The notes under the pieces were generated by a model, which did no database searches, was not told the origin of the DNA, and saw nothing but the letters and a program-made list of their open reading frames with translations. Below are positions 1 to 64,000 of a stretch of 64,000 nucleotides of DNA, one piece after another. The translations under genes and the position numbers were made by a program. The stretch's first letter is position 1. The number at the start of each line of letters is the position of its first letter. Source of the DNA: Nitrososphaerota archaeon (lineage in GTDB: Archaea; Thermoproteota; Nitrososphaeria; Nitrososphaerales; Nitrosopumilaceae); NCBI GenBank assembly GCA_028867275.1, contig JAGWGU010000001.1, positions 62,001 through 126,000 of the forward strand. The letters are read 5' to 3'.

Positions 1-406
1 CCACAAATATTGTTGCTATTGGCTTGAAGTACTTTGGCATCTTCATGGACACAAATGCAAGCACTATAGTTGGAATCAAGATCATTAGGAGCAGGCCTAC
101 AAATACTGGCAATGATGTTACTATCTTGTTTTGGCCTATTGCATATACTGCAACCGAACCTGCTATGCCAAAGATTACAAGTGTAGTTGCCTTGGCACGT
201 CCACTGGTGGATACTCCGCCACTTAGAATTCCTGCACCCAAGAAGACCATGCCTACAAACATGGTTAAACCTGAAAGGGCCTGCATTCCTGTAAGGAACG
301 TGTTTGCAATGCCCAAATATGATAAAATTACTCCCGCAAGACCAATCGCTGTTAATCCCATTCCTGGCATCATGAGGTCCCAGTCACTCATTTGTGGTTG
401 TTCCAT
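1..406 (-). CDS. Multi-pass membrane protein, 3' end cut by window edge
   Basis: The minus strand is open from an ATG at 404-406 to the window edge. The visible ~135 residues begin MEQPQMSDWDLMMPGMG and form about four hydrophobic segments separated by short loops (for example GLTAIGLAGVILSYLGIA and GLTMFVGMVFLGAGILSGG). It is divergent from the heme O synthase gene at 486, with about 80 bases between them, so it may belong to a terminal-oxidase or heme neighbourhood; that is inference from position only. I do not recognise the family and the C-terminus lies outside the window. The plus-strand reading frame over the same bases is a shadow: it is Pro/Thr-rich and lacks coding character. Confidence 0.75.
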   Translation of the reverse strand, partial: MEQPQMSDWDLMMPGMGLTAIGLAGVILSYLGIANTFLTGMQALSGLTMFVGMVFLGAGILSGGVSTSGRAKATTLVIFGIAGSVAVYAIGQNKIVTSLPVFVGLLLMILIPTIVLAFVSMKMPKYFKPIATIFV

Positions 407-485
407 GAGGTGACATACTTAATTCTTTTGAACACTGGGACAATCTTCGAAGAAATTAAATTCCCAGCAAATCAGCTATAGGTTT

Positions 486-1367
486 GTGGGATTAAAGGAA
501 GTACTTGAAGTATCAAAACCTAGAATCATAGTTTTACTTGTCATTACAGCAATCACTTCGATGTATGCTGCAAGCATCTTGATCGCACACAAGCCTCTGG
601 ATGGCACCACACTGTTCCATTTGATAGTGGCAGGAGCATTGTCGTCTGCAGGCTCGAGCGCATTGAATCACTATTATGATAGAGACATCGATCCATTGAT
701 GAAAAGAACAAGCACAAGACCAATTCCATCTGGAAGAATGTCAGCAAAAAGTGTCTTGATTTATGGACTTGCAGTAAGTTCTGTTTCAGTAATTTATGCA
801 TGGTTTACTCTAAATCCAGTTTCCACATTTTTCATTGCACTTGGAATATTCTTTTATGTAGTAATCTATACAGTCTGGCTCAAACGAAATAACTGGTCAA
901 ATATTGTAATTGGCGGATTTGCAGGAAATTGTGCATCAATGGCAGGCTGGTCTGCAGCAACTGGTTCGATGGATATTTTAGGGGTATTGGTTGGCATGCT
1001 GGTCTTTGTGTGGACTCCGTCCCACTTTTGGTGTCTTGCAATGAAGATACGAGATGACTATGCAGAGGCCAAGGTTCCAATGCTTCCAGTACTGATTGGG
1101 ATGCAAAAGACTTCAAAGTATATTCTGCTAAATACTGCAATACTTGTACCATATTCTGTTATGCTTGTTGCGTTCGGACTTGGCTATGTGTACCTTGGGG
1201 TTGCCCTGGTATCAGGTGGCCTAATGTTGCTTTATCACTATAAACTTACAAAGACCCCGACTTCGGACTTTGCATGGAAGGCATACAAGGTGACTGCGCC
1301 ATATCTTACTATCATATTTGTAGGAATTGCACTTGATGCAGCATTTCACTTTCCAGTGATAAAATAA
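486..1367 (+). CDS. ctaB: Protoheme IX farnesyltransferase (heme O synthase)
   Basis: UbiA-superfamily prenyltransferase that attaches a farnesyl group to heme B to make heme O, the first step toward heme A/O of terminal oxidases. The 293-residue protein has about eight to nine membrane segments. The first Asp-rich prenyl-diphosphate site is clear near residues 59-72 (NHYYDRDIDPLMKRT), followed by the RPIPSGR element. A second polar loop (KIRDDYAEAKVPMLP) carries the second acidic motif, typical of CtaB. The start is GTG at 486; a TATA-like stretch at 452-462 lies about 27 bases upstream, consistent with a leaderless message. It acts in the membrane and must serve the respiratory oxidase, which is not in this window. 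Confidence 0.93.
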   Translation: MGLKEVLEVSKPRIIVLLVITAITSMYAASILIAHKPLDGTTLFHLIVAGALSSAGSSALNHYYDRDIDPLMKRTSTRPIPSGRMSAKSVLIYGLAVSSVSVIYAWFTLNPVSTFFIALGIFFYVVIYTVWLKRNNWSNIVIGGFAGNCASMAGWSAATGSMDILGVLVGMLVFVWTPSHFWCLAMKIRDDYAEAKVPMLPVLIGMQKTSKYILLNTAILVPYSVMLVAFGLGYVYLGVALVSGGLMLLYHYKLTKTPTSDFAWKAYKVTAPYLTIIFVGIALDAAFHFPVIK

Positions 1368-1463
1368 TTTTTGAATATGCAAAATTATGATAAAACCTAG
1401 AGATGCAAAAACTAGAATTATTTTGAAAAGCCCCTGAATATTGCGCCTTGGAATTGTACTGGA

Positions 1464-1781
1464 CTATTGCTCTTCTATTTCTTCTTCTTGTCCGACACCT
1501 GGAAATCCTGACTCGTACTCTTTTTCCAGGTTCTCCATGTTTTGTCTTTCAATATCGTCTTCGTCCTCTGTTTTTTCAACTATCTCTATTCTGCGGTCGT
1601 CTTTGGTAAGCCATGTGACTTTTATCAAGCCATAGATCTCTAGGTTGAGAAGTGTCTTGTTGAACTCGTCTTCTGGAATTGATATGCCAGCTTTTATGAG
1701 TGCCTTTGACAGTTCCGAGTCGGTAAGGGATCCTGCAATCTTTATTTTTTCATATATTGTATTTCGAAGTGGGATGGCCAT
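1464..1781 (-). CDS. Small acidic-tailed protein, winged-helix-like, downstream of cdc48
   Basis: About 105 residues from ATG at 1779-1781 (MAIPLRNTIYEKIKIAG). A longer in-frame start at 1826 would overlap cdc48, so the ATG just 4 bases past the cdc48 stop was preferred. The first ~70 residues look like a small winged-helix fold: a helix (TIYEKIKIAG), a helix-turn-helix-like stretch (LTDSELSKALIKAGISIPEDEF), then LLNLEIYGLIKVTWLTKDDRRIEIV as the wing. The last ~35 residues are strongly acidic (EKTEDEDDIERQNMEN) and probably disordered. It is the last gene of the aEF1B-cdc48 block. No specific function can be assigned; a DNA-binding or adaptor role is inference. Confidence 0.75.
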   Translation of the reverse strand: MAIPLRNTIYEKIKIAGSLTDSELSKALIKAGISIPEDEFNKTLLNLEIYGLIKVTWLTKDDRRIEIVEKTEDEDDIERQNMENLEKEYESGFPGVGQEEEIEEQ

Positions 1782-1785
1782 GTCT

Positions 1786-3954
1786 CTAACCGTAAAACGC
1801 CTTGTCCATTGGCTTTGGTAGTGCATAAGAGATATTATCTTTAACTGTGCTGTACCAGTCCTCTACAGTTTTTGTAATTGACGGCTTGACATTTTTGAGT
1901 GCGGCAGCAAAGTCTCCACTGCTAACTTTTTGGCTGTTGTTTCTCATGGCATTTACTGCAGATTCTCTGCATACTGCAACAAGGTCTGCTCCACTATATC
2001 CCTTTGTTGCCACTGCAATCTCTTTCAAGTTTATGTCTCCAGAAAGTGGCATCTGTTTTGTAAGTAACTTGATTATCTCAAATCGCCCCTTCTCGTCTGG
2101 CGGTGGGACAAAGATCACAAGATCCAGTCTGCCAGGTCGTATCAATGATGGATCAATAAGATCTGGCCTGTTTGAAATTCCTAGCACTATTACTCTTGAT
2201 GCTCCTCCGTCTTCCATCTCTGTGAGAAGCTGGCTGAGCAGTCTCTCACCCACTCCACCTTCTTCAGTTGACTTGGAGCGGGCAAGCGAATCAAGTTCGT
2301 CAAATATTATTATACATGGTGATGATGTCTTGGCCTTTCTGAAGATCTCCCTTATTGCTTTCTCTGACTCTCCAACCCATTTTGACAAGATCTCTGGACC
2401 TCTTACAAGTATCATGTTTGCACCACTCTCTGTTGCAAGAGCTCGGGCAAGCAATGTCTTTCCACATCCTGATGGGCCGTATAGGAGTGCACCCTTTGGT
2501 GGCTTGATTCCCATCTTTTGGAATTTTGCAGGCTCTTTTATTGCAGTTATCAAATTGTCTTCTAGAGTTCTCTTTGCATCGTCCAGTCCCCCAACTTCTC
2601 TCCACCATACTTTGGGACTCTCTACATAAAACTCACGCATTGCAGTTGGCACAATCTCATGCATTGCATCATAGAAATCTTGTAGTGTGATCTTTAGCTT
2701 TAGCAAAATGTCAGGAGCTATCTTTTCAGTCTCGTTTTCAATCTCTGGCAGGTATGTCCTAACAGCTTTCATTGCAGCCTCTCTGCATAATGATTTAATG
2801 TCTGCCCCCGTGTATCCGTGCAATTCTGCAGCAAGTGTCTTGAGGTCCACGTCCTGGAGAGGCATGCCGCGTGTGTGGATCTGTAATATCTCTAGCCTGC
2901 CGTCTGCGTTTGGTACTGAGATCTCAATCTCTCTGTCAAACCTGCCTGGCCTTCGCAAGGCAGGGTCTACACTTTCTGGCCTGTTTGTGGCACCAAGAAC
3001 TATGACATTTCCTCTGTCGTTGAGTCCGTCCATCAATGCCAAGAGCTGGGCTACGACCCTTTTTTCGACATCCCCGTATGCCTCCTCTCTTTTTGGAGCA
3101 ATGGCGTCGATTTCATCGATAAATATTACACTTGGCGAGTTCTCCTTTGCCTCTTTGAAAATATCTCGCAGTCTTGCCTCTGTCTCTCCGTAATACTTGT
3201 TCATTATCTCTGGACCGTTGATTGAATAAAAGTTGGCCTCAGACTCACTTGCAAGTACCTTTGCAATCAAAGTCTTTCCACATCCAGGTGGACCGTACAA
3301 TAGTATTCCGCTGTGCGGTTCTATGTTGAGCCTTGTAAAGATTTCAGGATGCTTTAACGGAAGTTCAACTATCTCACGCATTCTCTTTGTCTGTGTCTTG
3401 AGACCGCCTATCTCCTCAAATGTGACCCTGACTTTTTTGTCAATTGATGTCTCTGTAAGTATTGTAACTGCAGTGTTTCGCTCTATCTTTACAACAGCCT
3501 TTGGCGAAATCTTGTGGATCTTAAAATCCATGGAATTTCCAAGAATCATTACTGATATCTCGTCACCCTCAGAAAGGGGCAATCCCCGCAGTCTGTTTTT
3601 TACAAAATCTGTAAACTCCTTGTCAACTGTAACGTTGCCGTTTACCGGCATCAGTGTGACAGTCTTGGCAGGCTTGGCAATTATTTTTCTTACATTTACC
3701 AAGTCGTTGATTCCAACACCTGCATTCTTTCTTGTCTGTCCGTCTACTCGTATGACATCTGGTGCCTTGTTGTCGTCATCTGCTGGCCAGACTATGGCAC
3801 AACTTGATCTCTTTCCTATGATTTCAATCATGTCGCCTGCTTCTACTTTTAAAAATTCCATTGCTTCAGGTTCTATTCTGGCTCGTCTCTTTCCAACGTC
3901 TCTCTGTTTTGCTTCGCCGACCCGCATTTGTAGCAGTTCGTCTTTTTTTACCAA
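1786..3954 (-). CDS. Cdc48/VAT-type AAA+ ATPase
   Basis: Archaeal p97/Cdc48 homologue of 722 residues, a hexameric unfoldase that feeds proteins to the 20S proteasome. Domain order: N-terminal double-psi barrel (~1-180), D1 ring with Walker A GPPGCGKT (~219-226) and Walker B FIDEID, then D2 ring with Walker A GPSGCGKT and Walker B IIFDELD. Arginine fingers sit in RRPGRFDRE (D1) and IRPGRLD (D2). The C-terminus ends FYG, a hydrophobic-Tyr-any (HbYX) motif of the kind that docks ATPases onto the proteasome alpha ring. It follows aEF-1B by 8 bases and is probably co-transcribed with it. Length and architecture match the family; confidence is high. Confidence 0.96.
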   Translation of the reverse strand: MVKKDELLQMRVGEAKQRDVGKRRARIEPEAMEFLKVEAGDMIEIIGKRSSCAIVWPADDDNKAPDVIRVDGQTRKNAGVGINDLVNVRKIIAKPAKTVTLMPVNGNVTVDKEFTDFVKNRLRGLPLSEGDEISVMILGNSMDFKIHKISPKAVVKIERNTAVTILTETSIDKKVRVTFEEIGGLKTQTKRMREIVELPLKHPEIFTRLNIEPHSGILLYGPPGCGKTLIAKVLASESEANFYSINGPEIMNKYYGETEARLRDIFKEAKENSPSVIFIDEIDAIAPKREEAYGDVEKRVVAQLLALMDGLNDRGNVIVLGATNRPESVDPALRRPGRFDREIEISVPNADGRLEILQIHTRGMPLQDVDLKTLAAELHGYTGADIKSLCREAAMKAVRTYLPEIENETEKIAPDILLKLKITLQDFYDAMHEIVPTAMREFYVESPKVWWREVGGLDDAKRTLEDNLITAIKEPAKFQKMGIKPPKGALLYGPSGCGKTLLARALATESGANMILVRGPEILSKWVGESEKAIREIFRKAKTSSPCIIIFDELDSLARSKSTEEGGVGERLLSQLLTEMEDGGASRVIVLGISNRPDLIDPSLIRPGRLDLVIFVPPPDEKGRFEIIKLLTKQMPLSGDINLKEIAVATKGYSGADLVAVCRESAVNAMRNNSQKVSSGDFAAALKNVKPSITKTVEDWYSTVKDNISYALPKPMDKAFYG

Positions 3955-3962
3955 GTGGACAC

Positions 3963-4244
3963 CTACTTCATATCGACAGATGTTCGGCTCAAGCCTAGCA
4001 CTTCGAACTCTCCCACTCCGTCTATTGCACGTACTGTATTTTCAAGAGAATCCATTTGACCTTCCTTGTCATCTAGGGCAAACTCTGCATTAAGAAAATA
4101 GAGGCCAAAAGCAAGCGGCTCTTTTGTATATTTTGAGAGTGTGATTCCTTCTTGTAGTGTGGAACTGATCTTTTTTGCAACCTCGTCTAGGTTTATCTCG
4201 GTTCCAGTTGGAAGAATTTTTGCTCTAAGTGAAAGTCGCGCCAA
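3963..4244 (-). CDS. Translation elongation factor aEF-1B (EF-1 beta), nucleotide exchange factor
   Basis: A 93-residue archaeal EF-1 beta, the guanine-nucleotide exchange factor that recycles EF-1 alpha from GDP to GTP. It has the alpha/beta fold expected of archaeal aEF-1B: a beta strand (RLSLRAKILPTG), a helix (NLDEVAKKISSTLQEG), the central YTKEPLAFGLYFLNAEFALDDKEG region with the conserved EPLAFGL core, and a C-terminal ENTVRAIDGVGEFEVLGL strand. Length is normal for archaeal members. The start is TTG at 4242-4244, only 3 bases after the stop of the upstream zinc-ribbon gene, indicating an operon zinc ribbon - aEF1B - cdc48. Confidence 0.93.
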   Translation of the reverse strand: MARLSLRAKILPTGTEINLDEVAKKISSTLQEGITLSKYTKEPLAFGLYFLNAEFALDDKEGQMDSLENTVRAIDGVGEFEVLGLSRTSVDMK

Positions 4245-4247
4245 TTT

Positions 4248-4427
4248 TTAAGGTCCTTCAAAAGTGCATGAATTGCATTTGTACTGTCTTGCTGATTCTC
4301 TGCAACTCTCGCATCTCCAGAGCAATAAAGCGCCACAGCTAGGGCAGTTGAATTTTACACATTTATCGTTAGGCATTATTGGTCTGTGACAAGAACTGCA
4401 CACAGGTAATGCTATGGCTGATGACAT
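4248..4427 (-). CDS. 59-residue zinc-ribbon protein upstream of aEF-1B
   Basis: Start ATG 4425-4427, stop TAA 4248-4250. The 59 residues carry four CxxC pairs: CSSC near residue 10, CPSC near 28, CESC near 39 and CNSC near 50, enough to bind two zinc ions. This matches the small archaeal zinc-ribbon RNA-binding family (DUF1610-type) that is commonly encoded next to aEF-1B. The tight 3-base spacing to aEF-1B supports co-expression and a role in translation or nucleic-acid binding; the exact function is not known to me. Confidence 0.88.
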   Translation of the reverse strand: MSSAIALPVCSSCHRPIMPNDKCVKFNCPSCGALLLWRCESCRESARQYKCNSCTFEGP

Positions 4428-4476
4428 GATAAAACTCGATTTCTACCGAATTTATACCTTGCTTATCAATTCTCAT

Positions 4477-5613
4477 TTAGCTCAGCAATCTTCTCAATTC
4501 ATTTCCAAAAATTGCCTGAACTGCTTTGACCGATCCTCTTACCCCAAGTAGCTTTGCAACAGATGTAGTGTGAAAATCAAAACTTCCTTCTTTTGAGATC
4601 TCGTCCACAATCTTTGGCGTTATTGACTCAAATATTTTATCAATTGATTTGTTGTCAAGCCTCTCAAGCAGGGAACGGGCAAGAAGCATGTTTTCAAACT
4701 CTTTGCCAAATTTTCTATTCCACTCTTTTTGGTATTCTGACAGTTCTGATTCATTTCCTGATTCTAAAAACTTGGAAATTGCATTGCCTGCAAGAATTCC
4801 TCCAACCCCTGACGTATAGATTCCTCCCGCAGTTGTAGGTTTTGCCTGCCCTGCAGCATCACCTATTGTAACAACATTTCCTGTGACAAATTCCTTGATT
4901 GGCCCTTTGACCCAAATTGGCGCAAATATTTTTCTGATGGCAGAGTGTTTCCCTTTTTTCTTGAGAAACTCTTCTATCACTAACGCTGGGTTGATTCCTC
5001 TTCCGGCCACTCCTACTTTGGCCTCGTCCCTTCTAGTGGGTATGACCCATGCAAAATATCCAGGATATTTTTCTTGATCTAAATGAACTTCAATTTTTTC
5101 CTTGTCTATCCAGTCTCCAAAGACTTCGTATTGTGCAGACTGGAGAGTTCCAGTTCTGTCTTTTTGAACAAGTGATGATACTCCTCTTGCATCTACAACA
5201 ATCTTGCATTTTATCTCGCCGTCTGACGTTCTGACTCCTTCCTTTGTTATCTCCCTTAATGATGATCTCACCCTGATTTCAGCTCCCTTGACTTGAGCTT
5301 GGTGCGCAATCTGCTTGTCAAACTCTCGTCTGTCCAAGACTATGACCTGTTGTGGCCTTGCATCAATTGTAAAGTCTTTTCCAGACGGTGCCACTATCTT
5401 GGCAGTACGTATCTTGTTGTCAAGTGTGGCCCTCATTGGTATTATTCCAAGATCATCCATTGCAGGTATGCTGACTACACCGCCACAGTGTTCTGGGGTT
5501 CCAATCTCAGAGTCTTCTTCTATTACTAGTACTCTGTGCCCCTTGCCTGCAATCTCTCTTGCACACAAGAGTCCAGCAACACTTCCTCCTGCTATGACTA
5601 CATCATAATCCAT
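4477..5613 (-). CDS. Geranylgeranyl reductase family FAD flavoprotein
   Basis: A 378-residue flavoprotein likely to saturate the geranylgeranyl chains of archaeal ether lipids (digeranylgeranylglycerophospholipid reductase). The N-terminal Rossmann FAD-binding motif is VVIAGGSVAGLLCAREIA (residues 5-22) with the acidic end of strand 2 at VLVIEEDS. A second FAD contact, GDAAGQAKPTTAGGIYTS, lies near residues 253-270 and is typical of the GGR family. The PEHCGG box near residue 40 is the conserved Cys motif of archaeal GGRs. It lies 49 bases upstream of the zinc-ribbon gene on the same strand. Related GGR-family enzymes reduce other isoprenoids, so the exact substrate is not proven. Confidence 0.9.
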   Translation of the reverse strand: MDYDVVIAGGSVAGLLCAREIAGKGHRVLVIEEDSEIGTPEHCGGVVSIPAMDDLGIIPMRATLDNKIRTAKIVAPSGKDFTIDARPQQVIVLDRREFDKQIAHQAQVKGAEIRVRSSLREITKEGVRTSDGEIKCKIVVDARGVSSLVQKDRTGTLQSAQYEVFGDWIDKEKIEVHLDQEKYPGYFAWVIPTRRDEAKVGVAGRGINPALVIEEFLKKKGKHSAIRKIFAPIWVKGPIKEFVTGNVVTIGDAAGQAKPTTAGGIYTSGVGGILAGNAISKFLESGNESELSEYQKEWNRKFGKEFENMLLARSLLERLDNKSIDKIFESITPKIVDEISKEGSFDFHTTSVAKLLGVRGSVKAVQAIFGNELRRLLS

Positions 5614-5693
5614 GTGTTTTATTTTTCATGTCTACACTATTAATTCAATACGGATTTTTAAAAAAATTCAATCTTACTTTAAGAAAAAATGGG

Positions 5694-5837
5694 TTAGTGG
5701 CTATGACCGCAACCACAAGAGTGTTCGCTCTCTGTGGGTTCATGTTGGCCACCCTTGCCTGAACACTTGGAACATTTGTCTGAACCAGTGGCAGAAAAGA
5801 ATCCAATTCCGCATGATACGCATTTCATACCTGGCAT
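5694..5837 (-). CDS. 47-residue zinc-binding microprotein
   Basis: Start ATG 5835-5837 (MPGMKCVSCGIGFFS), stop TAA 5694-5696. Two CxxC knuckles (CVSC at residues 6-9 and CSKC at 22-25) would form a zinc ribbon; the tail is rich in His and Cys (HSCGCGHSH) and could bind additional metal. A TATA-like stretch about 20-30 bases upstream (near 5855-5868) supports a separate promoter. Function unknown. The overlapping plus-strand frame is rejected because it lacks any recognisable content. Confidence 0.75.
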   Translation of the reverse strand: MPGMKCVSCGIGFFSATGSDKCSKCSGKGGQHEPTESEHSCGCGHSH

Positions 5838-5959
5838 GTATGTGTTAGAATACTGCCGTTATTTATGGATATTATAATTTGAAGATAAAAAACTAGTTTG
5901 GCTTTTTTTGCCGTCCATATTCAAAAGTTTAACATGTCCTGATGTTATCACAAAACATC

Positions 5960-6316
5960 ATGGGTATAATCAAGCAGGTAATTGTTGTGCGAAAAGATCT
6001 AGGGATGGGTACCGGAAAAATTGCAGCACAGGTAGGACATGCATGTGTTCTTGGTGCAGAACATGTGAGAAAATCAAAAAGAGAATGGTTTGATCAATGG
6101 GAACGATATGGACAGGAAAAAGTAGTTGTCAAAGTGTCCAGCATGTCAGAGCTTGATAAGGTAAAACGAGATGCAATATCGCATGACCTGCCATGGTCTG
6201 AGGTTACAGATGCAGGCCATACTCAGATAGAGCCTGGGACTGTTACATGCATCTCAATAGGTCCTGCACCAGAAGAAATGATTGACAAGGTAACAAAGGA
6301 TCTGAAACTTCTCTAG
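5960..6316 (+). CDS. pth2: Peptidyl-tRNA hydrolase, Pth2 type
   Basis: A 118-residue Pth2 enzyme that releases tRNA from prematurely dropped-off peptidyl-tRNA. The start ATG at 5960 gives MGIIKQVIVVRKDLGMG, the usual Pth2 N-terminus; a longer frame begins 18 bases upstream. Hallmarks are the MGTGKIAAQVGHAC loop with catalytic region Lys and His, KVSSMSELDKV, and the C-terminal DAGHTQIEPGTVTCISIGP segment with the conserved TQI and GP. Length is typical (about 115-120 residues). It converges with the small membrane-protein gene at 6321, separated by only 4 bases. Confidence 0.95.
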   Translation: MGIIKQVIVVRKDLGMGTGKIAAQVGHACVLGAEHVRKSKREWFDQWERYGQEKVVVKVSSMSELDKVKRDAISHDLPWSEVTDAGHTQIEPGTVTCISIGPAPEEMIDKVTKDLKLL

Positions 6317-6320
6317 TCTG

Positions 6321-6578
6321 CTAAATCTTGTGCTCTCTGTCTTTTATCTTTACGTCATATGTAGCAGTGATGTTGTCTCCAATCTTTGCATCGCAAGGTA
6401 TGTTGCGTATGATGTATCCATCAGTTGTTTCTGCGGTACATTTGCCTGCCTCTACATAAACAACTCTGACTTTTTCTGTAACCATGGTTGGAATTAAATT
6501 CCAAAATGGGAAGACAATAGTTGACATTATGACTATGGCAGCGGCAATGGCTCCGTATGCCAAGAGCTTCTCATTCAT
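6321..6578 (-). CDS. Small membrane-anchored extracytoplasmic protein
   Basis: An 85-residue protein with one N-terminal membrane segment (residues ~5-28, LLAYGAIAAAIVIMSTIVF) and a ~55-residue outer domain rich in beta strands. Two cysteines (GKCTAETTDG and IPCDAKIGD) could form a disulfide outside the cell. The short soluble part resembles a small beta-barrel in its alternating pattern, but no family is recognised. It stands alone on the minus strand, convergent with pth2. Confidence 0.72.
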   Translation of the reverse strand: MNEKLLAYGAIAAAIVIMSTIVFPFWNLIPTMVTEKVRVVYVEAGKCTAETTDGYIIRNIPCDAKIGDNITATYDVKIKDREHKI

Positions 6579-6707
6579 ACGCTTGATCGAATTACTCCGT
6601 TATTTAGGATTATTGAGACTGTATCTGGCATCAGATGATGTGCTTGCGATTCGCTATGTATGAAAATCTTAGAAATATTCTTATGCGCATTCATCTTGTC
6701 CAGTCAT

Positions 6708-6992
6708 ATGTTTGTGGTTTCAGCAGAGATTCAGATCAAAAAGGGCTCTGAAGAAGAATTCAAAAACTGGATAAAAGAGTCTAATGTAGAACTAGCCAAG
6801 TTTGATGGCTTTGTACAACGAAGGCTGCTTGAATCCCATAACGGAAAACATGTCATCTTGGTAGAGTTTGAGACCAAGGGAAAGTTTGAAGCAATGCACA
6901 AGACTCAGGAGCATTTTAGAATCCAGTCAAAAGGACACTCTTTCATGGAAGGTCTGCCTAAACCAACATTTTACGAAGTAGTATCTCAATAA
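6708..6992 (+). CDS. Antibiotic biosynthesis monooxygenase (ABM) domain protein
   Basis: A 94-residue dimeric alpha-beta-barrel domain of the ABM superfamily, which includes quinol monooxygenases and heme-degrading HmoA/IsdG-type enzymes. The preferred start is ATG at 6708 (MFVVSAEIQIKKGSEEEF), which matches the domain boundary; an upstream in-frame ATG at 6660 would add 16 mostly hydrophobic residues that resemble a signal peptide, so a secreted form cannot be excluded. The pattern GFVQRRLLES...HVILVEFETKGKFEAMHKT is typical. TATA-like AATATTC lies near 6674-6682. Substrate unknown; heme is one option by family analogy. Confidence 0.72.
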   Translation: MFVVSAEIQIKKGSEEEFKNWIKESNVELAKFDGFVQRRLLESHNGKHVILVEFETKGKFEAMHKTQEHFRIQSKGHSFMEGLPKPTFYEVVSQ

Positions 6993-7155
6993 AAGATACC
7001 TGTAACCTTGCAATCTGTGACTACAATGGTACTGGCATATGCAAAACGGTGCCTGAAAGAACTGCTGTACAAACCAAGCTGCCGTTGAAGACTGTTTTGA
7101 ACCATATCAATCAGTCACTGAGTATCATCAACTGAAGACGCAACAAACACGCATT

Positions 7156-7389
7156 CTATTTTGAATTGTTCTCTTGTTTGTCCAGTTCCTTTTTAAGAAT
7201 GGCAATCTGTGCAATTTCTTTGAACATCTCATCAATTTCAACTAGTTTTGAATACACTGAAAATACCTGTTCATAGGTGAGAATTGTTTTGTCAGGAATC
7301 CGTTCATTATGACATATGATGCTGTCTATGAATTTCCACATCTTATCCAAGGGTGGTTTGCTACCTGTGATCATTTTGAACTTGTACAT
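7156..7389 (-). CDS. Small soluble hypothetical protein
   Basis: A 77-residue, mostly helical, Lys/Glu-rich protein (MYKFKMITGSKPPLDKMW). The C-terminal half (YSKLVEIDEMFKEIAQIAI) forms a likely amphipathic helix or coiled coil. No motif or family recognised. It is divergent from the UspA gene at 7525; the 135-base region between carries a palindrome and may regulate both. Confidence 0.55.
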   Translation of the reverse strand: MYKFKMITGSKPPLDKMWKFIDSIICHNERIPDKTILTYEQVFSVYSKLVEIDEMFKEIAQIAILKKELDKQENNSK

Positions 7390-7439
7390 ACACTACCCCC
7401 CCAAATGGAATTTTTACTCTTGGTAATTATGGTATTGGT

Positions 7440-7483
7440 TGATTATCACATGTGATACCGCTGACTCTCAACTATGATAATCA
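7440..7483. promoter_or_regulatory. Palindromic operator candidate upstream of uspA
   Basis: A perfect 14-bp palindrome TATCACATGTGATA occupies 7444-7457. Overlapping it, TGATTATCA (7440-7448) and TGATAATCA (7475-7483) form an inverted pair 26 bases apart. All lie just upstream of the TATA element at 7493-7504 and within the divergent 7156/7525 intergenic region, the usual place for archaeal operators. The binding protein is unknown. Confidence 0.5.
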
Positions 7484-7492
7484 GTATCTGTT

Positions 7493-7504
7493 TTTTAATA
7501 AATT
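7493..7504 (+). promoter_or_regulatory. TATA box of the uspA gene
   Basis: TTTAATAAATTA centred about 26 bases before the ATG at 7525, the spacing expected for an archaeal TATA box driving a nearly leaderless transcript. Confidence 0.6.
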
Positions 7505-7524
7505 AAAGTCATAGAATTCATAGG

Positions 7525-7971
7525 ATGGCTGGAATTGCAAAAATGAAAAAGATAAAGAAAATACTGGTACCACTTGATGGCTCGAAAAATTCCATCAAGG
7601 GTCTGGAAGAGGCAATCTATCTTGCAAGACAATGTGGCGCTGTCATAACAGGACTATGTGTGATACCATTCTACATCCCATTGACCGGACCAAAATTTTT
7701 AGGTCCTTATAGAAAATATATGAAAAAACAAGCTACAGATTTCATGAATGGTGCAAAGACTCTGGCAGCAAAACACGGTGTAGTGTTCCAGGGAAAGATA
7801 ATCCAAGGCGATGTCATCATAGATGACATCAATAATTTTGCAGCCAAGGGGAGATTTGATCTCATAGTTATTGCTTCAAGGGGATTTGGCCAAGTAAAGG
7901 GATGGTTTCTAGGTAGCGTGACAAATGCCCTTGTACACAAATCGACAGTCCCAGTACTAGTAGTCAAGTAA
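7525..7971 (+). CDS. Universal stress protein, UspA family
   Basis: A 148-residue UspA-fold protein. The N-terminus MKKIKKILVPLDGSKNS is the classic first strand and ATP-contacting Asp; the C-terminal nucleotide-binding loop RGFGQVKGWFLGSV followed by STVPVLVVK matches the G-2x-G-9x-G(S/T) pattern of ATP-binding Usps. It probably acts as a homodimer in stress signalling, but its client is unknown. The stop at 7971 abuts the TTG start of the membrane-protein gene at 7973, so the two are very likely co-transcribed and possibly functionally linked. Confidence 0.92.
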   Translation: MAGIAKMKKIKKILVPLDGSKNSIKGLEEAIYLARQCGAVITGLCVIPFYIPLTGPKFLGPYRKYMKKQATDFMNGAKTLAAKHGVVFQGKIIQGDVIIDDINNFAAKGRFDLIVIASRGFGQVKGWFLGSVTNALVHKSTVPVLVVK

Positions 7972-7972
7972 A

Positions 7973-8542
7973 TTGGGCACAGATTTGTCACAAGCTCCTT
8001 CCATTTCCTTGCGTGCAAACTTGTGGATAGTGATACCAATAGGCGCATTGTTGTCAGCAATTTTTACTGGCAATTTCCTTTTGATGAATTATGTTCACGT
8101 CTTCACTGCAACCATGTGGACTGGAACAGACATTTTCATGGGATTCATACTGGGCCCTATATTCAGACATGTTACCATTCAAACCAGAAAAGAGATTATC
8201 TCCTGGCTTATGCCCAAGATGATCTTTTACATGAGTACAGTTACTGCAGTGACCAGTACTGCTGGCTATTACCTTGCTGCAAAGATGGATCTTTTTACAT
8301 ACAACGCACCGACAGTTTACTGGATTTCTGCTGTAGTGATTATTGTTGTAATTATGACAGTGCAGGGTCTTGGAATTCTTTTGCCTACCAACCTTCGTAT
8401 CTATTTTGAGCTCAGAAAGACCGAACCAGACTTGGAAAAAATCCAGAAATGGACAAGACGGTATCTCAAAGTAGTCATAAGTCAGGTCGTGTTCCAAATC
8501 GTAATCATATTCCTCATGGCAAACTTTGCCACGGAATTCTGA
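7973..8542 (+). CDS. Four-TM membrane protein, CopD/DUF2269-like
   Basis: A 189-residue protein with about four membrane helices (near residues 17-45, 78-100, 115-138 and 168-188). The first helix region carries NYVHVFTATMWTGTDIFMG, resembling the His-containing first helix of the CopD/DUF2269 group of small membrane proteins; this is a weak family hint. Start is TTG at 7973, two bases past the UspA stop, so translation is probably coupled to UspA. Function unknown; a membrane partner of the stress protein is an inference from the operon. Confidence 0.8.
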   Translation: MGTDLSQAPSISLRANLWIVIPIGALLSAIFTGNFLLMNYVHVFTATMWTGTDIFMGFILGPIFRHVTIQTRKEIISWLMPKMIFYMSTVTAVTSTAGYYLAAKMDLFTYNAPTVYWISAVVIIVVIMTVQGLGILLPTNLRIYFELRKTEPDLEKIQKWTRRYLKVVISQVVFQIVIIFLMANFATEF

Positions 8543-8597
8543 TCCATGCAAGAGTGTTGACTCATCTTTATCAATAATGCAAACCTGAACTTACTTG

Positions 8598-8672
8598 ATG
8601 AAAAAGAAAAAGGGAAAGAAAAAGAAGAGACCTTCTGAACGACTGTTTGATTATTCACAACTAGAGGATTGA
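8598..8672 (+). CDS. 24-residue lysine-rich micro-ORF
   Basis: ATG 8598-8600 to TGA 8670-8672 encodes MKKKKGKKKKRPSERLFDYS and four more residues. A TATA-like TTTATCAAT (8566-8574) is about 28 bases upstream, the spacing used elsewhere in this genome for leaderless genes. The very basic N-terminus suggests nucleic-acid or ribosome binding. Such a short frame could arise by chance; the promoter spacing is the main support. Confidence 0.35.
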   Translation: MKKKKGKKKKRPSERLFDYSQLED

Positions 8673-8845
8673 TCTTCAATACCTAGTTTCAATACCATCT
8701 CTTATGATATTCAAGAATTAGTTTTAGAAAAATATTGCATGGAACCTTGCTTTGCAAAGAATCTTTTCGTCTAACAGACTCGGATCTAATTGTGTTGGTC
8801 CAACTAAAATTGAGTTGTGATTTTCTAGTTGTTCTTGGTTTCAAA

Positions 8846-8858
8846 CTTGATAATCAAG
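8846..8858. promoter_or_regulatory. Inverted repeat upstream of the CBS-domain gene
   Basis: CTTGAT-A-ATCAAG, a 6-bp inverted repeat with a 1-base centre, sits directly upstream of the TATA-like CTTTAATAATT (8866-8876) of the gene at 8898. It contains TGATAATCA (8848-8856), the same 9-mer found twice upstream of uspA. Confidence 0.4.
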
Positions 8859-8897
8859 ATAGTCTCTTTAATAATTTAGTGAGGTATTATCAAAAGT

Positions 8898-9527
8898 ATG
8901 GTTGCCAAAAGTACGACGGTATCTGATCTGGGAAGAAAGAAACATGTTGTAGATACACTGTATCATCACTCGAATCTATCTATGGAGGAGATATCTTATC
9001 AGGTGGATATGAGTGTAAAACAAGTTCAGAGTATAATTGATAAAATAAAGAAAAACGAAGCCTTGGAGACTCTTGTTGAGCACGGCAAGGCCACCATGGA
9101 GAAAATCATGACAAAGGGCATTGTCAGCCTTGAATATAATAAAACGGTTCATGACGCATCAGTACTCATGACCAAAAAAGGGGTAGGGTGCATAGTTGTC
9201 ACTGCCAAAGGAAAACCATTTGGAATCGTTACAGAACGAGACATTGTTAAAGGAATAAGCAAAGTCGATATTTCTGTCAAGAAGATATCGCTAGAAGAAT
9301 TTGCATCAAGGCCCCTAATTTATGCATCTTCAAAACAAACAGTAGAGGACGTAGTCGAACTAATGACGAAAAATAAGATTCACAAGATTCCAATAGTGCA
9401 ACAGGAAAAAGTGGTTGGAATTGTAACCATTAAAGATCTTCTAGTGTTTCTCTCTCCTACCAGAAAACCAGGGTTGACAGAATCCATAGTTCATGCCATT
9501 ACAAGAGAAAAGGCCAAGAAAAAATAA
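8898..9527 (+). CDS. HTH plus tandem CBS-domain protein
   Basis: A 209-residue protein. Residues ~10-55 form an N-terminal helix-turn-helix (VVDTLYHHSNLSMEEISYQV then VKQVQSIIDKI), followed by two CBS domains: CBS1 ~70-125 (VSLEYNKTVHDASVLMTKK, GIVTERDIVKG) and CBS2 ~135-195 (PLIYASSKQTVEDVVELM, GIVTIKDLLVF). CBS pairs bind adenine nucleotides such as AMP, ATP or SAM, so this is probably a transcription regulator that senses energy state. It has its own promoter with an inverted repeat upstream. Target genes are unknown. Confidence 0.9.
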   Translation: MVAKSTTVSDLGRKKHVVDTLYHHSNLSMEEISYQVDMSVKQVQSIIDKIKKNEALETLVEHGKATMEKIMTKGIVSLEYNKTVHDASVLMTKKGVGCIVVTAKGKPFGIVTERDIVKGISKVDISVKKISLEEFASRPLIYASSKQTVEDVVELMTKNKIHKIPIVQQEKVVGIVTIKDLLVFLSPTRKPGLTESIVHAITREKAKKK

Positions 9528-9589
9528 AAGAAACCTACACAACTTTAAACCATACCTGTCCAGTACGTGTAAAACATGAAAACTCTGCC

Positions 9590-9958
9590 TCAAAGGTAAT
9601 GTATCTTCATGTGATTGTTGTGCACTGCCTCAAATTGTGTAACATGGCCACAGTGCACACATGAAAAAAACTGATCCGTTGGATGTGTTGGCTGGACTTC
9701 CATCTTGAAATCATCTATTGCCACCACAGAAATTATGTTTTTCTTCTGTATTACTGCAAAGTGTTTTTCAATTGATAGCGAACCAAGAAAACTCTTGATT
9801 GCTTTTATGACTCGCTCCGAGTCTACGTCTTCGTCGTGTATGGGTGCAAGCACAAACTCGTGAATCTTTAGTGCAGGTACCGCTCCCACCTGATCTGATG
9901 TGTAGACGGCAAGGGGAGACTTTAGGGATGGTATCTCTCTACAGTCTACTATGATCAT
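9590..9958 (-). CDS. Protein with C-terminal C2H2-type zinc finger
   Basis: A 122-residue protein. Residues 1-95 have an alternating strand/helix pattern of a small alpha/beta domain with no family I recognise (MIIVDCREIPSLKSPLAVYT). The last ~25 residues contain CVHCGHVTQFEAVHNNHMKIH, a Cys-x2-Cys-x10-His-x4-5-His arrangement resembling a C2H2 finger. It converges with the CBS gene. A nucleic-acid-binding role is inference. Confidence 0.75.
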   Translation of the reverse strand: MIIVDCREIPSLKSPLAVYTSDQVGAVPALKIHEFVLAPIHDEDVDSERVIKAIKSFLGSLSIEKHFAVIQKKNIISVVAIDDFKMEVQPTHPTDQFFSCVHCGHVTQFEAVHNNHMKIHYL

Positions 9959-10058
9959 ACATGGTCAAGTTATTGAATGATATTTTAGTCTAACAATTTA
10001 GTTGGTACAATTTCTAATTGGTAACATTTTGCCAGAGTTTGCTCGTACTTGTAATTTG

Positions 10059-10072
10059 TACTAGATCTAGTA
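10059..10072. promoter_or_regulatory. 14-bp perfect palindrome before the regulator promoter
   Basis: TACTAGATCTAGTA, a perfect palindrome, ends 6 bases before the TATA element at 10079-10089 of the HTH regulator gene. Its position over the BRE/TATA-proximal region suits an operator, possibly for autoregulation. Confidence 0.5.
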
Positions 10073-10078
10073 AGATTT

Positions 10079-10089
10079 ACATAAATACT
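10079..10089 (+). promoter_or_regulatory. TATA box of the FilR1-like regulator gene
   Basis: ACATAAATACT lies about 22-27 bases before the GTG start at 10106 and supports that start and a leaderless transcript. Confidence 0.6.
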
Positions 10090-10105
10090 TTGAACCATCT
10101 CTGTT

Positions 10106-10906
10106 GTGGGAACAATTTATGAAAATGCAGCAAATGATTTTCTAGAACTTGCAAGCGAGCAGAGACTAAAGATAATATTCAAGCTATTGGAGCAAAAATC
10201 AAAAATTTCTAACATGGCAAAAGAACTACACGCAACCGTACAAGAGGTGCACAGAAACTTTGAGCGCCTCTCAAATGCCGGACTAATAATGAAAGACAAA
10301 GATGGATTCTATGACCTAACAACATATGGCAAAACAATGTGTACTCAGGTTCCCTCCCTGTTGTTTTTGTCCAAGAACAGGAAATACTTTGAAACTCATG
10401 ACTTTGGCGATGTTCCAATGAAATTCATACAAAGAATCGGTGCTCTTGCAGGGGGGCAACAGATCAAAGGATTTGTCAATGTGTTGGAGCAGTGGAAACT
10501 TGTGTACAAGAATGCCGATGAATACATCTATGAATTATTCACAGAAGTTCCTTTGGATCTAATAGAGCCATTGCTTGCAAGAGTAAAACGTGGAATCGCA
10601 TTCAACTACATATTTTCTGATACTGTAATTGTGCCCAAGGGAAGAAAAGAACTGTTGAACAAATTGGGAATGAAGGAACTATTGGACAAGGGATTGGTTG
10701 AAAGAAGAATGAAGGAAGGTATCAAGGTTGTTGTTGTTTTAAATGAAAAAGAAGCTTGTGTATTATTCCCAACCCTTGATGGAGATGCAGATATGCGGGA
10801 AATGTTCTATAGTAAAGACCAGTTATTTCACGAGTGGTGTCTTGATTACTTTAGGTATTGCTGGTACAACTCTGGGCCATTCCAAGAGAGCAAGATTTCA
10901 GAGTAG
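10106..10906 (+). CDS. ArsR-like winged-helix regulator with DUF1724 (FilR1-type) domain
   Basis: A 266-residue transcription regulator. Residues ~10-85 form an ArsR-like winged helix (FLELASEQRLKIIFKLLEQK, HATVQEVHRNFERLSNAGLI). The remainder, with VLEQWKLVYKNADEYIYELF and RVKRGIAFNYIFSDTVIVP, matches the DUF1724/FilR1 middle domain described in methanogen regulators. The effector is unknown. Start is GTG at 10106, set by the TATA box; the palindrome at 10059 suggests autoregulation. It stands as a single gene. Confidence 0.88.
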   Translation: MGTIYENAANDFLELASEQRLKIIFKLLEQKSKISNMAKELHATVQEVHRNFERLSNAGLIMKDKDGFYDLTTYGKTMCTQVPSLLFLSKNRKYFETHDFGDVPMKFIQRIGALAGGQQIKGFVNVLEQWKLVYKNADEYIYELFTEVPLDLIEPLLARVKRGIAFNYIFSDTVIVPKGRKELLNKLGMKELLDKGLVERRMKEGIKVVVVLNEKEACVLFPTLDGDADMREMFYSKDQLFHEWCLDYFRYCWYNSGPFQESKISE

Positions 10907-10949
10907 ATAATGGTTATAGATTTAATCTCTTATTGGGTGCTGGTCTTTA

Positions 10950-11819
10950 TTGTACGAGTCTAGTTTACAATACATTCGATGTGTCAAGTGTGGTCAACAG
11001 TTGGAACTAGAAGCCTTTGAGAAGAAGAACGAAATTATTGAAGGACTTCTCTCATGTGTTCATTGCAACGGCCTCTACCCAATAATTTTATCAATTCCAA
11101 TACTAGTTGAAGACCTTTCATTATTTTTCTCCATCAGGGCAAAGCTTGGAGGCTATCTTTTGTTAAACGTAAAAAATTCAAAAATAAAATCTCTGATAAA
11201 AAAATCACTAGGTAAAATAAAAAAAGTTGGTGAGGACACGACAGATTTGGAAAAAAATTGGGCTTTGATATACAAAAAAAGCAAACACACTACATTTGAG
11301 ACTACAATCAGAAATATCATCCGTAAACTTCCCAAATGTAATTTTGTTGTGGAACATGGTTGTTCTGTAGGTGCCATGTCTGAGATCATGGCAAGGTATC
11401 ATGGAATGGTATTTGGAATTGACAAGTCTTTTTTTGCCCTGATGGAAGCAAAAAGGCGCAAAATAAAAAACGCGGATTTTTTCCTTGCTGATTCTTTATC
11501 TGGACCGTTTGGTACTCTAAAGTTTGATCTTGTTGTGGCTCTTAATGTGCTGGAGCTAATTGAGCCGTTACAACTTTTAAAAATTATTGGTGCCCAATCC
11601 AGGCAATTTGTAATGCTGTCTGACCCTTATGATTATGACCGCGGAAAAAATTCTGTCAAAATTAAACTTGATGAAAAAACACTACGATCAAAGCTAGAAC
11701 AGGCTGGATTCAAGTTAATTGATGGTACAAGCAAGCCAAGTTTTATTTCGTGGAAACTAAGGGTGAACCCAAGATTGGAGCTGAATTACAAGACAGACCT
11801 AATTCTTGCACATCTTTAA
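10950..11819 (+). CDS. Trm112-like zinc ribbon fused to SAM-dependent methyltransferase
   Basis: A 289-residue protein starting with TTG at 10950. Residues ~8-55 form a Trm112/UPF0434-like zinc ribbon (CVKCGQQLELEAF then CVHCNGLYPIILSIPIL). Residues ~125-235 form a Rossmann methyltransferase with a motif I variant FVVEHGCSVGAMSEIMARY, the acidic end of strand 2 in VFGIDKS, and FDLVVALNVLELIEPL as motif IV. Motif I reads EHGCSVG instead of the usual DxGxGxG, so SAM binding may be altered. Substrate unknown. The fused ribbon resembles the architecture of bacterial class I methyltransferases with a Trm112-like cap. Confidence 0.8.
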   Translation: MYESSLQYIRCVKCGQQLELEAFEKKNEIIEGLLSCVHCNGLYPIILSIPILVEDLSLFFSIRAKLGGYLLLNVKNSKIKSLIKKSLGKIKKVGEDTTDLEKNWALIYKKSKHTTFETTIRNIIRKLPKCNFVVEHGCSVGAMSEIMARYHGMVFGIDKSFFALMEAKRRKIKNADFFLADSLSGPFGTLKFDLVVALNVLELIEPLQLLKIIGAQSRQFVMLSDPYDYDRGKNSVKIKLDEKTLRSKLEQAGFKLIDGTSKPSFISWKLRVNPRLELNYKTDLILAHL

Positions 11820-11895
11820 TTGGTGTAAAAATATTCACTTTACGCATTATGAGAAGTTCTTCTTTTAACTTAAATAACAACTAAAAAAAGTACAA

Positions 11896-12483
11896 TTGTT
11901 GAAAATTAACACAATTTCAGTTGTTGTAATGCTCTTGGCAAGTGCCATGATTGTGCCAGTCGACCTATCTTATGCACAAACTTCCAATTCTACCGTCTCT
12001 GATCAAACCGGAACAAATCAAACCATGACCAAATCTGCAAATGATGTGGTTTCACAGAATGATACACAAGCTGCTCAACAAGTATCTGACTTTATCCACC
12101 AAGCAGTTACAGACTTTAAACAACAAGGTGATGACACACGCAAAGTCATGCTTGACTGCAGGGACAGAATCCAGACTGCCGCCCCTGGTGATATTAGTTC
12201 TATAAAGAATGACTGTTCAATACAGCTTAATGCCATCAAGGCAAAGTATCAGCAAGAGCGAATCCAATATCATAACTATGTAAAACAATACAGACAAAGT
12301 GTGATGGTTTTCTTAAATGATGCACGAGGAATTTCAGTAGGCAAAGCAACATTTGATAATGCAATTTCACAGTTGGGCACGATGATGCACGGTGCAATGT
12401 CTCATGGCATGGGGGTGGGACACGCAGCTACCATAAACAACACACACTGTGTCAATCCACCTGGCGGACCTAAAATCTGTTAG
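11896..12483 (+). CDS. Secreted protein, coiled-coil with His/Gly-rich tail
   Basis: A 195-residue exported protein. Signal peptide ~1-28 (ISVVVMLLASAMIVPVDLSYAQ), then a Ser/Thr/Asn/Gln-rich linker, a helical region (~45-150) with two cysteines in MLDCRDRIQTA and IKNDCSIQL that may pair, and a C-terminal Met/His-rich stretch (MMHGAMSHGMGVGHA) ending NTHCVNPPGGPKIC. The Met/His clusters look like a metal-binding tail, possibly copper, which is inference. TTG start at 11896; TATA-like CTTAAATAAC at 11868-11877. Family not recognised. Confidence 0.78.
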   Translation: MLKINTISVVVMLLASAMIVPVDLSYAQTSNSTVSDQTGTNQTMTKSANDVVSQNDTQAAQQVSDFIHQAVTDFKQQGDDTRKVMLDCRDRIQTAAPGDISSIKNDCSIQLNAIKAKYQQERIQYHNYVKQYRQSVMVFLNDARGISVGKATFDNAISQLGTMMHGAMSHGMGVGHAATINNTHCVNPPGGPKIC

Positions 12484-12542
12484 ATTCTAATTGTTGAAAA
12501 TTTCACAAGATATTTTACTAGTCCGCAAATTTCACAAATAAA

Positions 12543-13463
12543 ATGAAGTCAATCAATTTTACACTTCTTGCTGACGAGTCTCTTGCAAAGGATTTTGGAA
12601 AAAAAGGAACCGCTACTGATATTACAATTTATGACCGAAAAGAGTCTGGAGTTTTGCGCACGTGGACTGTGCCTACCTCATTTCCAGACAAGATCCAGTC
12701 ACTGTTTCAAGCAATCAACATGGGAGAGTATGTGATATTTCATGTTACAAAACTTGACAAGTTCACAGGTGAGCAAATAATTGCACTAGACGTACTTGGA
12801 AAAAAACACGGGATTCTTTCCCATTCGTTTGATGTTGACAAGAACACGTTGCTTTCTATGATAAAGGGTACCGTTGTGGAACAGTACAAATTGGTGGAAC
12901 CTGAAAACCTGAAAAAGGAAATTGATCTGCTGGAGCCAATCTCTAAGGATGGCAACCCCTTGATTGTAATTGATCACTGCTTTGATGTAAAAGGTGTAGG
13001 CACAGTAATTCTTGGCAAGATAGCACAAGGAAAGATCAAAGTATATGAAAACTTGAAACTGTTTCCTAAAGGGACCGATATCGTAGTAAAATCAATTCAA
13101 ATGCATGATGATTCTGTTGAAGATGCAACATCTCCAGCAAGAGTGGGTCTTGCAGTAAAAGGCGCTGGACCAGATGATGTCCAGCGAGGCGATGTGCTCT
13201 GCATGCCAAATACAATGCTAGTTTCACAAGAAATAGAAATTGATTATATCCAAAGCAAATTCTTTAAAGACAAAGTATCAGAAAACCAAATGTTTCTTGC
13301 AAGCATTGGTTTGCAAATAAGACCTGTCAAAATTGTCTCTCTTAATCCCATGAAACTCTCACTTGGAAAACCCACTGTGTATGAAAAAGGAGATACATGT
13401 GTCATTTTAAAACCCGAGTCTACTTCTATCCGTATTGTGGGAAGCGGAAAAATCACAAAATAA
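12543..13463 (+). CDS. SelB-like elongation factor homologue lacking a functional G domain (aSelBL type)
   Basis: A 306-residue EF-Tu/SelB-family protein. The first ~120 residues occupy the place of the GTPase domain but have no P-loop (GxxxxGKS/T); the NKxD position reads TKLD (VTKLDKFTGEQIIALDVLG). Residues ~140-225 are a clear EF-Tu domain 2 beta-barrel (VIDHCFDVKGVGTVILGKI, LFPKGTDIVVKSIQMH, VGLAVKGAGPDDVQRGDVLC), and the remainder matches domain 3. This corresponds to the archaeal SelB-like family that lost GTP-binding motifs. No selenocysteine machinery is visible nearby. Function unknown; interaction with tRNA or ribosome is possible. Confidence 0.88.
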   Translation: MKSINFTLLADESLAKDFGKKGTATDITIYDRKESGVLRTWTVPTSFPDKIQSLFQAINMGEYVIFHVTKLDKFTGEQIIALDVLGKKHGILSHSFDVDKNTLLSMIKGTVVEQYKLVEPENLKKEIDLLEPISKDGNPLIVIDHCFDVKGVGTVILGKIAQGKIKVYENLKLFPKGTDIVVKSIQMHDDSVEDATSPARVGLAVKGAGPDDVQRGDVLCMPNTMLVSQEIEIDYIQSKFFKDKVSENQMFLASIGLQIRPVKIVSLNPMKLSLGKPTVYEKGDTCVILKPESTSIRIVGSGKITK

Positions 13464-13517
13464 TTTCATTGTTTTTAAATTCACTAAAATAGGTCTGCCA
13501 AGTAATACGTTGTAGAT

Positions 13518-13643
13518 TTGGCTCTTATTGATACTGTTGCCCTTACATCATGGTCTGTTCTTACTGCGGTCTGCATGCTAGCCATAGGTCTGGTCTACAG
13601 ACGGTTTACTAGAGTAAAGAAAAATGAGTCACATCCATCTTGA
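13518..13643 (+). CDS. 41-residue single-TM microprotein overlapping the DUF99 gene
   Basis: TTG 13518 to TGA 13641-13643 encodes a peptide with one membrane helix (VALTSWSVLTAVCMLAIGLV) followed by a basic tail YRRFTRVKKNE, fitting an N-out/C-in topology. Its end overlaps the first 20 bases of the DUF99 gene in another frame, suggesting translational coupling. Upstream codons are closed by a stop at 13503-13505. No family is known and the start codon is non-ATG, so confidence is moderate. Confidence 0.45.
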   Translation: MALIDTVALTSWSVLTAVCMLAIGLVYRRFTRVKKNESHPS

Positions 13644-14184
13644 AAAGAAGGGTCTGAGGGGCCTTGTGATTGCCGAGAGCTTCAAACAAGGCGATAAACG
13701 GTCAAGACTTGCAGGCGTGGTAATGCGCAGGGATTTTGTAATTGATGGGTTTGTTTTTGGCCATTGTACTATTGGCGGAGATGATGCAACAAATTCCATT
13801 CTCAAGATGTATTCAAAACTTGGACGAGATGACATTAGTTTTGTCTTGATCTCTGGGCTGATAATTGCAATGTATAACATCATTGATGTTACCACGATTC
13901 GAAAAGAGACAGGGCTGCCAGTGATTGGTGTAACTTATGAGGAGTCAAAGGGAATAGAATCTGCAATAAAACACCACTTTCCTGATTCCTATGAGCAAAA
14001 AATGGAGAAATATTGCAAACTTGGCAGGCGATCTAAGGTTAGATTGCATACTGGCTATGATCTCTATCTTAGGACTGAGGGCTGTACTACAAGAGAGGCA
14101 CAAAAATTGCTAGACCATTTTACCCTTCAGGGTTCCATTCCAGAACCACTTCGTGTTACACAGCTTTTAGCAAGATCGTTGTGA
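13624..14184 (+). CDS. DUF99 family protein (endonuclease V-like fold)
   Basis: A 186-residue archaeal DUF99 protein, a family with a fold related to endonuclease V (RNase H-like). Visible family features include RGLVIAESF near the N-terminus, RLAGVVMRRDFVIDGFVFG, TIGGDDAT, DDISFVLISGLIIAMYNIID, TGLPVIGVTYEES and a C-terminal CTTREAQKLLDHFTLQGSIPEPLR. The activity of DUF99 is not established; nuclease or nucleic-acid repair is inferred from the fold. The gene starts at ATG 13624 inside the end of a membrane microprotein frame. Confidence 0.88.
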   Translation: MSHIHLEKKGLRGLVIAESFKQGDKRSRLAGVVMRRDFVIDGFVFGHCTIGGDDATNSILKMYSKLGRDDISFVLISGLIIAMYNIIDVTTIRKETGLPVIGVTYEESKGIESAIKHHFPDSYEQKMEKYCKLGRRSKVRLHTGYDLYLRTEGCTTREAQKLLDHFTLQGSIPEPLRVTQLLARSL

Positions 14185-14186
14185 TG

Positions 14187-14570
14187 TTACTTTCTCTCTT
14201 CTTTTGTTACTTTCCAGTCTCCATGTGAAAACCTTGAAGACTCAAACTCGATTTGCCCTACTGTCCTGTCGCCTTTTTTTACCATCCCATATTCATTTTT
14301 TGCAACTTTTACCAAAAGTTTTCTTGTCTTGTAACCGCCTTCTATGACTTTGATCTTGAATCGTTTGCTTGCCCTCATTGTTATTTCCCTTGCAGCCTTT
14401 GGGTCTCCTATCAACGAAAACATTTCAAATGTACCAAAATTCTTTGTTTGAATTTCATGATTGTATAGCCTTGCCTCAAACTTCCAGCCCATCTTCTTTG
14501 CTTCCTCGTTCATCCATTCTATTGCCTGGGTGCCGTATCCCTTTTCAACTCCAAAAGTCTCCGAGTCCAT
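14187..14570 (-). CDS. Conserved-looking hypothetical protein
   Basis: A 127-residue basic, soluble protein (MDSETFGVEKGYGTQAIEWM). It shows an alternating strand/helix pattern: GWKFEARLYNHEIQTKNFG, DPKAAREITMRASKRFKIKV, KTRKLLVKVAKNEYGMVKKG. No domain is recognised. It converges with DUF99, with stops 2 bases apart. The codon use matches its neighbours, supporting a real gene. Confidence 0.7.
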   Translation of the reverse strand: MDSETFGVEKGYGTQAIEWMNEEAKKMGWKFEARLYNHEIQTKNFGTFEMFSLIGDPKAAREITMRASKRFKIKVIEGGYKTRKLLVKVAKNEYGMVKKGDRTVGQIEFESSRFSHGDWKVTKEERK

Positions 14571-14655
14571 ATGTGTTGTCTTGACTGATTAGTTGAATAT
14601 AACTTGAAACAAATAATCTGAATAATATTATTAGCTAGAGTTCATTACAGATTGT

Positions 14656-15816
14656 GTGAAACGCACAGCTGCTGATATACGAAAGTCAATAGAATCAAAC
14701 TGGAAGGAATATCTCTCACGTTACGGTAACCTGTTTTCCTCTAATCACATTGACGGTTCCTCTCCTCCCTCTGTCTTTGTTGGCGCATATGGGTACCCCA
14801 AAGTTCTGGTCGGCCCCATGTTACCTCCTGTTCATGGTGATACAATGATCTTAGACTCGCCAGAAAAATGGACTGGCAAGAGTCTTGAGGATATAGTAAA
14901 CTATAGGCTAAGTTTGGTTCGTGGGATAAAACCTGTAAAAGTAGGAGATGTGGGGCAGAGATACATTGAGAGCCTCCAGGAAATGTCCATGTCTGAAAGA
15001 TCAACTGATGCAGAAATGGAACTGGTGAAAAACGCATCCCCTATAGCTTCAGTTGACGGAGACAGCCCTATCTTTGGACCAATTGGGGAGATAAAGTCTG
15101 CCAAGTTTACAAGCTCGTCGTCTGACAAAAACATACAGCGTACGTTCTATGACAAGGATCTTTTGGCCCAGGATGCAATGGTCGAGCTTTACAACAGGGG
15201 CATCGAAATTTCAAGAATCCAAAAATGTTTCAGCATTGGAATGTTTGGCAAAGAAAGAAAGCTTGTCCCAACCAGGTGGAGCATCACTGCAACAGACGAT
15301 GTTCTCTCAAAATCGCTTGTAGAAAAAATAATCGAGTATGAAATTCTGGACACTTCTCTAGTGTTTTCATATAATCATCTGGGAAACTTTTTCTCCGTAA
15401 TCATGTTTCCAAGCAGATGGATGTTTGAAATGCAAGAGGCATGGTATGATGAGCAGGGAAATGTGGGGTTTGGATCTGATTTTGAAGATATCAAAGGGCT
15501 CAAACACTATCCAGAAACTGCAGGGGCACACTTTGCCTCAAGGCTTGCAGTGTCAGAATATCTTACCCAAAATAAAATTCAAGCAGCAGTAATGGTGCTT
15601 CGTGAAATAAGACCTGAGTATGCAGTGCCAGTTGGTGTCTGGCAAGTGCGGGAAGGAGTCCGCATGGCCATGAAACAAAAACCGTTGGTGGTTCCCAATT
15701 TTCAAGAGGGGCTTGATGCTGCATGCAAGGGTCTGAGCATTGGAAAAAAAGAATGGCTTGCTCACAGCAAACTGTATTTGGCAAAAAAACAAAAATCAAT
15801 ATCTGATTTTTTCTAG
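14656..15816 (+). CDS. Nre-family DNA repair protein with PCNA-binding tail
   Basis: A 386-residue archaeal Nre (NreA/NreB-like) protein, a family linked to DNA-damage resistance. Family features are SVFVGAYGYPKVLVGPMLPP (~37-56), VNYRLSLVRG, EIKSAKFTSSS and RKLVPTRWSITATDD (~197-211), and near the C-terminus GVWQVREGVRMAM. The last eight residues, QKSISDFF, fit the QxxhxxFF PCNA-interacting box, as known for haloarchaeal Nre proteins. Start is GTG at 14656. The enzymatic activity of Nre is unsettled; the PCNA tail places it at replication or repair sites. Confidence 0.9.
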   Translation: MKRTAADIRKSIESNWKEYLSRYGNLFSSNHIDGSSPPSVFVGAYGYPKVLVGPMLPPVHGDTMILDSPEKWTGKSLEDIVNYRLSLVRGIKPVKVGDVGQRYIESLQEMSMSERSTDAEMELVKNASPIASVDGDSPIFGPIGEIKSAKFTSSSSDKNIQRTFYDKDLLAQDAMVELYNRGIEISRIQKCFSIGMFGKERKLVPTRWSITATDDVLSKSLVEKIIEYEILDTSLVFSYNHLGNFFSVIMFPSRWMFEMQEAWYDEQGNVGFGSDFEDIKGLKHYPETAGAHFASRLAVSEYLTQNKIQAAVMVLREIRPEYAVPVGVWQVREGVRMAMKQKPLVVPNFQEGLDAACKGLSIGKKEWLAHSKLYLAKKQKSISDFF

Positions 15817-15832
15817 TTACTAGAGTTTTTAT

Positions 15833-16804
15833 TTGACACACTTTGGACCTAATTTATTGCAAAACAAAAGTGTCATCTTTGCACTGGCAATAATTGCATC
15901 TCCTATATTGTTTGCATTGATAGTGTTTCCTAATACGTTTAGCCTTGGATGGAACCAAGGCAGAGGAGGATTTCTTTTTGCAATGGCCTTCATAGCTGCA
16001 GAACTAATTGGCCTGAAATTAGAAATTCCAAAGAAACGTTTGCTTGCAATAATTCCACTTGCAGCTGCAGTAATTGTATATCTGACTGGCTTAGAATTTG
16101 GCTTGAAAGATTACCTGATTTCTGCTGCTCCTAGTTTCCATGTTCTACTAAAGGACTCTTGGACATGGATGTGGGACTTTATCGTAATTGCAGCCTTTTT
16201 CATGGCAAGCATGACAATTCTGTTTGGCAAGAGATGGATTAGAATATCTCCCGCTGGCCCGATATATGCAGCAGGCACTGCAATCATTTTGTCACTTGAT
16301 GCATTTTTCCCGTATGACTCTCTAGGCCCACTGCAATACGTTGTACCATATCTTGTAAAGATTGATGTCTTTTTGATCACCCTGTTCCACTTGGGGTTGG
16401 CCACCTCTCATGGAAATGTCATGTTCCTCAGTGGAGACCATGGTCCGTTTGCATTACAGGTATTCTGGCCCTCTGCAGGTGTACACAGCATCATAATCTA
16501 TTCTCTTGTGATGATGGCATTTTTGCTAAAGATGAATATCCCACGAAACCGCAAGATTGCCTACTATGTTATGGGCGTAGTGGGAACAATAACTGTAAAC
16601 GTAATTAGGATTCTCTCACTGTCAATTTTTGTCCTAAAGGTGTCTACCAACGTAAATGAATTTGAGTCATTTCATGGTATTGCAGGAGAGATAATGTTCC
16701 TACCTTGGCTCTTCATATTCTTACTCATAGTCACATATGTTGAAACAAAACGCATCAAAAAAAAACTAGGGGTAGTGAAAAATGAACCAGATCAAAGTAA
16801 ATAA
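15833..16804 (+). CDS. Archaeosortase/exosortase-family membrane protein with Ser in place of catalytic Cys
   Basis: A 323-residue polytopic protein (about eight or nine membrane helices), TTG start at 15833. The C-terminal third carries the three exosortase/archaeosortase signatures in order: FWPSAGVHS (211-219), corresponding to the usual xCSGxxS box; NVIRI (256-260) with the conserved Arg259; and SFHGIAGE (279-286) with His281. The usual nucleophile Cys is Ser214 (TCT at 16472-16474). Family members cleave C-terminal sorting signals of surface proteins and may attach a lipid. The next gene, an HExxH protein, overlaps by 23 bases. Thaumarchaeal surface proteins with C-terminal TM anchors (for example 42537-43721) are candidate substrates. 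Confidence 0.82.
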   Translation: MTHFGPNLLQNKSVIFALAIIASPILFALIVFPNTFSLGWNQGRGGFLFAMAFIAAELIGLKLEIPKKRLLAIIPLAAAVIVYLTGLEFGLKDYLISAAPSFHVLLKDSWTWMWDFIVIAAFFMASMTILFGKRWIRISPAGPIYAAGTAIILSLDAFFPYDSLGPLQYVVPYLVKIDVFLITLFHLGLATSHGNVMFLSGDHGPFALQVFWPSAGVHSIIIYSLVMMAFLLKMNIPRNRKIAYYVMGVVGTITVNVIRILSLSIFVLKVSTNVNEFESFHGIAGEIMFLPWLFIFLLIVTYVETKRIKKKLGVVKNEPDQSK

Positions 16805-17267
16805 TGATGTAGAAAACGGCGTATACAGCATCGAAGAAATTTTTGAAAATCTAAAAGATACCGATGTTCTTTTAAAAATATTTGAAACAAAAGAAAACCT
16901 TGATGATGTGTTTAAAAACACATCTGTCATTGTAAATGAAAGTACACATTACATGCATGTGCAAAACGATGATGCGTCAATAGTGATAGGAAGAAACCAT
17001 CTTAAAAATTCTGAAAAAAAAGTTCTCTATCTTGATATAATTCATGAACTGGTGCATGTAAAACAGCAAAGACAGGGACTGGATCTTTATGACAAATCTT
17101 ATTCCTATGTTGATAGGCCTACCGAGATTGAAGCATATGCAATTGCAGTTGAGGAGGCAAGAAGGCTGGGAATGAATGACCGTGAAATATTTGACTATTT
17201 ACATGTGGAATGGATATCTGATGAGGAGCATAAACGGCTGGCATCAAGAGTAGGAATCTTGATCTAA
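16782..17267 (+). CDS. HExxH putative metallopeptidase coupled to the archaeosortase-like gene
   Basis: A 161-residue soluble protein with a zinc-peptidase helix DIIHELVHVKQQ (His88, Glu89, His92) and a downstream acidic stretch DRPTEIEAYA that could supply the third zinc ligand (Glu115 or Glu117), as in gluzincin-like or IrrE/SprT-type folds. No signal peptide, so it is cytoplasmic. Its ATG lies 23 bases inside the archaeosortase-like gene, which points to coupled translation. Peptidase activity is inferred from the motif. The 3' end overlaps the convergent dinB gene by 4 bases. Confidence 0.8.
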   Translation: MNQIKVNNDVENGVYSIEEIFENLKDTDVLLKIFETKENLDDVFKNTSVIVNESTHYMHVQNDDASIVIGRNHLKNSEKKVLYLDIIHELVHVKQQRQGLDLYDKSYSYVDRPTEIEAYAIAVEEARRLGMNDREIFDYLHVEWISDEEHKRLASRVGILI

Positions 17268-18358
17268 AAAAATCTTGTAATGTCTGCCTGTCCACTAGGT
17301 TGAGAAAAGTCAGAGACTCGCACACCTAGTCGTCTTATGAGCAATTGTTGGTCTTCAAGAGATTCTTTTAGCAGTTGAATTACAGTTTTTTTGAGCTCGT
17401 CAAGACTTGATGTGTGATTCCTAAGAGTCTTTGATTTTGTTTTGTTTGACAGGTCTGATTGGACAAATTGAATGCCAACTGATTTGAAAAGTATATTGTC
17501 TCTGACTATGGTTTCATGCAAGTCATCGCATAGTTTCTCCAAATCTTTTACAAGAAAATCAAAATCCTTGGAATCTTGCCTGAGTGTTACTATTCTGCTG
17601 TATTGGACGGGGTCGTGTCTTGGAGATACCGGCTCGTCATCTATTCCACGAGCTGCATTGTAAATGTAAGAGCCTATTTTTCTTCCAAACAATTCGTTTA
17701 GGGTAAAGACATCTACGCTGCGAAGCTGTAATATTGTATCAAGGTTCATTTCAGAAAACTTTTCCTCAGATTTTTTGCCTATTCCTGGAATTGTTCTGAT
17801 TGGTAATGGGCCCAGAAACGATTCGATGTCTTGAGGCTCTACGATGGTGAGGCCATCTGGTTTCTTGTATCCTGACGCAATCTTGGCGACAAGTTTGTTT
17901 GAGGATACTCCTATGGTACTTGAGAGCTTTATTGTAGTGCGTAACGAATTCTTGAGTTGTTGTGCCAAATGTGCTGCATTTTTAAAACCATGACCTGTCC
18001 TCTCTGTGACATCAAGATACGCCTCATCTCTTCCAACGTACTCAAAGATATCTGCATGGCTTTTTATTATGTTCATGGCATTTTCTGACACTTCGCTATA
18101 GTATTCAAAATCGGTTGGCAAAAAAACTGCCTCTGGAACGTCTGCTAGCTTCTTTTTTGCAAACTTGATTGGCATTCCAGAATTGACGCCATATTTTCTT
18201 GCCAAATAGTTTGCAGTTGCAATTGCTCCGCTGTCGCCTCCTCTGTCTGAATATACGCATACAGCTACAGGTCTTGTTTTTAGGTCTGGTCTGCGTATCT
18301 CTTCGCACTGGGCAAAAAAATAATCAAAGTCAATATGACATATTACTCTGTCAGTCAC
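17264..18358 (-). CDS. dinB: Y-family translesion DNA polymerase (DinB/Dpo4 type)
   Basis: A 364-residue Pol IV-like polymerase that copies past lesions. Catalytic motifs: HIDFDYFFAQCEE (Asp9; the steric-gate position holds Phe-Phe), and YVGRDEAYLDVT with the acidic pair DE, where the usual S-I-D-E reads G-R-D-E. The helix-hairpin-helix IRTIPGIGKKSEEKFSEM and the little-finger domain follow. The C-terminus QADITRFF is a PCNA-interacting box. Length is normal for Dpo4. It is convergent with the HExxH gene. Confidence 0.94.
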   Translation of the reverse strand: MTDRVICHIDFDYFFAQCEEIRRPDLKTRPVAVCVYSDRGGDSGAIATANYLARKYGVNSGMPIKFAKKKLADVPEAVFLPTDFEYYSEVSENAMNIIKSHADIFEYVGRDEAYLDVTERTGHGFKNAAHLAQQLKNSLRTTIKLSSTIGVSSNKLVAKIASGYKKPDGLTIVEPQDIESFLGPLPIRTIPGIGKKSEEKFSEMNLDTILQLRSVDVFTLNELFGRKIGSYIYNAARGIDDEPVSPRHDPVQYSRIVTLRQDSKDFDFLVKDLEKLCDDLHETIVRDNILFKSVGIQFVQSDLSNKTKSKTLRNHTSSLDELKKTVIQLLKESLEDQQLLIRRLGVRVSDFSQPSGQADITRFF

Positions 18359-18456
18359 AGTGAATTTATGATTTGAAATACTTATTACGTTATTGTTGTT
18401 GCGATGAGTAGCTAATAGGCAATATCATCTAAATATGCTGTCTTGGTAAATTAATT

Positions 18457-18699
18457 GTGGATTATCCCATAGTGGTAGAACCAGAGGGTGTAAAGATACG
18501 ATCAGAAAAAATGGAAGTTGACAAACTATACTATTGCATATACCAGGAAAAAGTATTGTTATTCTATAAAGAGCAAAATGAAATGCTCAACTGTTATGAG
18601 ATTGCAGAAAAAGATGTGGTTGATGAAGTAAAACAGTCTCAGACAGAGGATATTGAAAAAATCTTGCAGCGGTATATCGAAAAAAAGAATCTTGACTAG
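18457..18699 (+). CDS. Small hypothetical protein
   Basis: An 80-residue acidic soluble protein (MDYPIVVEPEGVKIRSEKME), GTG start at 18457. The first half alternates like short beta strands (KLYYCIYQEKVLLFYKE), the second half is a charged helix (IEKILQRYIEKKN). It lies between dinB and alba. No family or motif recognised. Confidence 0.6.
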   Translation: MDYPIVVEPEGVKIRSEKMEVDKLYYCIYQEKVLLFYKEQNEMLNCYEIAEKDVVDEVKQSQTEDIEKILQRYIEKKNLD

Positions 18700-18799
18700 C
18701 ATCCGATGTAATTTGTATTTTTAACCAAATAGTAAACCAAATGGTAAATTGAATTTTTACTGTGCTAACTATTAAATAAAACACAACAAGAGTGGTCTT

Positions 18800-19087
18800 G
18801 TGTCAAGACCGCCTAATATTGTATTTATTGGCAAAAAACCCATTCTGACATATCTTAATGCTACTCTTACACTTCTTGCAAACGAGCCAACAGTGACCAT
18901 AAAGGCAAGGGGCCGAAGCATAGTTACTGCTGTTGATGTATCACAAATGATAGTCAAAAGGATGAGTGCCATGGGATACAAGGTAAGCGGTGTGAGGATC
19001 TTCTCTGAGAGACTTGAATCAAAGGATGGAAAAGAGAGAAACGTCTCAACCATTGAAGTGGATGTCTCAAAAAGCCAGAATGCCTAG
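18800..19087 (+). CDS. alba: Alba chromatin/RNA-binding protein
   Basis: A 95-residue Alba protein that coats DNA and binds RNA. It has the family core: NIVFIGKKPILTYLNATLTLL, TVTIKARGRSIVTAVDVSQMI with the loop containing RG, and a strand-turn-strand KVSGVRIFSERLESKDGKER followed by VSTIEVDVSK. The first Lys after GKKP is the site acetylated in Sulfolobus Alba (Lys16), here in IGKKP. GTG start at 18800 with TATA-like TATTAAATAAAAC at 18770-18782. The stop overlaps the start of the next membrane-anchored gene. Confidence 0.94.
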   Translation: MSRPPNIVFIGKKPILTYLNATLTLLANEPTVTIKARGRSIVTAVDVSQMIVKRMSAMGYKVSGVRIFSERLESKDGKERNVSTIEVDVSKSQNA

Positions 19088-19319
19088 CAGACAAACAAAA
19101 TGGATTCTGGCCATACTTGTAATAGGCTTGATTGCAGTCCTTGTTTCTTATAAAACTGAATTGTCAAATGCCTGTCCTATACGCCAGTTGAACATTGCTG
19201 GTGATGAAAAAAAATATGATCAAACAAAAGATCCACTACTCTGTGATGCACTAAATTCCAGAATATCGCAATTTAACAATGAATGCAAATCAAATGTTGA
19301 GGAGCTAGATTGTGGTTGA
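19080..19319 (+). CDS. Membrane-anchored small extracytoplasmic protein
   Basis: A 79-residue protein whose ATG at 19080 overlaps the alba stop by 8 bases, indicating coupling. One N-terminal membrane helix (WILAILVIGLIAVLVSY) is followed by a ~55-residue outer segment with four cysteines (NACPIRQLN, LLCDALN, NNECKSN, ELDCG), which could form two disulfides. A longer in-frame start at 19014 lies inside alba and was not chosen. Family unknown. Confidence 0.72.
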   Translation: MPSRQTKWILAILVIGLIAVLVSYKTELSNACPIRQLNIAGDEKKYDQTKDPLLCDALNSRISQFNNECKSNVEELDCG

Positions 19320-19320
19320 T

Positions 19321-19569
19321 TTAGTATGCGAAAATCCTTGATGCTTGATTGATGTAATCTTTTAGAAAATCCATGACTTCGGCTGCGCTGTTTTTGTAAA
19401 CAAATTCATCCTTGTTGTCTGTTGACATGTCCACACAATATCTCTTTGATGTCTTGTTTACAAATATGTGATTTGTTCCATTATCTATTCTGATGCCCTC
19501 ATCCGAGTCCAATGTCTTTAAAAATTTCTCAAGATCTTGTCTTGAAATGGTTTTCTCTTGGAATGTCAT
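19321..19569 (-). CDS. Small hypothetical protein coupled to PAC2 gene
   Basis: An 82-residue soluble protein (MTFQEKTISRQDLEKFLKTL). The ATG overlaps the stop of the upstream PAC2-family gene by 4 bases (ATGA), so the two are translated together. No motif recognised; the pattern RIDNGTNHIFVNKTSKRYC suggests a beta hairpin between helices. It may work with the proteasome-assembly protein, but only the operon supports that. Confidence 0.7.
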   Translation of the reverse strand: MTFQEKTISRQDLEKFLKTLDSDEGIRIDNGTNHIFVNKTSKRYCVDMSTDNKDEFVYKNSAAEVMDFLKDYINQASRIFAY

Positions 19570-20282
19570 CCGTAAATTGCATCTCTGAGTGGACCGGCAT
19601 CATGCTCTGCTTGTTTGAGATTCTGCTCTATGCTCTCTGCCTCGTTGAGTAATAGTTTGAGATCACATGAAGCCCCTGGAACAAGTTTTGTCATTGCCAT
19701 GCAAATCTCTGCACCTGCTCTAAAGTCAGGTCCTGATTCTCTTGCCTTGCACAACAATACTATGACATTGATGTTTGCTATCAGGCCTTCATTTAATAAA
19801 ATTCCTGGAATTCCTGGAATTGTTCCATTCTTTAACACTGGGATATCTGCATCTCGTAGTTTTTTCTTTGACTCTTCGGTGCTCCCAACCCCTATCACAA
19901 AGGGAGATTCGTCATCGCTCTTGATTGCAGAACTACTTATGATAAAAGAGCACTTGTGGTCACTTGCCCATTTTAGCATGACTCTTGCAACATCACGGTG
20001 AATTGATTCGTGGGGGGTAAGAAATGATGAAAAGACTGCAACCTTGAGGTCACTGTTGACCAAGATTCGTGCTGGAAAACTTGGCACCTCATCTCTTACA
20101 ATGCTGATTGGAGGAAAAAGTTCAGAATCAAGAACGCCTGCCAATTCAAACTTGGATGTGGTGGTGACAAGTGACTCAGTTGCAATGGCGTTTGCTAAAC
20201 CGGTATAAGGAAAGCCATCTATGAGATAACCGCCCTTTACATCAATTGGAATAATCTCTCTGACAAATACTTCATTTCCCAT
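19566..20282 (-). CDS. PAC2-family proteasome assembly chaperone homologue with HbYX tail
   Basis: A 238-residue archaeal PAC2 protein (PbaB-like). Core features are GGYLIDGFPYTGLANAIATE near the N-terminus, PARILVNSDLKVAVFSSFL, and GIPGILLNEGLIANINVIVL. It ends DAIYG: Ile-Tyr-Gly is a HbYX motif that inserts into the proteasome alpha ring, as described for PbaB. The start ATG at 20280-20282 fits the TATA-like element near 20304-20316; a GTG six codons upstream is less likely. Together with Cdc48 ending FYG, it is one of two predicted 20S-docking proteins in this window. Confidence 0.88.
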   Translation of the reverse strand: MGNEVFVREIIPIDVKGGYLIDGFPYTGLANAIATESLVTTTSKFELAGVLDSELFPPISIVRDEVPSFPARILVNSDLKVAVFSSFLTPHESIHRDVARVMLKWASDHKCSFIISSSAIKSDDESPFVIGVGSTEESKKKLRDADIPVLKNGTIPGIPGILLNEGLIANINVIVLLCKARESGPDFRAGAEICMAMTKLVPGASCDLKLLLNEAESIEQNLKQAEHDAGPLRDAIYG

Positions 20283-20350
20283 GGTGTGAGTATTGAACAC
20301 GGCTTTTTAAATATGGATATCGTTTTATGTGGCCAAATCGGTCTTTATTT

Positions 20351-20596
20351 ATGGAAACACTCTACATACTCATTAACTGTGATCTAGGTTCAGAAGTAGA
20401 GATAATCAACGAACTTGCAAAAATTTCCGAAGTAAAAGAGGTACGAGGTACCTATGGAATCTATGACATCTTTGTAAAACTGCAAGCCGATTCCGGTTCT
20501 GTTCTAGAATCTGTAATCACACACAAGATCAGGCGAATTCCAAAAGTTCGTTCTACTGTGACATTGACTCCAATCCTTTCACAAGGCGGACGTTAA
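20351..20596 (+). CDS. Stand-alone Lrp/AsnC ligand-binding (RAM) domain protein
   Basis: An 81-residue protein consisting only of the Lrp/AsnC C-terminal alpha/beta sandwich (METLYILINCDLGSEVEIIN, VKEVRGTYGIYDIFVKLQAD, KIRRIPKVRSTVTLTPIL). It lacks a DNA-binding domain, so it probably binds an amino acid or partners with full-length Lrp proteins. The start ATG 20351 was chosen over one 24 bases upstream because the domain begins there. It precedes cysS by 9 bases and is probably co-transcribed. Confidence 0.86.
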   Translation: METLYILINCDLGSEVEIINELAKISEVKEVRGTYGIYDIFVKLQADSGSVLESVITHKIRRIPKVRSTVTLTPILSQGGR

Positions 20597-20605
20597 GTCA
20601 AAAAA

Positions 20606-21778
20606 ATGCTCAAACTTTTCAATTCTTTTTCTTCATCTAAAGAGGACTTTGTTCCATTTGACAAAAACCTTGTAAAAATATTCATCTGTGGTCCCACCGT
20701 ATACGACTATACTCATTTGGGACATGCAAGGATATTTCTGATATATGATCTTCTGTCTAGGTGTCTAAATGATCAAGGGCTCCAAACTGATGTTCTTGTG
20801 AACCTGACTGATATCAACCAAAACGTGTTCAACAAGGCAAATGAAAACTCGATAACTTACAAAGATGTGGCAAAATTTTACGCATCTGCATTTGTAGTGG
20901 ATCTGCAATCGCTTGGCATACAAAGCATCAACAGACTTGCATATGTATCAGACTATGTATCCAGTATTGAAAAACAAGTACAAAAACTAGTGCAAAAAAA
21001 AGTTGCCTACATGGCGCATGGAAATGTCTACCTTGACGTTTCCAAGGTGCAAAACTATGGAAAAATCTCACACCAGACTAGGACTCAGCTAAATCTGCAC
21101 AGGTTAGACATTGGGCCTGGCAAGAAAAACCAAGAAGACATTATGCTGTGGAACTGCACAGAAGATTTTGATTTTTCATGGGAAAGTGATCTTGGAAAAG
21201 GCATTCCATGGTGGCACATGCAAGATACTGCAGTTGCGATAGAAAATTTCGGCAAGAACTATGATATCCATGGAGGTGCTCGAGAACTTCTATATCCTCA
21301 TCATGAGGCGCATCTTGCACAGTATGAGCTTTTGACAGACTCTGAAGAGCCCGTTAAAGCATGGGTTCATGTAGGCCTTGTTTTGTCTGGTGGAGAAAAG
21401 ATGTCAAAATCTTTGGGAAACGTTGTCTGGGTAAAGGACCTTGTCAAAAAACACGGTTCTGATATGATTCGACTGTATATCTTTTCCAAACATTATCGTG
21501 CCGACATGGATTTTTCTGAAAAAGAATTATTGTTGCAAAAACCACTGCTTGATTTGATTCGTCTAACCAAATCTCACGTCTCTGATACAACACACAAAGA
21601 TATCTCAAATCTTATTCATGATTTTACAGAATCATTAAATGACGATCTTGATTCTCCCGCTGCTCTTGCAAAACTAGAAAAAATATGCATCGGGGTAAAA
21701 AATGGAAAGAGCATAGCCTCAACTGATTTTAATCGCATATGCAAAATACTTGGAATAATACATGATGCGACAAATTGA
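20606..21778 (+). CDS. cysS: Cysteinyl-tRNA synthetase, short and with altered zinc site
   Basis: A class I synthetase charging tRNA-Cys. HIGH motif is HLGHAR (37-42) and KMSKS is KMSKSLGN (265-272). At 390 residues it is shorter than typical CysRS (~460), mainly in the C-terminal anticodon region. Against E. coli zinc ligands Cys28, Cys209, His234, Glu238, this protein has Cys28 (ICGPTVYD), but Asp207 (WWHMQDTAV instead of WHIEC), His232 and His236 (PHHEAH instead of PHHENE). So two of four ligands differ. Zinc helps the enzyme select cysteine, so this is notable. The 3' end overlaps the GNAT gene by 17 bases. Confidence 0.92.
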   Translation: MLKLFNSFSSSKEDFVPFDKNLVKIFICGPTVYDYTHLGHARIFLIYDLLSRCLNDQGLQTDVLVNLTDINQNVFNKANENSITYKDVAKFYASAFVVDLQSLGIQSINRLAYVSDYVSSIEKQVQKLVQKKVAYMAHGNVYLDVSKVQNYGKISHQTRTQLNLHRLDIGPGKKNQEDIMLWNCTEDFDFSWESDLGKGIPWWHMQDTAVAIENFGKNYDIHGGARELLYPHHEAHLAQYELLTDSEEPVKAWVHVGLVLSGGEKMSKSLGNVVWVKDLVKKHGSDMIRLYIFSKHYRADMDFSEKELLLQKPLLDLIRLTKSHVSDTTHKDISNLIHDFTESLNDDLDSPAALAKLEKICIGVKNGKSIASTDFNRICKILGIIHDATN

Positions 21779-22463
21779 ATCGAATGACACTGGCTTTACT
21801 GGAATGTGGAGCAATTCCACAAAATTTGACTGCGGCATACTTTTTTCAAACCCACAATTTTCAGATGATGTATTTTTCAACAAATTGACAGGTGTCACAT
21901 GTCTGAGCGAAGATATGGTTGACAAATCAATAGAACACTTTCAGAAAAATAATCTCGTACCATATGTCTACTCTCTGAATTATCCAGAATTTGATATCCT
22001 ACTTAAAAAAAAGGGATTTTCTTATTATGACACACAACATGTCCTAAAAAAAAGAACGGCACCATCAAAGAAAACAAGTGCTGTCAAAATAACACATGAT
22101 ACAATTGATCAGTGGACACGAATTTTCTGTGAGGCATATGACTGCCCAAATTGGTCCAAGCCTGTAACTTCAATTCTTGAACAATCGCTACATTCTGTAG
22201 GCTATTTTGTAGATGAATCCGGCAGCTCTTGCATGGCTTTGTATGAAAAAGATTCTGTCCTGGGACTTTATTGTCTTGGCACGGTACCCGATAAGCGAAA
22301 TCGTGGAACGGCAGCCTCTTTGATTGATTTTGCGTCACATCAAGTCAATTCCAGAAACTTGGAATTTTTAATGCTGGAAACATATGAGAGAGATGGTCTC
22401 TTGGAATTTTATTCAAAGTTAGGATTTGAACGACTCTACCACAAGACAGTTTACACTATTTGA
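21762..22463 (+). CDS. GNAT-family acetyltransferase
   Basis: A 233-residue protein. The C-terminal ~110 residues form a GNAT domain: GLYCLGTVPDKRNRGTAASLIDF contains the acetyl-CoA motif (R/Q-x-x-G-x-G/A as RNRGTAA), and LEFLMLETYERDGLLEFYSKLGFERL is the classic end of the fold. The N-terminal half is divergent and may be a second, degenerate GNAT-like lobe. The ATG overlaps cysS by 17 bases, implying coupled expression. Substrate unknown. Confidence 0.86.
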   Translation: MMRQIESNDTGFTGMWSNSTKFDCGILFSNPQFSDDVFFNKLTGVTCLSEDMVDKSIEHFQKNNLVPYVYSLNYPEFDILLKKKGFSYYDTQHVLKKRTAPSKKTSAVKITHDTIDQWTRIFCEAYDCPNWSKPVTSILEQSLHSVGYFVDESGSSCMALYEKDSVLGLYCLGTVPDKRNRGTAASLIDFASHQVNSRNLEFLMLETYERDGLLEFYSKLGFERLYHKTVYTI

Positions 22464-23394
22464 GCTTGGCAAGCAGGGCCGAGTAGATGAATGGCAGAAT
22501 TGTTGTTGCCTCTGCATGAATTGTTGTCTGTTTGGCACTCTTTGTGACCTTGCCCCATGATATTGCCTCTCTGACAAGTGCGCCGCTCAAACTCCCGTCA
22601 AATTCTTGGGCAGTTGTTATGTACACTGCATAATCAAGGCCGTCTCTGTACTGGTTCCACCACAATGTGTGGTGTTTTGATATTCCTCCCCCTATCATCA
22701 ACGCGCCTGATTTTTTTGCCTTGAAAATTAATCCTGATAATAAATCTCCGTCTGCTGCAACATTTAATCTAAAATCATTGTGATTTTGCGAAAACATCCA
22801 GACTTGGCTCCCGACTGCACCGTCCATAATTCCTGGAACGATTACTGGTATGTTGTTCTTGTTTGCCCAATAAAGAAATGAGTCTTCTCCCAAGTTTTCT
22901 CCAATCATCTTTGTCACATCGCGAGTTGACATTTCTTTTTTTCCATCCTTGTAGGCCTCTTGTAGAAAACTCTGCATTTTTTCTTCAATCAATGGGCCGT
23001 AACTCTTCATTGGAACTAGCACATTTCCTAATCTGTGTATCTCTTTTTCCACAAGCTCGCTGTCATCCATGGTAAATGATCCTTCCAAATAATTGGAATA
23101 ATGCCTTGCAATGTCATGATCCAAGGCACCGCAAGTGGTTATTATCACGTCACACATTTTATTTTTCACCATGTCAGTTATCACACCCCTGAGGCCAGTT
23201 GATACGATTGCACCAACAAATGACATGAACTTTAAGCAGTTCTTGTCTTCAATCATGGCAGTTAGAATGTTGAGACCGTCAACAAGATTTTTTGACTCAA
23301 ATCCACCTGACTTTGACATTTGGTCAAATATGGAATCAATGGTATCGCCTTTTTTAATGGAAATATCCTTGACAGGTTTTCCAGGTTTTATCAT
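22456..23394 (-). CDS. Deoxyhypusine synthase
   Basis: Makes deoxyhypusine on aIF5A from spermidine and NAD. The 312-residue protein has the NAD-binding region FMSFVGAIVSTGLRGVIT and TTCGALDHDIARHY. The active site is well preserved: GGGISKHHTLWW carries the catalytic-region His pair, AQEFDGSLSGALVREA the substrate-binding acidic residues, and ISWGKV the lysine that forms the covalent intermediate. Start ATG 23394 preferred to TTG 23403. It overlaps the convergent GNAT gene by 8 bases. A second, more divergent family member lies at 46233-47297. Confidence 0.93.
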   Translation of the reverse strand: MIKPGKPVKDISIKKGDTIDSIFDQMSKSGGFESKNLVDGLNILTAMIEDKNCLKFMSFVGAIVSTGLRGVITDMVKNKMCDVIITTCGALDHDIARHYSNYLEGSFTMDDSELVEKEIHRLGNVLVPMKSYGPLIEEKMQSFLQEAYKDGKKEMSTRDVTKMIGENLGEDSFLYWANKNNIPVIVPGIMDGAVGSQVWMFSQNHNDFRLNVAADGDLLSGLIFKAKKSGALMIGGGISKHHTLWWNQYRDGLDYAVYITTAQEFDGSLSGALVREAISWGKVTKSAKQTTIHAEATTILPFIYSALLAKLK

Positions 23395-23480
23395 AAGGCA
23401 CAATTTGACTTTGGGCTATAAAATCCTCTGTTCTCGATCACAAGTAATTAATATAATGGATTATTTGGTAGCTATCGAAG

Positions 23481-24548
23481 TTGGGTAAGAAAATAAAGAT
23501 TGCAATAGCTGGTGTTGGTAACTGTGCTTCAGCAATTATCCAAGGTGCAAAATACTATTCTCAGAATATTCATGATACTGTAGGTCTAACGGCATACAAC
23601 ATTGGAGGATATGAGCCAGGAGACATTGAGGTGGTGGCAGCATTTGATGTTGCTGATACCAAGGTAGGAAAAGATGTATCCGAAGCAATCTATGCAAAGC
23701 CTAACAATACCATCACCGTGGCAGAAGTACCTCATACGGGCGTGACCGTGCAAAAAGGTCCTACTCTAGACGGTGTAGGCAGGCACTTGAGCCAAATTGT
23801 GACTAATTCAAAGGAGCCAGACGTTAACGTCAAAAAGATTCTCCAAGACACAGGTGCGGATATGCTGGTAAACTATTTACCTGTAGGAAGCACCACTGCG
23901 GTAAAACACTATGCAAGCCAAGCACTGGAAGCAGGAGTGGGATTTCTCAATGCAATTCCTGTGTTTATTGCATCCGAACCAAAATGGCAGCAGGCATTTG
24001 CTGACAAAAAAATTCCGCTTGCAGGCGATGATGTGATGAGTCAGCTTGGGGCTACAGTTGTTCACAAGACACTTGTCAAACTCTTTGTAGACAGGGGCGT
24101 CCAGATTGATGGCACATACCAACTAAACATTGGTGGTGACATGGACTTTTTCAACATGCTTGACGAAGAAAGATTGGAAGACAAGAGAATCAGCAAGACA
24201 AGTGCAGTAAAGGCAATGGCCGATTATGATATCCCAATGAGAATTGGTCCTAGCGATTATGTTGACTTTATCGATAATGAGAAGATCTGTTACATCAACT
24301 TGGAAGGAAAATACTTTGGCAAGATTCCAGTCAAGTTGGATCTTAAACTCAAAGTAATTGATGCATACAACAGTGCAGGAATAATGATCGATGCAATCCG
24401 AGGGTTAAAGATTGCACTTGATAGAAAACTGTATGGTCCCATGACAAGCATCTCATCTTACTGTTTCAAACATCCTCCTATACAGATGCCGTATGCCGAG
24501 GCAAAGAAGGCATTTGGCGAGTTTGTAGAAGGCAAGCGCGACAGTTAG
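23481..24548 (+). CDS. Inositol-1-phosphate synthase
   Basis: Converts glucose-6-phosphate to myo-inositol-1-phosphate with NAD. The 355-residue protein starts with TTG and has an NAD Rossmann fold IAIAGVGNCASAIIQGAKYY (7-26) with the GxGNCAS signature. The catalytic part carries VNYLPVGSTTAVKHYA, GDDVMSQLGATVVHKTLV and LNIGGDMDFFNML, with Lys and Asp residues in DKRISKTSAVKAM typical of archaeal/actinobacterial MIPS. TATA-like AATTAATATAATG lies at 23447-23459. The product can feed inositol ether lipids through the CDP-alcohol transferase at 48490. Confidence 0.93.
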   Translation: MGKKIKIAIAGVGNCASAIIQGAKYYSQNIHDTVGLTAYNIGGYEPGDIEVVAAFDVADTKVGKDVSEAIYAKPNNTITVAEVPHTGVTVQKGPTLDGVGRHLSQIVTNSKEPDVNVKKILQDTGADMLVNYLPVGSTTAVKHYASQALEAGVGFLNAIPVFIASEPKWQQAFADKKIPLAGDDVMSQLGATVVHKTLVKLFVDRGVQIDGTYQLNIGGDMDFFNMLDEERLEDKRISKTSAVKAMADYDIPMRIGPSDYVDFIDNEKICYINLEGKYFGKIPVKLDLKLKVIDAYNSAGIMIDAIRGLKIALDRKLYGPMTSISSYCFKHPPIQMPYAEAKKAFGEFVEGKRDS

Positions 24549-24630
24549 ATCTCACATTATAATTTTTATTCAGCAGCTCAAGTAAACTTGTCAATAATCG
24601 GTTATTTCGACTCAGGCTTTATCGGATACA

Positions 24631-27600
24631 TTGGTCCATATACGCAAACTCGAGATATTTGGGTTCAAGTCGTTTGGGTACAAAAATACCATTGTAAACT
24701 TTGAGCAAGGACTAGTCGCAATCTCTGGCGCAAATGGATCTGGAAAAAGCAACATACTTGATGCGATCTCATTTTCCCTTGGTGAAAACTCTCCAAAAGT
24801 AATGAGAGTGGACAAGCTTCGCTCATTGTTGCATGATGTAGATAATGCAAAACATGGGGCCAAAATTGCACGTGTAAGCTGCCACTTTGACAACTCTGAC
24901 AGGAAGATCCCTGTGGACTCGAATACTGTGACAATTACTAGAGAAATGGATGAGAACGGCGAGAATATTTACTATTTAAACCAAAAGAAGGTTCTTCGAA
25001 ACCATGTTTTGGACATACTCGAAGTGGCAAACTGTGGGATTCACAAGCTAAACATTGTCCAGCAGGGAACTATCACAAGAATTTCTGAATTTAATGCAGA
25101 AGAAAGACGAAAAATCATAGAAGATATCATTGGCCTTGCATACTTTGACGAAAAAAAGGTTGAATCATTAAAGCAACTTGACGAGGCAGACCGACGACTA
25201 GAGATTGCACTTGCTAGAATGGATGAAATAAAAAAACGCATTGATGAGTTGGAACTAGAAAGAAACAACCAGCTCAGATTTGATATTTTAGATAAAGAAC
25301 TAAAGCGACTATATGCAATCCAGTCCTCAAACAAACTAAGAGACATCGAGTCTACAAAAATCTCAAAGGAGAGAAACCTCAATGCCATCCAGTCTGAGAC
25401 CAAAAAACTTGACGAACAGCGTAGCCAACTCAGAGATGAAATAAAGAAACTTGAAGAAGAAAAACAAAAGTTCATGGATGAAGTAAATGTGTATAACCAG
25501 GCAAAAGCTACAATTGACTCTGAGCTTGCAGCCGCAATGCACCAGTTTGAATCTGCAAACAGCAAACTTGCAACTAATGCAAGAAGACTGTCCCAAATAG
25601 ATTCAAGACTTCCAGAAATCCAGTCTGAACTTGTGGCATTGAGTGAAAAACGCTCCTTGCTGGAAAATCAAATTGCAGAACTAAAAAATTCTATTGATAA
25701 TATCAACGAGACTCGAAAAAATGCAAATGCTGAACTTGCATCTGTTGACTCGGAAATCAGTCAGGTACTAAAACAACAATCTCAAATTGCCACAAACAAA
25801 CTTAGGGTAGACGAAACAGTACGAAAACTTACAGATCAATTAAACGAAACAAAACTTTCACTGTCCAAGTTTGAACAAGAGCGTACTGACATTCAAAATA
25901 AGATAGAGCAAAACTCCTTGAAGGTAAAATCCATACTTGATGAGAAAGAAAATCTCTTGGGTCTTGAGAGAAAACTACGACAGGTTCGGGCAGGCCATGA
26001 GTCTGCAATAAATGACCTGAAAGCAAGACTTGGCAATCTGCGTGAAAGACGAGTCAAGATTGAAAAAGACATTGAAGAGACCACGATAATATTTGAAAAG
26101 GCAAGCAAGGCTGCTGCACAATATGAAGCAAAGATCAAAGTTGTAAAGGAAGTGATGCACGAAGATTATTCAATTGCAAAACTAAAAGAAGACTCCAAGA
26201 GACTTGGAATCCAGGGTCTTGTCTTTGAAATTCTAACATGGGACAAGCAGTATGAAAGACCATTGCTTGCAGTTGGCTCTGACTGGCTCAAGGGTCTAGT
26301 TGTAAATGACTTTGCTACATTACTTGGGTTGGCAGAGTTTGCACAAGAGAAGAAACTGCCAAAGATAAGGATAATTCCACTAGATGCAATATCCAACTCA
26401 AAGATCTCTATCAACAAAGAAAATGGTATCCTTGGAATTTTGTCTGAATTTGTCAAGTGTGATGAAAAATTCGAGTCGCTCAAAAATTTCATTTTTGGAA
26501 ACATTGTGTTAGTTGATTCAAAGGAGAAAGCATACGAATTGTCCAAAAAGGGCTACAAGGCAGTTACAATTGACGGACAATTTTTCGAGGCTGATGCAAA
26601 TGCTGTTGTAGTTGATGTTAATTCCAAAGTTTCTCATCTGACAAAAATTATTTTATTGAGCACATCAGTAGATGGACTGGTACAATCTCTTGAACTTTTG
26701 CGAAGATTTATCCAAAACAAAAAGAGCCAACTAAAAAAACTTGAGAGGATAACTGACAGCCTTGAAAACAGATACAACTCGTCTGAGACTGGCTTTGCAA
26801 ATGTAGGTCTTAGCCTTTCAGACATCAAGGCAAAACTAAAGAACTTGAGCCTGTCTGAAGATCAACTTACCTCAAGAATATCGCAATTGCGAAGAAGGGA
26901 GGAGAGCATCTTGGTCAACATCTCAAAATTGCAATCCTATGAATCGTCTTTGGATGAACGCATCTCTCTGACTAGGGAAAATTATGCCGACGAGGGCCAG
27001 GCAAGGGTAGCAAGTCTTCTCTCATCGTTGAATGAAAAGCGTGCAAGCTTGCTGGGCTCTCATAGTGCAATATCTACACAGTTCAGGGAACTGACAGGAA
27101 ATCTGACTGGCCTAGGCAATGAAGAGAACTCACTCAAGGCCAACGTGAGACTCTTGTCACAAGAGCAATCTTCGCTAAACCATGAAAAGTATGACATCGA
27201 AGTCCAGTCACGAGCGCTTGGAAAAGAAAAAGAAAACGTGGACTCTATACTTGTAACACTGAGAGAAAAAGAACAGCAGCTTATCTCTACTTCTGGAACA
27301 TCTGTATCTACACTAAAAGAATATGATTCTAAACTAAAAGGCCTGTATGAATCCGAAAGGACCTTGAGCAAAGAGGTAAACGGCATGGAGAGGCAGTCTG
27401 ATTCCATAGCACGAGATGTTAAAGACTTGGTAGAAAACGAAGAAAGAATCCGTAAAACCCTGGAGTCATACGGGTACCATACGCTGTTAGAATCATTTGA
27501 TGTAGACCAGATCCTAGTTGAACTAGAATCTGAGAAACGAAAACTGTCTGGCTCACTAAATACTAGGGCCCCTGAGACATATGTCGAAATCTCAAATGGA

Positions 27601-28155
27601 TATCGCTCCATGTCATCAAGAAAGAATGAACTTGAAGAAGAGAGAAACTCCATTGTAAAATTCATCGAAGAAATTGACAAGGGTAAACGCCAGACCTTCT
27701 TGGAGTCGTATGACAAGGTGGACAAGGACATACGCGAAATATTTAGCAAGATGACTGGAGGAAATGCATGGCTTGAAATTCAAAATGAGGATGACATATT
27801 CTCATCTGGAATATCATATCTTGTACAATTTCCAAACAAACCAAAAAGAGAATCAACATCAATCAGTGGTGGTGAAAAGACACTTGCTGCAATCACCTTC
27901 TTGTTAGCATTACAAAAACTAAAACCGTCTCCATTTTACTTGCTTGATGAAGTTGATGCGCACCTTGACGCATTGAACACTGAAAGACTTGCTACAATAC
28001 TTGAAGACAGGGCAAAGGGTAGCCAGATGATAATGGTATCATTGAAAGACTCTGTAGTCAAAAAGGCAACTCTGATCTACGGTGTCTTTCCAAGAAATGG
28101 TGTTTCACATGTTGTGTCGCACAGAATTTCTAATGTGCCAGAAGTTGCAAACTAG
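24631..28155 (+). CDS. smc: Chromosome segregation ATPase SMC
   Basis: A full-length 1174-residue SMC. Walker A is GANGSGKSN (33-41); two long coiled coils flank a hinge (~500-670, with GIQGLVFEILTWDKQYERPL); the ABC signature SISGGEKTLAA lies near 1077 and Walker B YLLDEVDAHLD near 1103. It acts as a dimer in chromosome compaction and segregation. The partner genes scpA/scpB are not next to it. TTG start at 24631. The stop shares a CTAG tetranucleotide with the convergent ABC ATPase gene. Confidence 0.96.
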   Translation: MVHIRKLEIFGFKSFGYKNTIVNFEQGLVAISGANGSGKSNILDAISFSLGENSPKVMRVDKLRSLLHDVDNAKHGAKIARVSCHFDNSDRKIPVDSNTVTITREMDENGENIYYLNQKKVLRNHVLDILEVANCGIHKLNIVQQGTITRISEFNAEERRKIIEDIIGLAYFDEKKVESLKQLDEADRRLEIALARMDEIKKRIDELELERNNQLRFDILDKELKRLYAIQSSNKLRDIESTKISKERNLNAIQSETKKLDEQRSQLRDEIKKLEEEKQKFMDEVNVYNQAKATIDSELAAAMHQFESANSKLATNARRLSQIDSRLPEIQSELVALSEKRSLLENQIAELKNSIDNINETRKNANAELASVDSEISQVLKQQSQIATNKLRVDETVRKLTDQLNETKLSLSKFEQERTDIQNKIEQNSLKVKSILDEKENLLGLERKLRQVRAGHESAINDLKARLGNLRERRVKIEKDIEETTIIFEKASKAAAQYEAKIKVVKEVMHEDYSIAKLKEDSKRLGIQGLVFEILTWDKQYERPLLAVGSDWLKGLVVNDFATLLGLAEFAQEKKLPKIRIIPLDAISNSKISINKENGILGILSEFVKCDEKFESLKNFIFGNIVLVDSKEKAYELSKKGYKAVTIDGQFFEADANAVVVDVNSKVSHLTKIILLSTSVDGLVQSLELLRRFIQNKKSQLKKLERITDSLENRYNSSETGFANVGLSLSDIKAKLKNLSLSEDQLTSRISQLRRREESILVNISKLQSYESSLDERISLTRENYADEGQARVASLLSSLNEKRASLLGSHSAISTQFRELTGNLTGLGNEENSLKANVRLLSQEQSSLNHEKYDIEVQSRALGKEKENVDSILVTLREKEQQLISTSGTSVSTLKEYDSKLKGLYESERTLSKEVNGMERQSDSIARDVKDLVENEERIRKTLESYGYHTLLESFDVDQILVELESEKRKLSGSLNTRAPETYVEISNGYRSMSSRKNELEEERNSIVKFIEEIDKGKRQTFLESYDKVDKDIREIFSKMTGGNAWLEIQNEDDIFSSGISYLVQFPNKPKRESTSISGGEKTLAAITFLLALQKLKPSPFYLLDEVDAHLDALNTERLATILEDRAKGSQMIMVSLKDSVVKKATLIYGVFPRNGVSHVVSHRISNVPEVAN

Positions 28156-29120
28156 TTTATTTTTACAAAACACGCAACCTGTCTTTTCTCTGAAATTTTT
28201 TCCAATTCTGGTTCCTGTTTGCATTTTTCTATTGCGTAAGGACATCTTGCCCTAAACCTGCATCCTTGATACTCGTTGATTCCAGAAGATTCGTTAATGC
28301 GTATCTTGTGGTCTCTGTGTAAATTGTCCGGGTCAGGGTTTGAGATGGAATCCAAAAGTGCTTGGGTGTATGGGTGACGTGGGCTGGACAGAACTTCATT
28401 GATTGGTCCAGTCTCTACAATCTTTCCACGATACAAGATTGCAATCATGTGGCCAATGTAACTTGCAGTGGACAAATCGTGTGTTATGTAAAGAAAAGAG
28501 ATTCCGTGTATTTCCTGTAATTCTTTTATCAGTTCAAGTATTCCAATTCTTACTGATACGTCAAGCATAGAAACAGGTTCGTCTGCTATGACAAGTTTTG
28601 GATTTGTCACAATTGCACGGGCTATTGCAACTCTTTGTCGCTGTCCTCCTGATAACATGTGTGGATATTTTGATATAATGTCATCAACTGGTTCTAGTTT
28701 TACCTGACTGAGCGCATGTGATGCCAAACGATTTCTTTCTTCCTTGTTCCCAATTCTGTGGATTTCAAGAGGCTCTTTTACTATGTCTAAAACAGTCATC
28801 CTTGGATTGATTGATGCATAAGGGTCTTGGTGAACCATCTGGCAGCCAAGCCTTATCTTTTTTAGATGGTCTTCTTGATTTGTTATCTCTTGTCCGTCAA
28901 AGATTATGGTCCCAGAGTCTGGTTCTAAGGCTCGCAGTATCATGCGTGCAATGGTGGTCTTGCCTGACCCTGACTCGCCTGCCAATACAAACGTCTCTGC
29001 ATTCTTGATTGAAAATGAAATTCCGTCTGCTATTCTTGTTATCTCCTTGTCAGCTCCCGTTAGACCTTTTTTGACAAAATATTTTTTCAAGTTCTTGACT
29101 ACGAGGATCTCTTCCATCAT
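28152..29120 (-). CDS. Peptide/nickel-type ABC transporter ATPase (DppF/OppF-like)
   Basis: A ~322-residue ABC ATPase of the oligopeptide family. Walker A GESGSGKTT, Q-loop in CQMVHQDPYASINPRM, signature LSGGQRQRVAIARAI, Walker B VIADEPVSMLDVS and the H-loop in ITHDLSTASYIG are all intact. The C-terminal oligo_HPY extension holds the Cys cluster (GCRFRARCPYAIEKC ... VACFV). Start ATG 29120 (or 29117) is favoured by a TATA-like GATATATTTG near 29139-29148. Its likely partner ATPase is at 30177-31112 on the same strand. No permease or binding protein lies nearby. Confidence 0.92.
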   Translation of the reverse strand: MMEEILVVKNLKKYFVKKGLTGADKEITRIADGISFSIKNAETFVLAGESGSGKTTIARMILRALEPDSGTIIFDGQEITNQEDHLKKIRLGCQMVHQDPYASINPRMTVLDIVKEPLEIHRIGNKEERNRLASHALSQVKLEPVDDIISKYPHMLSGGQRQRVAIARAIVTNPKLVIADEPVSMLDVSVRIGILELIKELQEIHGISFLYITHDLSTASYIGHMIAILYRGKIVETGPINEVLSSPRHPYTQALLDSISNPDPDNLHRDHKIRINESSGINEYQGCRFRARCPYAIEKCKQEPELEKISEKRQVACFVKIN

Positions 29121-29180
29121 TTCTTGATGTGATCGCAAATATATCAAGCGATCAGTAGGTCAGAATCTGATCATCGCAAA

Positions 29181-29191
29181 GTTTTAAAAGG
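29181..29191 (+). promoter_or_regulatory. TATA box of the secreted repeat protein
   Basis: GTTTTAAAAGG about 26 bases upstream of the GTG at 29212, supporting that start and independent transcription from the flanking minus-strand ABC genes. Confidence 0.55.
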
Positions 29192-29211
29192 CTAATATCT
29201 GAGAGAAAATC

Positions 29212-30138
29212 GTGAAATCTCAATTACTCGCACTTGTAATGATTACAGGACTCTTATTCAGTGCAGGATCAATCTATCTAAGTCATGCCGTATTTGCAGA
29301 TGATCCTTGGTCAGATATTGCCGCTAGACAGCAAGCAGCAGAACAAAAGGCCATGGCAAAATACATGAGCTACTACCAGTTTGCAAATATGGACCAATCC
29401 AAGAGAGACTGGTCTGGTCTTACCAGCACTAGCACTGATGAAACAAGCAGAGGACGAAACATTGATGCACAAGCACAAGTTTCATTACAAAACGCAATTG
29501 CACAATTTGACACTATTCATGTTACACAATTGGTCAACCTTCAGTCAAACTACAATGGACTCAATGACACATCCACTGATACTCAGGGCAGAGACAGAAA
29601 TGCTATGATTGATGCTGCACGTTCTGCATCTCTTGCACAAGCACAAGACATTGTAGGCCAATTAGTCAAGATTCAAGAAAACTATGCAAACTTCCAAGCA
29701 GGTCCAACAACTGATTCTGCTTCAACTTATGATAGACAAACTCAGATTACAAAGAATATGGATGATGCTGAAGCCCAGGCAGCAGCCTTGGTAAGCCAAC
29801 TTGCCAAAATTGATCAAGTATATGTAGACTTGAGCCAATATGTCGACCCAGCACAATTCACATACAAGCCAAACACTGTGACCAATGAGCAGACTCATCC
29901 AGGCCGCAACTTGACTCCACAGGAAGCATATGCATTAGAAAAAGCAGTAATGATATTCAACCAAATTCATGAAAGACACCTTGCACTGTTGCAATCAAAC
30001 TATTATGGTTTGACTAGCACATCGACAGATGAAAACGGTGCAGATAGAAATGCACTGATAGCACAAGCAAAGCAAACCTCTATGGACAATGCACTACGAG
30101 TGTACAACTCGTACTATAACGGCGCAGGCATCAAGTAA
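29212..30138 (+). CDS. Secreted protein with five ~47-residue repeats
   Basis: A 308-residue exported protein: signal peptide ~1-29 (LALVMITGLLFSAGSIYLSH...VFA), then repeats. The clearest repeat signature is GLTSTSTDETSRGRN (69-83), GLNDTSTDTQGRDRN (116-130) and GLTSTSTDENGADRN (266-280), with weaker copies near 164 (GPTTDSASTYDRQ) and 224 (NEQTHPGRN). Spacing is about 47 residues, each loop followed by an amphipathic helix (ALIAQAKQTSMDNAL) and often an LQSNY segment. No TM anchor at the C-terminus and no cysteines in the mature part. Function unknown. It sits on the opposite strand between the two peptide-ABC ATPase genes. Confidence 0.82.
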   Translation: MKSQLLALVMITGLLFSAGSIYLSHAVFADDPWSDIAARQQAAEQKAMAKYMSYYQFANMDQSKRDWSGLTSTSTDETSRGRNIDAQAQVSLQNAIAQFDTIHVTQLVNLQSNYNGLNDTSTDTQGRDRNAMIDAARSASLAQAQDIVGQLVKIQENYANFQAGPTTDSASTYDRQTQITKNMDDAEAQAAALVSQLAKIDQVYVDLSQYVDPAQFTYKPNTVTNEQTHPGRNLTPQEAYALEKAVMIFNQIHERHLALLQSNYYGLTSTSTDENGADRNALIAQAKQTSMDNALRVYNSYYNGAGIK

Positions 30139-30176
30139 AATACAAGATTATTTTATCTGAACCCAGTTAATCCAGT

Positions 30177-31112
30177 TTATTCGTGTAGCCAACACATGAC
30201 AAACCCTGAGGCTGTCTTGATTTTTGGCGGCTCTTTTTTGCATTTTTCCATGGCCTGGGGACATCTGTCATAAAACCTACATCCGCTGGGTGGATTGACT
30301 AGGCTTGGAGGATTGCCTTTCAAGGGTATGATCTTTTTTGTCTCATTTAGTTTTGGTATGGAATCTAGCAGTGCAATCGTATAGGGGTGCTTTGGATTTT
30401 TGTAAATGTCTTCCATGTTGCCAAATTCTACAATTTGTCCTGCATACATGATTCCGACTTTTTCTGCAATCTCTGATATTATGCCCAAATCATGTGAGAT
30501 TAGCATGATTGACAACCCCTCTTTTTTGAGTTTCTTTAATAAAATCATGATCTGTGCCTGAACCAAGACATCAAGTGCAGTAGTAGGCTCGTCGGCAATC
30601 AACATTTTTGGTTTTAAAATGAGTGCCATGGCAATGATGACTCTTTGTTTCATCCCGCCACTAATCTCGTGTGGATACTTGTCTAAAACAGAGTGTGCAA
30701 GTCCGACTGATGACATGGCATATTCAATTGCCTGTTTGTGGTCTCCACCAAAGTTATGTTTTTTCAGGATCTCCTCGAATTGTTTTTTTATGGTAAAGAC
30801 TGGATCTAGGGAATTCATTGCTCCCTGGAAGACCATTGATACCTTCTTCCATCTGATCTCTTTTGTAAATTCCGTGTCTGGCATTGGCAATATGGATCTT
30901 CCATCCAAAAGAATCTCCCCTGCAACACTTGCATTTCCCTGAAGGGTCTTCATGATTGCAAGGCCAAGTGTGCTCTTGCCACAGCCGCTCTCTCCTGCTA
31001 TACCGATGGACTCGTTATCCTTACATGAAAACGACACGTGATCTACGGCTTGTACATCCTTTCCCTGACTTTGGTACCGGACCACTAGATCATTTACAGA
31101 TAAGGTGACCAT
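30177..31112 (-). CDS. Peptide/nickel-type ABC transporter ATPase (DppD/OppD-like)
   Basis: A ~311-residue ABC ATPase. Walker A GESGCGKSTLG, Q-loop SMVFQGAMNSLDPVF, signature ISGGMKQRVIIAMAL, Walker B LIADEPTTALDVL, H-loop ISHDLGIISEIAEKV, and a C-terminal oligo_HPY Cys cluster (GCRFYDRCPQAMEKC ... VMCWLHE). It pairs with the DppF-like gene at 28152 as the two motor subunits of a peptide importer; the 1 kb gap between them is filled by a secreted protein gene on the other strand. Start ATG 31112 gives the usual N-terminus (MVTLSVNDLVVRYQ); an in-frame upstream start at 31184 is less likely. Confidence 0.92.
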   Translation of the reverse strand: MVTLSVNDLVVRYQSQGKDVQAVDHVSFSCKDNESIGIAGESGCGKSTLGLAIMKTLQGNASVAGEILLDGRSILPMPDTEFTKEIRWKKVSMVFQGAMNSLDPVFTIKKQFEEILKKHNFGGDHKQAIEYAMSSVGLAHSVLDKYPHEISGGMKQRVIIAMALILKPKMLIADEPTTALDVLVQAQIMILLKKLKKEGLSIMLISHDLGIISEIAEKVGIMYAGQIVEFGNMEDIYKNPKHPYTIALLDSIPKLNETKKIIPLKGNPPSLVNPPSGCRFYDRCPQAMEKCKKEPPKIKTASGFVMCWLHE

Positions 31113-31284
31113 GGATATTCTATGGACTGGCAGTACATTTGAGTTTTGAACAGGCGATCTTGCTGGGGACTTTTTGGGTAGCACCGTGTGGATTATTGAT
31201 CGCTATTTTCGCATGGTTTATCTTCTAGTTTTTGCAAGCAAAAAATCGATTTCCTTGAGGACACCAATTTGCAATTTTGATGCG

Positions 31285-31764
31285 ATGAATGGTATACTGT
31301 GCCCTCAATGTGAATCAAAACTAGATCAAGGGATACTGACCAAAGCAGATGTGGATGCATCAATAAAACTGGTAAAACTTTCCCAAAAAATACCACAGAT
31401 AGACAAATTTACGTTAAATTCATGCCGTCAATCTCATGGAGACTATATTCTGTATCTTGGTAACCAAGACATGATGACAATTAGGCAAAGCCGGGAACTT
31501 TACAGAATACTGCAGGGAGAATTTGATGGAAAGATTTGGCTTGTGCACCAGGACTCTGACGACAAGAAGCTAATAGAAGATGTATTTTTTCCAATCAAGA
31601 TACTTGGAATAAATAAAGTCTGGGCTCCTGGCGGTCTGCAAAAAACTAAGGTTATCGTATCCGGGAGAAAAACACCTCGTTTTCCAATAGATGTAGACAA
31701 GGTTGTTGCAATAACGCACGATCTTCGAAAGATAGATCTAGTAGTGGAATTTGAAAGAAAGTAA
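31285..31764 (+). CDS. Zinc-knuckle protein with KH/NusA-like domain, upstream of aspS
   Basis: A 159-residue protein from ATG 31285 (MNGILCPQCESKLDQG). It has an N-terminal CPQC zinc knuckle with a possible third ligand in LNSCRQSHGDY, and a C-terminal region KIWLVHQDSDDKKLIEDVFFP followed by ILGINKVWAPGGLQKTKVIVSG, resembling the KH-type folds of archaeal NusA-like factors. It is followed by aspS after 10 bases, so both may be in one operon. RNA binding is inferred; family assignment is moderate. Confidence 0.75.
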   Translation: MNGILCPQCESKLDQGILTKADVDASIKLVKLSQKIPQIDKFTLNSCRQSHGDYILYLGNQDMMTIRQSRELYRILQGEFDGKIWLVHQDSDDKKLIEDVFFPIKILGINKVWAPGGLQKTKVIVSGRKTPRFPIDVDKVVAITHDLRKIDLVVEFERK

Positions 31765-31774
31765 GGAAACTCTA

Positions 31775-33064
31775 ATGGACATAAAAAAAACCCACGACAT
31801 TGGCGCACTTGGTCCCTCGATGAAGGGACAAAAAGTTGTAGTTGGGGGATGGGTGGAAGACCTGCGGGAACTGGGAAAACTCACTTTTCTTACTTTAAGA
31901 GATGTAACTGGAGTATCCCAGATTGTAGTTGCAGGTCCTGAAAACTTGCAACAGGTAAAGGATCTTACAAGGCAAAGTGTAGTACTGATAACTGGTGCAG
32001 TGCAAGAGTCAAAGGCACGGGACTTTGCATATGAGATAAAGGCTGAGAAAGTTGAGATCTTGTCAAGGGCAGTTCATCCGTTGCCAATAGATCCACTGGG
32101 TAGACTGGAAAGCGGAATTGATAACAGATTAAATGCAAGGGCACTTGATCTTCGAAATCAAAAGACTGCATCAATATTCAAGATACGACACAATGTTCTT
32201 CTTTGTATACGCAAGGTATTGACTGATAAAGGATTTCTTGAGGTAAATACTCCAAAAATTATTGGCAGTGCAAGCGAGGGAGGCGCAAATTTATTTTCTC
32301 TGAAATATTTTGACAAGCAAGCATACCTTGCACAGAGCCCACAATTATACAAAGAACAATTAACACTTGGCCTTGAAAGAATATTTGAGATATCATCTTT
32401 TTACAGGGCGGAAAAATCTCACACTGTAAGACACTTGACAGAGTTCACAAGTGTTGACATTGAATCTGCGTTCATGGATTATACTGATGTCATGGAAATT
32501 TTAGAACAGTTGGTTGTATCTGTATTTGAACATGTGGAAAAGACATGTCTCCAAGAACAAAAGAACCTGGGGATAGAAATCAAAAAGCCACGGACTCCTT
32601 TTGACCGGGTGACATACAAGCAAGCCATAGAAGAGCTTGGAAAGCAAGGCCTTTCTCTCACATTTGGAGATGATCTGCTTGATTCTCATCTGAGAACGCT
32701 TGGAGAGATTCATCCTGGATTTTACTTTTTGACTGACTGGCCGCTTAAGCTAAAGCCCTTTTACATACATGAAAAAGAAGACGACCCATTGGTTTCAAAA
32801 TCATTTGACCTCCAGTATGGATATCTCGAGTTGTCATCAGGCGGCAGAAGGCTCCATGATCCTGCCAAGATAAGAGCAAGACTGATAGAGCAAGGACTAG
32901 ACCCAGCGCAATTTGAGGACCATTTGAAGGCCTTTGACTGGGGAATGCCGCCTCATTCTGGATGGGGTTTGGGACTGGATAGGCTGATGGCAGTTTTGAC
33001 ACAAATTGACAATGTTAGAGAAGTGGTCCTGTATCCTCGTGACCCAGAACGGTTATTTCCATAA
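31775..33064 (+). CDS. aspS: Aspartyl-tRNA synthetase, archaeal type
   Basis: A 429-residue class II synthetase charging tRNA-Asp. N-terminal OB-fold anticodon-binding domain (VVVGGWVEDLRELGKLTFLT), motif 2 region FRAEKSHTVRHLTEF (read as YRAEKSHTVRHLTEF), flipping loop ASEGGANLFSLKYF, and motif 3 GWGLGLDRLMAVL. The OB-fold residue that is Trp26 in discriminating Thermococcus AspRS is Glu here (GWVED), so whether it also charges tRNA-Asn cannot be decided from this. Start ATG 31775 chosen over an in-frame ATG 24 bases upstream that overlaps the previous gene. Confidence 0.95.
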   Translation: MDIKKTHDIGALGPSMKGQKVVVGGWVEDLRELGKLTFLTLRDVTGVSQIVVAGPENLQQVKDLTRQSVVLITGAVQESKARDFAYEIKAEKVEILSRAVHPLPIDPLGRLESGIDNRLNARALDLRNQKTASIFKIRHNVLLCIRKVLTDKGFLEVNTPKIIGSASEGGANLFSLKYFDKQAYLAQSPQLYKEQLTLGLERIFEISSFYRAEKSHTVRHLTEFTSVDIESAFMDYTDVMEILEQLVVSVFEHVEKTCLQEQKNLGIEIKKPRTPFDRVTYKQAIEELGKQGLSLTFGDDLLDSHLRTLGEIHPGFYFLTDWPLKLKPFYIHEKEDDPLVSKSFDLQYGYLELSSGGRRLHDPAKIRARLIEQGLDPAQFEDHLKAFDWGMPPHSGWGLGLDRLMAVLTQIDNVREVVLYPRDPERLFP

Positions 33065-33097
33065 AAAGATAAATTTTGACCAAATCCAAGATTACAT

Positions 33098-33439
33098 GTG
33101 CAACAGTGTGATTTCTGCGGCTCTGAGTTTGGGGATAGGACATGCTACTTTTGTGAAAAACACTGCTGTACATCCTGTATGACAGATGACAGGACAAGAT
33201 GTAAGCGCTGCTATATTGCAAAAAGAAAACTTGGTTGGAGAATATTTAAGAAAAATAAAGTCTTGCTTGGGTTTATTGCATTTGTCTGGGCCTATACCGT
33301 ATTTCCTGTTCCGTTCATAAAAGGAATTGATCCTACTTTTTACTGGATTTCGTTAGGGGTTGCAATAATGATCATGATCCCAATAAGTCTTGCAATGTTT
33401 TTTTGGTCAAGAGAGCCGCCAGTATCTGATCTCAAATAA
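33098..33439 (+). CDS. Zinc-finger protein with two C-terminal membrane helices
   Basis: A 113-residue protein with GTG start at 33098. Residues 1-40 contain four Cys pairs (CDFC, CYFC, CCTSC, CKRC), similar in spacing to treble-clef or AN1-like fingers. Two membrane helices follow (VLLGFIAFVWAYTVFPVPF and WISLGVAIMIMIPISLAMFF). The finger is probably cytoplasmic. No family function known. It overlaps the convergent leuB-like gene by 8 bases. Confidence 0.8.
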   Translation: MQQCDFCGSEFGDRTCYFCEKHCCTSCMTDDRTRCKRCYIAKRKLGWRIFKKNKVLLGFIAFVWAYTVFPVPFIKGIDPTFYWISLGVAIMIMIPISLAMFFWSREPPVSDLK

Positions 33440-34448
33440 TGCGAGATATCACATTCTGCGTAAACTCTTTGGTACTCTTGTTTCCGCCAATGTCTTTTGT
33501 CTTTATCCCGTCCTTGACAATTCCATAAACTGCATCTTCAATACTTTTTGCTGCATGATGACATGACTTGTCGTTATTTTTTGTTCCAAGCCACTCAAAC
33601 ATCATCTTTGCAGACAAGATAAATGAGGATGGGTTTGCGACTTGCTTTCCTGCAATGTCAAAGGCTGCACCATGAACGGGCTCAAACAATGCAAACTTGT
33701 CTCCAATGTTTGCAGCCGGTGCCATTCCAAGTCCACCTACAACTTGTGATGCCTCGTCTGATAATATGTCTCCAAACAAATTTGTGGTTACAATGACATC
33801 AAAAGCCTCTGGCTGTCTTATTAGATTCATGGCGCAAGCGTCTACATACATGTGCTCAAACGTAATCTTTGGATAATTCTTTGAGACTTGCTCACATGTC
33901 TTTGCAAACAAGCCATCTGTCTTTCTCATTACATTTGACTTGTGCACGCAAGTGACTTTTCTTTTTCCATTTCGTTGCTCTGCTGTGGCAAACGCATATC
34001 TTGCAATTCTCTCAGACGCGCTCTTTGAGATTGAACGTAATGCAATGGCAGTTTCCCCTACATCAAACTCCATGCCTGTGTACAGATCCTCTGTATTTTC
34101 TCTAACTATGACCATGTCGATATCTTCCTTTAGTGCAGGCATGTTTGGATATGACTTGGCAGGTCTGATGTTTGCATACAAGTCTAGCAATCTTCGCAAT
34201 ACTACAATGACGTCTGCTGCGCTTTCCCCAACAGGTGCCTTGAGGCATGCATCCGATTTTTTTATTATGTCTAGTGTTTCATCTGGTAACGCCTTGCCAG
34301 TATTTTTGAGTGCGGCATCTCCTGCTTGTAGCTTTGTAACTTCAATCTTTACCCCAATCTTGTCGTTTATTGTGTCCAGTACATCAATTACTGATTCTGA
34401 TAATTCTGGGCCTATGCCATCGCCCGTGATGAGTGCTATCTTGTACAT
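33432..34448 (-). CDS. leuB: 3-isopropylmalate dehydrogenase-type beta-decarboxylating dehydrogenase
   Basis: A 338-residue member of the isocitrate/isopropylmalate dehydrogenase family, probably oxidising 3-isopropylmalate in leucine synthesis. Key parts: LITGDGIGPEL near the N-terminus, LYANIRPAKSYP, VIVRENTEDLYTGMEF, catalytic Lys/Tyr region CVHKSNVMRKTDGLF, metal site TTNLFGDILSDEAS, and NAD-site FEPVHGAAFDIAGKQVANP. The Asp-rich NAD preference site cannot be judged reliably. It follows leuA with no gap, as the last gene of ilvB-ilvN-leuA-leuB. Homoisocitrate or other homologues cannot be excluded by sequence alone. Confidence 0.88.
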   Translation of the reverse strand: MYKIALITGDGIGPELSESVIDVLDTINDKIGVKIEVTKLQAGDAALKNTGKALPDETLDIIKKSDACLKAPVGESAADVIVVLRRLLDLYANIRPAKSYPNMPALKEDIDMVIVRENTEDLYTGMEFDVGETAIALRSISKSASERIARYAFATAEQRNGKRKVTCVHKSNVMRKTDGLFAKTCEQVSKNYPKITFEHMYVDACAMNLIRQPEAFDVIVTTNLFGDILSDEASQVVGGLGMAPAANIGDKFALFEPVHGAAFDIAGKQVANPSSFILSAKMMFEWLGTKNNDKSCHHAAKSIEDAVYGIVKDGIKTKDIGGNKSTKEFTQNVISRII

Positions 34449-35972
34449 CTACTGTCCCAGATTTTTTTGTTTGAGAATTTTTTTGAGCATGATTCTGTTT
34501 ATTCCATCTATCATTGCCTGCACACTTGTAATAACAATGTCTTCTCCTATTGATTTTGCAGATGCCTGGTTGCCGTATGGATCCTCGACTTTGATTGTGA
34601 CCTCACACAAGGCCTCCGAGCCTCCGGAGATTGAATCTAGCCTATAGTCCTTTATTCTTACTTTGGAGATCTCTCCAGTAATTTTCTGTATTGCATTGAT
34701 TGATGCATCTACAGGACCTACACCATAATCTGTACTGATAAAGTCCTTGCCTTCGATGTTTAATTTTACAAACGCATATGGCATGTTTCCAATGCCTGTT
34801 GATACTGAAAAGCCAACTAGGTGGACCAATCTCTTCAATCCTGGCTGCTGCATTACCTCGCCTGCAATTCCCAAGAGCTCAACATCTGTTACATGCTTTC
34901 CTTGGTCTCCAAGCTTTTTGACCTTCTCCAAGATTTCGTGGCTCTGCTCCTTTGATGGCTGGATGCCATACTCTTCAAGCATTGCTGATATGCCATGTGC
35001 TCCTGCATGTTTTCCTACTTGGAACCACCTTGTTCTGCCTACTAGTTCTGGGCTGATTGGCTCATAGGTCAGTGGATTGCTTAGTACGCCGTGGGTGTGA
35101 ATTCCTGATTCATGACCAAATGCATTTTCTCCAACTATTGCCTTGTTTGGCTGGACCTGGATTCCTACTGTTTTTGAGATGTATCGCGAGGTCTCGTAAA
35201 GAAGCTTGGTCTTGATGTTGGTTTCATATTTTTTATCAAATTGTAGACACTGTAACCCCATGACCAATTCCTCTAGTGATGCATTGCCTGCCCGTTCTCC
35301 AATTCCGTTTATTGTGACATGTGCACACTGTGCACCTGCTTGTATTGCAGATATTGCATTTGCTACTGCCAACCCAAAATCGTTGTGACAGTGTACGCTC
35401 ACAGGCAAGTGGGTTGCATCAATTGTATCTTTTGTGATCTCTGCAATGTATTGTGGGGTGGAATATCCTACTGTATCTGGAATGTCTAGCCTGTCAGCTC
35501 CTGCCTCTGTTACTGCCTTGAATACTTTTTTTAGGAAATCTCTTTCTGTCCTTGTGGCATCTTCTGCTGAAAATTCTACCTTCATGCCAAGTGACTTGGC
35601 ATACTGGACAGCATCAACTGCTTTTGCTAATGCTTGCTCTCTTGTGAGTTTTAGTTTGTACTGGAGATGTATGTCCGAAGTTGCAATGAATGTATGTATG
35701 TATTTCAGTCCTACTGCGGCAGCAGCGTCAATGTCTTTTCTTTCAGTCCTTGCCAATCCACAAATTTCTGCCTTTAACCCTGCTCCAGTTATTGACTTGA
35801 TTGCCTGTCTTTCTCCATCTGATATTATTGGAAATCCTGCCTCAATTGCATCAACACCCAATTCGTCTAATTTTTGCGCGATTGCAATTTTTTGGTCTGG
35901 AGTCAAGGCTACTCCTGGTGTCTGCTCTCCGTCTCTTAGGGTGGTATCAAAAATTCTAATCTTCAATTCCAT
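34449..35972 (-). CDS. leuA: 2-isopropylmalate synthase
   Basis: Condenses acetyl-CoA with 2-ketoisovalerate, the first leucine-specific step. The 507-residue protein has the TIM-barrel signature IFDTTLRDGEQTPGVAL (6-22), HCHNDFGLAVANAI with metal-binding His residues, and GIGERAGNASLEELVMGL. Residues ~380-507 form the regulatory LeuA dimer domain for leucine feedback (HLVGFSVSTGIGNMPYAFVKL). It overlaps ilvN by 17 bases and is followed directly by leuB. Citramalate or homocitrate synthase are close relatives; operon context favours LeuA. Confidence 0.92.
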   Translation of the reverse strand: MELKIRIFDTTLRDGEQTPGVALTPDQKIAIAQKLDELGVDAIEAGFPIISDGERQAIKSITGAGLKAEICGLARTERKDIDAAAAVGLKYIHTFIATSDIHLQYKLKLTREQALAKAVDAVQYAKSLGMKVEFSAEDATRTERDFLKKVFKAVTEAGADRLDIPDTVGYSTPQYIAEITKDTIDATHLPVSVHCHNDFGLAVANAISAIQAGAQCAHVTINGIGERAGNASLEELVMGLQCLQFDKKYETNIKTKLLYETSRYISKTVGIQVQPNKAIVGENAFGHESGIHTHGVLSNPLTYEPISPELVGRTRWFQVGKHAGAHGISAMLEEYGIQPSKEQSHEILEKVKKLGDQGKHVTDVELLGIAGEVMQQPGLKRLVHLVGFSVSTGIGNMPYAFVKLNIEGKDFISTDYGVGPVDASINAIQKITGEISKVRIKDYRLDSISGGSEALCEVTIKVEDPYGNQASAKSIGEDIVITSVQAMIDGINRIMLKKILKQKNLGQ

Positions 35973-36447
35973 ATCCTCTTGCTAGTGCACATATTCCTGT
36001 TCTTGCCATTTCTAAAATTCCGTATCCCTTGACAAGATCTTCTAATGCATTAATTCTATCGGGGGTTGCTGTAATCTCTATTATGATTGAAGACTTTCTG
36101 ACGTCGTGGACATCACACTTGAATGCATTTGCAAGGTCTGTTATCTCTTTGATGTCGGTTGGTTTTGATATCTTTAACTTCATCATGACAAGCTCTCGGT
36201 ATATGCTCTTTTTCTCGTCTAATAGTTTTACTTCTAACGTGTCAATCAACTTGTCTAGTTGTTTTATTATCTGACTGAGTTGTTTTTCGTCTGCCTCCGT
36301 AGTGATTGTCATTCTAGATACTTCGGGGTTCTCGGTTACTCCTACTGATATGCTATCGATGTTATAGTTTCTTGATCTAAACAAGTTTGTAATCTTGAAC
36401 AAGACACCCGGCTTGTTTTCTACTAGTACTGAAATTATTGACCACAT
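35956..36447 (-). CDS. ilvN: Acetolactate synthase regulatory subunit
   Basis: A 163-residue small subunit (IlvH/IlvN) that binds the catalytic subunit and mediates valine feedback. An N-terminal ACT domain is evident in SVLVENKPGVLFKITNLFRS and RNYNIDSISVGVTENPEVSRM, followed by the second domain with KISKPTDIKEITDLANAF and VRKSSIIIEITATPDRINAL. Length matches the family. It starts 9 bases after ilvB and overlaps leuA, showing a single operon. Confidence 0.94.
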   Translation of the reverse strand: MWSIISVLVENKPGVLFKITNLFRSRNYNIDSISVGVTENPEVSRMTITTEADEKQLSQIIKQLDKLIDTLEVKLLDEKKSIYRELVMMKLKISKPTDIKEITDLANAFKCDVHDVRKSSIIIEITATPDRINALEDLVKGYGILEMARTGICALARGYGIED

Positions 36448-36456
36448 GTTATCTCA

Positions 36457-38145
36457 CTATGATGGTAAGATCATGTCCTTTAGTGATGTTCCTGGGGCAA
36501 CAAATGGTAGCACGTCTTCTTGCGGGTCGATTGGTATGTCTATGACTGTTGCAACGTTGCTCTTTATTGCTGTCTGGACTGCTTTTCCAATTTCGTCTAT
36601 GGTTTGTGCCCTTATTCCCTGTGCACCGTATGCTTCTGCTACTTTGACATAATCCGGACAGTTCTTGAGATCAACTCCAATCATCCTTCTGTCATAAAAT
36701 GTCCTCTGCCACTGGGCTACCATGCCAAGTGTGAAATTATTTAGGAGGAATACAATTACTGGTATGTCTTCTAGTACGGATACTGCAAGTGAATTTTCTG
36801 TCATGTTGAAGCTTCCCTCCCCTGCTATGTCTAACACTGGGACATCTGGCTTTGCTGCCTTGGCACCTATTGCAGCTGGGAATCCCCAACCCATGGTTCC
36901 AAGACCTGTGGAGCTGAAAAATGTACCTGGGTGTATGACATCAAAGAATAGTGATGCCCACATTTGGTGTTGCCCTACTTCTGTAGTAACAATTGATTGA
37001 GCAGGTAAGACTTCTCTTAATTTTTTGAGAACCTTTGATGCTGCTAATGGATGTGGATGAATCTTGAGATTCTCCCTATAGTAGTCCTTTGTTTCCTTTA
37101 CTCTTTTTGCCCATGCATTCTCTCCGTTGCGCTTGATTGCTTTTTGGATTAGCATCTTTACCATTATCCTAAGTGATGTCTTTACATCGCCAACCACTGC
37201 GATATTTGTAGTCTGGTTCTTTCCTATTTCCGCAGGGTCTACATCCATGTGTATTATCTTCAAGTTTTTTTCAAACTCTTCAAATGTACCAACTGACCTG
37301 TCTGAAAATCTTGAACCGCATGCTAGTACACAGTCTGCCTCTGTCATCATCTTGTTTGCTTCTGCATGACCGTGCATTCCTATTGGTCCAAGTGAGAGAG
37401 GATGATTTTCTGGAAATGATCCCTTTCCTTTGAAAGTGGTAACCACTGGAATCATGAGCAACTCTGCAATTGACTGGAGTTCTGCAAATGCACTTGAAAT
37501 TATGACTCCTCCTCCTGCAAGAATTATTGGCCTTTCTGCAGATAATAGCATCTCTGTTGCCCGTTCAATCTGCGTTATGTCTGGGTCAACCCATGGATGA
37601 TATCCTCTGATTTTTACTTCGCTGGGAAACTGTATCTCTGCTTCATTTTGTTGTACGTCTTTTGGAATGTCTATCAATACTGGACCTGGTCTTCCAGTTG
37701 CCGCAATGTAAAATGCCTTTTTTACTACCTCTGGAATTTCATTTGGAGTCATTGGCTGGAATGCATATTTTACTATGGGGTTTGTAATTCCGATAATGTC
37801 ACTTTCCTGGAATGCATCACGTCCTATCATCTTTGAAGGAACCTGGCCTGTGATTGCAACCATTGGGGCCGAGTCTGCCTGGGCAGTTGCAATTCCTGTA
37901 ACAATGTTTGTTGCACCAGGACCTGATGTTGCAAAACATACTCCTGGTCTTCTGCTTACCCTACCAAAACCGTCTGCCATGTGTGAAGCTGATTGCTCAT
38001 GTCTTACCAGTACATGACGAATGTTGCTCTTGTAGAGCTCGTCATAAATTGGCAAGTTTGCACCTCCCGGTAACCCGAAGGCAATGTCCACGCCTTCTTT
38101 TTCCAAAGCGATCATCAAAGACCTAGCACCTGATATTTTTTCCAT
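36457..38145 (-). CDS. ilvB: Acetolactate synthase catalytic subunit
   Basis: ThDP-dependent enzyme making acetolactate or acetohydroxybutyrate, first of the branched-chain pathway. The 562-residue protein has the catalytic Glu in LVRHEQSASHMADGFGR, SGPGATNIVTGIATA, the FAD/core region PVVTTFKGKGSFPENHPL, and the ThDP-Mg motif DIAGEGSFNMTENSLA ... LLNNFTLGM. The usual GDG of this motif reads GEG here, a conservative change in a Mg ligand. A structured leader (38166-38223) precedes the gene. First gene of ilvB-ilvN-leuA-leuB. Confidence 0.95.
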   Translation of the reverse strand: MEKISGARSLMIALEKEGVDIAFGLPGGANLPIYDELYKSNIRHVLVRHEQSASHMADGFGRVSRRPGVCFATSGPGATNIVTGIATAQADSAPMVAITGQVPSKMIGRDAFQESDIIGITNPIVKYAFQPMTPNEIPEVVKKAFYIAATGRPGPVLIDIPKDVQQNEAEIQFPSEVKIRGYHPWVDPDITQIERATEMLLSAERPIILAGGGVIISSAFAELQSIAELLMIPVVTTFKGKGSFPENHPLSLGPIGMHGHAEANKMMTEADCVLACGSRFSDRSVGTFEEFEKNLKIIHMDVDPAEIGKNQTTNIAVVGDVKTSLRIMVKMLIQKAIKRNGENAWAKRVKETKDYYRENLKIHPHPLAASKVLKKLREVLPAQSIVTTEVGQHQMWASLFFDVIHPGTFFSSTGLGTMGWGFPAAIGAKAAKPDVPVLDIAGEGSFNMTENSLAVSVLEDIPVIVFLLNNFTLGMVAQWQRTFYDRRMIGVDLKNCPDYVKVAEAYGAQGIRAQTIDEIGKAVQTAIKSNVATVIDIPIDPQEDVLPFVAPGTSLKDMILPS

Positions 38146-38165
38146 AATTTTCTATCTCCGAAAAT

Positions 38166-38223
38166 TGCTGTGTTTTACAGCACAAGCTCGACTAGCAACA
38201 AAATACTTGAAATGCTTGTCGAG
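38166..38223 (-). promoter_or_regulatory. Hairpin-forming leader before ilvB
   Basis: Two inverted repeats lie in the 75 bases before ilvB: CTCGAC/GTCGAG (38187-38192 with 38218-38223) and TGCTGT/ACAGCA (38166-38171 with 38177-38182). A minus-strand TATA-like AAATAATAGG at 38243-38252 would start the transcript near 38220, so the mRNA would begin with the first hairpin. Most genes here are leaderless, making a structured leader unusual. A regulatory role is inference. Confidence 0.4.
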
Positions 38224-38267
38224 TCTACTTTTGTCATACTTACCTATTATTTTTCTCTCTAAAATTA

Positions 38268-38281
38268 TTAATAAATATATT
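38268..38281 (+). promoter_or_regulatory. TATA box of the NTF2-like gene
   Basis: TAATAAATATATTG, about 20 bases before the GTG at 38293; a strong AT-rich TATA element in the divergent ilvB/38293 intergenic region. Confidence 0.5.
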
Positions 38282-38292
38282 GTTGACAAAAA

Positions 38293-38811
38293 GTGCCTAA
38301 AACCGTCAAAAACTGGATTTTGTCAAGTTATGAGGTGTCTAGGCATGATACCATTCAATATCATGTCATAAGACTTAAACTAGATTTGCCTCAAGCAATA
38401 CCGATTTTGAGCGACAAGGAAGAGATTCTTGATATTGTCATGACATTTTTCAATGCAGGAAAAACAAAGAATGTTGCACCATTGAGTGTGATTCAGCTAG
38501 ATGATCCTAGGTTTTCGGCATACAGTGATGTACCGCCTTTTGATCTAAAGGATTTTGCAACTACTAATGCACTTGAACAACTGCGATTTGTCAGTATCTC
38601 TGATTATGATTTTGAATTAAAAAACATGCGAGTAGACTTGTTTGAAAACTTTGCAATAGTAACTTTTACCGTGAAACAATCAGGCATGATTGTGGACAAT
38701 TACAGTTTCAGAGGCCAGCACATGGCAATGGAAAGTAGAGCAACCTTTGTTCTTGCAAAATATGCCAAGTGGAAGATAGTGCATCTGCATTTGACTAAAA
38801 TTTCAGACTAG
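38293..38811 (+). CDS. Protein with C-terminal NTF2/SnoaL-like domain
   Basis: A 172-residue soluble protein, GTG start at 38293. The C-terminal ~75 residues (RFVSISDYDFELKNMRVDLF, then IVTFTVKQSGMIVDNYSFRG and ESRATFVLAKYAKWKIVHLH) show the strand pattern and final KW..VH.H strand of NTF2-like domains, which bind small ligands or act as scaffolds. The middle contains a helix KEEILDIVMTFFNAGKTKNV. It may be the stress-type SnoaL fold, but no catalytic residues can be assigned. Divergent from ilvB. Confidence 0.72.
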   Translation: MPKTVKNWILSSYEVSRHDTIQYHVIRLKLDLPQAIPILSDKEEILDIVMTFFNAGKTKNVAPLSVIQLDDPRFSAYSDVPPFDLKDFATTNALEQLRFVSISDYDFELKNMRVDLFENFAIVTFTVKQSGMIVDNYSFRGQHMAMESRATFVLAKYAKWKIVHLHLTKISD

Positions 38812-38813
38812 AT

Positions 38814-39650
38814 TTACTTTTTTGATTTGCTCTTTGGAGCAGGTTTGCTTTTTTGAGGTGATTCATCCTTGATCTTTTTGAAAATTTCATGAGCCTCTTT
38901 GGCTGTAGCTCTTTGATGAACTATTGCTCTTACTGCCTTTATCATGGCCACTGGGTGGTCGTTTTGCCAAATGTTTCTTCCCATGTCAACTCCTGCTGCA
39001 CCTGCATGTAATGCATCATGTGTTAGGTTGAATACATCCATCTCGGTTGCAAGTTTTGGACCGCCCGCAATTATTACCGGGACAGGGCATGATGTTACAA
39101 CTTTTTCAAAGTTTTCACAATAATATGTCTTGACTAGATGTGCACCAAACTCTGCAGCCATTCTGCATGCTAGTGACAAGTATCTTGCATCTCGCTTTTC
39201 TAGTTCTTTTCCAACTGCTGTCACCGCAAGTACTGGTATTCCATATTCTTCACCCTCATTGACAAGATTGCCTAGGCTGACAAGTGACTCGTGCTCATGT
39301 GCTGCTCCTACAAATATTGACATTGCAAGTGCAGACGCATTTAGTTTGATTGCTTCTTTTACAGAAGTTGTAATTTTTTCATTTGAGAGATCTTTACTGA
39401 TGATGCTTGCTCCCCCTGACACTCTGAGCACTACGGGCACTGGAAAGTTTGCATCAACAGATGTTCTTAAAACACCTCGTGTAAGCATGAGAGAATCTGC
39501 ATATGGTAACAATGGGGCTATGGTTTTTCTTGGTACTTCGAGCCTTTCTGTTGGTCCGAGGAAATAACCGTGGTCTACAGCTAGCATTACACCTCGCCTG
39601 TTTTGTGGCTTGATTATTTTTGCAAGTCTGTTCTTGAGTCCCCAGTCCAT
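38814..39650 (-). CDS. Class I aldolase of the DeoC/LsrF/DhnA family
   Basis: A 278-residue TIM-barrel aldolase. Family motifs: GVMLAVDHGYFLGPT (20-34) with the conserved Asp-His, LMLTRGVLRTSV, VLRVSGGASI, GAHLVKTYYCENF with the probable Schiff-base Lys, VIIAGGPKLATE and GAAGVDMGRNIWQNDHPVAM. The pattern resembles LsrF-type enzymes as well as archaeal fructose-bisphosphate aldolase class I and ADH synthase, so the substrate cannot be fixed. The last ~30 residues are a Lys/Pro/Ser tail (PQKSKPAPKSKSKK) not needed for the fold. It lies 22 bases after the MDR dehydrogenase gene. Confidence 0.87.
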   Translation of the reverse strand: MDWGLKNRLAKIIKPQNRRGVMLAVDHGYFLGPTERLEVPRKTIAPLLPYADSLMLTRGVLRTSVDANFPVPVVLRVSGGASIISKDLSNEKITTSVKEAIKLNASALAMSIFVGAAHEHESLVSLGNLVNEGEEYGIPVLAVTAVGKELEKRDARYLSLACRMAAEFGAHLVKTYYCENFEKVVTSCPVPVIIAGGPKLATEMDVFNLTHDALHAGAAGVDMGRNIWQNDHPVAMIKAVRAIVHQRATAKEAHEIFKKIKDESPQKSKPAPKSKSKK

Positions 39651-39672
39651 GTCTTCTTCGAAAAAATTTGCC

Positions 39673-40716
39673 TTAGTTAAGCGTTTCTGAATTTGTAATT
39701 ATTATTTTCATGGAATCATTTCCTTGATGGGCATAATCCAAAGCTTTTGCAGAATCTGAAAGATCAAACTTGTGTGTGACAAGTTTCTGCACATTGATTG
39801 TTCCCTGCCCTATCATCCTGAATGCCTCGTTTGTGTCATTTTCAGAAGCAGCGTAACTTGGTGTGATGGTGATTTCTTTAGAGTATACCTTGCTCATTTC
39901 AAGTGACATCTTGGCATCTTTTGTCGGAACTCCAAACATCATGACTGTGCCACCTTTTCTTACAAAATCGATTGCTTGGGAAATGGCATTGATGCTTCCA
40001 GTTGAAACCATTACAATGTCTACGCCGCGGCTCTGAGTCTTTGAAAGAATTTTTTGATATGCATCTGGGTCGTCTGATCTTATTGCTTCTGTTATACCAA
40101 ATTTTTTTGCAAAACCTAGCCTGAAATCATTAATGTCAAAACAAAATATGTCTTCAATTCCATATGCCTTGCTTAACATCAAGTGCATCAGGCCTGTTGG
40201 CCCTGCACCCAAAATTGCAACCGAATCTCCTTTTTTGAATTTTATCTTGTTCCATGCTCTTATGCAGCATGCAAGCGGCTCAATCATTGCTGCCTCTTCA
40301 AAACTAACGTGGTCTGGCAGTTTTATGACACCGCCATGTGATACATTCCATTGAGGAACAATAAACTCCTCTGCAAGTCCGCATGGCGAAAGATTTGTTT
40401 CTGAATATTTTTGACACATTGTCTCGTTTCCATGTGTGCAAAAGTGACATGAATAGCATGGGACGTGATGATGAGTAAACACCCTGTCACCCTTTTTAAA
40501 ATTAGTAACACCTTCGCCTATGTCAGAGATTATGCCTGAGGGCTCGTGGCCAAGTCTCATGGAAGGCTGGCTGTATTTGCCGTAGATCTTTTCCAGGTCA
40601 GAACCGCATACTCCGCAGGCTTTCATGGAAACTAGGATCTCACCTTTGCCAACCTGCGGCCTTTCCACATTTTTTATCTGGACATCGGATGGTCCTAAAA
40701 CATGTGCTGCCTTCAT
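39673..40716 (-). CDS. Zinc-dependent alcohol/polyol dehydrogenase (MDR family)
   Basis: A 347-residue medium-chain dehydrogenase similar to threonine/sorbitol dehydrogenases. Catalytic zinc site CGVCGSD and LGHEPSG; structural zinc lobe CYSCHFCTHGNETMC with four Cys; NAD(P) Rossmann motif VAILGAGPTGLMHLMLSKAY with Asp in FCFDIND at the end of strand 2, pointing to NAD. Start ATG 40716 (MKAAHVLGPSDVQ) is the usual MDR start. It precedes an aldolase on the same strand, suggesting a shared sugar or sugar-phosphate pathway; the substrate is unknown. Confidence 0.9.
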   Translation of the reverse strand: MKAAHVLGPSDVQIKNVERPQVGKGEILVSMKACGVCGSDLEKIYGKYSQPSMRLGHEPSGIISDIGEGVTNFKKGDRVFTHHHVPCYSCHFCTHGNETMCQKYSETNLSPCGLAEEFIVPQWNVSHGGVIKLPDHVSFEEAAMIEPLACCIRAWNKIKFKKGDSVAILGAGPTGLMHLMLSKAYGIEDIFCFDINDFRLGFAKKFGITEAIRSDDPDAYQKILSKTQSRGVDIVMVSTGSINAISQAIDFVRKGGTVMMFGVPTKDAKMSLEMSKVYSKEITITPSYAASENDTNEAFRMIGQGTINVQKLVTHKFDLSDSAKALDYAHQGNDSMKIIITNSETLN

Positions 40717-40863
40717 AATTTCAATGAGGCGGGTGTGCCGTTTTATCTTTTCCGAAGTCACCTATGTCTTGAATGTGTGGGAATTTTGGAAATTGAAACT
40801 TGTGTAAAGAAATTTTATTCTTTATGCTGTAAATTAAATAGGACCTATTTCTGAGACACAATA

Positions 40864-41394
40864 ATGGATTTGTGGCGTGATATTGAAACTGGTCCCCAAG
40901 TACCGGCCGTGGTAAACGTTATAGTAGAAATTCCAAAAGGTTCTCAGAACAAATACGAATATGATAAAAAAAGAGGCGTGATAAAACTTGACCGAGTCTT
41001 GTTTTCACCATTCTTCTATCCTGGGGAATATGGTATAATCCCACAAACATTTGCCGAAGACGGTGATCCTATGGATGCACTTGTGCTTGTAACTAATCCA
41101 ACTTATCCTGGTGTCCTGATTGAAGCACGCCCGATTGGAATGCTCCGAATGAAAGACGGTGGAGATATGGATGACAAGATACTGTGTGTTGCAAAGGATG
41201 ATGTCCGATTTAACAATCTGACAGATATCTCAGGTCTTGACAAACACTATCTCAAAGAGATCGGCCACTTTTTTGAAGTGTACAAGCAACTTGAAGGAAA
41301 GAAAGTTGAGATACTTGGGTGGAAAAACGCCGCAAGTGCAAAAAAGGCAATAGTTGCTGGAGAAAAACTGTACAAAAAGACCTTCAAAAAGTAA
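40864..41394 (+). CDS. ppa: Inorganic pyrophosphatase, soluble family I
   Basis: Hydrolyses pyrophosphate to drive biosynthesis. The 176-residue protein has the family I signature EDGDPMDALVL (59-70 region), preceded by FFYPGEYGIIPQTF, and the downstream KDDVRFNNL and LDKHYLKEIGHFFEVYKQLE with the conserved Lys/Tyr of the active site. Start ATG 40864 with TATA-like TTAAATAGG at 40836-40844. Length is typical. Confidence 0.96.
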   Translation: MDLWRDIETGPQVPAVVNVIVEIPKGSQNKYEYDKKRGVIKLDRVLFSPFFYPGEYGIIPQTFAEDGDPMDALVLVTNPTYPGVLIEARPIGMLRMKDGGDMDDKILCVAKDDVRFNNLTDISGLDKHYLKEIGHFFEVYKQLEGKKVEILGWKNAASAKKAIVAGEKLYKKTFKK

Positions 41395-41468
41395 TATCTC
41401 AGATTTAGTTTTCTTATAAAAAAATTCCAACAGAAATGGTATTAACCTGTAATGCGGAATGAAACATC

Positions 41469-41927
41469 ATGAATGAAGGGGACAGTGCGCCAGATTTTGA
41501 ACTTGCATCTAATGATGGTACAACTGTAAAACTGAGCTCTTTTCAAGGCAAGAAAAATGTCGTTTTGTGCTTTTATCCTAAAAATCACCTCTTTGCATGC
41601 CCATCCAAAAAAGTATTCCAGATGGCAGAGGCAACAATTGCGGCATATCCACAGATAAAAGAGCAAGATGCTGAGCTCTTTGCAATCTCTGTAGATACTG
41701 TACAGGATCAAAAAAAGTTTGTAGAAGAATATGGTATACCATATAGTCATCTAAGTGACACTGCAAAAACTACTTGCAAGGCCTATGCTGGACTAAACAT
41801 TGCAGGGCTTGCAAAACGATCTACTTTTATCATTGACAAGAATGGCAAAGTTTCAAAAATTTTCAGAGATATCAGCCCTGAAAAACATGGCCAAGAAATA
41901 ATTTCGTCATTGCAGAACTTGAAATAA
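41469..41927 (+). CDS. Peroxiredoxin, Bcp/AhpC-TSA type, with altered active-site loop
   Basis: A 152-residue thioredoxin-fold peroxidase. [20 protein letters not shown] and the active-site strand [17 protein letters not shown] define the family. The peroxidatic Cys is Cys44. The usual PxxxTxxC motif reads PKNHLFAC, with Leu41 where a conserved Thr/Ser normally positions the peroxide. A second Cys in [11 protein letters not shown] (near residue 98) may be resolving. It is separate from ppa (74 bases apart) and followed by pdaD. Confidence 0.9.
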
Positions 41928-41981
41928 TTCAATTTCTATAAATTCAATATATTTTTAAAGATGTGAGTTAAGACTTGATTT

Positions 41982-42533
41982 GTGCTGGATCTAGTAGCGA
42001 AAAAAATTTTCCTTACTAAAGGTAAGGGCGTTCATGCTGATAGGCTGACAAGTTTTGAATATGCATTACGGGATGCAGGAATTGCCGGAACAAATTTGGT
42101 TTTGATCTCAAGTATATTTCCACCAGGCTGCAAGCTGATTCCAAAAGCTGAGGGCTTGAAATTGATAAGACCTGGCAGTGTAACTTTTGCAATTTATTCA
42201 AGACAGGAAAGTAATGAGCCTCATAGGCTGATGGCTGCATCTGTTGGAATAGCAGAGCCAAAGGACAAGACAAAATATGGTTATCTTTCAGAATATGTCT
42301 CCTTTGGGGAGACTGAAAAAGAAGCAGGTGACTATGCAGAAGACATTGCGGCACAAATGCTTGCCTCCTCGCTTGGAATTTCATTTGATGTCAACAAGAG
42401 CTGGGATGAAAAAAGACAACAGTGGAAGATATCTGGGCAGATATACAAGACTAGAAACATAACCCAGAGTGCAGTGGGCGATGCAAAAGGTAACTGGACC
42501 ACAGTCTTTACAGCAGCAGTTTTAATTCTCTAA
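41982..42533 (+). CDS. pdaD: Pyruvoyl-dependent arginine decarboxylase
   Basis: Produces agmatine from arginine for polyamine synthesis. The 183-residue precursor has the self-cleavage site NLVLISSIFPPGC, where Ser43-Ser44 is the expected scission point that generates the pyruvoyl group. Other family segments are GSVTFAIYSRQESNEPHRL, AASVGIA, YGYLSEYVSFGETEKEAG and a C-terminal GNWTTVFTAAVLIL. GTG start at 41982. Agmatine would feed spermidine-type polyamines used by deoxyhypusine synthase. Convergent with the surface protein at 42537 (3-base gap). Confidence 0.94.
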   Translation: MLDLVAKKIFLTKGKGVHADRLTSFEYALRDAGIAGTNLVLISSIFPPGCKLIPKAEGLKLIRPGSVTFAIYSRQESNEPHRLMAASVGIAEPKDKTKYGYLSEYVSFGETEKEAGDYAEDIAAQMLASSLGISFDVNKSWDEKRQQWKISGQIYKTRNITQSAVGDAKGNWTTVFTAAVLIL

Positions 42534-42536
42534 ATT

Positions 42537-43721
42537 TTATCTTCGCTTCATGAACAAGTATACTGCAGCTCCGCCTGCTGCAACTATGCCAATTAAAACA
42601 TAAATGGAATAATCGTTAGAGGCTTTTGGAACTGGTGGTATGACTATATTGTTCCCTTGTCCTGAGTTGTCTGTTGGTAATGTGCTGCCCAGAGTCAGTG
42701 AAGCCTGGTCACTTGTAACTGACGTGTCTTTTCCAAACAAGTATACTGCAGAGATCTTTTGTCCATACTCTGGATCTATTATCCATCCTGACTTGGTCAG
42801 GTCTGATGGGAATTTCTGACCGTCCTTGATTGTGGTCGGAGCCAAATCTCCTCCGTGGCCGGTCACTGCAATGTTATCATTTGATATGGCGGTGACATCT
42901 AAAATGGAATTCAAAGGAAAGAATCCTACATCAAAGTAAGTTGATCTTTCGAGCTTGTCAACGCCAAACAATTCTAATGGCTTGATTGTAGTGACCTGGG
43001 TCTTGATTGGGATTTGTTTTGAGACTTGTAATTGATAGAGTAATGCACCTTTACCTGGTGTGATTGCAAATGTTACTGTGGAATTGGAATCTTGAGCCAT
43101 CTTTTGTGCTGCATTGAAAAATCCACCATCGTCACGAATCTGTTTTGGAATCAAGATTGCAGTTAACCCGTCAAAAAGATATGAAGAATCTGGTCTTGAC
43201 ATTGTGTATATTACAGATATTGTTCTGTTTCCAGATACCACACCTGATGTGCCAAGTGCACTGCTTAGGTCTCCTTTTGGATTGACATACACGCTGTTAA
43301 ATTGTGCATTTGTTGCAAATGCCTTGTTTATGCTGTCAATAAGACTGTCTCCTACTTGTTGTGCATCTTTCTGGATAGTATTGATGTTATAAGTTTCAAT
43401 GAGTGATGGTGAAACTATGTTTACAATGATGCATCCTTGGTCTTGAACTCCAACAATACAGTTCTCTGCATTTGTAATTACAACTGATGTCACATTGGCG
43501 GTGTTTTGTATCTTCAAACTAAGATCTGCTGGAACCCGCATTTCTACTGGACTTGTTGATGCCAAGGTAACAAATGCTGTAGTCCTGTTCTGTACTTTTT
43601 CGTCAACTAGTATGTGAGCTGTTTCTCGGTAAGATGCAAGTTGTGGTTGTTGTGCATATACTGAAACAAACGAAGTCAAAAGTAATGAGAAAATTATGGA
43701 CAAGGCAAGAAGGTTTTTCAA
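42537..43721 (-). CDS. Exported surface protein with C-terminal membrane anchor
   Basis: A 394-residue extracytoplasmic protein. Signal peptide ~1-23 (LALSIIFSLLLTSFVSVYAQ), a ~330-residue beta-rich domain with two cysteines in ENCIVGVQDQGCI, a Pro/Ser linker (IVIPPVPKASNDYS), a C-terminal helix YVLIGIVAAGGAAVYLF and basic tail MKRR. This tripartite C-terminus resembles sortable anchors of archaea, although the PEFG motif known from thaumarchaeal sorting signals is not present. It starts with TTG. It is a candidate substrate of the archaeosortase-like protein or an ordinary C-anchored protein. Confidence 0.82.
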   Translation of the reverse strand: MKNLLALSIIFSLLLTSFVSVYAQQPQLASYRETAHILVDEKVQNRTTAFVTLASTSPVEMRVPADLSLKIQNTANVTSVVITNAENCIVGVQDQGCIIVNIVSPSLIETYNINTIQKDAQQVGDSLIDSINKAFATNAQFNSVYVNPKGDLSSALGTSGVVSGNRTISVIYTMSRPDSSYLFDGLTAILIPKQIRDDGGFFNAAQKMAQDSNSTVTFAITPGKGALLYQLQVSKQIPIKTQVTTIKPLELFGVDKLERSTYFDVGFFPLNSILDVTAISNDNIAVTGHGGDLAPTTIKDGQKFPSDLTKSGWIIDPEYGQKISAVYLFGKDTSVTSDQASLTLGSTLPTDNSGQGNNIVIPPVPKASNDYSIYVLIGIVAAGGAAVYLFMKRR

Positions 43722-43753
43722 TTAAAGCAATTTTTTGAAATCGAACTATTAAG

Positions 43754-43930
43754 TTATTCTCTCAATTTTTCTATCTTTATTGCAAACCTCTGGAATGGCT
43801 CTTCCTTAAAGTGACTTTTACAGACAAGCATGGTCTGCTGTGGATCTGGCCCACAATCATAAGTGATCAAATATTCTGGTTCTTTACTGCAGCATCTTGG
43901 ATATTTCACTTGGCAAGTAATGGTTGTCAT
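43754..43930 (-). CDS. 58-residue Cys-rich protein
   Basis: ATG 43928-43930 to TAA 43754-43756 encodes MTTITCQVKYPRCCSKEPEY and 38 further residues. Cysteines occur in TCQVKYPRCC, YDCGP and LVCKSHF; the C...CC...C...CxxH spacing could bind zinc. Codon use is like the neighbours. Function unknown. It lies between the surface-protein gene and a GC-rich element that may be a small RNA. Confidence 0.68.
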   Translation of the reverse strand: MTTITCQVKYPRCCSKEPEYLITYDCGPDPQQTMLVCKSHFKEEPFQRFAIKIEKLRE

Positions 43931-43962
43931 AAAATAAAATAGTTCTCGATCTAAACTCTAGG

Positions 43963-43973
43963 TTTAAATTATA
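43963..43973 (+). promoter_or_regulatory. TATA-like element before the GC-rich RNA candidate
   Basis: TTTAAATTATA is about 25-30 bases upstream of the GC-rich element starting near 43993. It could also serve the minus-strand gene at 43930, since the element is AT-symmetric. Confidence 0.4.
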
Positions 43974-43992
43974 ATGTACGCATAAAGTCATT

Positions 43993-44056
43993 GACATCGG
44001 TTCAAACCGTAGGGGAACATTGCCTGGCAGTTGGGGGCGCTTGACTGCCAGGCGCT
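43993..44056 (+). ncRNA. Candidate small structured RNA, two hairpins
   Basis: About 62 percent GC (38 of 61 bases counted) in an otherwise AT-rich intergenic region. It contains a 12-bp palindrome CGGTTCAAACCG (43998-44009) and a perfect 10-bp inverted repeat GCCTGGCAGT / ACTGCCAGGC (44022-44031 with 44044-44053) around a G-rich loop TGGGGGCGCTTG. A plus-strand TATA-like element lies 25-30 bases upstream and a CTTTAATTAATC run follows. It is not a tRNA. A terminator of the minus-strand pepF gene is the main alternative. Strand is inferred. Confidence 0.5.
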
Positions 44057-45838
44057 TTAATTAATCACTTTGGAAAGTCTTTCTGTCTGGTTTTTGATGT
44101 ACTCAAAACCTTCCTGCCAGAAACTCTCAGACGTGATATCAATTCCATGCTCCTTGAGAAGGTCTTCTGGTTTCTTAGAGCCGCCTGCAGCTAGGATATC
44201 CACATAGGTTGAAGAAAATGCACTACCTTCCTTTCTGTATCTCTGGTATAGTGACAACGATAGCAAGTTGCCAAATGAATACGAGTAGCAGTAAAACGGA
44301 GAATGGTAAAAGTGTGGTATGCATGTCCACTCTGTTCCAAAATCAGGAGTAATCTCTACCGAGTTTCCAAACTGGTCCTTTAGTGTCTTCATGTACTCTG
44401 ATGTAATATCTTGAACCATTGCACCATTTCCAATCTTTTCATGTGCTGCTATCTCAAAGAGTGTAAAGTATGCCTGTCGACCTACTGTTGCATACAAATC
44501 ATCCAAATGTTCTACCAGTATGGACTGCTGTTCATCGTCTGAGATTTGGTCCAAAATCTTGTTGAACAACAACATTTCAGAAAATGTAGAAGCCGTTTCT
44601 GCAAGAGGCAGGGGAGCTTCTGCTATGAATATTGATTTTCCCGATGCTGCAACGCTGTGTATTGCATGTCCAAGCTCATGAGCCAGAGTGAACACATCAT
44701 TTGTTCTACCTTTGAAGTTTATCATGACATATGGTGTTATTTTTGGGGATATGGTACTACAGAACGCCCCACTTCTTTTTCCTGGCCTGATGGTAGAATC
44801 CACATGTCTTTGGACAAAAACTCTTCTGGCGTACTCGCTTAGTTGTGGACTGAAATCATTCAGGGTATCAAGAACAAGTTTTACTGCCTTGTCATAATTG
44901 TATTTTTTTTCCTCTTTTTTCTTAATTGGCGCATAAATGTCATACCTACGTAGTTTTTTCATTTGTAGTATGCGGGCCTTTTGCAAAAAGAACTTGCGAA
45001 ACGTGTCCGAGTTTTTCTTGCAGACTGACAAAAGTGCGTCAACTGTCTTGTCGTCCGTGTCGTTTCCAATGTTTCTTACTGCTATTGGAGAAGAATATCC
45101 TCGTATCTGGATGCATTCGTCTTTCCAGTTTGAAACTATGTTTTGATAAATCTCTCCCAATACTCCCTTGTTCTTGTCAAACTCTGACAACAATGCCTTG
45201 TATGCAATCTCTCTTGTTTTTGGCTTTGGACTTCGAATTAGGACTGATAGTTCTTCTCTGTTGTATCTTTTTGTCTTGCCATCAATTTTTACTTCAAAGA
45301 CAAATGCGTTTGTTATCTTATCATAGATTTTGACTAGGGCAGAATGGCCTGTGACGTCTAGCGTGTTGATTATTCTTTCTTCTGGCTCTGTAAGGGAATA
45401 TTTTGCAAGTAGCCTCTTATATCTTAAAAATTCGTACAGTTCTCCTGACGACCTCATCAACCTTTGGGCATTTTTCTCATCAAGTTGTTTCTTCCACCAT
45501 TGGTCAAAAAACAGGGTCTGGTTTTCTAATTGTGCACCTAACTTGCGCATCTTTGAAACTAACGACGTGGCCTTGTCTGACTGGGTATCCGATGAATATT
45601 CTAAAGATGCATAGCCTGAAACTCTGCCAAACTCCTCTGTAATATCCTCCAAGGCATGAAGCATTGAGAGGAATTTCTTCTCAGATATTGTAGGCTTGAG
45701 TATTTTTTTGTTCTTTTCAAAATTTTTGACATCCTTTTTGATTGCCTCTAACCTCTTGGCAAATTGGGGAGATTCTGGGTCCTTTACAAGTTCGCTTAGA
45801 TCCCATTTCTCCTCTTTGAAAACTTGCATCTGGTTCAA
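44057..45838 (-). CDS. pepF: Oligoendopeptidase F (M3B metallopeptidase)
   Basis: A 593-residue cytoplasmic zinc peptidase that degrades peptides of about 7-17 residues. Zinc motif HELGHAIHS with Glu downstream in EAPLPLAETASTFSEML; N-terminal domain EEKWDLSELVKDPESPQF typical of PepF; substrate region YCYSYSFGNLLSLSLYQRY near the C-terminus. It may complete digestion of proteasome products or of peptides taken up by an Opp-type transporter. Intact length for the family. Single gene followed by a GC-rich hairpin. Confidence 0.95.
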   Translation of the reverse strand: MNQMQVFKEEKWDLSELVKDPESPQFAKRLEAIKKDVKNFEKNKKILKPTISEKKFLSMLHALEDITEEFGRVSGYASLEYSSDTQSDKATSLVSKMRKLGAQLENQTLFFDQWWKKQLDEKNAQRLMRSSGELYEFLRYKRLLAKYSLTEPEERIINTLDVTGHSALVKIYDKITNAFVFEVKIDGKTKRYNREELSVLIRSPKPKTREIAYKALLSEFDKNKGVLGEIYQNIVSNWKDECIQIRGYSSPIAVRNIGNDTDDKTVDALLSVCKKNSDTFRKFFLQKARILQMKKLRRYDIYAPIKKKEEKKYNYDKAVKLVLDTLNDFSPQLSEYARRVFVQRHVDSTIRPGKRSGAFCSTISPKITPYVMINFKGRTNDVFTLAHELGHAIHSVAASGKSIFIAEAPLPLAETASTFSEMLLFNKILDQISDDEQQSILVEHLDDLYATVGRQAYFTLFEIAAHEKIGNGAMVQDITSEYMKTLKDQFGNSVEITPDFGTEWTCIPHFYHSPFYCYSYSFGNLLSLSLYQRYRKEGSAFSSTYVDILAAGGSKKPEDLLKEHGIDITSESFWQEGFEYIKNQTERLSKVIN

Positions 45839-45985
45839 ACTTTGGGTTTCTTCTTAAAATACCATGTGGAAAATGCCCATCTCATCGGATTTGTCAATTA
45901 TTAGTTGTACGATTCTAGAAATAATCCCAAGATTTTTCTCAATTATTTTTCAGGTCATTATCACATGTACAAATCATGCACACGT

Positions 45986-45995
45986 CTTAAATATG
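45986..45995 (+). promoter_or_regulatory. TATA box of the 39-residue zinc-finger gene
   Basis: CTTAAATATG about 25 bases before the ATG at 46016, which selects the short form of the zinc-finger gene. A TTATCACATGT stretch at 45958-45968 resembles half of the uspA-proximal palindrome. Confidence 0.5.
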
Positions 45996-46015
45996 AAAAA
46001 TACATTATAGTTGGC

Positions 46016-46135
46016 ATGAGCATGACAGCATGGCATTGTTACAGATGTAATCTGACTTTCAAAGAAAAGTCTCATGTTGTTATGCATAAAGAAATTTCCC
46101 GACATGATGCAAGACAAGTAGAAATTCCAGAATAG
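46016..46135 (+). CDS. 39-residue C2H2 zinc-finger microprotein
   Basis: From ATG 46016 (MSMTAWHCYRCNLTFKEKSH) to TAG. It is a single classical-looking C2H2 finger: Cys-x2-Cys-x12-His-x5-His, with the aromatic/hydrophobic positions (F, V) in place. A frame extending 37 codons upstream exists, but the TATA box at 45986-45995 fits the short start. Single-finger proteins of this kind occur in Thaumarchaeota; DNA or RNA binding is presumed. Confidence 0.75.
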   Translation: MSMTAWHCYRCNLTFKEKSHVVMHKEISRHDARQVEIPE

Positions 46136-46232
46136 AGTTTCTACTTTTTGTTCTTGCCTCAAAATATACCGAGCTTTATTCTGTGCAAATCCTTGCAAGT
46201 ATTTATTTAACCCAAAAATAAGTTAGTCGTTC

Positions 46233-47297
46233 GTGGATCATCATAACTTTAAGGGAAAAGACATTCCTCACCTAAAGATAAAACCCAATATGGGCATTGA
46301 TGATCTAGTAGAAATTTTTGCAAGTACTGGCTATAACGCCAGACAACTTGGAGATGCTGCAAAGCTGTATTGTAAGATGATTGAAGATGATGCAACCATA
46401 TGCCTTACAATAGCAGGTGCAATGACTCCTGTTGGCTTTGGAGGGCTGTTCAAATCATTGATAGAACGGGGCTTTGTTGACTGGATAATCTCAACTGGCG
46501 CAAACGTGTACCATGAGGATCATTTTGCATGGAATCTACCTGTAAAGCAAGGACACTTTGAGGTTGATGACATGATATTGTATGAGAAAGACATAGTCAG
46601 AATCAGGGATGTCTATATCAAAGGCGATGAAACCCTCAAGGCAGAAGATAAAATTGTTCAAAAAATGTTTACAAAGAATTTGCTTGACAAACCGTTTACC
46701 ACCGCTGAATTTTGCAATGCAATGGGGAAATACTCAAAACAACATTCCAAAAACCCTGAGCGCAGTTTTGTTGTAACTGCATATGACTATGATGTGCCAG
46801 TCTATGTCTCGACATTGAAAGATTCTTCACTTGCATTAGACTTGGCACCACTACGACTTGAAAACAAAATGTATAATCTTGACTTTGTAAGGGAAATAAT
46901 AGAGCAGGCCGCGATCTTATACAACTCGAAAAAATCTGGAATCCTGGAACTAGGAGGAGGCGTACCGAAGAACACTGCACAACAGACAGGCCCGCTATTA
47001 GATCAGATACTTGGATTGGGTCATGGTGGTCAAAATTATATAATTCAAATCACAGATGCAAGACCTGACACTGGTGGACTCTCTGGTGCAACATTGCAGG
47101 AAGGAAAGAGCTGGGGTAAGGTAAAAGATGCACATGAAGACGTGATAATGGTATACACTGATGCCACCATTGCATTTCCTATACTTTGTCTTTATGCACT
47201 AAGTAATGAAAAGCCAAGAAAACCAAAGAGGCTGTACAAGAAATTGCCTCAGTACTATGAAGACTTGGGCAAGGCATATTTTAACAAAAAACGTTAA
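46233..47297 (+). CDS. Deoxyhypusine synthase-like protein (divergent paralogue)
   Basis: A 354-residue member of the deoxyhypusine synthase superfamily with GTG start. NAD-fold segments CLTIAGAMTPVGFGGLFKSL and IISTGANVYHEDHF, the GILELGGGVPKNTAQQTGP loop, and DTGGLSGATLQEGKSWGKVKD with the catalytic Lys are present. In the true enzyme at 22456 the loop reads SKHHT; here it is PKNTA, losing the His pair that handles spermidine in genuine DHS. This loop form is typical of DHS-like/homospermidine synthase-type proteins. It probably acts on polyamines or another amine rather than on aIF5A. TATA-like TATTTATTTAAC at 46199-46210. Confidence 0.88.
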   Translation: MDHHNFKGKDIPHLKIKPNMGIDDLVEIFASTGYNARQLGDAAKLYCKMIEDDATICLTIAGAMTPVGFGGLFKSLIERGFVDWIISTGANVYHEDHFAWNLPVKQGHFEVDDMILYEKDIVRIRDVYIKGDETLKAEDKIVQKMFTKNLLDKPFTTAEFCNAMGKYSKQHSKNPERSFVVTAYDYDVPVYVSTLKDSSLALDLAPLRLENKMYNLDFVREIIEQAAILYNSKKSGILELGGGVPKNTAQQTGPLLDQILGLGHGGQNYIIQITDARPDTGGLSGATLQEGKSWGKVKDAHEDVIMVYTDATIAFPILCLYALSNEKPRKPKRLYKKLPQYYEDLGKAYFNKKR

Positions 47298-47344
47298 TCT
47301 ATGAATTTTTGTAACTGGAATTTGGACCATACTAGACTAGAAAC

Positions 47345-47599
47345 TCAGGAAACCAGTTCTATTTGCCTCAAACTAAAGTTATTGTCTTTAAACTCTACTT
47401 GGTAGACTAGTATGTCTCCACCTGCGTATCTAATCTCATAATCGCCTTCCATTGCCAAGTATAGATCTGACCTTCTTGCTAGATTATTCTTGGAAAATCC
47501 CATCTTGCCAAGTTTTTTTAGAATGTATCTACTAGTTACTCTGTCTTGAAAACATGTTTCATTGATGAATACTTTTTTTGTTGTATCCGTTAACTCAAT
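47345..47599 (-). CDS. Coding-like 84-codon frame without a standard start codon
   Basis: Open on the minus strand from a stop at 47606-47608 to TGA 47345-47347. The frame reads ELTDTTKKVFINETCFQDRV, then RYILKKLGKMGFSKNNLARR and YLAMEGDYEIRYAGGDILVY, with codon use like real genes here. The only codons before it are GTA and ATT; the first in-frame ATG is at 47503, giving a 52-residue product that begins inside a predicted helix. Either an unusual start (ATT) is used, a start was lost, or a frameshift or assembly error occurred. Family unknown. Confidence 0.5.
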   Translation of the reverse strand: MELTDTTKKVFINETCFQDRVTSRYILKKLGKMGFSKNNLARRSDLYLAMEGDYEIRYAGGDILVYQVEFKDNNFSLRQIELVS

Positions 47600-47785
47600 T
47601 ACGTGTTACGAACATAAATTGTTTTTAACTATTGCACTAGTAGAAATTTGCTGATTTGATGTTTTTTTGAATTGTTAATGTTTGCACATCTGTTTTTAGA
47701 TTCATCAACCATGTGTAGATTCACAAGGGGACAATCTTTTCATTGGATAATTTTGCTAGAAACGAAATCTGGATGATTTAGTTAA

Positions 47786-47884
47786 ATTAGATAGCAGTCT
47801 TGGGACCCAAACGACAATCCTTTGATTGTCCGTCCACCGTCGGTATTAGCGCATCGGTGTTTCTACCTTTGACTACTATCCAAC
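47786..47884 (-). ncRNA. Candidate structured RNA with three-way junction
   Basis: The minus strand can fold into a closing stem pairing 47871-47884 with 47786-47799 (14 pairs, three of them G-U on this strand but C-A mismatches on the plus strand). Inside are hairpin CACCG/CGGTG (47835-47839 with 47855-47859) and hairpin GACAATC/GATTGTC with a 4-base loop (47813-47830). About 48 percent GC against roughly 30 percent around it. A TATA-like CTTTTATTTTAG (47899-47910, minus) lies 25 bases upstream of the stem's first base. It does not look like 5S rRNA, tRNA or SRP RNA. Function unknown. Confidence 0.55.
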
Positions 47885-47898
47885 ATGTATACGGGTTT

Positions 47899-47910
47899 CT
47901 AAAATAAAAG
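47899..47910 (-). promoter_or_regulatory. TATA box for the minus-strand RNA candidate
   Basis: Read on the minus strand as CTTTTATTTTAG; its centre is about 24-25 bases upstream of 47880, where the closing stem of the RNA candidate begins. Confidence 0.45.
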
Positions 47911-48004
47911 GATGACCATCTTCTTAGAAACTAGTGAAGACAATGATTAGAAATTACTAAACCGTCATGATTAGATCGGTATCACAAAACTCCTTTTTTC
48001 AAAA

Positions 48005-48014
48005 CCTATATAGC
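48005..48014 (+). promoter_or_regulatory. TATA-like element before the GAACCGTTGCTG repeats
   Basis: CCTATATAGC followed 20-25 bases later by the first repeat unit at 48034. No protein gene starts here on the plus strand, so it may drive a non-coding transcript. Confidence 0.4.
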
Positions 48015-48033
48015 TTAGTGACGTATTAGTGGC

Positions 48034-48122
48034 GAACCGTTGCTGAAAAGTAAGGGTATGAAACGTTGCTGAAAAAAGAATTTGTTAAGTCTGACATGTG
48101 AAGATATGAGCAGCAACGGTTC
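48034..48122 (+). repeat. Direct and inverted GAACCGTTGCTG repeats
   Basis: GAACCGTTGCTGAAAAG (48034-48050) is repeated with one internal difference as GAAACGTTGCTGAAAAA (48060-48076), 26 bases apart, and the exact 12-bp complement CAGCAACGGTTC lies at 48111-48122. The outer copies can form a 12-bp stem around ~65 bases. Upstream is a TATA-like element. It may be a small RNA, a C/D-type RNA with loose boxes, or a cluster of protein-binding sites. Confidence 0.55.
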
Positions 48123-48160
48123 AGATGTTGTCAAAATCTAAAAAGTATATTGAATAAAGT

Positions 48161-48439
48161 CTAGAATCGATTGAATCTTGCTTTTTCTGTGTCTCTGTCG
48201 TCCTTTGTTGCCTTTTTCCACTCTTTGTAGTGTTCTTTACAAAGGATTGCCTTTTTCAAACCATGTGGAATACCTACTCCAGTTCCCTCTACCTTTGAGG
48301 CTGTGAGAGAACGAACACCGTCATTATCGCATCCTGTGACACTGCATTTTGCACCTTTTGATATGAGGCCCATAAGAGTTCTAAAACGCACTATTATATC
48401 AGATTTTTTGATCAAAACACAAGAAGTTTTGTCAGACAT
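48161..48439 (-). CDS. Small zinc-binding protein, basic
   Basis: A 92-residue basic protein (MSDKTSCVLIKKSDIIVRFR). The middle has CSVTGCDNDGVRSL and later LCKEHYKEW, a C-x4-C ... C-x2-H pattern that could bind one zinc, followed by a charged helix KKATKDDRDTEKARFNRF. Nucleic-acid or ribosome binding is possible from charge; no family is recognised. Divergent from the CDP-alcohol transferase gene at 48490. Confidence 0.72.
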   Translation of the reverse strand: MSDKTSCVLIKKSDIIVRFRTLMGLISKGAKCSVTGCDNDGVRSLTASKVEGTGVGIPHGLKKAILCKEHYKEWKKATKDDRDTEKARFNRF

Positions 48440-48489
48440 GCTCTTAGATATATGGTATAAATTATTGTTAGATATGTGGCTGGTATCAG

Positions 48490-49062
48490 ATGCTTAACAA
48501 CTTTAGAGAAGGCCTCAAGCCTGCCTTGCAAAACATTGGCAAAGTTTTTGCCGCAACAGGACTGTCTGCAGATTTCTGGACTGCCATAGGACTAGGCTTT
48601 GCATTTGCATCTGCACTAGTTTACGCAATTCATTTAGAATATTCTTTTGTTTTGGGAGGTATCCTGTTGCTTGTTTCAGGATTTTTTGACATTGTTGATG
48701 GCCAGGTGGCACGCATCACCGGAAAGACATCTAAAAAAGGAGCATTTCTTGATTCTGTCTTTGACAAGATTGCAGAAGTTGCAATATTTCTTGGAATTCT
48801 AATTGGTGGTTACCAACAAGGCTATCTTGTACTGTTGGCAATAGGATTGTCTCTGCTTGTGAGCTACACTAGGGCAAGAGCTGAATCGCTTGGAGTTCAG
48901 CTCCAAGGTATCGGCATAGGTGAGCGTGCAGAAAGACTGCTTGTAATTGCAATAGTTGGAATGATTGGTTTTCTAAACTATGCTGTAATTATTGTTGCAA
49001 TAATTGCGGGGATTACATTTGTTCAGAGAATAATAACAACAGCTCACGGAATAAAAGACTAG
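48490..49062 (+). CDS. CDP-alcohol phosphatidyltransferase (likely archaetidylinositol phosphate synthase)
   Basis: A 190-residue integral membrane enzyme with about six helices. The CDP-alcohol motif D-x2-D-G-x2-A-R-x8-G-x3-D-x3-D is complete: DIVDGQVARITGKTSKKG then AFLDSVFDKIAE (residues ~60-90). These enzymes swap CMP of a CDP-activated lipid for an alcohol. An inositol-1-phosphate synthase is encoded at 23481, so the alcohol may be inositol-1-phosphate; other head groups cannot be excluded. Its end is 1 base from the convergent eS26 gene. Confidence 0.92.
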   Translation: MLNNFREGLKPALQNIGKVFAATGLSADFWTAIGLGFAFASALVYAIHLEYSFVLGGILLLVSGFFDIVDGQVARITGKTSKKGAFLDSVFDKIAEVAIFLGILIGGYQQGYLVLLAIGLSLLVSYTRARAESLGVQLQGIGIGERAERLLVIAIVGMIGFLNYAVIIVAIIAGITFVQRIITTAHGIKD

Positions 49063-49063
49063 A

Positions 49064-49351
49064 TTATCGTAGTCTGCCAGTCTGACGTCTTGAATCTGCT
49101 GATCTGATTTTTAGGATTCCAAAGTGTATTGCGCATGAAATACAGTACCACTTGAGTACTGTTGGTGCTGCAATGTATGCTCCCTGAGCTCTTAATTCCT
49201 TTGCCAAAGTGTGCTCCACCAAGTTTAGTCTTGATGTTACTTTCTTTGCCTTGTCTCGTGGGACTGTGGCACCACAGTTTGTACACTGGATACGATCAGA
49301 GGAGCCCTTTCCACCCTTCTTTCGTCCACGACTAGCACGCTTTAATGGCAT
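49064..49351 (-). CDS. rps26e: Small-subunit ribosomal protein eS26
   Basis: A 95-residue eS26. Features are the basic N-terminus MPLKRASRGRKKGGKGSS, the zinc pair CTNCGATVPRDKAKK and, further on, WYCISCAIHFGILKIRS, plus the central KELRAQGAYIAAPTVLKWYC. eS26 is found in eukaryotes and in Crenarchaeota/Thaumarchaeota-type archaea, supporting the taxonomic call. It sits at the mRNA exit channel of the small subunit. Single gene on the minus strand. Confidence 0.94.
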   Translation of the reverse strand: MPLKRASRGRKKGGKGSSDRIQCTNCGATVPRDKAKKVTSRLNLVEHTLAKELRAQGAYIAAPTVLKWYCISCAIHFGILKIRSADSRRQTGRLR

Positions 49352-49514
49352 GTTTTACCTGTATGGAGCCTCTTTATAACGATATTTGACGGTCTTGTTT
49401 TTGCAAAATTTGTGCCCTGAAAAGACAAATTCTTGCTTTGATTGATGTGTTTTTCAAGATTGAATCACGATGATCATTGTAGTGGATTGCCAGATCTCTG
49501 GTTTGACATCTGTT

Positions 49515-49532
49515 AAAATTTAAATTTAATAT
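49515..49532 (+). promoter_or_regulatory. Strong TATA region of the 34-residue zinc-ribbon gene
   Basis: AAAATTTAAATTTAATAT lies about 17-34 bases before the ATG at 49549 and is the most AT-rich promoter-like element in this part. Confidence 0.55.
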
Positions 49533-49548
49533 AATTTCAGATTGGAAT

Positions 49549-49653
49549 ATGCGTGGCCTTTGTCATGTATGTCTGAGCTCTAATGTTGAGATTGTACTAG
49601 AAAAAGGCAAACCTATCTGCCAGTCCTGCCTAAAGAATCAGAAAAAGGACTAA
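49549..49653 (+). CDS. 34-residue zinc-ribbon microprotein
   Basis: ATG 49549 to TAA 49651-49653. Two CxxC knuckles, CHVC (residues 5-8) and CQSC (24-27), form a minimal zinc ribbon, with a basic tail LKNQKKD. A strong TATA element precedes it by the spacing used for leaderless genes. It is 26 bases upstream of the sugar-kinase gene. Function unknown. Confidence 0.72.
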   Translation: MRGLCHVCLSSNVEIVLEKGKPICQSCLKNQKKD

Positions 49654-49679
49654 ATGGAAAGGTATCAGCATGGAATCAA

Positions 49680-50555
49680 ATGAAGATTGCAATTTTTTCA
49701 CACTGTACGATAGATGAGATATCTCAAAATGGTGTTGTGACTGAGACTGCTGGAGGTCCGGCATGCTATTGTGGACTGACTGCAAAAAACATGAAGTTTG
49801 AAATTGATCTTCATACTAAGGTGGGTGCAGATTTTTCATTCAAATCAGCACTTGAAAAAAAAGGAATTTTTCTTTCACAGGGTTCCATATCTGAAAAACC
49901 CACTACAAGATTCTTGCTGAACATATTTGGAACAGAGCGCGATCTATATCTTAAAACAAAGTGTGATCCAATTGAATCAATAAAGTCTGATGCAGATGGC
50001 GCGATTGTAAGTCCTGTCTTTGATGAAATATCTGAAGACACGCTGGATGAAATAAAAGAAAACTTTGATTTTACCTTACTTGATCCTCAAGGATATCTGC
50101 GTCGGGTGGCAAGTGACAACAAAATATTTTTTGAAAAAACTGTGCTTGACCTGTCCAAAATAACTGCGCTCAAGGCAGACCCAGACGAGGCATTCTATCT
50201 CACAGGATTGAGAGAAAAAGAAGCAATGATTGCATTGCAAAAAAAAGGCGTCAAACATGTTCTTTATACTGACAAACAAAACATCACGATGCTTGTAAAA
50301 GATAGAATGTATCACTTGAAAATTCCTAATATGAAAATAGGTGATACTACGGGAGTTGGCGATATTTTCTGTGCATCTTTTACTTGCTCATACCTGAAAG
50401 AAAAAGACCCGATATGGGCAATCTGCTTTGCAGTTGGTGCAGCACAGGCTGCCCTTGAGACACGTGCAACAGGTCTTGATAAGATTCCAGCAGGTGGGGA
50501 TACTGAGAGAAATGCTGCATATCTTTACAATTTGATGCACTTCTCAAGTGTCTAA
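49680..50555 (+). CDS. PfkB-family carbohydrate/nucleoside kinase
   Basis: A 291-residue ribokinase-fold protein. N-terminal GGPACYCGLTAKNM is the first sugar-binding glycine motif; the C-terminal ATP/catalytic motif GDTTGVGDIFCASFTCSYL holds the catalytic Asp of the DTxGxGD signature. The middle is divergent (VSPVFDEISEDTLDEIKENF). The substrate could be a sugar, nucleoside or myo-inositol; it cannot be told from sequence. It precedes the NAD kinase gene by 31 bases and may be co-transcribed with it. Confidence 0.88.
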   Translation: MKIAIFSHCTIDEISQNGVVTETAGGPACYCGLTAKNMKFEIDLHTKVGADFSFKSALEKKGIFLSQGSISEKPTTRFLLNIFGTERDLYLKTKCDPIESIKSDADGAIVSPVFDEISEDTLDEIKENFDFTLLDPQGYLRRVASDNKIFFEKTVLDLSKITALKADPDEAFYLTGLREKEAMIALQKKGVKHVLYTDKQNITMLVKDRMYHLKIPNMKIGDTTGVGDIFCASFTCSYLKEKDPIWAICFAVGAAQAALETRATGLDKIPAGGDTERNAAYLYNLMHFSSV

Positions 50556-50586
50556 GCTTTTATTGTGTGAGAGTCGAATCTAGACT

Positions 50587-51579
50587 GTGAAGGTTGCAAT
50601 CTATAGTCAAGACCAGGAACAGACTGTAAAGTCCATAAAACTCTCACTTGAAAGTCATGGCATCGAGTCTGTACACCTTGGGAAAAAACCTCTTGGAAAA
50701 GACATTGACTATGTTATAGTGACTGGGGGAGACCGTGGAGTCAGAAAATATTTTCACCATGTTACAGATTCTACAGTTCCAGTTCTTGGAATAAATGAAT
50801 ACGAATCTAGTGGATTTTTAGCCCAGACTGATCTCAAACAATTTCCGATATATCTTAACAGGCTGAAAAAAGGCGATTTCTCAATTGAAGCATTGCCAAG
50901 AGTTGGCGTGAAAATTGATGGAAAGCAAATCTATCCTGCATTAAATGATGTTGCGATATTTTCTTCAAAGAGTGCCATATTGGTAGAGCATGTCTTGCGT
51001 ATTAACGGGGAAGAGCTGTGGCATGACAGCAGTGACGGTTTGATAGTATCTACTCCAATTGGTTCTTCTGCATATTCCATGTCTGCAGGAGGTCCTACCA
51101 TATATCAAAACTCAAAGGTATTTTGCATTGTATCGGTAAACTCGCTTGATAACACAAGACGCCCGCTTATAGTCCCAGAGGATGCCCTTATCGAAATTGA
51201 TGACATCTCGTCTAGTCTTAGATGTGAGGTTGTAATTGATGGAAAAGACAGGTTCAAAGTAGATAAGACTGTAGTTTGTACAAAATTTCCACAGCCTGCA
51301 AGTGTAATTCGAATGAAAAAAGATTCCACTACAGTTTCAGCTCTTGCAAAAAAAGTAAAGCTTGCCGATGAGCTACTCAACATGCCGCCAAGCTCCAAGT
51401 TGTTGCTCAAAACTCTGGAATATGAAGGGTCTCTTACTCAAAAGGAATTGGCAGAAAAGACACTACTTCCTGATAGGACTGTCAGGCTTGCATTGAGTCA
51501 CTTGCTTGAAAAGGGGTATGTCAAAAGAAGAGTCTCGCTTCGTGATACCAGACAAAGAATATACGAAATTCCAAAGTAA
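50587..51579 (+). CDS. NAD kinase fused to C-terminal winged-helix domain
   Basis: A 330-residue protein, GTG start at 50587. Residues 1-255 are NAD kinase: VTGGDRGVRKYF (GGD motif, Asp49, where the usual GGDGT has Arg in the fourth place), LGINEYESSGFL, ALNDVAIFSSKSA and GLIVSTPIGSSAYSMSAGGP. Residues ~265-330 form a MarR/ArsR-like winged helix: LLLKTLEYEGSLTQKELAEK, LPDRTVRLALSHLLEKGYVK, then a wing RRVSLRDTRQRIYEI. So the enzyme may also regulate transcription, or the wHTH may only mediate protein contacts. Fusion is contiguous with no sign of frameshift. Confidence 0.88.
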   Translation: MKVAIYSQDQEQTVKSIKLSLESHGIESVHLGKKPLGKDIDYVIVTGGDRGVRKYFHHVTDSTVPVLGINEYESSGFLAQTDLKQFPIYLNRLKKGDFSIEALPRVGVKIDGKQIYPALNDVAIFSSKSAILVEHVLRINGEELWHDSSDGLIVSTPIGSSAYSMSAGGPTIYQNSKVFCIVSVNSLDNTRRPLIVPEDALIEIDDISSSLRCEVVIDGKDRFKVDKTVVCTKFPQPASVIRMKKDSTTVSALAKKVKLADELLNMPPSSKLLLKTLEYEGSLTQKELAEKTLLPDRTVRLALSHLLEKGYVKRRVSLRDTRQRIYEIPK

Positions 51580-51581
51580 TG

Positions 51582-53198
51582 CTAGGCGTTGGACGATGCC
51601 CTTATGAATGCCTCAAAGGATTCTTCTGGGTATCCAGGTCTACTGCTAAACTCTGGGTGATACTGGACTCCGAGATAGAACTTGTGGCCTGGAATCTCTA
51701 ACACTTCCATGCGTTTTTTGTTATCGCTATATCCTGAAAACTTCATGCCCTTTGAAGAAAACATTTCTAAATATTTCTGGTTGAACTCAAATCTATGTCT
51801 GTGTCTTTTGTGAATCTTTGTGGATTTGTAAAGTTTGAATGCCATGGTATTTTCTTCTAAAGTAATCTCATGTGATCCTAAACGCAGTGAGCCGCCCATG
51901 TTCTCAACTGATTTTTGCTCTGGTAATAGATCAATTACAGGATTTTCTGTGTTTGGAGCAATCTCTGTAGAGTTTGCATTTGGCAATCCACAAACATGTC
52001 TTCCAAATGCTACTGCAGCTAGCTGAAAACCAAAACAAATTCCAAGATATGGAATGTTTTTCTCTCTTGCATAGTTTGCAGTGCTGATTATTCCCTCTAC
52101 ACCTCTGTCTCCAAATCCTCCTGGAACAATTATCCCATTGTACGTTGACAATTTGCTCACATCTCCATTCAGTTCTTCAGAATCAATCCAGTCTATCATT
52201 ACATTTTTCCCGATTTTGGCACCTGCATGTTTTAGTGCCTGATTTACGCTTACATAGCTATCTGCAAGCTTGACGTATTTTCCAACCATTGCAACCCTTA
52301 CTGATTCTTTTGCATTTTGAAATGAATTTATGATTGCATTCCACTTGTCCCAATTTGCTGAAGTGTTGACAAGTCCAACTTTGCCAAACTTTTTGAATAT
52401 TACGTCGATGATGCCTTGGTCATACAGCATCTGAGGTACCAAAAGGATCGACTCTGCATCGTGACATGAAAATACATCCCGTTCGGAGACGTTTGAAAAT
52501 AATGAAATCTTTTTTCTTGCAGCCATTTCAAGCGGTCTTGTACATCTTACTGCCAACAAGTCTGGCTGGATGCCTATTCTTCGTAGTTCTTGGACGCTAT
52601 GTTGAGTGGGCTTTGTCTTTTGTTCTCCCACCACATCAAGGGATGGTGCAAGTGTAACATGAACAAAAATTACATTCTCTTGCCCTTCTTCAAGCCTCAT
52701 CTGTCTTAGGGCCTCAAGAAACGGTAGGCTTTCAATGTCTCCAACCGTTCCACCACACTCTATTACAAGCATGTCAAGGTTCTCACTTTTTACTATCTTT
52801 CTTATTCTTTCTTTGATTGCATCTGTAACATGAGGAATTATCTGAACACAAGCACCAAGATATTCACCACGTCTTTCTGCTTCTATCACGCTAGAGTAAA
52901 TTTGCGCAGTAGTGATGTTGTGGGTCTTGAGCATGTTTTGGTTTAGGAATCTTTCATAGTTTCCAATGTCCATGTCGCATTCTCCTCCGTCTTCCGTAAC
53001 GTACACTTCTCCATGAGCAATTGGACTCATTGTACCTGCATCATAGTTCAGGTATGGATCAAATTTTACACAAGAGACTTTTTGATTAGAAAGCTGCAGT
53101 AACTTTGCAACAGATGATGAAACAACGCCTTTTCCAAGGCCAGACATGACTCCTCCTGTCACAAAAATGTATTTTGTAGATTCTGTCTGCATATCCAT
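51582..53198 (-). CDS. pyrG: CTP synthase
   Basis: A 538-residue CTP synthase making CTP from UTP, ATP and glutamine. N-terminal synthase domain: [20 protein letters not shown] (P-loop-like), [20 protein letters not shown] and [21 protein letters not shown]-terminal glutaminase: [13 protein letters not shown] with the catalytic Cys and [14 protein letters not shown] with the His/Glu pair. Length and order match the family. It is convergent with the NAD kinase (2-base gap) and precedes nothing obvious on its strand; the trp operon lies upstream, 25 bases away from its ATG, in the same direction. Confidence 0.96.
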
Positions 53199-53223
53199 GA
53201 TGGATTTGAGGTCCTTTTATTTC

Positions 53224-54030
53224 TTATTCTGTGATTGTAGCTTTCTTTAGACTAGCTGTAAACTGCCCAATTTTATGTTCGATCTTTTCTGAAGGTGTGC
53301 TTTCCATCAGCCTCAAAAATGCACTTCCGACAATTATTGCGTCTGCTCCTGATTTTATTATGAACCTTGCCTGATCCGGATTGCTAACTCCAAACCCAAC
53401 CCCCAGCGGAATTTTTCCATGCAATATCTTTTTGGCATTTTTAATTGCGTGTACTGTATAGTCTTGGAACTGTTGCTGACCACCGGTGGTTCCAAACACT
53501 GACACTAGATACAAGAAACCTGATGATGCGTTAGAAATCTTTCTGATCCTGTCTGGCGAGGTGTTTGGAGATATTAAAAATATGGCATCCATTTTATTTT
53601 TCTTTGCTGCCTGAAGAAAGTCCCCTGATTCGTTAATTGACATGTCTGGCAGTATCAATCCGTCAATTCCTGCACGCTTTACTGTTGATATGAATTTCTC
53701 ATAGCCATGGCTGTACAAGATATTGGTATATGTCATCAAAACTAGTGGAATGTCTGTCTCCTTGCGAATCTTTTTTACTAGCGCAAGAAACTTGGAAAAG
53801 TTCATTCCCTTTTGCAATGCCTGAAAACCCGCATTCTGAATTACAGGCCCATCTGCCAATGGGTCTGAAAATGGCATCCCAAGTTCTATGATGTCTGCAC
53901 CGCCTTTTACAAGTCCCCTGACTGCAGAAAGGGTATCTTTCTCACTTGGGAACCCTGTCATGACATATGCTATCAAAGCTTTTTGGTTCTTTGACCTGAG
54001 GTATTGAAATTTATTTTTTATTCTTGACAT
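53224..54030 (-). CDS. trpA: Tryptophan synthase alpha subunit
   Basis: Splits indole-3-glycerol phosphate to indole and glyceraldehyde-3-phosphate. The 268-residue TIM barrel has the catalytic Glu and Asp in [21 protein letters not shown] (split here as ELGMPFSDP and ADGPVIQNA), [28 protein letters not shown] and the phosphate site [13 protein letters not shown]. It overlaps trpB by 20 bases and is the last gene of the trpEGDCBA operon. Confidence 0.95.
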
Positions 54031-55213
54031 TTTTACTCAAATATCTCCCTACTTCTTCCACGTCCTTGTCTCCTCTTCCTGATAGTGTTACAACAATACT
54101 TTCGCTCTTTGGCATGTTCCTTGCAATTTTTACTGCATATGCAATTGCATGAGCCGATTCTAGTGCTGGTATGATCCCCTCCTGTTTTGAGAGTAAGAGA
54201 AATGCCTCTACTGCCTCCTTGTCATTTACTGCATCATACTTTACTCTCTTTGCATCTTTTAGATACGAGTGTTCTGGTCCAACTCCTGGATAATCTAGTC
54301 CTGCTGATACACTATGTGTCTCACTAATTTGTCCCTCCTTGTCTTGCAAAAGATATGTTAGCATGCCATGGAGAACTCCTTTTGATCCGCCTAGTAGAGT
54401 TGCAGAATGGTGGCCACTCTTGATTCCCTCTCCGCCTGCTTCTACTCCGAACATCTTGGTGTCTTCATCAATTAGTGGATAAAATGTTCCAATTGCATTA
54501 GACCCTCCGCCAACACATGCTACAACAGAGTCTGGAGATTTTTTTTCCAGTTTTTTCATCTGTGCAAGAATTTCTTCTCCTATGACTGACTGAAAGTCTC
54601 TTACCATCACAGGGTATGGGTGTGGGCCTACTGCTGACCCTAAAAGATAGTATGTTGATTTTACATTTGTAATCCAATCTCGTATTGCTTCATTGATTGC
54701 ATCCTTCAGAGTTTGTGTTCCCTCTTTAACCGGGTGCACCTTTGAGCCAAGTAAATTCATTCTAAAGACATTTAGCTTTTGTCTCTGGGTGTCTTTGTAA
54801 CCCATGTATACTTCGCCATTCATCCCAAGTGCCGCGCATGCCATTGCAGTTGCAACTCCATGCTGCCCTGCGCCTGTTTCTGCTATGATTCTCTTTTTTT
54901 TCATTCTTTTTGCAAGCAATCCCTGGCCTAGTGTATTGTTGATCTTGTGGGCACCTCCATGAAGCAAATCTTCTCTTTTCAGATAGATCTTTGCACCGCC
55001 TGCAAATTTTGTCAGATTTTCAGCCAAGTATAGCGGAGTTGGTCTTCCGGCATACTGTGTGAGGTAATAGCGTAATTCTTTCTTAAACTCTGCATCATCT
55101 TTGTATTTCAGGTAAGCCTCTTCTAGTTCTTCTACTGCTGGAACCAGTGTTTCTGGAATGTATCTTCCACCAAACTCTCCAAATTTGCCATTTTTTGGGT
55201 ATCCTAGTTTCAT
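54011..55213 (-). CDS. trpB: Tryptophan synthase beta subunit
   Basis: PLP enzyme condensing indole with serine; 400 residues, TrpB1 type. The PLP lysine lies in [25 protein letters not shown]-like start ([19 protein letters not shown]), the glycine-rich phosphate site [16 protein letters not shown] and the C-terminal [19 protein letters not shown] are present. Its ATG overlaps the trpC stop (ATGA) and its end overlaps trpA by 20 bases, ensuring equal expression with the alpha subunit. Confidence 0.96.
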
Positions 55214-55983
55214 ATTGCCAACACCAACTCTGATACCAATCCCTTGATATCTTTACTCTTCATTATGCTGCTGCCTACCAAGAAAGCATCTGCACCACAT
55301 CTGTCAAGAAACTGGATATCCTTGGGAGATTCTATCCCACTTTCTGATATTATGATTCGTTTTTCATCTCTGTCCTTTAGAATGGATTTGGTAGTGTCAA
55401 GGTCTATCTCAAGTGTATCTAGATTGCGGTTGTTTATTCCAAGTATGTCTGCTTGTGTTTTTACAGAGTCAGAAAATTCTTTTTTTGTATGAGACTCTAA
55501 CAATACCAAAAGTTTCTTTTTGTGTGCATATGAAATAAATTCGTCAATATCTTTTGCAAACTTTTTGTCAAAGATTGCCTGTATCAAAAGAACGACATCT
55601 GCACCTAGTTTTTCGGCAGCATCAATTTGGACCTTGTCCACTACAATATCTTTCATCAATAGTGGAACCTCGATGTTCTTTCGAATCTTTGTAAAATAGT
55701 CTGGTGAGCCATTGAAAAGATATGGTTGCGTTAGAACTGACAATCCCACTGCACCCCCATCAACCATCTGCTTTGCAATCAAGACGGGATCAGAAACCTC
55801 TCTTATGTTTCCAAGTGATGGGGATGAAAACTTTACCTCTGTTATCAATGAGGCGTGCTTGTTGTTTCTAATCTGTTTGACTAGATTTTTCTCTGACTTG
55901 GGGGTCCTGTAACTGATTTCATATGTTTTATCATTTATTGCCTTTTGTGAATTATTGGCAAGTTTTTCAAGCATGTCTTTCAT
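55210..55983 (-). CDS. trpC: Indole-3-glycerol phosphate synthase
   Basis: Cyclises CdRP to indole-3-glycerol phosphate. The 257-residue TIM barrel carries [20 protein letters not shown] with the catalytic Lys, [20 protein letters not shown] with a second Lys, [13 protein letters not shown] with the catalytic Glu, [15 protein letters not shown] and [18 protein letters not shown]. It stands alone, not fused to TrpF as in some bacteria. ATGA overlaps at both ends tie it to trpD and trpB. Confidence 0.95.
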
Positions 55984-57026
55984 TTTTTTTCAAAAGCCTC
56001 CAGCTTTGTTATATCTCCGCAATGTTTTATGAAATCTTTTAAAAGATCATATGCCTTGCCATCTTTAATTGACTGGAGTGAAACCTGTAATGCCTCGTCA
56101 AATTTTTCCGAAAACTCTCCTACAATCAACCCTGCTGCTGCATTAAGCGCAGTAATCTCAAGCATGGATTTTTTGGCAGTTCCGTTTAGTACTGTGACAA
56201 AGGCGTTTATTGCCTCATCTTTTGTTCTAATCTGAAAATCTGAGATTCTGGCCTTGCTCAAACCAAGATCTACTGGGTCAAGTACAGAGCTTGTCACTTC
56301 TCCCTTGTTTAGTTGATAGATGTAATTTTTGGATGTCGTAGACAACTCGTCAAGACCATCTTCAGAGATTACAGTCATCACACTTGCAGACCCTCTTGAC
56401 TCTAAAAGAGATATGACTCGGCTAAGATATTCTTTTGAATATACTCCGACAAGCTGGTGCTTTACCTGTGCAGGATTGCATAGTGGACCTAGCAAATTAA
56501 ATGCAGTTCGTTTGCCCAAGCGTTTTCTTGCCTCTGCAACATTTCTCATGGCAGGATGGAATTTAGGGGCAAACATAAAACCAATTCCAAACTTTTCAAT
56601 TATTTCTTGGACCTTGTGCGGTTCCATGTTGAGGTCATATCCAAAATATTCGAAAATGTCTGCACTCCCGCTTGTGCCAGAGACTGACCTATTTCCATGT
56701 TTTGCCACCACTACTCCTGATGCAGCAATTACAAATGATGCAGTGGTTGAAATGTTGAATGTACTCATACTGTCTCCACCAGTTCCGCAGACATCTATGA
56801 TGTTTTGATTTATCTTTGGGTGTATGTGTACGGCCTTTTGTTGCATCTTGTCTAACATTGCACGAAGTTCTTGATCAGTTTCTCCCTTTTCTGTCAGGGC
56901 TCCAAGAAAACTTGTGGTCTCCTCAACTGAAATTTTTCCAGCTAGTATCTCGTCCATAATCTGAGACATCTCGTCATGGCTAAGATTTTTGTTGGAAGAC
57001 ATTTTTGTGATATATTCTGTGATCAT
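55980..57026 (-). CDS. trpD: Anthranilate phosphoribosyltransferase
   Basis: Joins PRPP to anthranilate. The 348-residue protein has the PRPP/Mg motifs VCGTGGDSMSTFNIST and KHGNRSVSGTSGSADIFEYF, anthranilate-binding residues in FMFAPKFHPAMRNVAEARKR, and FNLLGPLCNPA. The product would need TrpF to continue, but no trpF lies in the operon. ATGA overlaps link it to trpG and trpC. Confidence 0.95.
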   Translation of the reverse strand: MITEYITKMSSNKNLSHDEMSQIMDEILAGKISVEETTSFLGALTEKGETDQELRAMLDKMQQKAVHIHPKINQNIIDVCGTGGDSMSTFNISTTASFVIAASGVVVAKHGNRSVSGTSGSADIFEYFGYDLNMEPHKVQEIIEKFGIGFMFAPKFHPAMRNVAEARKRLGKRTAFNLLGPLCNPAQVKHQLVGVYSKEYLSRVISLLESRGSASVMTVISEDGLDELSTTSKNYIYQLNKGEVTSSVLDPVDLGLSKARISDFQIRTKDEAINAFVTVLNGTAKKSMLEITALNAAAGLIVGEFSEKFDEALQVSLQSIKDGKAYDLLKDFIKHCGDITKLEAFEKK

Positions 57027-57610
57027 TTTTGCACCAACTTGATAAAGTTACTTAGAATCTTTTTGCCCTCGCTAGTCATTATTGACTCTGGATGAAACTG
57101 GACTCCTTCTATTAGGTATTTTTTGTGGCTTATTGCCATTATTTCCTTGTCATCTTGTGCAATGGCCGTTATCTGCAGGTCATCTGGGATTATTGTCTTG
57201 TCTCCCACAAGAGAGTGGTATCTTGTGGCCCTGAATGGATTTTGCACTCCTTCAAAGAGGGGGGATTTGGTATGCTCTACAGGGCTTGTCTTACCATGTC
57301 TTACATTTTCAGCATTGACAACTTTTCCACCAAATGCATGTATGATTCCTTGATGGCCAAGGCATACTCCAAGTATTGGTTTTGTGGGTCCAAGTTCCTT
57401 GATTACCTTGGTACATATTCCAAAATATTTTTCATCTTCTGGTGTGCCAGGTCCTGGGGAAATTATTATTGCGTCATAGTTTCCTTTTTTGATGTCCTCG
57501 ATTGTTATCTTGTCATTTCTTATTACATCTGACTCTACATTTAGCTCTCCGAGTAGCTGGGCAATGTTGTATACAAACGAATCATAATTGTCAATGATCA
57601 GAAATTTCAT
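57023..57610 (-). CDS. trpG: Anthranilate synthase glutaminase subunit
   Basis: Supplies ammonia from glutamine to TrpE. The 195-residue class I amidotransferase starts at ATG 57610 (MKFLIIDNYDSFVYNIAQLL), overlapping the trpE stop by 4 bases (ATGA). The nucleophile Cys is in LGVCLGHQGIIHAFG and the His/Glu in VQFHPESIMTSEG. A longer frame starting at 57670 lies within trpE and was not chosen. Confidence 0.95.
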   Translation of the reverse strand: MKFLIIDNYDSFVYNIAQLLGELNVESDVIRNDKITIEDIKKGNYDAIIISPGPGTPEDEKYFGICTKVIKELGPTKPILGVCLGHQGIIHAFGGKVVNAENVRHGKTSPVEHTKSPLFEGVQNPFRATRYHSLVGDKTIIPDDLQITAIAQDDKEIMAISHKKYLIEGVQFHPESIMTSEGKKILSNFIKLVQK

Positions 57611-58974
57611 CTTGCTGCCTCCTTGAGGGCTGTTATCATTGCATTTGCCTTGTGTTCTGTTTCCATCCACTCGTTTTGGGCAACAGAATCTGTAACTATG
57701 CCTGCTCCCGCCTGAATGAAACCCTTTGAGCCGTTCATGAATATACTTCTTATTCCTATTGCAAAGTCGCAGCAGCCATTAAATGAAAAATATCCTACTG
57801 CACCAGCGTAAGGTCCTCTTGCATCAGGTTCTAATTCATCAATTATCTCCATTGCCCGTATCTTTGGCGCCCCCGACACTGTTCCTGCTGGGAATACTGC
57901 TTTCATTGCATCATACATGTCGTATTTTTTATCCAATGTTCCAACTACGTGAGTTACAATGTGTTGTACGTGGCTGAATCTTTTTACAGCCATTAGTTCT
58001 TTGACATGCACAGAACCATATTTGCATACCCTGCCAATGTCGTTTCTTCCAAGGTCTACTAGCATCGTGTGTTCTGCAAGCTCTTTCTCATCGTGAAGCA
58101 TTTCTTCTTTTAGCTCCTCATTTTTTCTTTCATCACTTGTAATTGGTCTTGTACCTGCAATGGGAAATGTCTCAACTTGGCTTCCTGTTATGCGCAACAA
58201 CATTTCAGGGCTAGAGCCAATTATGGTTCTCTCTCCTAGTTTCATGTGGTAAAGATATGGTGACGGGTTTATCTGACGTAAAACTTTGTATACTTTGAGA
58301 TGGTCTCCGTCTGCATCGAAATTGAATTTTCTTGAAAGGACTACTTGAAAAATGTCTCCATCATGAATGTATTTTTTTGCCTGCTTTACCATTTCTACAA
58401 ATTTGTCTTGATTCAAATTTTCAGAAATTTCTGAAACAGAAAACCTACCGCAATCTATATTCGTGTATGATATTTTGTCTATTCTATTTTTATCATAATA
58501 AAAATAAAATGATCTTTTTTCCTTGTTGTCATAAAGAATCCCGTCTGTGTATATTCCAAACTCCATCAAAGGTTCGTCTGAACCCTTGTGAGAATTTGGA
58601 ATATTTTCCCATAATCTGATTGCATCATAATTGATGATTCCTACTGCGCCCCCAACATACCTGTATTTTTGATCAGGTACCTGGTATACCAGCTTCTTGA
58701 TCTCAGACAAAGGATCATTTGTCTTGACTGTCATCGAGCCTCCACTCTTGTAATGGAGAACAACTTTGTCAAAATACCCCTTGATGATTACTGTTGGGTC
58801 AAAACCAATAAGTGATGTCTCTGACAATTCTTCAGGTCCTGTAAGGGATTCAAAGAAGAAAGAATGATCAAATTCACGTGATATCTTGTTGTATAGATCA
58901 AATTGGGAGCCAGTATAGTCTAGGGGTATTATCTTAAGGCTTGAATGCCCAAATGTGGCCACCCATGTAAACAT
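57607..58974 (-). CDS. trpE: Anthranilate synthase component I
   Basis: Converts chorismate to anthranilate. The 455-residue protein has the feedback region FFFESLTGPEELSETSLIG, which keeps the ES...S pattern of tryptophan-binding TrpE, and the catalytic C-terminal half: FQVVLSRKFNF, PSPYLYHMKLGERTIIGSSP, ETFPIAGTRP, DLGRNDIGRVCKYGSV, TVSGAPKIRAMEIIDELE and IQAGAGIVTDS. First gene of trpEGDCBA. TATA-like TTTTAAATAG at 58989-58998 on the minus strand fits the ATG 58974. Confidence 0.95.
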   Translation of the reverse strand: MFTWVATFGHSSLKIIPLDYTGSQFDLYNKISREFDHSFFFESLTGPEELSETSLIGFDPTVIIKGYFDKVVLHYKSGGSMTVKTNDPLSEIKKLVYQVPDQKYRYVGGAVGIINYDAIRLWENIPNSHKGSDEPLMEFGIYTDGILYDNKEKRSFYFYYDKNRIDKISYTNIDCGRFSVSEISENLNQDKFVEMVKQAKKYIHDGDIFQVVLSRKFNFDADGDHLKVYKVLRQINPSPYLYHMKLGERTIIGSSPEMLLRITGSQVETFPIAGTRPITSDERKNEELKEEMLHDEKELAEHTMLVDLGRNDIGRVCKYGSVHVKELMAVKRFSHVQHIVTHVVGTLDKKYDMYDAMKAVFPAGTVSGAPKIRAMEIIDELEPDARGPYAGAVGYFSFNGCCDFAIGIRSIFMNGSKGFIQAGAGIVTDSVAQNEWMETEHKANAMITALKEAAR

Positions 58975-59022
58975 TCATTCCTCATCTCTATTTAAAATTA
59001 AGCCAAACTATGGCTCTGTTTA

Positions 59023-59050
59023 TTACGGTATGGTACGGTACCTTTATATG
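59023..59050 (+). promoter_or_regulatory. GGTA-rich promoter element upstream of the 59072 gene
   Basis: CGGTATGGTACGGTACC (59025-59041) holds three GGTA steps and ends in the palindrome GGTACGGTACC-like core, directly before TATA-like CTTTATATG (59042-59050), which is 22-30 bases before the ATG 59072. It lies in the divergent region shared with trpE, so a regulator of the trp operon could bind here; that is inference. Confidence 0.4.
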
Positions 59051-59071
59051 CGATCTTTACGTATGTTAGTC

Positions 59072-59287
59072 ATGTCTCAGATCCTAGTTCCAGAGTTTGA
59101 CAGGAGCAAATCATTGTTGTTTCAGGATCTGTATTTTGCAAGAAAAAAGCCACTGATCAAGACTACGGTGACAGAGGCTACGTGCACCATTTGTCAAAAA
59201 GGCTTGGGAGATGGAGTGTCTGTTACTGCAAAAAAAATAGGATTGAAACTGAGACTTTTTTGCCAATATCATATTCCACAAGAATAA
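59072..59287 (+). CDS. 71-residue zinc-binding protein divergent from trpE
   Basis: From ATG 59072 (MSQILVPEFDRSKSLLFQDL), selected by the TATA element at 59042-59050. A CTICQKGLGDG knuckle and the C-terminal FCQYHIPQE give a C-x2-C ... C-x2-H pattern for one zinc. The rest is a short helix plus basic strands. Function unknown; divergent from the trp operon, so co-regulation is possible. Confidence 0.72.
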   Translation: MSQILVPEFDRSKSLLFQDLYFARKKPLIKTTVTEATCTICQKGLGDGVSVTAKKIGLKLRLFCQYHIPQE

Positions 59288-59306
59288 TTCGCACTGATCT
59301 GTATTT

Positions 59307-60983
59307 TTACCAGATTGGTCTTGTGATTGCGCCTTCTGCTGCAGAGGTCACAAGTGATGCAAATTTTGCAAGGGCCCCGGTTTCATAGTTTGGTTTTCTT
59401 GGCCTCCAATCCCTTCTTCTCTGCGCAAGTTCGTTTTCTGGTACAATTAGATCAATGGAATTTTTCTCCAAGTTGATAACAATTTCATCACCATCTTTTA
59501 CCAGTGCAATGTTTCCTCCCACTGCTGCCTCTGGAGCGACATGACCTATCATGAATCCTCTTGTTGCTCCTGAGAATCTGCCATCTGTTATCAATGCGAC
59601 TTTTTCACCCAAATTTTGTCCTACAAGTGCTGCTGTAACCCCTAACATTTCTCGCATACCTGGGCCACCCTTTGGACCTTCATATCTTATTATGACTACG
59701 TCATGTTCTTTTATCAGTCGTTTTGATATTGCATCAAATGCATCTTCTTCTCTATCAAACACTTTGGCTTTGCCTCTGAATTCTTTTGTGTGAACCCCGG
59801 CAACTTTTACTACTGCACCATCTGGAGCAAGTGAGCCTCTGAGTATTGTGAGAGTTCCAACTTCATGAATTGGTGATTCAATTGATTTTAACACCTTTTG
59901 GCTTGAATCAAATGATATTTGCATTGAATCAAGATTCTGTTTGACTGTCTTGCCTGTCACTGTAATGGCATTTTCATGAATGAGATTTTTCTTTTGCAAA
60001 CTTTTCATTAGCAGTGGAATTCCCCCTATCTTGTCAAGATCTAGCATGACATATGTTCCTCCTGGTCTCATGTCTGCAATATGTGGAGTCTTTCTTCTAA
60101 TTCTCTCAAAGTCATCAAGTGTCAACTTTACTCCTATCTCGCGAGATAGTGCAAGCAAGTGTAATACTGCATTTGTAGAACCTCCTATGGCATTAGCTAT
60201 TACGATGGCATTTTCAAATGCCTCGTATGTCAAAATGTCTTTTGGTTTTATTCCTGTTTCAAGTAAATTCATAACAGCCTTTCCGCTTTCGTATACCATT
60301 TTTTCTCTTCTTGGATCCTCTGCAGGCGGTGATGCATTTCCCGGTAGTGCTATTCCGATTGCTTCACTGATTGAGGCCATTGTGTTTGCAGTATACATTC
60401 CACCACAAGAGCCAGAATTTGGACAGGCCACATTTTCTAAATTCTTTAGAGCCTCTAATGTCAGATTTCCTGCATCATATGCTCCCACTGCTTCGTATAC
60501 GTCCTGAACTGTAACTTGTTTTCCCTCAAAAACTCCAGGCATTATTGTACCACCGTAGACAAAGACTGATGGTAAGTTAAGGCGGGCCATTCCCATCATG
60601 GTACCTGGTAGGCTCTTATCGCATCCTGCAATTCCAACTAGTCCGTCATACTGATGCGCTCGAACCATTAATTCGATCGAGTCTGCAATAATTTCTCTGC
60701 TAACAAGAGATGACTTCATACCTTCATGGCCCATCGCAATTCCGTCACTTACTGCAATTGTAGTAAATTCTCTAGGAGTTCCACCAGCAATTTCTACTCC
60801 TGCTTTTGCATGAGTTGCCAATCTTCCTAGGTGAATGTTGCATGGTGTTGCCTCATTTCCACTGTGTGACACACCGATGAAAGGTTTTCCTAAATCGTTA
60901 TCGTCTAAACCCATTGCCTTGTACATGGCTCTATGGGGTGCCCTTGAAGGACCATCTACCACATTTCTGCTTGATATTTCCAT
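59307..60983 (-). CDS. ilvD: Dihydroxy-acid dehydratase
   Basis: Fe-S enzyme of branched-chain amino acid synthesis, forming 2-ketoisovalerate and 2-keto-3-methylvalerate. The ~558-residue protein has the IlvD signatures [19 protein letters not shown] and [18 protein letters not shown] with cluster-binding cysteines, [18 protein letters not shown], and near the end [19 protein letters not shown]. Start ATG 60983 ([13 protein letters not shown]) fits a minus-strand TATA near 61008-61016; an ATG at 60995 is the alternative. It complements ilvBN-leuAB 21 kb away; ilvC is not in the window. Confidence 0.95.
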
Positions 60984-61193
60984 TGTTGTTACCATATTTT
61001 ATGCCCTATTTTATACATACTAGATAATTTCATGCATGAGATCAAGAACTTGGTTGATTTGAAAAACATGTTTTTGGGAAACTATCCTAAAAATCATACC
61101 ATTGATTTCATAATTTATGAATAAATTGAACTCAATAGTTGACAAGTATGAATTCTACCGAGTTTTTAATAATTAGAATATGAGATTCATGAT

Positions 61194-62396
61194 ATGAATG
61201 GGAAGGGACTGTATCTTGGTGTACTGTTATCTGTAATTGTTGTATCTCTTACCGTAATTCCTGCATATGCCGAAGTAACTTCACTTAAAACTAATGCGCC
61301 GTTTTACAAGGGAGGAAGTAAAATCTATTTTTCAGGCACTATACTTGATACAGATCCACCAAATGTCACCATATTACTCTTTGATCCTACTAACAAGTTC
61401 ATTTTACTTGCATCAGGAATTGCAGACAGTAACCATCAATTTCAGATAATAGTTGATAGCAGTACTTCTGATAACCAACAAAAATTCTCACTCAAGGGAA
61501 CATACAACGCAACTGCCTTTATTGCAACTAAAGAAAATGGAAAGACCGTAGATTTTACATTTTCACCAGATGGCTCGCCTGTCATTGCGTTTCCTCCTAC
61601 ATCATTGACTACATCTGTAGCATCTTCTACAGAGATTGATCTCAAGTGGTCAGGTCCTGTAAACACTGGCGGCGCGCCGCTATATGGATACAAAATTGAG
61701 AGAGATGATGGAACTGGCTTTAATCCAATTCAAAATATCCAGTTCACCTCATATCAGGATACGGGTCTCACTCCAAACAAATTGTATTCTTATCGGGTGT
61801 CTGCAGTAAATCAAGCCGGAACAAGTAATCCATCAAATGTTGCAACTGCTGTCACTTTATCGCCCCCGACCGTAACTACATCTACTCCTAGTTCTACAAC
61901 TAATCAATCAGCTACTCCTTCTCTTGACGAACTACTCAAAAAAAGACTAGAGGACGCAAAAAGATTGCAAGATTTGCTCAATGGTAAGAATTCAGGTTCG
62001 CCAAGTACAACTGTTCATGCTCAAACTATTCAACTAAGTGAAAATATGGCTGTGAATGCCGTGACTTCAAACATCGGTGTGCAGAAATCTGTTAATACAC
62101 CAGAAAATAAATTGATGCCAAGTGGTCTTGCAAACTTTAATGTCAACACTGTGATATATCCAATAATTTCTCTTGTAGGGGTCGGCATAGTGGTTTTCAT
62201 ACTTTATCTCAGAAAGAAACGAAAACCATCAAGTAATTCAATTGAAATCAAGAAAGAAACTCCTATGCCTGAAGCCCCATTGGAGCAAAAAGATGACGGG
62301 GATCATGCCATGATGATTCTAAAAAATAGATTGGCAAAAGGGGAGATAACTGTGGATGAATTCAAGGAGTTAAAAGAAGAACTTTCTGAACCCTAA
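61194..62396 (+). CDS. Exported FN3-domain protein with TM helix and C-terminal SHOCT
   Basis: A 400-residue protein. Signal peptide ~1-26 (YLGVLLSVIVVSLTVIPAYA); an outer beta domain (~27-130); a fibronectin type III domain (~138-222: PTSLTTSVASSTEIDLKWSG, GYKIERDDGTGF, YSYRVSAVNQAGTSNPSN); a Ser/Thr/Pro linker; a helix ~320-342 (YPIISLVGVGIVVFILYL) with basic stop RKKRK; then a cytoplasmic tail ending in a SHOCT motif (ILKNRLAKGEITVDEFKELK). So it spans the membrane with its C-terminus inside. Role unknown; adhesion or envelope sensing is plausible. Confidence 0.86.
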   Translation: MNGKGLYLGVLLSVIVVSLTVIPAYAEVTSLKTNAPFYKGGSKIYFSGTILDTDPPNVTILLFDPTNKFILLASGIADSNHQFQIIVDSSTSDNQQKFSLKGTYNATAFIATKENGKTVDFTFSPDGSPVIAFPPTSLTTSVASSTEIDLKWSGPVNTGGAPLYGYKIERDDGTGFNPIQNIQFTSYQDTGLTPNKLYSYRVSAVNQAGTSNPSNVATAVTLSPPTVTTSTPSSTTNQSATPSLDELLKKRLEDAKRLQDLLNGKNSGSPSTTVHAQTIQLSENMAVNAVTSNIGVQKSVNTPENKLMPSGLANFNVNTVIYPIISLVGVGIVVFILYLRKKRKPSSNSIEIKKETPMPEAPLEQKDDGDHAMMILKNRLAKGEITVDEFKELKEELSEP

Positions 62397-62995
62397 GTGA
62401 TTAACTGGAATCCATCTAGTCGTGCCAGTTGTGCATTGATCTGTGTGTCATTTTCATTACCGTATGAAATCAAGATTCTGTCTTGATCCTTGAAGACATA
62501 GTTCTTCAAGTCAGGCACTTGGTGATGGTTGACATAGAATTTCAGTGTGTAATTGGCATTTGTACAAAATGCACGCTTGTCAGGAAACGTGAAACACTTG
62601 TCATCTAATCCTATGCGGAGAGTATCAAATAGGAATCCCATGGTAACATTCTTTGCCATCATGTGCACTGTCTCACCATTTCCTTTCTGGAAACTGATGT
62701 ATGGACTCTTGATCTGATATGCATTTGATGAATAGTCAAACTGTTGACCATAAATCATTGTCAACAACCCTGCGTGAATGTGAATTCCGCCAAGGGGGCC
62801 TGAGCCAGGCGGCTCTCCTTTTGGTGTTACCTGTGATGATAATACATAAAAATTATAACTTGAAATTCCAAGAACTGCTATAATTCCTGCCAGAATACCT
62901 ATTGCTATTGCCTTGTTCTTGAATTGTGTCCTCTGTCGTTTTTGGTAAAAAGTCTCTCGTTCCTGTACTCGCTCTTCTCTATCTTTTTTTCCCAT
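62393..62995 (-). CDS. Membrane-anchored extracytoplasmic protein with HIHAG motif
   Basis: A ~200-residue protein from ATG 62995 (MGKKDREERVQERETF). Highly charged cytoplasmic start, one membrane helix (~30-48, AIAIGILAGIIAVLGISSY), then an outer domain with GGIHIHAGLLTMIYG, HMMAKNVTMGFLFDTLRIG and two cysteines (DKCFTFPDKRAFC) likely disulfide-bonded, then VNHHQVPDL. The His clusters may bind metal. Family not recognised. Stops share 4 bases with the convergent FN3 gene. Confidence 0.8.
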   Translation of the reverse strand: MGKKDREERVQERETFYQKRQRTQFKNKAIAIGILAGIIAVLGISSYNFYVLSSQVTPKGEPPGSGPLGGIHIHAGLLTMIYGQQFDYSSNAYQIKSPYISFQKGNGETVHMMAKNVTMGFLFDTLRIGLDDKCFTFPDKRAFCTNANYTLKFYVNHHQVPDLKNYVFKDQDRILISYGNENDTQINAQLARLDGFQLIT

Positions 62996-63088
62996 TTGAC
63001 GATACAAGTCAAAATTTTACCCTAAATAACAGTATCTGACATGACTGGATGTATTTTCAATATGATTGAAGGTGAGTATAAATAAAAT

Positions 63089-63520
63089 ATGTCACGCAAA
63101 AAAGGCATGGACTGTCTTTTTTGCAACATCGTAAGCAAAAAGCAGGATGCTCATGTGATATTTGAAGATGAATCACATATTGCCATCATGGACAAGTATC
63201 CGATACAAAAAGGCCATTCCCTCGTAATGCCCAAGGCTCATCATGAAAAAGTTATAGACATGTCTGATGATGATGTGGGAAAATTATTTTCAATGGTGCC
63301 AACCATAGCGCGTGGGATAATTGCTGCAACAGGTGCAGATGGATTCAACATTGGCCAAAACAATGGGCGTTCAGCAAACCAAATAATCCCACACGTGCAT
63401 GTTCATATCATTCCAAGATATAACAAGATAGGTAATTTATGGACAAGAAGGATGATCATAAATGATAATGACCTTGATGACTTGGCAAAAAAGATCAGAA
63501 ATAATATAAAATCAGGCTAG
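63089..63520 (+). CDS. HIT-family nucleotide hydrolase/transferase
   Basis: A 143-residue HIT protein acting on nucleoside phosphate conjugates such as Ap4A or AMP-lysine. N-terminal zinc-type CLFCNIVSKKQDAHVIFED, middle PIQKGHSLVMPKAHHEKVID, and the catalytic triad HVHVHIIPRY. An upstream NGRSANQIIPH is typical. ATG start at 63089. It overlaps the convergent thioredoxin gene by 9 bases. Confidence 0.93.
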   Translation: MSRKKGMDCLFCNIVSKKQDAHVIFEDESHIAIMDKYPIQKGHSLVMPKAHHEKVIDMSDDDVGKLFSMVPTIARGIIAATGADGFNIGQNNGRSANQIIPHVHVHIIPRYNKIGNLWTRRMIINDNDLDDLAKKIRNNIKSG

Positions 63521-63832
63521 TTCTCTAACTATGGAATCCATGTCTGATTTTGTCAGACCAACATGCTTTTTGGCGTCTCTTCGTGAAATTATTTTTCCAT
63601 CCTGAAATACAATCATTGTAGGCACTGCTTGAATGTTGAATCTGTCCCAGAGTGGATTCTCGTCTTCATCTATGATTGATCCAATTTTGTTTGCAGTCTC
63701 AATTTTTGCAGACTCGAATGTTGGTTTGAAATTGGCGCAGTATGGACACCATGTTGCATAGAATAGAACAACTGTCTTTTTGTTATTTCCAAGCACTTTG
63801 GAATCAAACTCTTCTGGTTTTACATGTTCCAT
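63512..63832 (-). CDS. Thioredoxin-like protein
   Basis: A 106-residue thioredoxin-fold protein with active site ATWCPYCANFKPTFES; the CPYC pair differs from the CGPC of classical thioredoxin and is like glutaredoxin-type redoxins. The cis-Pro loop is AVPTMIVFQDGKIISRR. No signal peptide, so it acts in the cytoplasm. It may reduce peroxiredoxins such as the one at 41469. Single gene. Confidence 0.93.
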   Translation of the reverse strand: MEHVKPEEFDSKVLGNNKKTVVLFYATWCPYCANFKPTFESAKIETANKIGSIIDEDENPLWDRFNIQAVPTMIVFQDGKIISRRDAKKHVGLTKSDMDSIVRELA

Positions 63833-63876
63833 GATTTTTCATAAAATTTTAAATTATTTAGAGCTATGTTTTGATA

Positions 63877-64000
63877 TTATTGGTTTGGATTGTATCTCAA
63901 AAATGCCCCAACTTTGCCTATGCTTGAAAGCATTGCACCATACTCTGTTGCTCCTGTGATGACCTCGACCTTTGCACCTGTCTGACCTGCAAGCAAATCT
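63877..64000 (-). CDS. C-terminal fragment of a protein cut by the window edge
   Basis: The minus strand is open from the window end to TAA 63877-63879. The visible 40 residues read LLAGQTGAKVEVITGATEYG, then MLSSIGKVGAFLRYNPNQ. The strand-turn-helix pattern looks like the end of an alpha/beta domain, but the family cannot be told from this piece. Confidence 0.6.
   Translation of the reverse strand, partial: DLLAGQTGAKVEVITGATEYGAMLSSIGKVGAFLRYNPNQ

Follow-up and report, generated by a model that had tools for sequence, protein, structure and literature searches.

The 64,000-nucleotide stretch of DNA analysed here (the window) encodes a thaumarchaeosortase with Ser in the column where exosortases and archaeosortases have their nucleophile and, directly behind it, a small HExxH protein. 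The explanation that we favour, and consider likely, is that the first protein is a PEFG-CTERM sortase with a Ser nucleophile and that the second is the product of a laterally acquired, non-essential neighbour gene. The features on which this explanation is based are listed in Table 1.

In an NCBIfam profile search the upstream protein matched the thaumarchaeosortase family TIGR04297 with 474 bits against a cut-off of 250 (E = 2.3e-142), and the match was full-length, with residues 15-312 aligned to positions 1-298 of the 307 in the profile. The superfamily signature TIGR04178 (exosortase/archaeosortase) was also scored above its cut-off (41.5 bits against 23, E = 1.2e-10); this membership is based on the profile score, and with it we make no claim that the sortase is a Cys-type enzyme. 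The Pfam model Exosortase_EpsH (PF09721) gave 20.9 bits, under its gathering score of 25.7. The NCBIfam scores bear out the first-pass annotation, which had called the protein archaeosortase-like and had mentioned a recognised thaumarchaeal subfamily: the subfamily exists as TIGR04297, with PEFG-CTERM (TIGR04296) as its partner signal. Judged by its sequence, the window sortase is an ordinary member of this curated family. It contains the motifs WPSAGVHS, N-V-I-R-I and F-H, and it has the conserved motifs and the partner signal of the other thaumarchaeosortases with no essential difference, whereas the HExxH gene behind it is foreign to the family's usual neighbourhood. One family member elsewhere (L069 in genome G133) is a thaumarchaeosortase frame with a long low-complexity C-terminal tail made of GAADAE and GKAADSGPGP repeats.

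The named relatives of the sortase locus belong to Candidatus Nitrosotalea, and we assign the sortase to a Nitrosotalea species, an ammonia-oxidising archaeon. Because the TTG that opens the longest frame is not kept in other Nitrosotalea, and they have a start codon where the second TTG stands, the natural protein is probably 315 residues long and not 323. With the second start, the residues called Ser214, Arg259 and His281 in this text become Ser206, Arg251 and His273, each number being lower by eight.

Table 1. Features of the sortase/HExxH locus, in window coordinates.
Feature	Position	Strand	Basis or remark
NreA-like DNA-repair protein gene, directly upstream	14656..15816	+	Pfam Nre_N/Nre_C; order conserved
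Longest ORF, sortase	15833-16804	+	open; 323 aa; start TTG 15833
Thaumarchaeosortase gene, probable start TTG 15857	15857..16804	+	TIGR04297 474 bits; start judged from homologues
Ser codon TCT, nucleophile column of exosortases/archaeosortases (WPSAG)	16472..16474	+	Ser in 96/96 thaumarchaeosortases
Arg codon AGG, invariant Arg259	16607..16609	+	97/97 aligned sequences
His codon CAT, invariant His281, third conserved position	16673..16675	+	97/97 aligned sequences
Overlap of sortase and HExxH frames, 23 nt	16782..16804	+	direct reading
HExxH protein gene, 161 aa, soluble, predicted zincin-like fold	16782..17267	+	AlphaFold2 pLDDT 95.5
HELVH zinc-binding motif codons	17043..17057	+	direct reading and alignments
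Glu115, proposed third zinc ligand (E-x-x-A-Y, following helix)	17124..17126	+	invariant in 57 sequences
DNA polymerase IV gene, convergent, flanks HExxH insertion point	17264..18358	-	profile search; directly after sortase in other genera

The Ser codon and the codons for the conserved Arg and His, all three pointed out in the first pass, were read directly in the window. Our alignment held 97 sequences from the class, namely 96 thaumarchaeosortases and, as row 97, a remote relative with Cys in the motif (WPCAG). Ser was present in every thaumarchaeosortase, at identities down to about 30%, and Arg and His were present in every sequence. The Cys of Cys-type relatives within the class (PACAG, GPCTG, PGCSS, WPCAG) shares its column with the thaumarchaeosortase Ser. 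Thus, in place of the Cys nucleophile of the superfamily, the window sortase and all 96 family members have Ser, and the other residues expected of the superfamily, a conserved Arg and a third conserved Arg or His, are present as Arg259 and His281. When 400 genomes of the class were scanned at the codon level, the Ser motif turned up in 237, by a positive-control pattern that counted TCN serines as distinct from AGY serines, and the Cys motif in one. This sole Cys match (G213:C51), a candidate Cys-type thaumarchaeosortase, proved to be a short spurious frame and no sortase. The Ser is thus fixed throughout the family and is neither an error nor particular to the window genome. The first pass had raised the prospect that homologues would show Cys here and that the window carried a sequence error; since Ser is common to the whole thaumarchaeosortase family, a sequencing error at this codon is ruled out. 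The predicted structure of the sortase is of modest quality (pLDDT 79, falling below 50 at residues 212-215), and the model found no structural match in the PDB.

One could envision that the change from Cys to Ser has made the thaumarchaeosortase a non-catalytic protein that binds or chaperones PEFG-CTERM tails. Loss of the Cys nucleophile is a frequent mark of inactivated enzymes, and the literature that we searched contained no report of thaumarchaeosortase activity. We nevertheless consider this reading very unlikely because drift would be expected at a site that has lost its activity, yet Ser, Arg and His have all been kept; a second group in the class, marked by the motif GEPSSG, likewise has Ser together with conserved Arg and His. 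In this exosortase-like group (L149, L151, L152, L153, L156 and L157), found in Nitrososphaeria families f2 and f3, the Ser replaces the usual Cys at the same column; its members are 670-755 aa long where complete, weakly resemble XrtD/XrtW, and have both a CxxC pair and an extended C-terminal portion. One genome of genus g5 (G015) encodes a second, Cys-type exosortase (L150; PACAG, 259 aa) alongside a Ser-type thaumarchaeosortase and the HExxH gene. In the portions of the literature accessible to our search, the term 'thaumarchaeosortase' was not found, and PEFG-CTERM was mentioned, in one case with the enzyme left untreated. Haft's founding paper of 2012 may well already have noted the Ser.

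The partner signal of the family is present in the same genome. Fourteen proteins, candidate substrates of the sortase, scored above the TIGR04296 cut-off, and most of those that we read begin with a signal-like segment and have VPEFG, a hydrophobic stretch and K/R. Among 250 genomes of the class, the sortase was found in 171 and PEFG-CTERM in 165; 163 genomes had both, 8 had the sortase only, 2 had PEFG only (each about 85% complete) and 77 had neither. In the other large family, f3, 12 of the 14 genomes that carry the sortase have PEFG proteins, against none of the 21 that lack it, though the relatedness of the genomes would make a formal p-value unsafe. The co-occurrence reflects shared ancestry in part. 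Eight genomes (G165, G170, G188, G194, G213, G248, G004 and G006) contain sortase relatives and no PEFG-CTERM match above the cut-off; a diverged signal is possible in them.

The best reading of these sequence data is a serine-based PEFG-CTERM processing enzyme. Most likely, the thaumarchaeosortase is a multi-pass membrane enzyme that cuts the C-terminal PEFG-TM-basic signal off secreted surface proteins, the putative nucleophile being Ser in place of Cys and acting with the conserved Arg and His; we infer both the catalysis by Ser and the identity of the bond that is cut. The characterized comparison is ArtA of Haloferax volcanii, in which Cys173, Arg214 and Arg253 are critical (PMC9263693). 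The two proteins are alike in the superfamily signature TIGR04178, in being multi-pass membrane proteins, in a conserved Arg and in having tripartite C-terminal signals encoded in the sortase's own genome. They differ in that the window sortase has Ser for Cys173 and His for Arg253, and in that its system uses a PEFG signal whereas that of ArtA uses a PGF signal; Arg259 is taken here as the presumptive counterpart of Arg214 and His281 as that of Arg253. The mechanism proposed for ArtA has a thioester acyl-enzyme that is attacked and resolved by an amine, that of archaetidylethanolamine (PMC7157517). By analogy, the intermediate expected here would be an oxygen-ester acyl-enzyme, to be resolved by some acceptor or by water. 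In Haloferax, homologues of PssA and PssD are linked to the lipid anchoring that archaeosortases bring about, whereas a search of the present genome found no phosphatidylserine decarboxylase homologue (PF02666), a result open to some doubt in an assembly that is 96% complete. Because of this absence, archaetidylethanolamine is probably not the acceptor used here. The whole genome (G000) has a single CDP-alcohol transferase, at a locus (L260) near window positions 48604-49008.

The downstream frame, its HELVH motif and its overlap with the sortase frame were as the first pass had described them. In the predicted structure, H88, E89, H92 and E115, which are invariant in 57 sequences, lie on helices (residues 79-97 and 113-128). 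In gluzincins HExxH is joined by a Glu on a following helix as third ligand, and it is by comparison with them that Glu115 is assigned its putative role as a ligand. The protein would be a small, soluble, gluzincin-like zinc peptidase, its zinc binding being predicted. Because it has no hydrophobic segment (maximum Kyte-Doolittle value 0.23 over 19 residues), we expect it to be cytosolic. For archaeosortases, an outward-facing active site is predicted (PMC4343526), which makes a direct joint reaction of the two proteins unlikely; at most, the cytosolic tail or the supply of substrate proteins could be a target of the HExxH protein.

No Pfam or NCBIfam model describes the HExxH protein, and we take its homologues to form an uncatalogued family of small peptidases spread over bacteria and archaea. 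A Foldseek search of the PDB found nothing at E <= 0.001, its best hit having E 0.018 and no TM-score exceeding 0.54, and the best PDB match by sequence was not significant (E 0.44). The weak fold matches agreed in kind, comprising the zinc peptidase 3c37, selecase, jannalysin, the DPC-repair protease 6mdw and BlaR1. With the minigluzincins (selecase, jannalysin, abylysin) and SprT/Spartan, the protein has in common a small, predicted HExxH zincin architecture with a following Glu helix and weak structural similarity; it is larger than the archaeal minigluzincins, at 161 against about 110 aa, and, unlike them and SprT, has the conserved motifs YLDIIHELVHVKQ and RPTEIEAY. It also resembles Peptidase_M78 (IrrE/ImmA, PF06114) in having HExxH followed by an E-x-E-A region (Pfam E 0.0033), but the score of 17.6 bits is under the gathering score of 22, and there is no HTH partner. 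In other archaea, the HExxH domain is fused to a GNAT acetyltransferase at three loci (L119, L121, L123), and the HExxH gene is adjacent to a GNAT acetyltransferase gene at four (L244, L246, L250, L258).

These fold relatives raise the question of whether the HExxH protein, in the manner of the Spartan/Wss1 proteases, serves in the quality control of DNA or of proteins and merely shares a transcript with the sortase. Its fold weakly resembles 6mdw/6mdx, which concern protease-dependent DPC repair, and the archaeal minigluzincins selecase and jannalysin; this points that way, as do the DNA-repair neighbours, NreA upstream and Pol IV downstream. Wss1 and Spartan have themselves been called minigluzincins (PMC4559962), which we counted in favour of this reading. 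We think it quite unlikely, given the low significance of the fold matches and the fact that no DNA-binding part was seen in the HExxH protein. In addition, the order of NreA, sortase and Pol IV occurs without the HExxH gene, and no repair genes recurred beside HExxH homologues elsewhere in the neighbour clusters.

The distribution of the HExxH gene is far narrower than that of the sortase. Of 250 genomes, 53 gave homologues, a few of which were at noise level; in genus g1 and the related g5 and g18 all strong copies directly follow the sortase, whereas no credible copy was found in the 120 sortase-bearing genomes from other genera of family f1. Scanning named genomes, we found the gene directly behind the sortase in all 37 loci of the Nitrosotalea group (Nitrosopumilales), at 58% identity or more, and a thaumarchaeosortase in the flanks of none of the 43 other HExxH loci. 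The first pass had asked whether the neighbour is conserved across Nitrososphaerota or occurs in this genome only. Conservation stands for the Nitrosotalea group, which also disposes of the single-genome case, and it does not extend to the other f1 genomes. The idea that the HExxH protein is a general partner of the sortase has to be given up, since most thaumarchaeosortase genomes lack the HExxH gene and homologues elsewhere are not beside a thaumarchaeosortase. Nor is the gene an obligatory component of the sorting system.

Genera without the HExxH gene mostly keep NreA, sortase and Pol IV in this order, so the best reading is that the gene was inserted between those for the sortase and Pol IV in a locus that is stable in other respects. 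Its nearest relatives outside the lineage are deltaproteobacterial (about 50% identity), and in the tree the Nitrosotalea-group copies join these with 98/98 support, apart from the other archaeal homologues. Lateral transfer is therefore the likely origin of the gene, with the ancestor of the Nitrosotalea group as the putative recipient. The flanks of the deltaproteobacterial genes, searched with the window sortase, contained no match to it; a divergent bacterial exosortase may have escaped this search.

In all linked loci the sortase and HExxH frames overlap, by 1-44 nt when ORF starts are set mechanically, and the two genes are probably translated together. This conserved overlap only suggests a joint function. 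If the two proteins do form one module, the sortase might release the TM-basic tail at the outer face, and the zinc peptidase might, in the cytosol, remove the stub of the tail or control the supply of surface proteins. In support of such a module, adjacency and overlap have been kept throughout the 37 Nitrosotalea-group loci despite divergence of the HExxH protein to about 58% identity. Against it, the 120 f1 genomes noted above have the sortase and PEFG proteins with no credible HExxH homologue, HExxH homologues elsewhere lack a neighbouring thaumarchaeosortase and, in archaea, often accompany GNAT, and gene overlaps are common in small genomes. On balance we regard the module as tentative and somewhat unlikely. 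The fuller proposition, an active Ser-nucleophile branch of sortases together with a Nitrosotalea-acquired, co-translated cytosolic zinc peptidase that is active in surface-protein sorting, appears to us doubtful.

What we favour is the Ser-nucleophile sortase with a non-essential neighbour, and its two parts differ in reach. The HExxH finding is the narrower, concerning a lineage-specific gene, probably of lateral origin, in a gene order that is stable elsewhere. If Ser is the nucleophile, one superfamily would contain both Cys- and Ser-type sorting enzymes, and thaumarchaeosortases would offer a natural test of the exosortase/archaeosortase mechanism, the intermediate being an ester and not a thioester. 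If true, this would also give insight into the maturation of surface proteins in ammonia-oxidising archaea.
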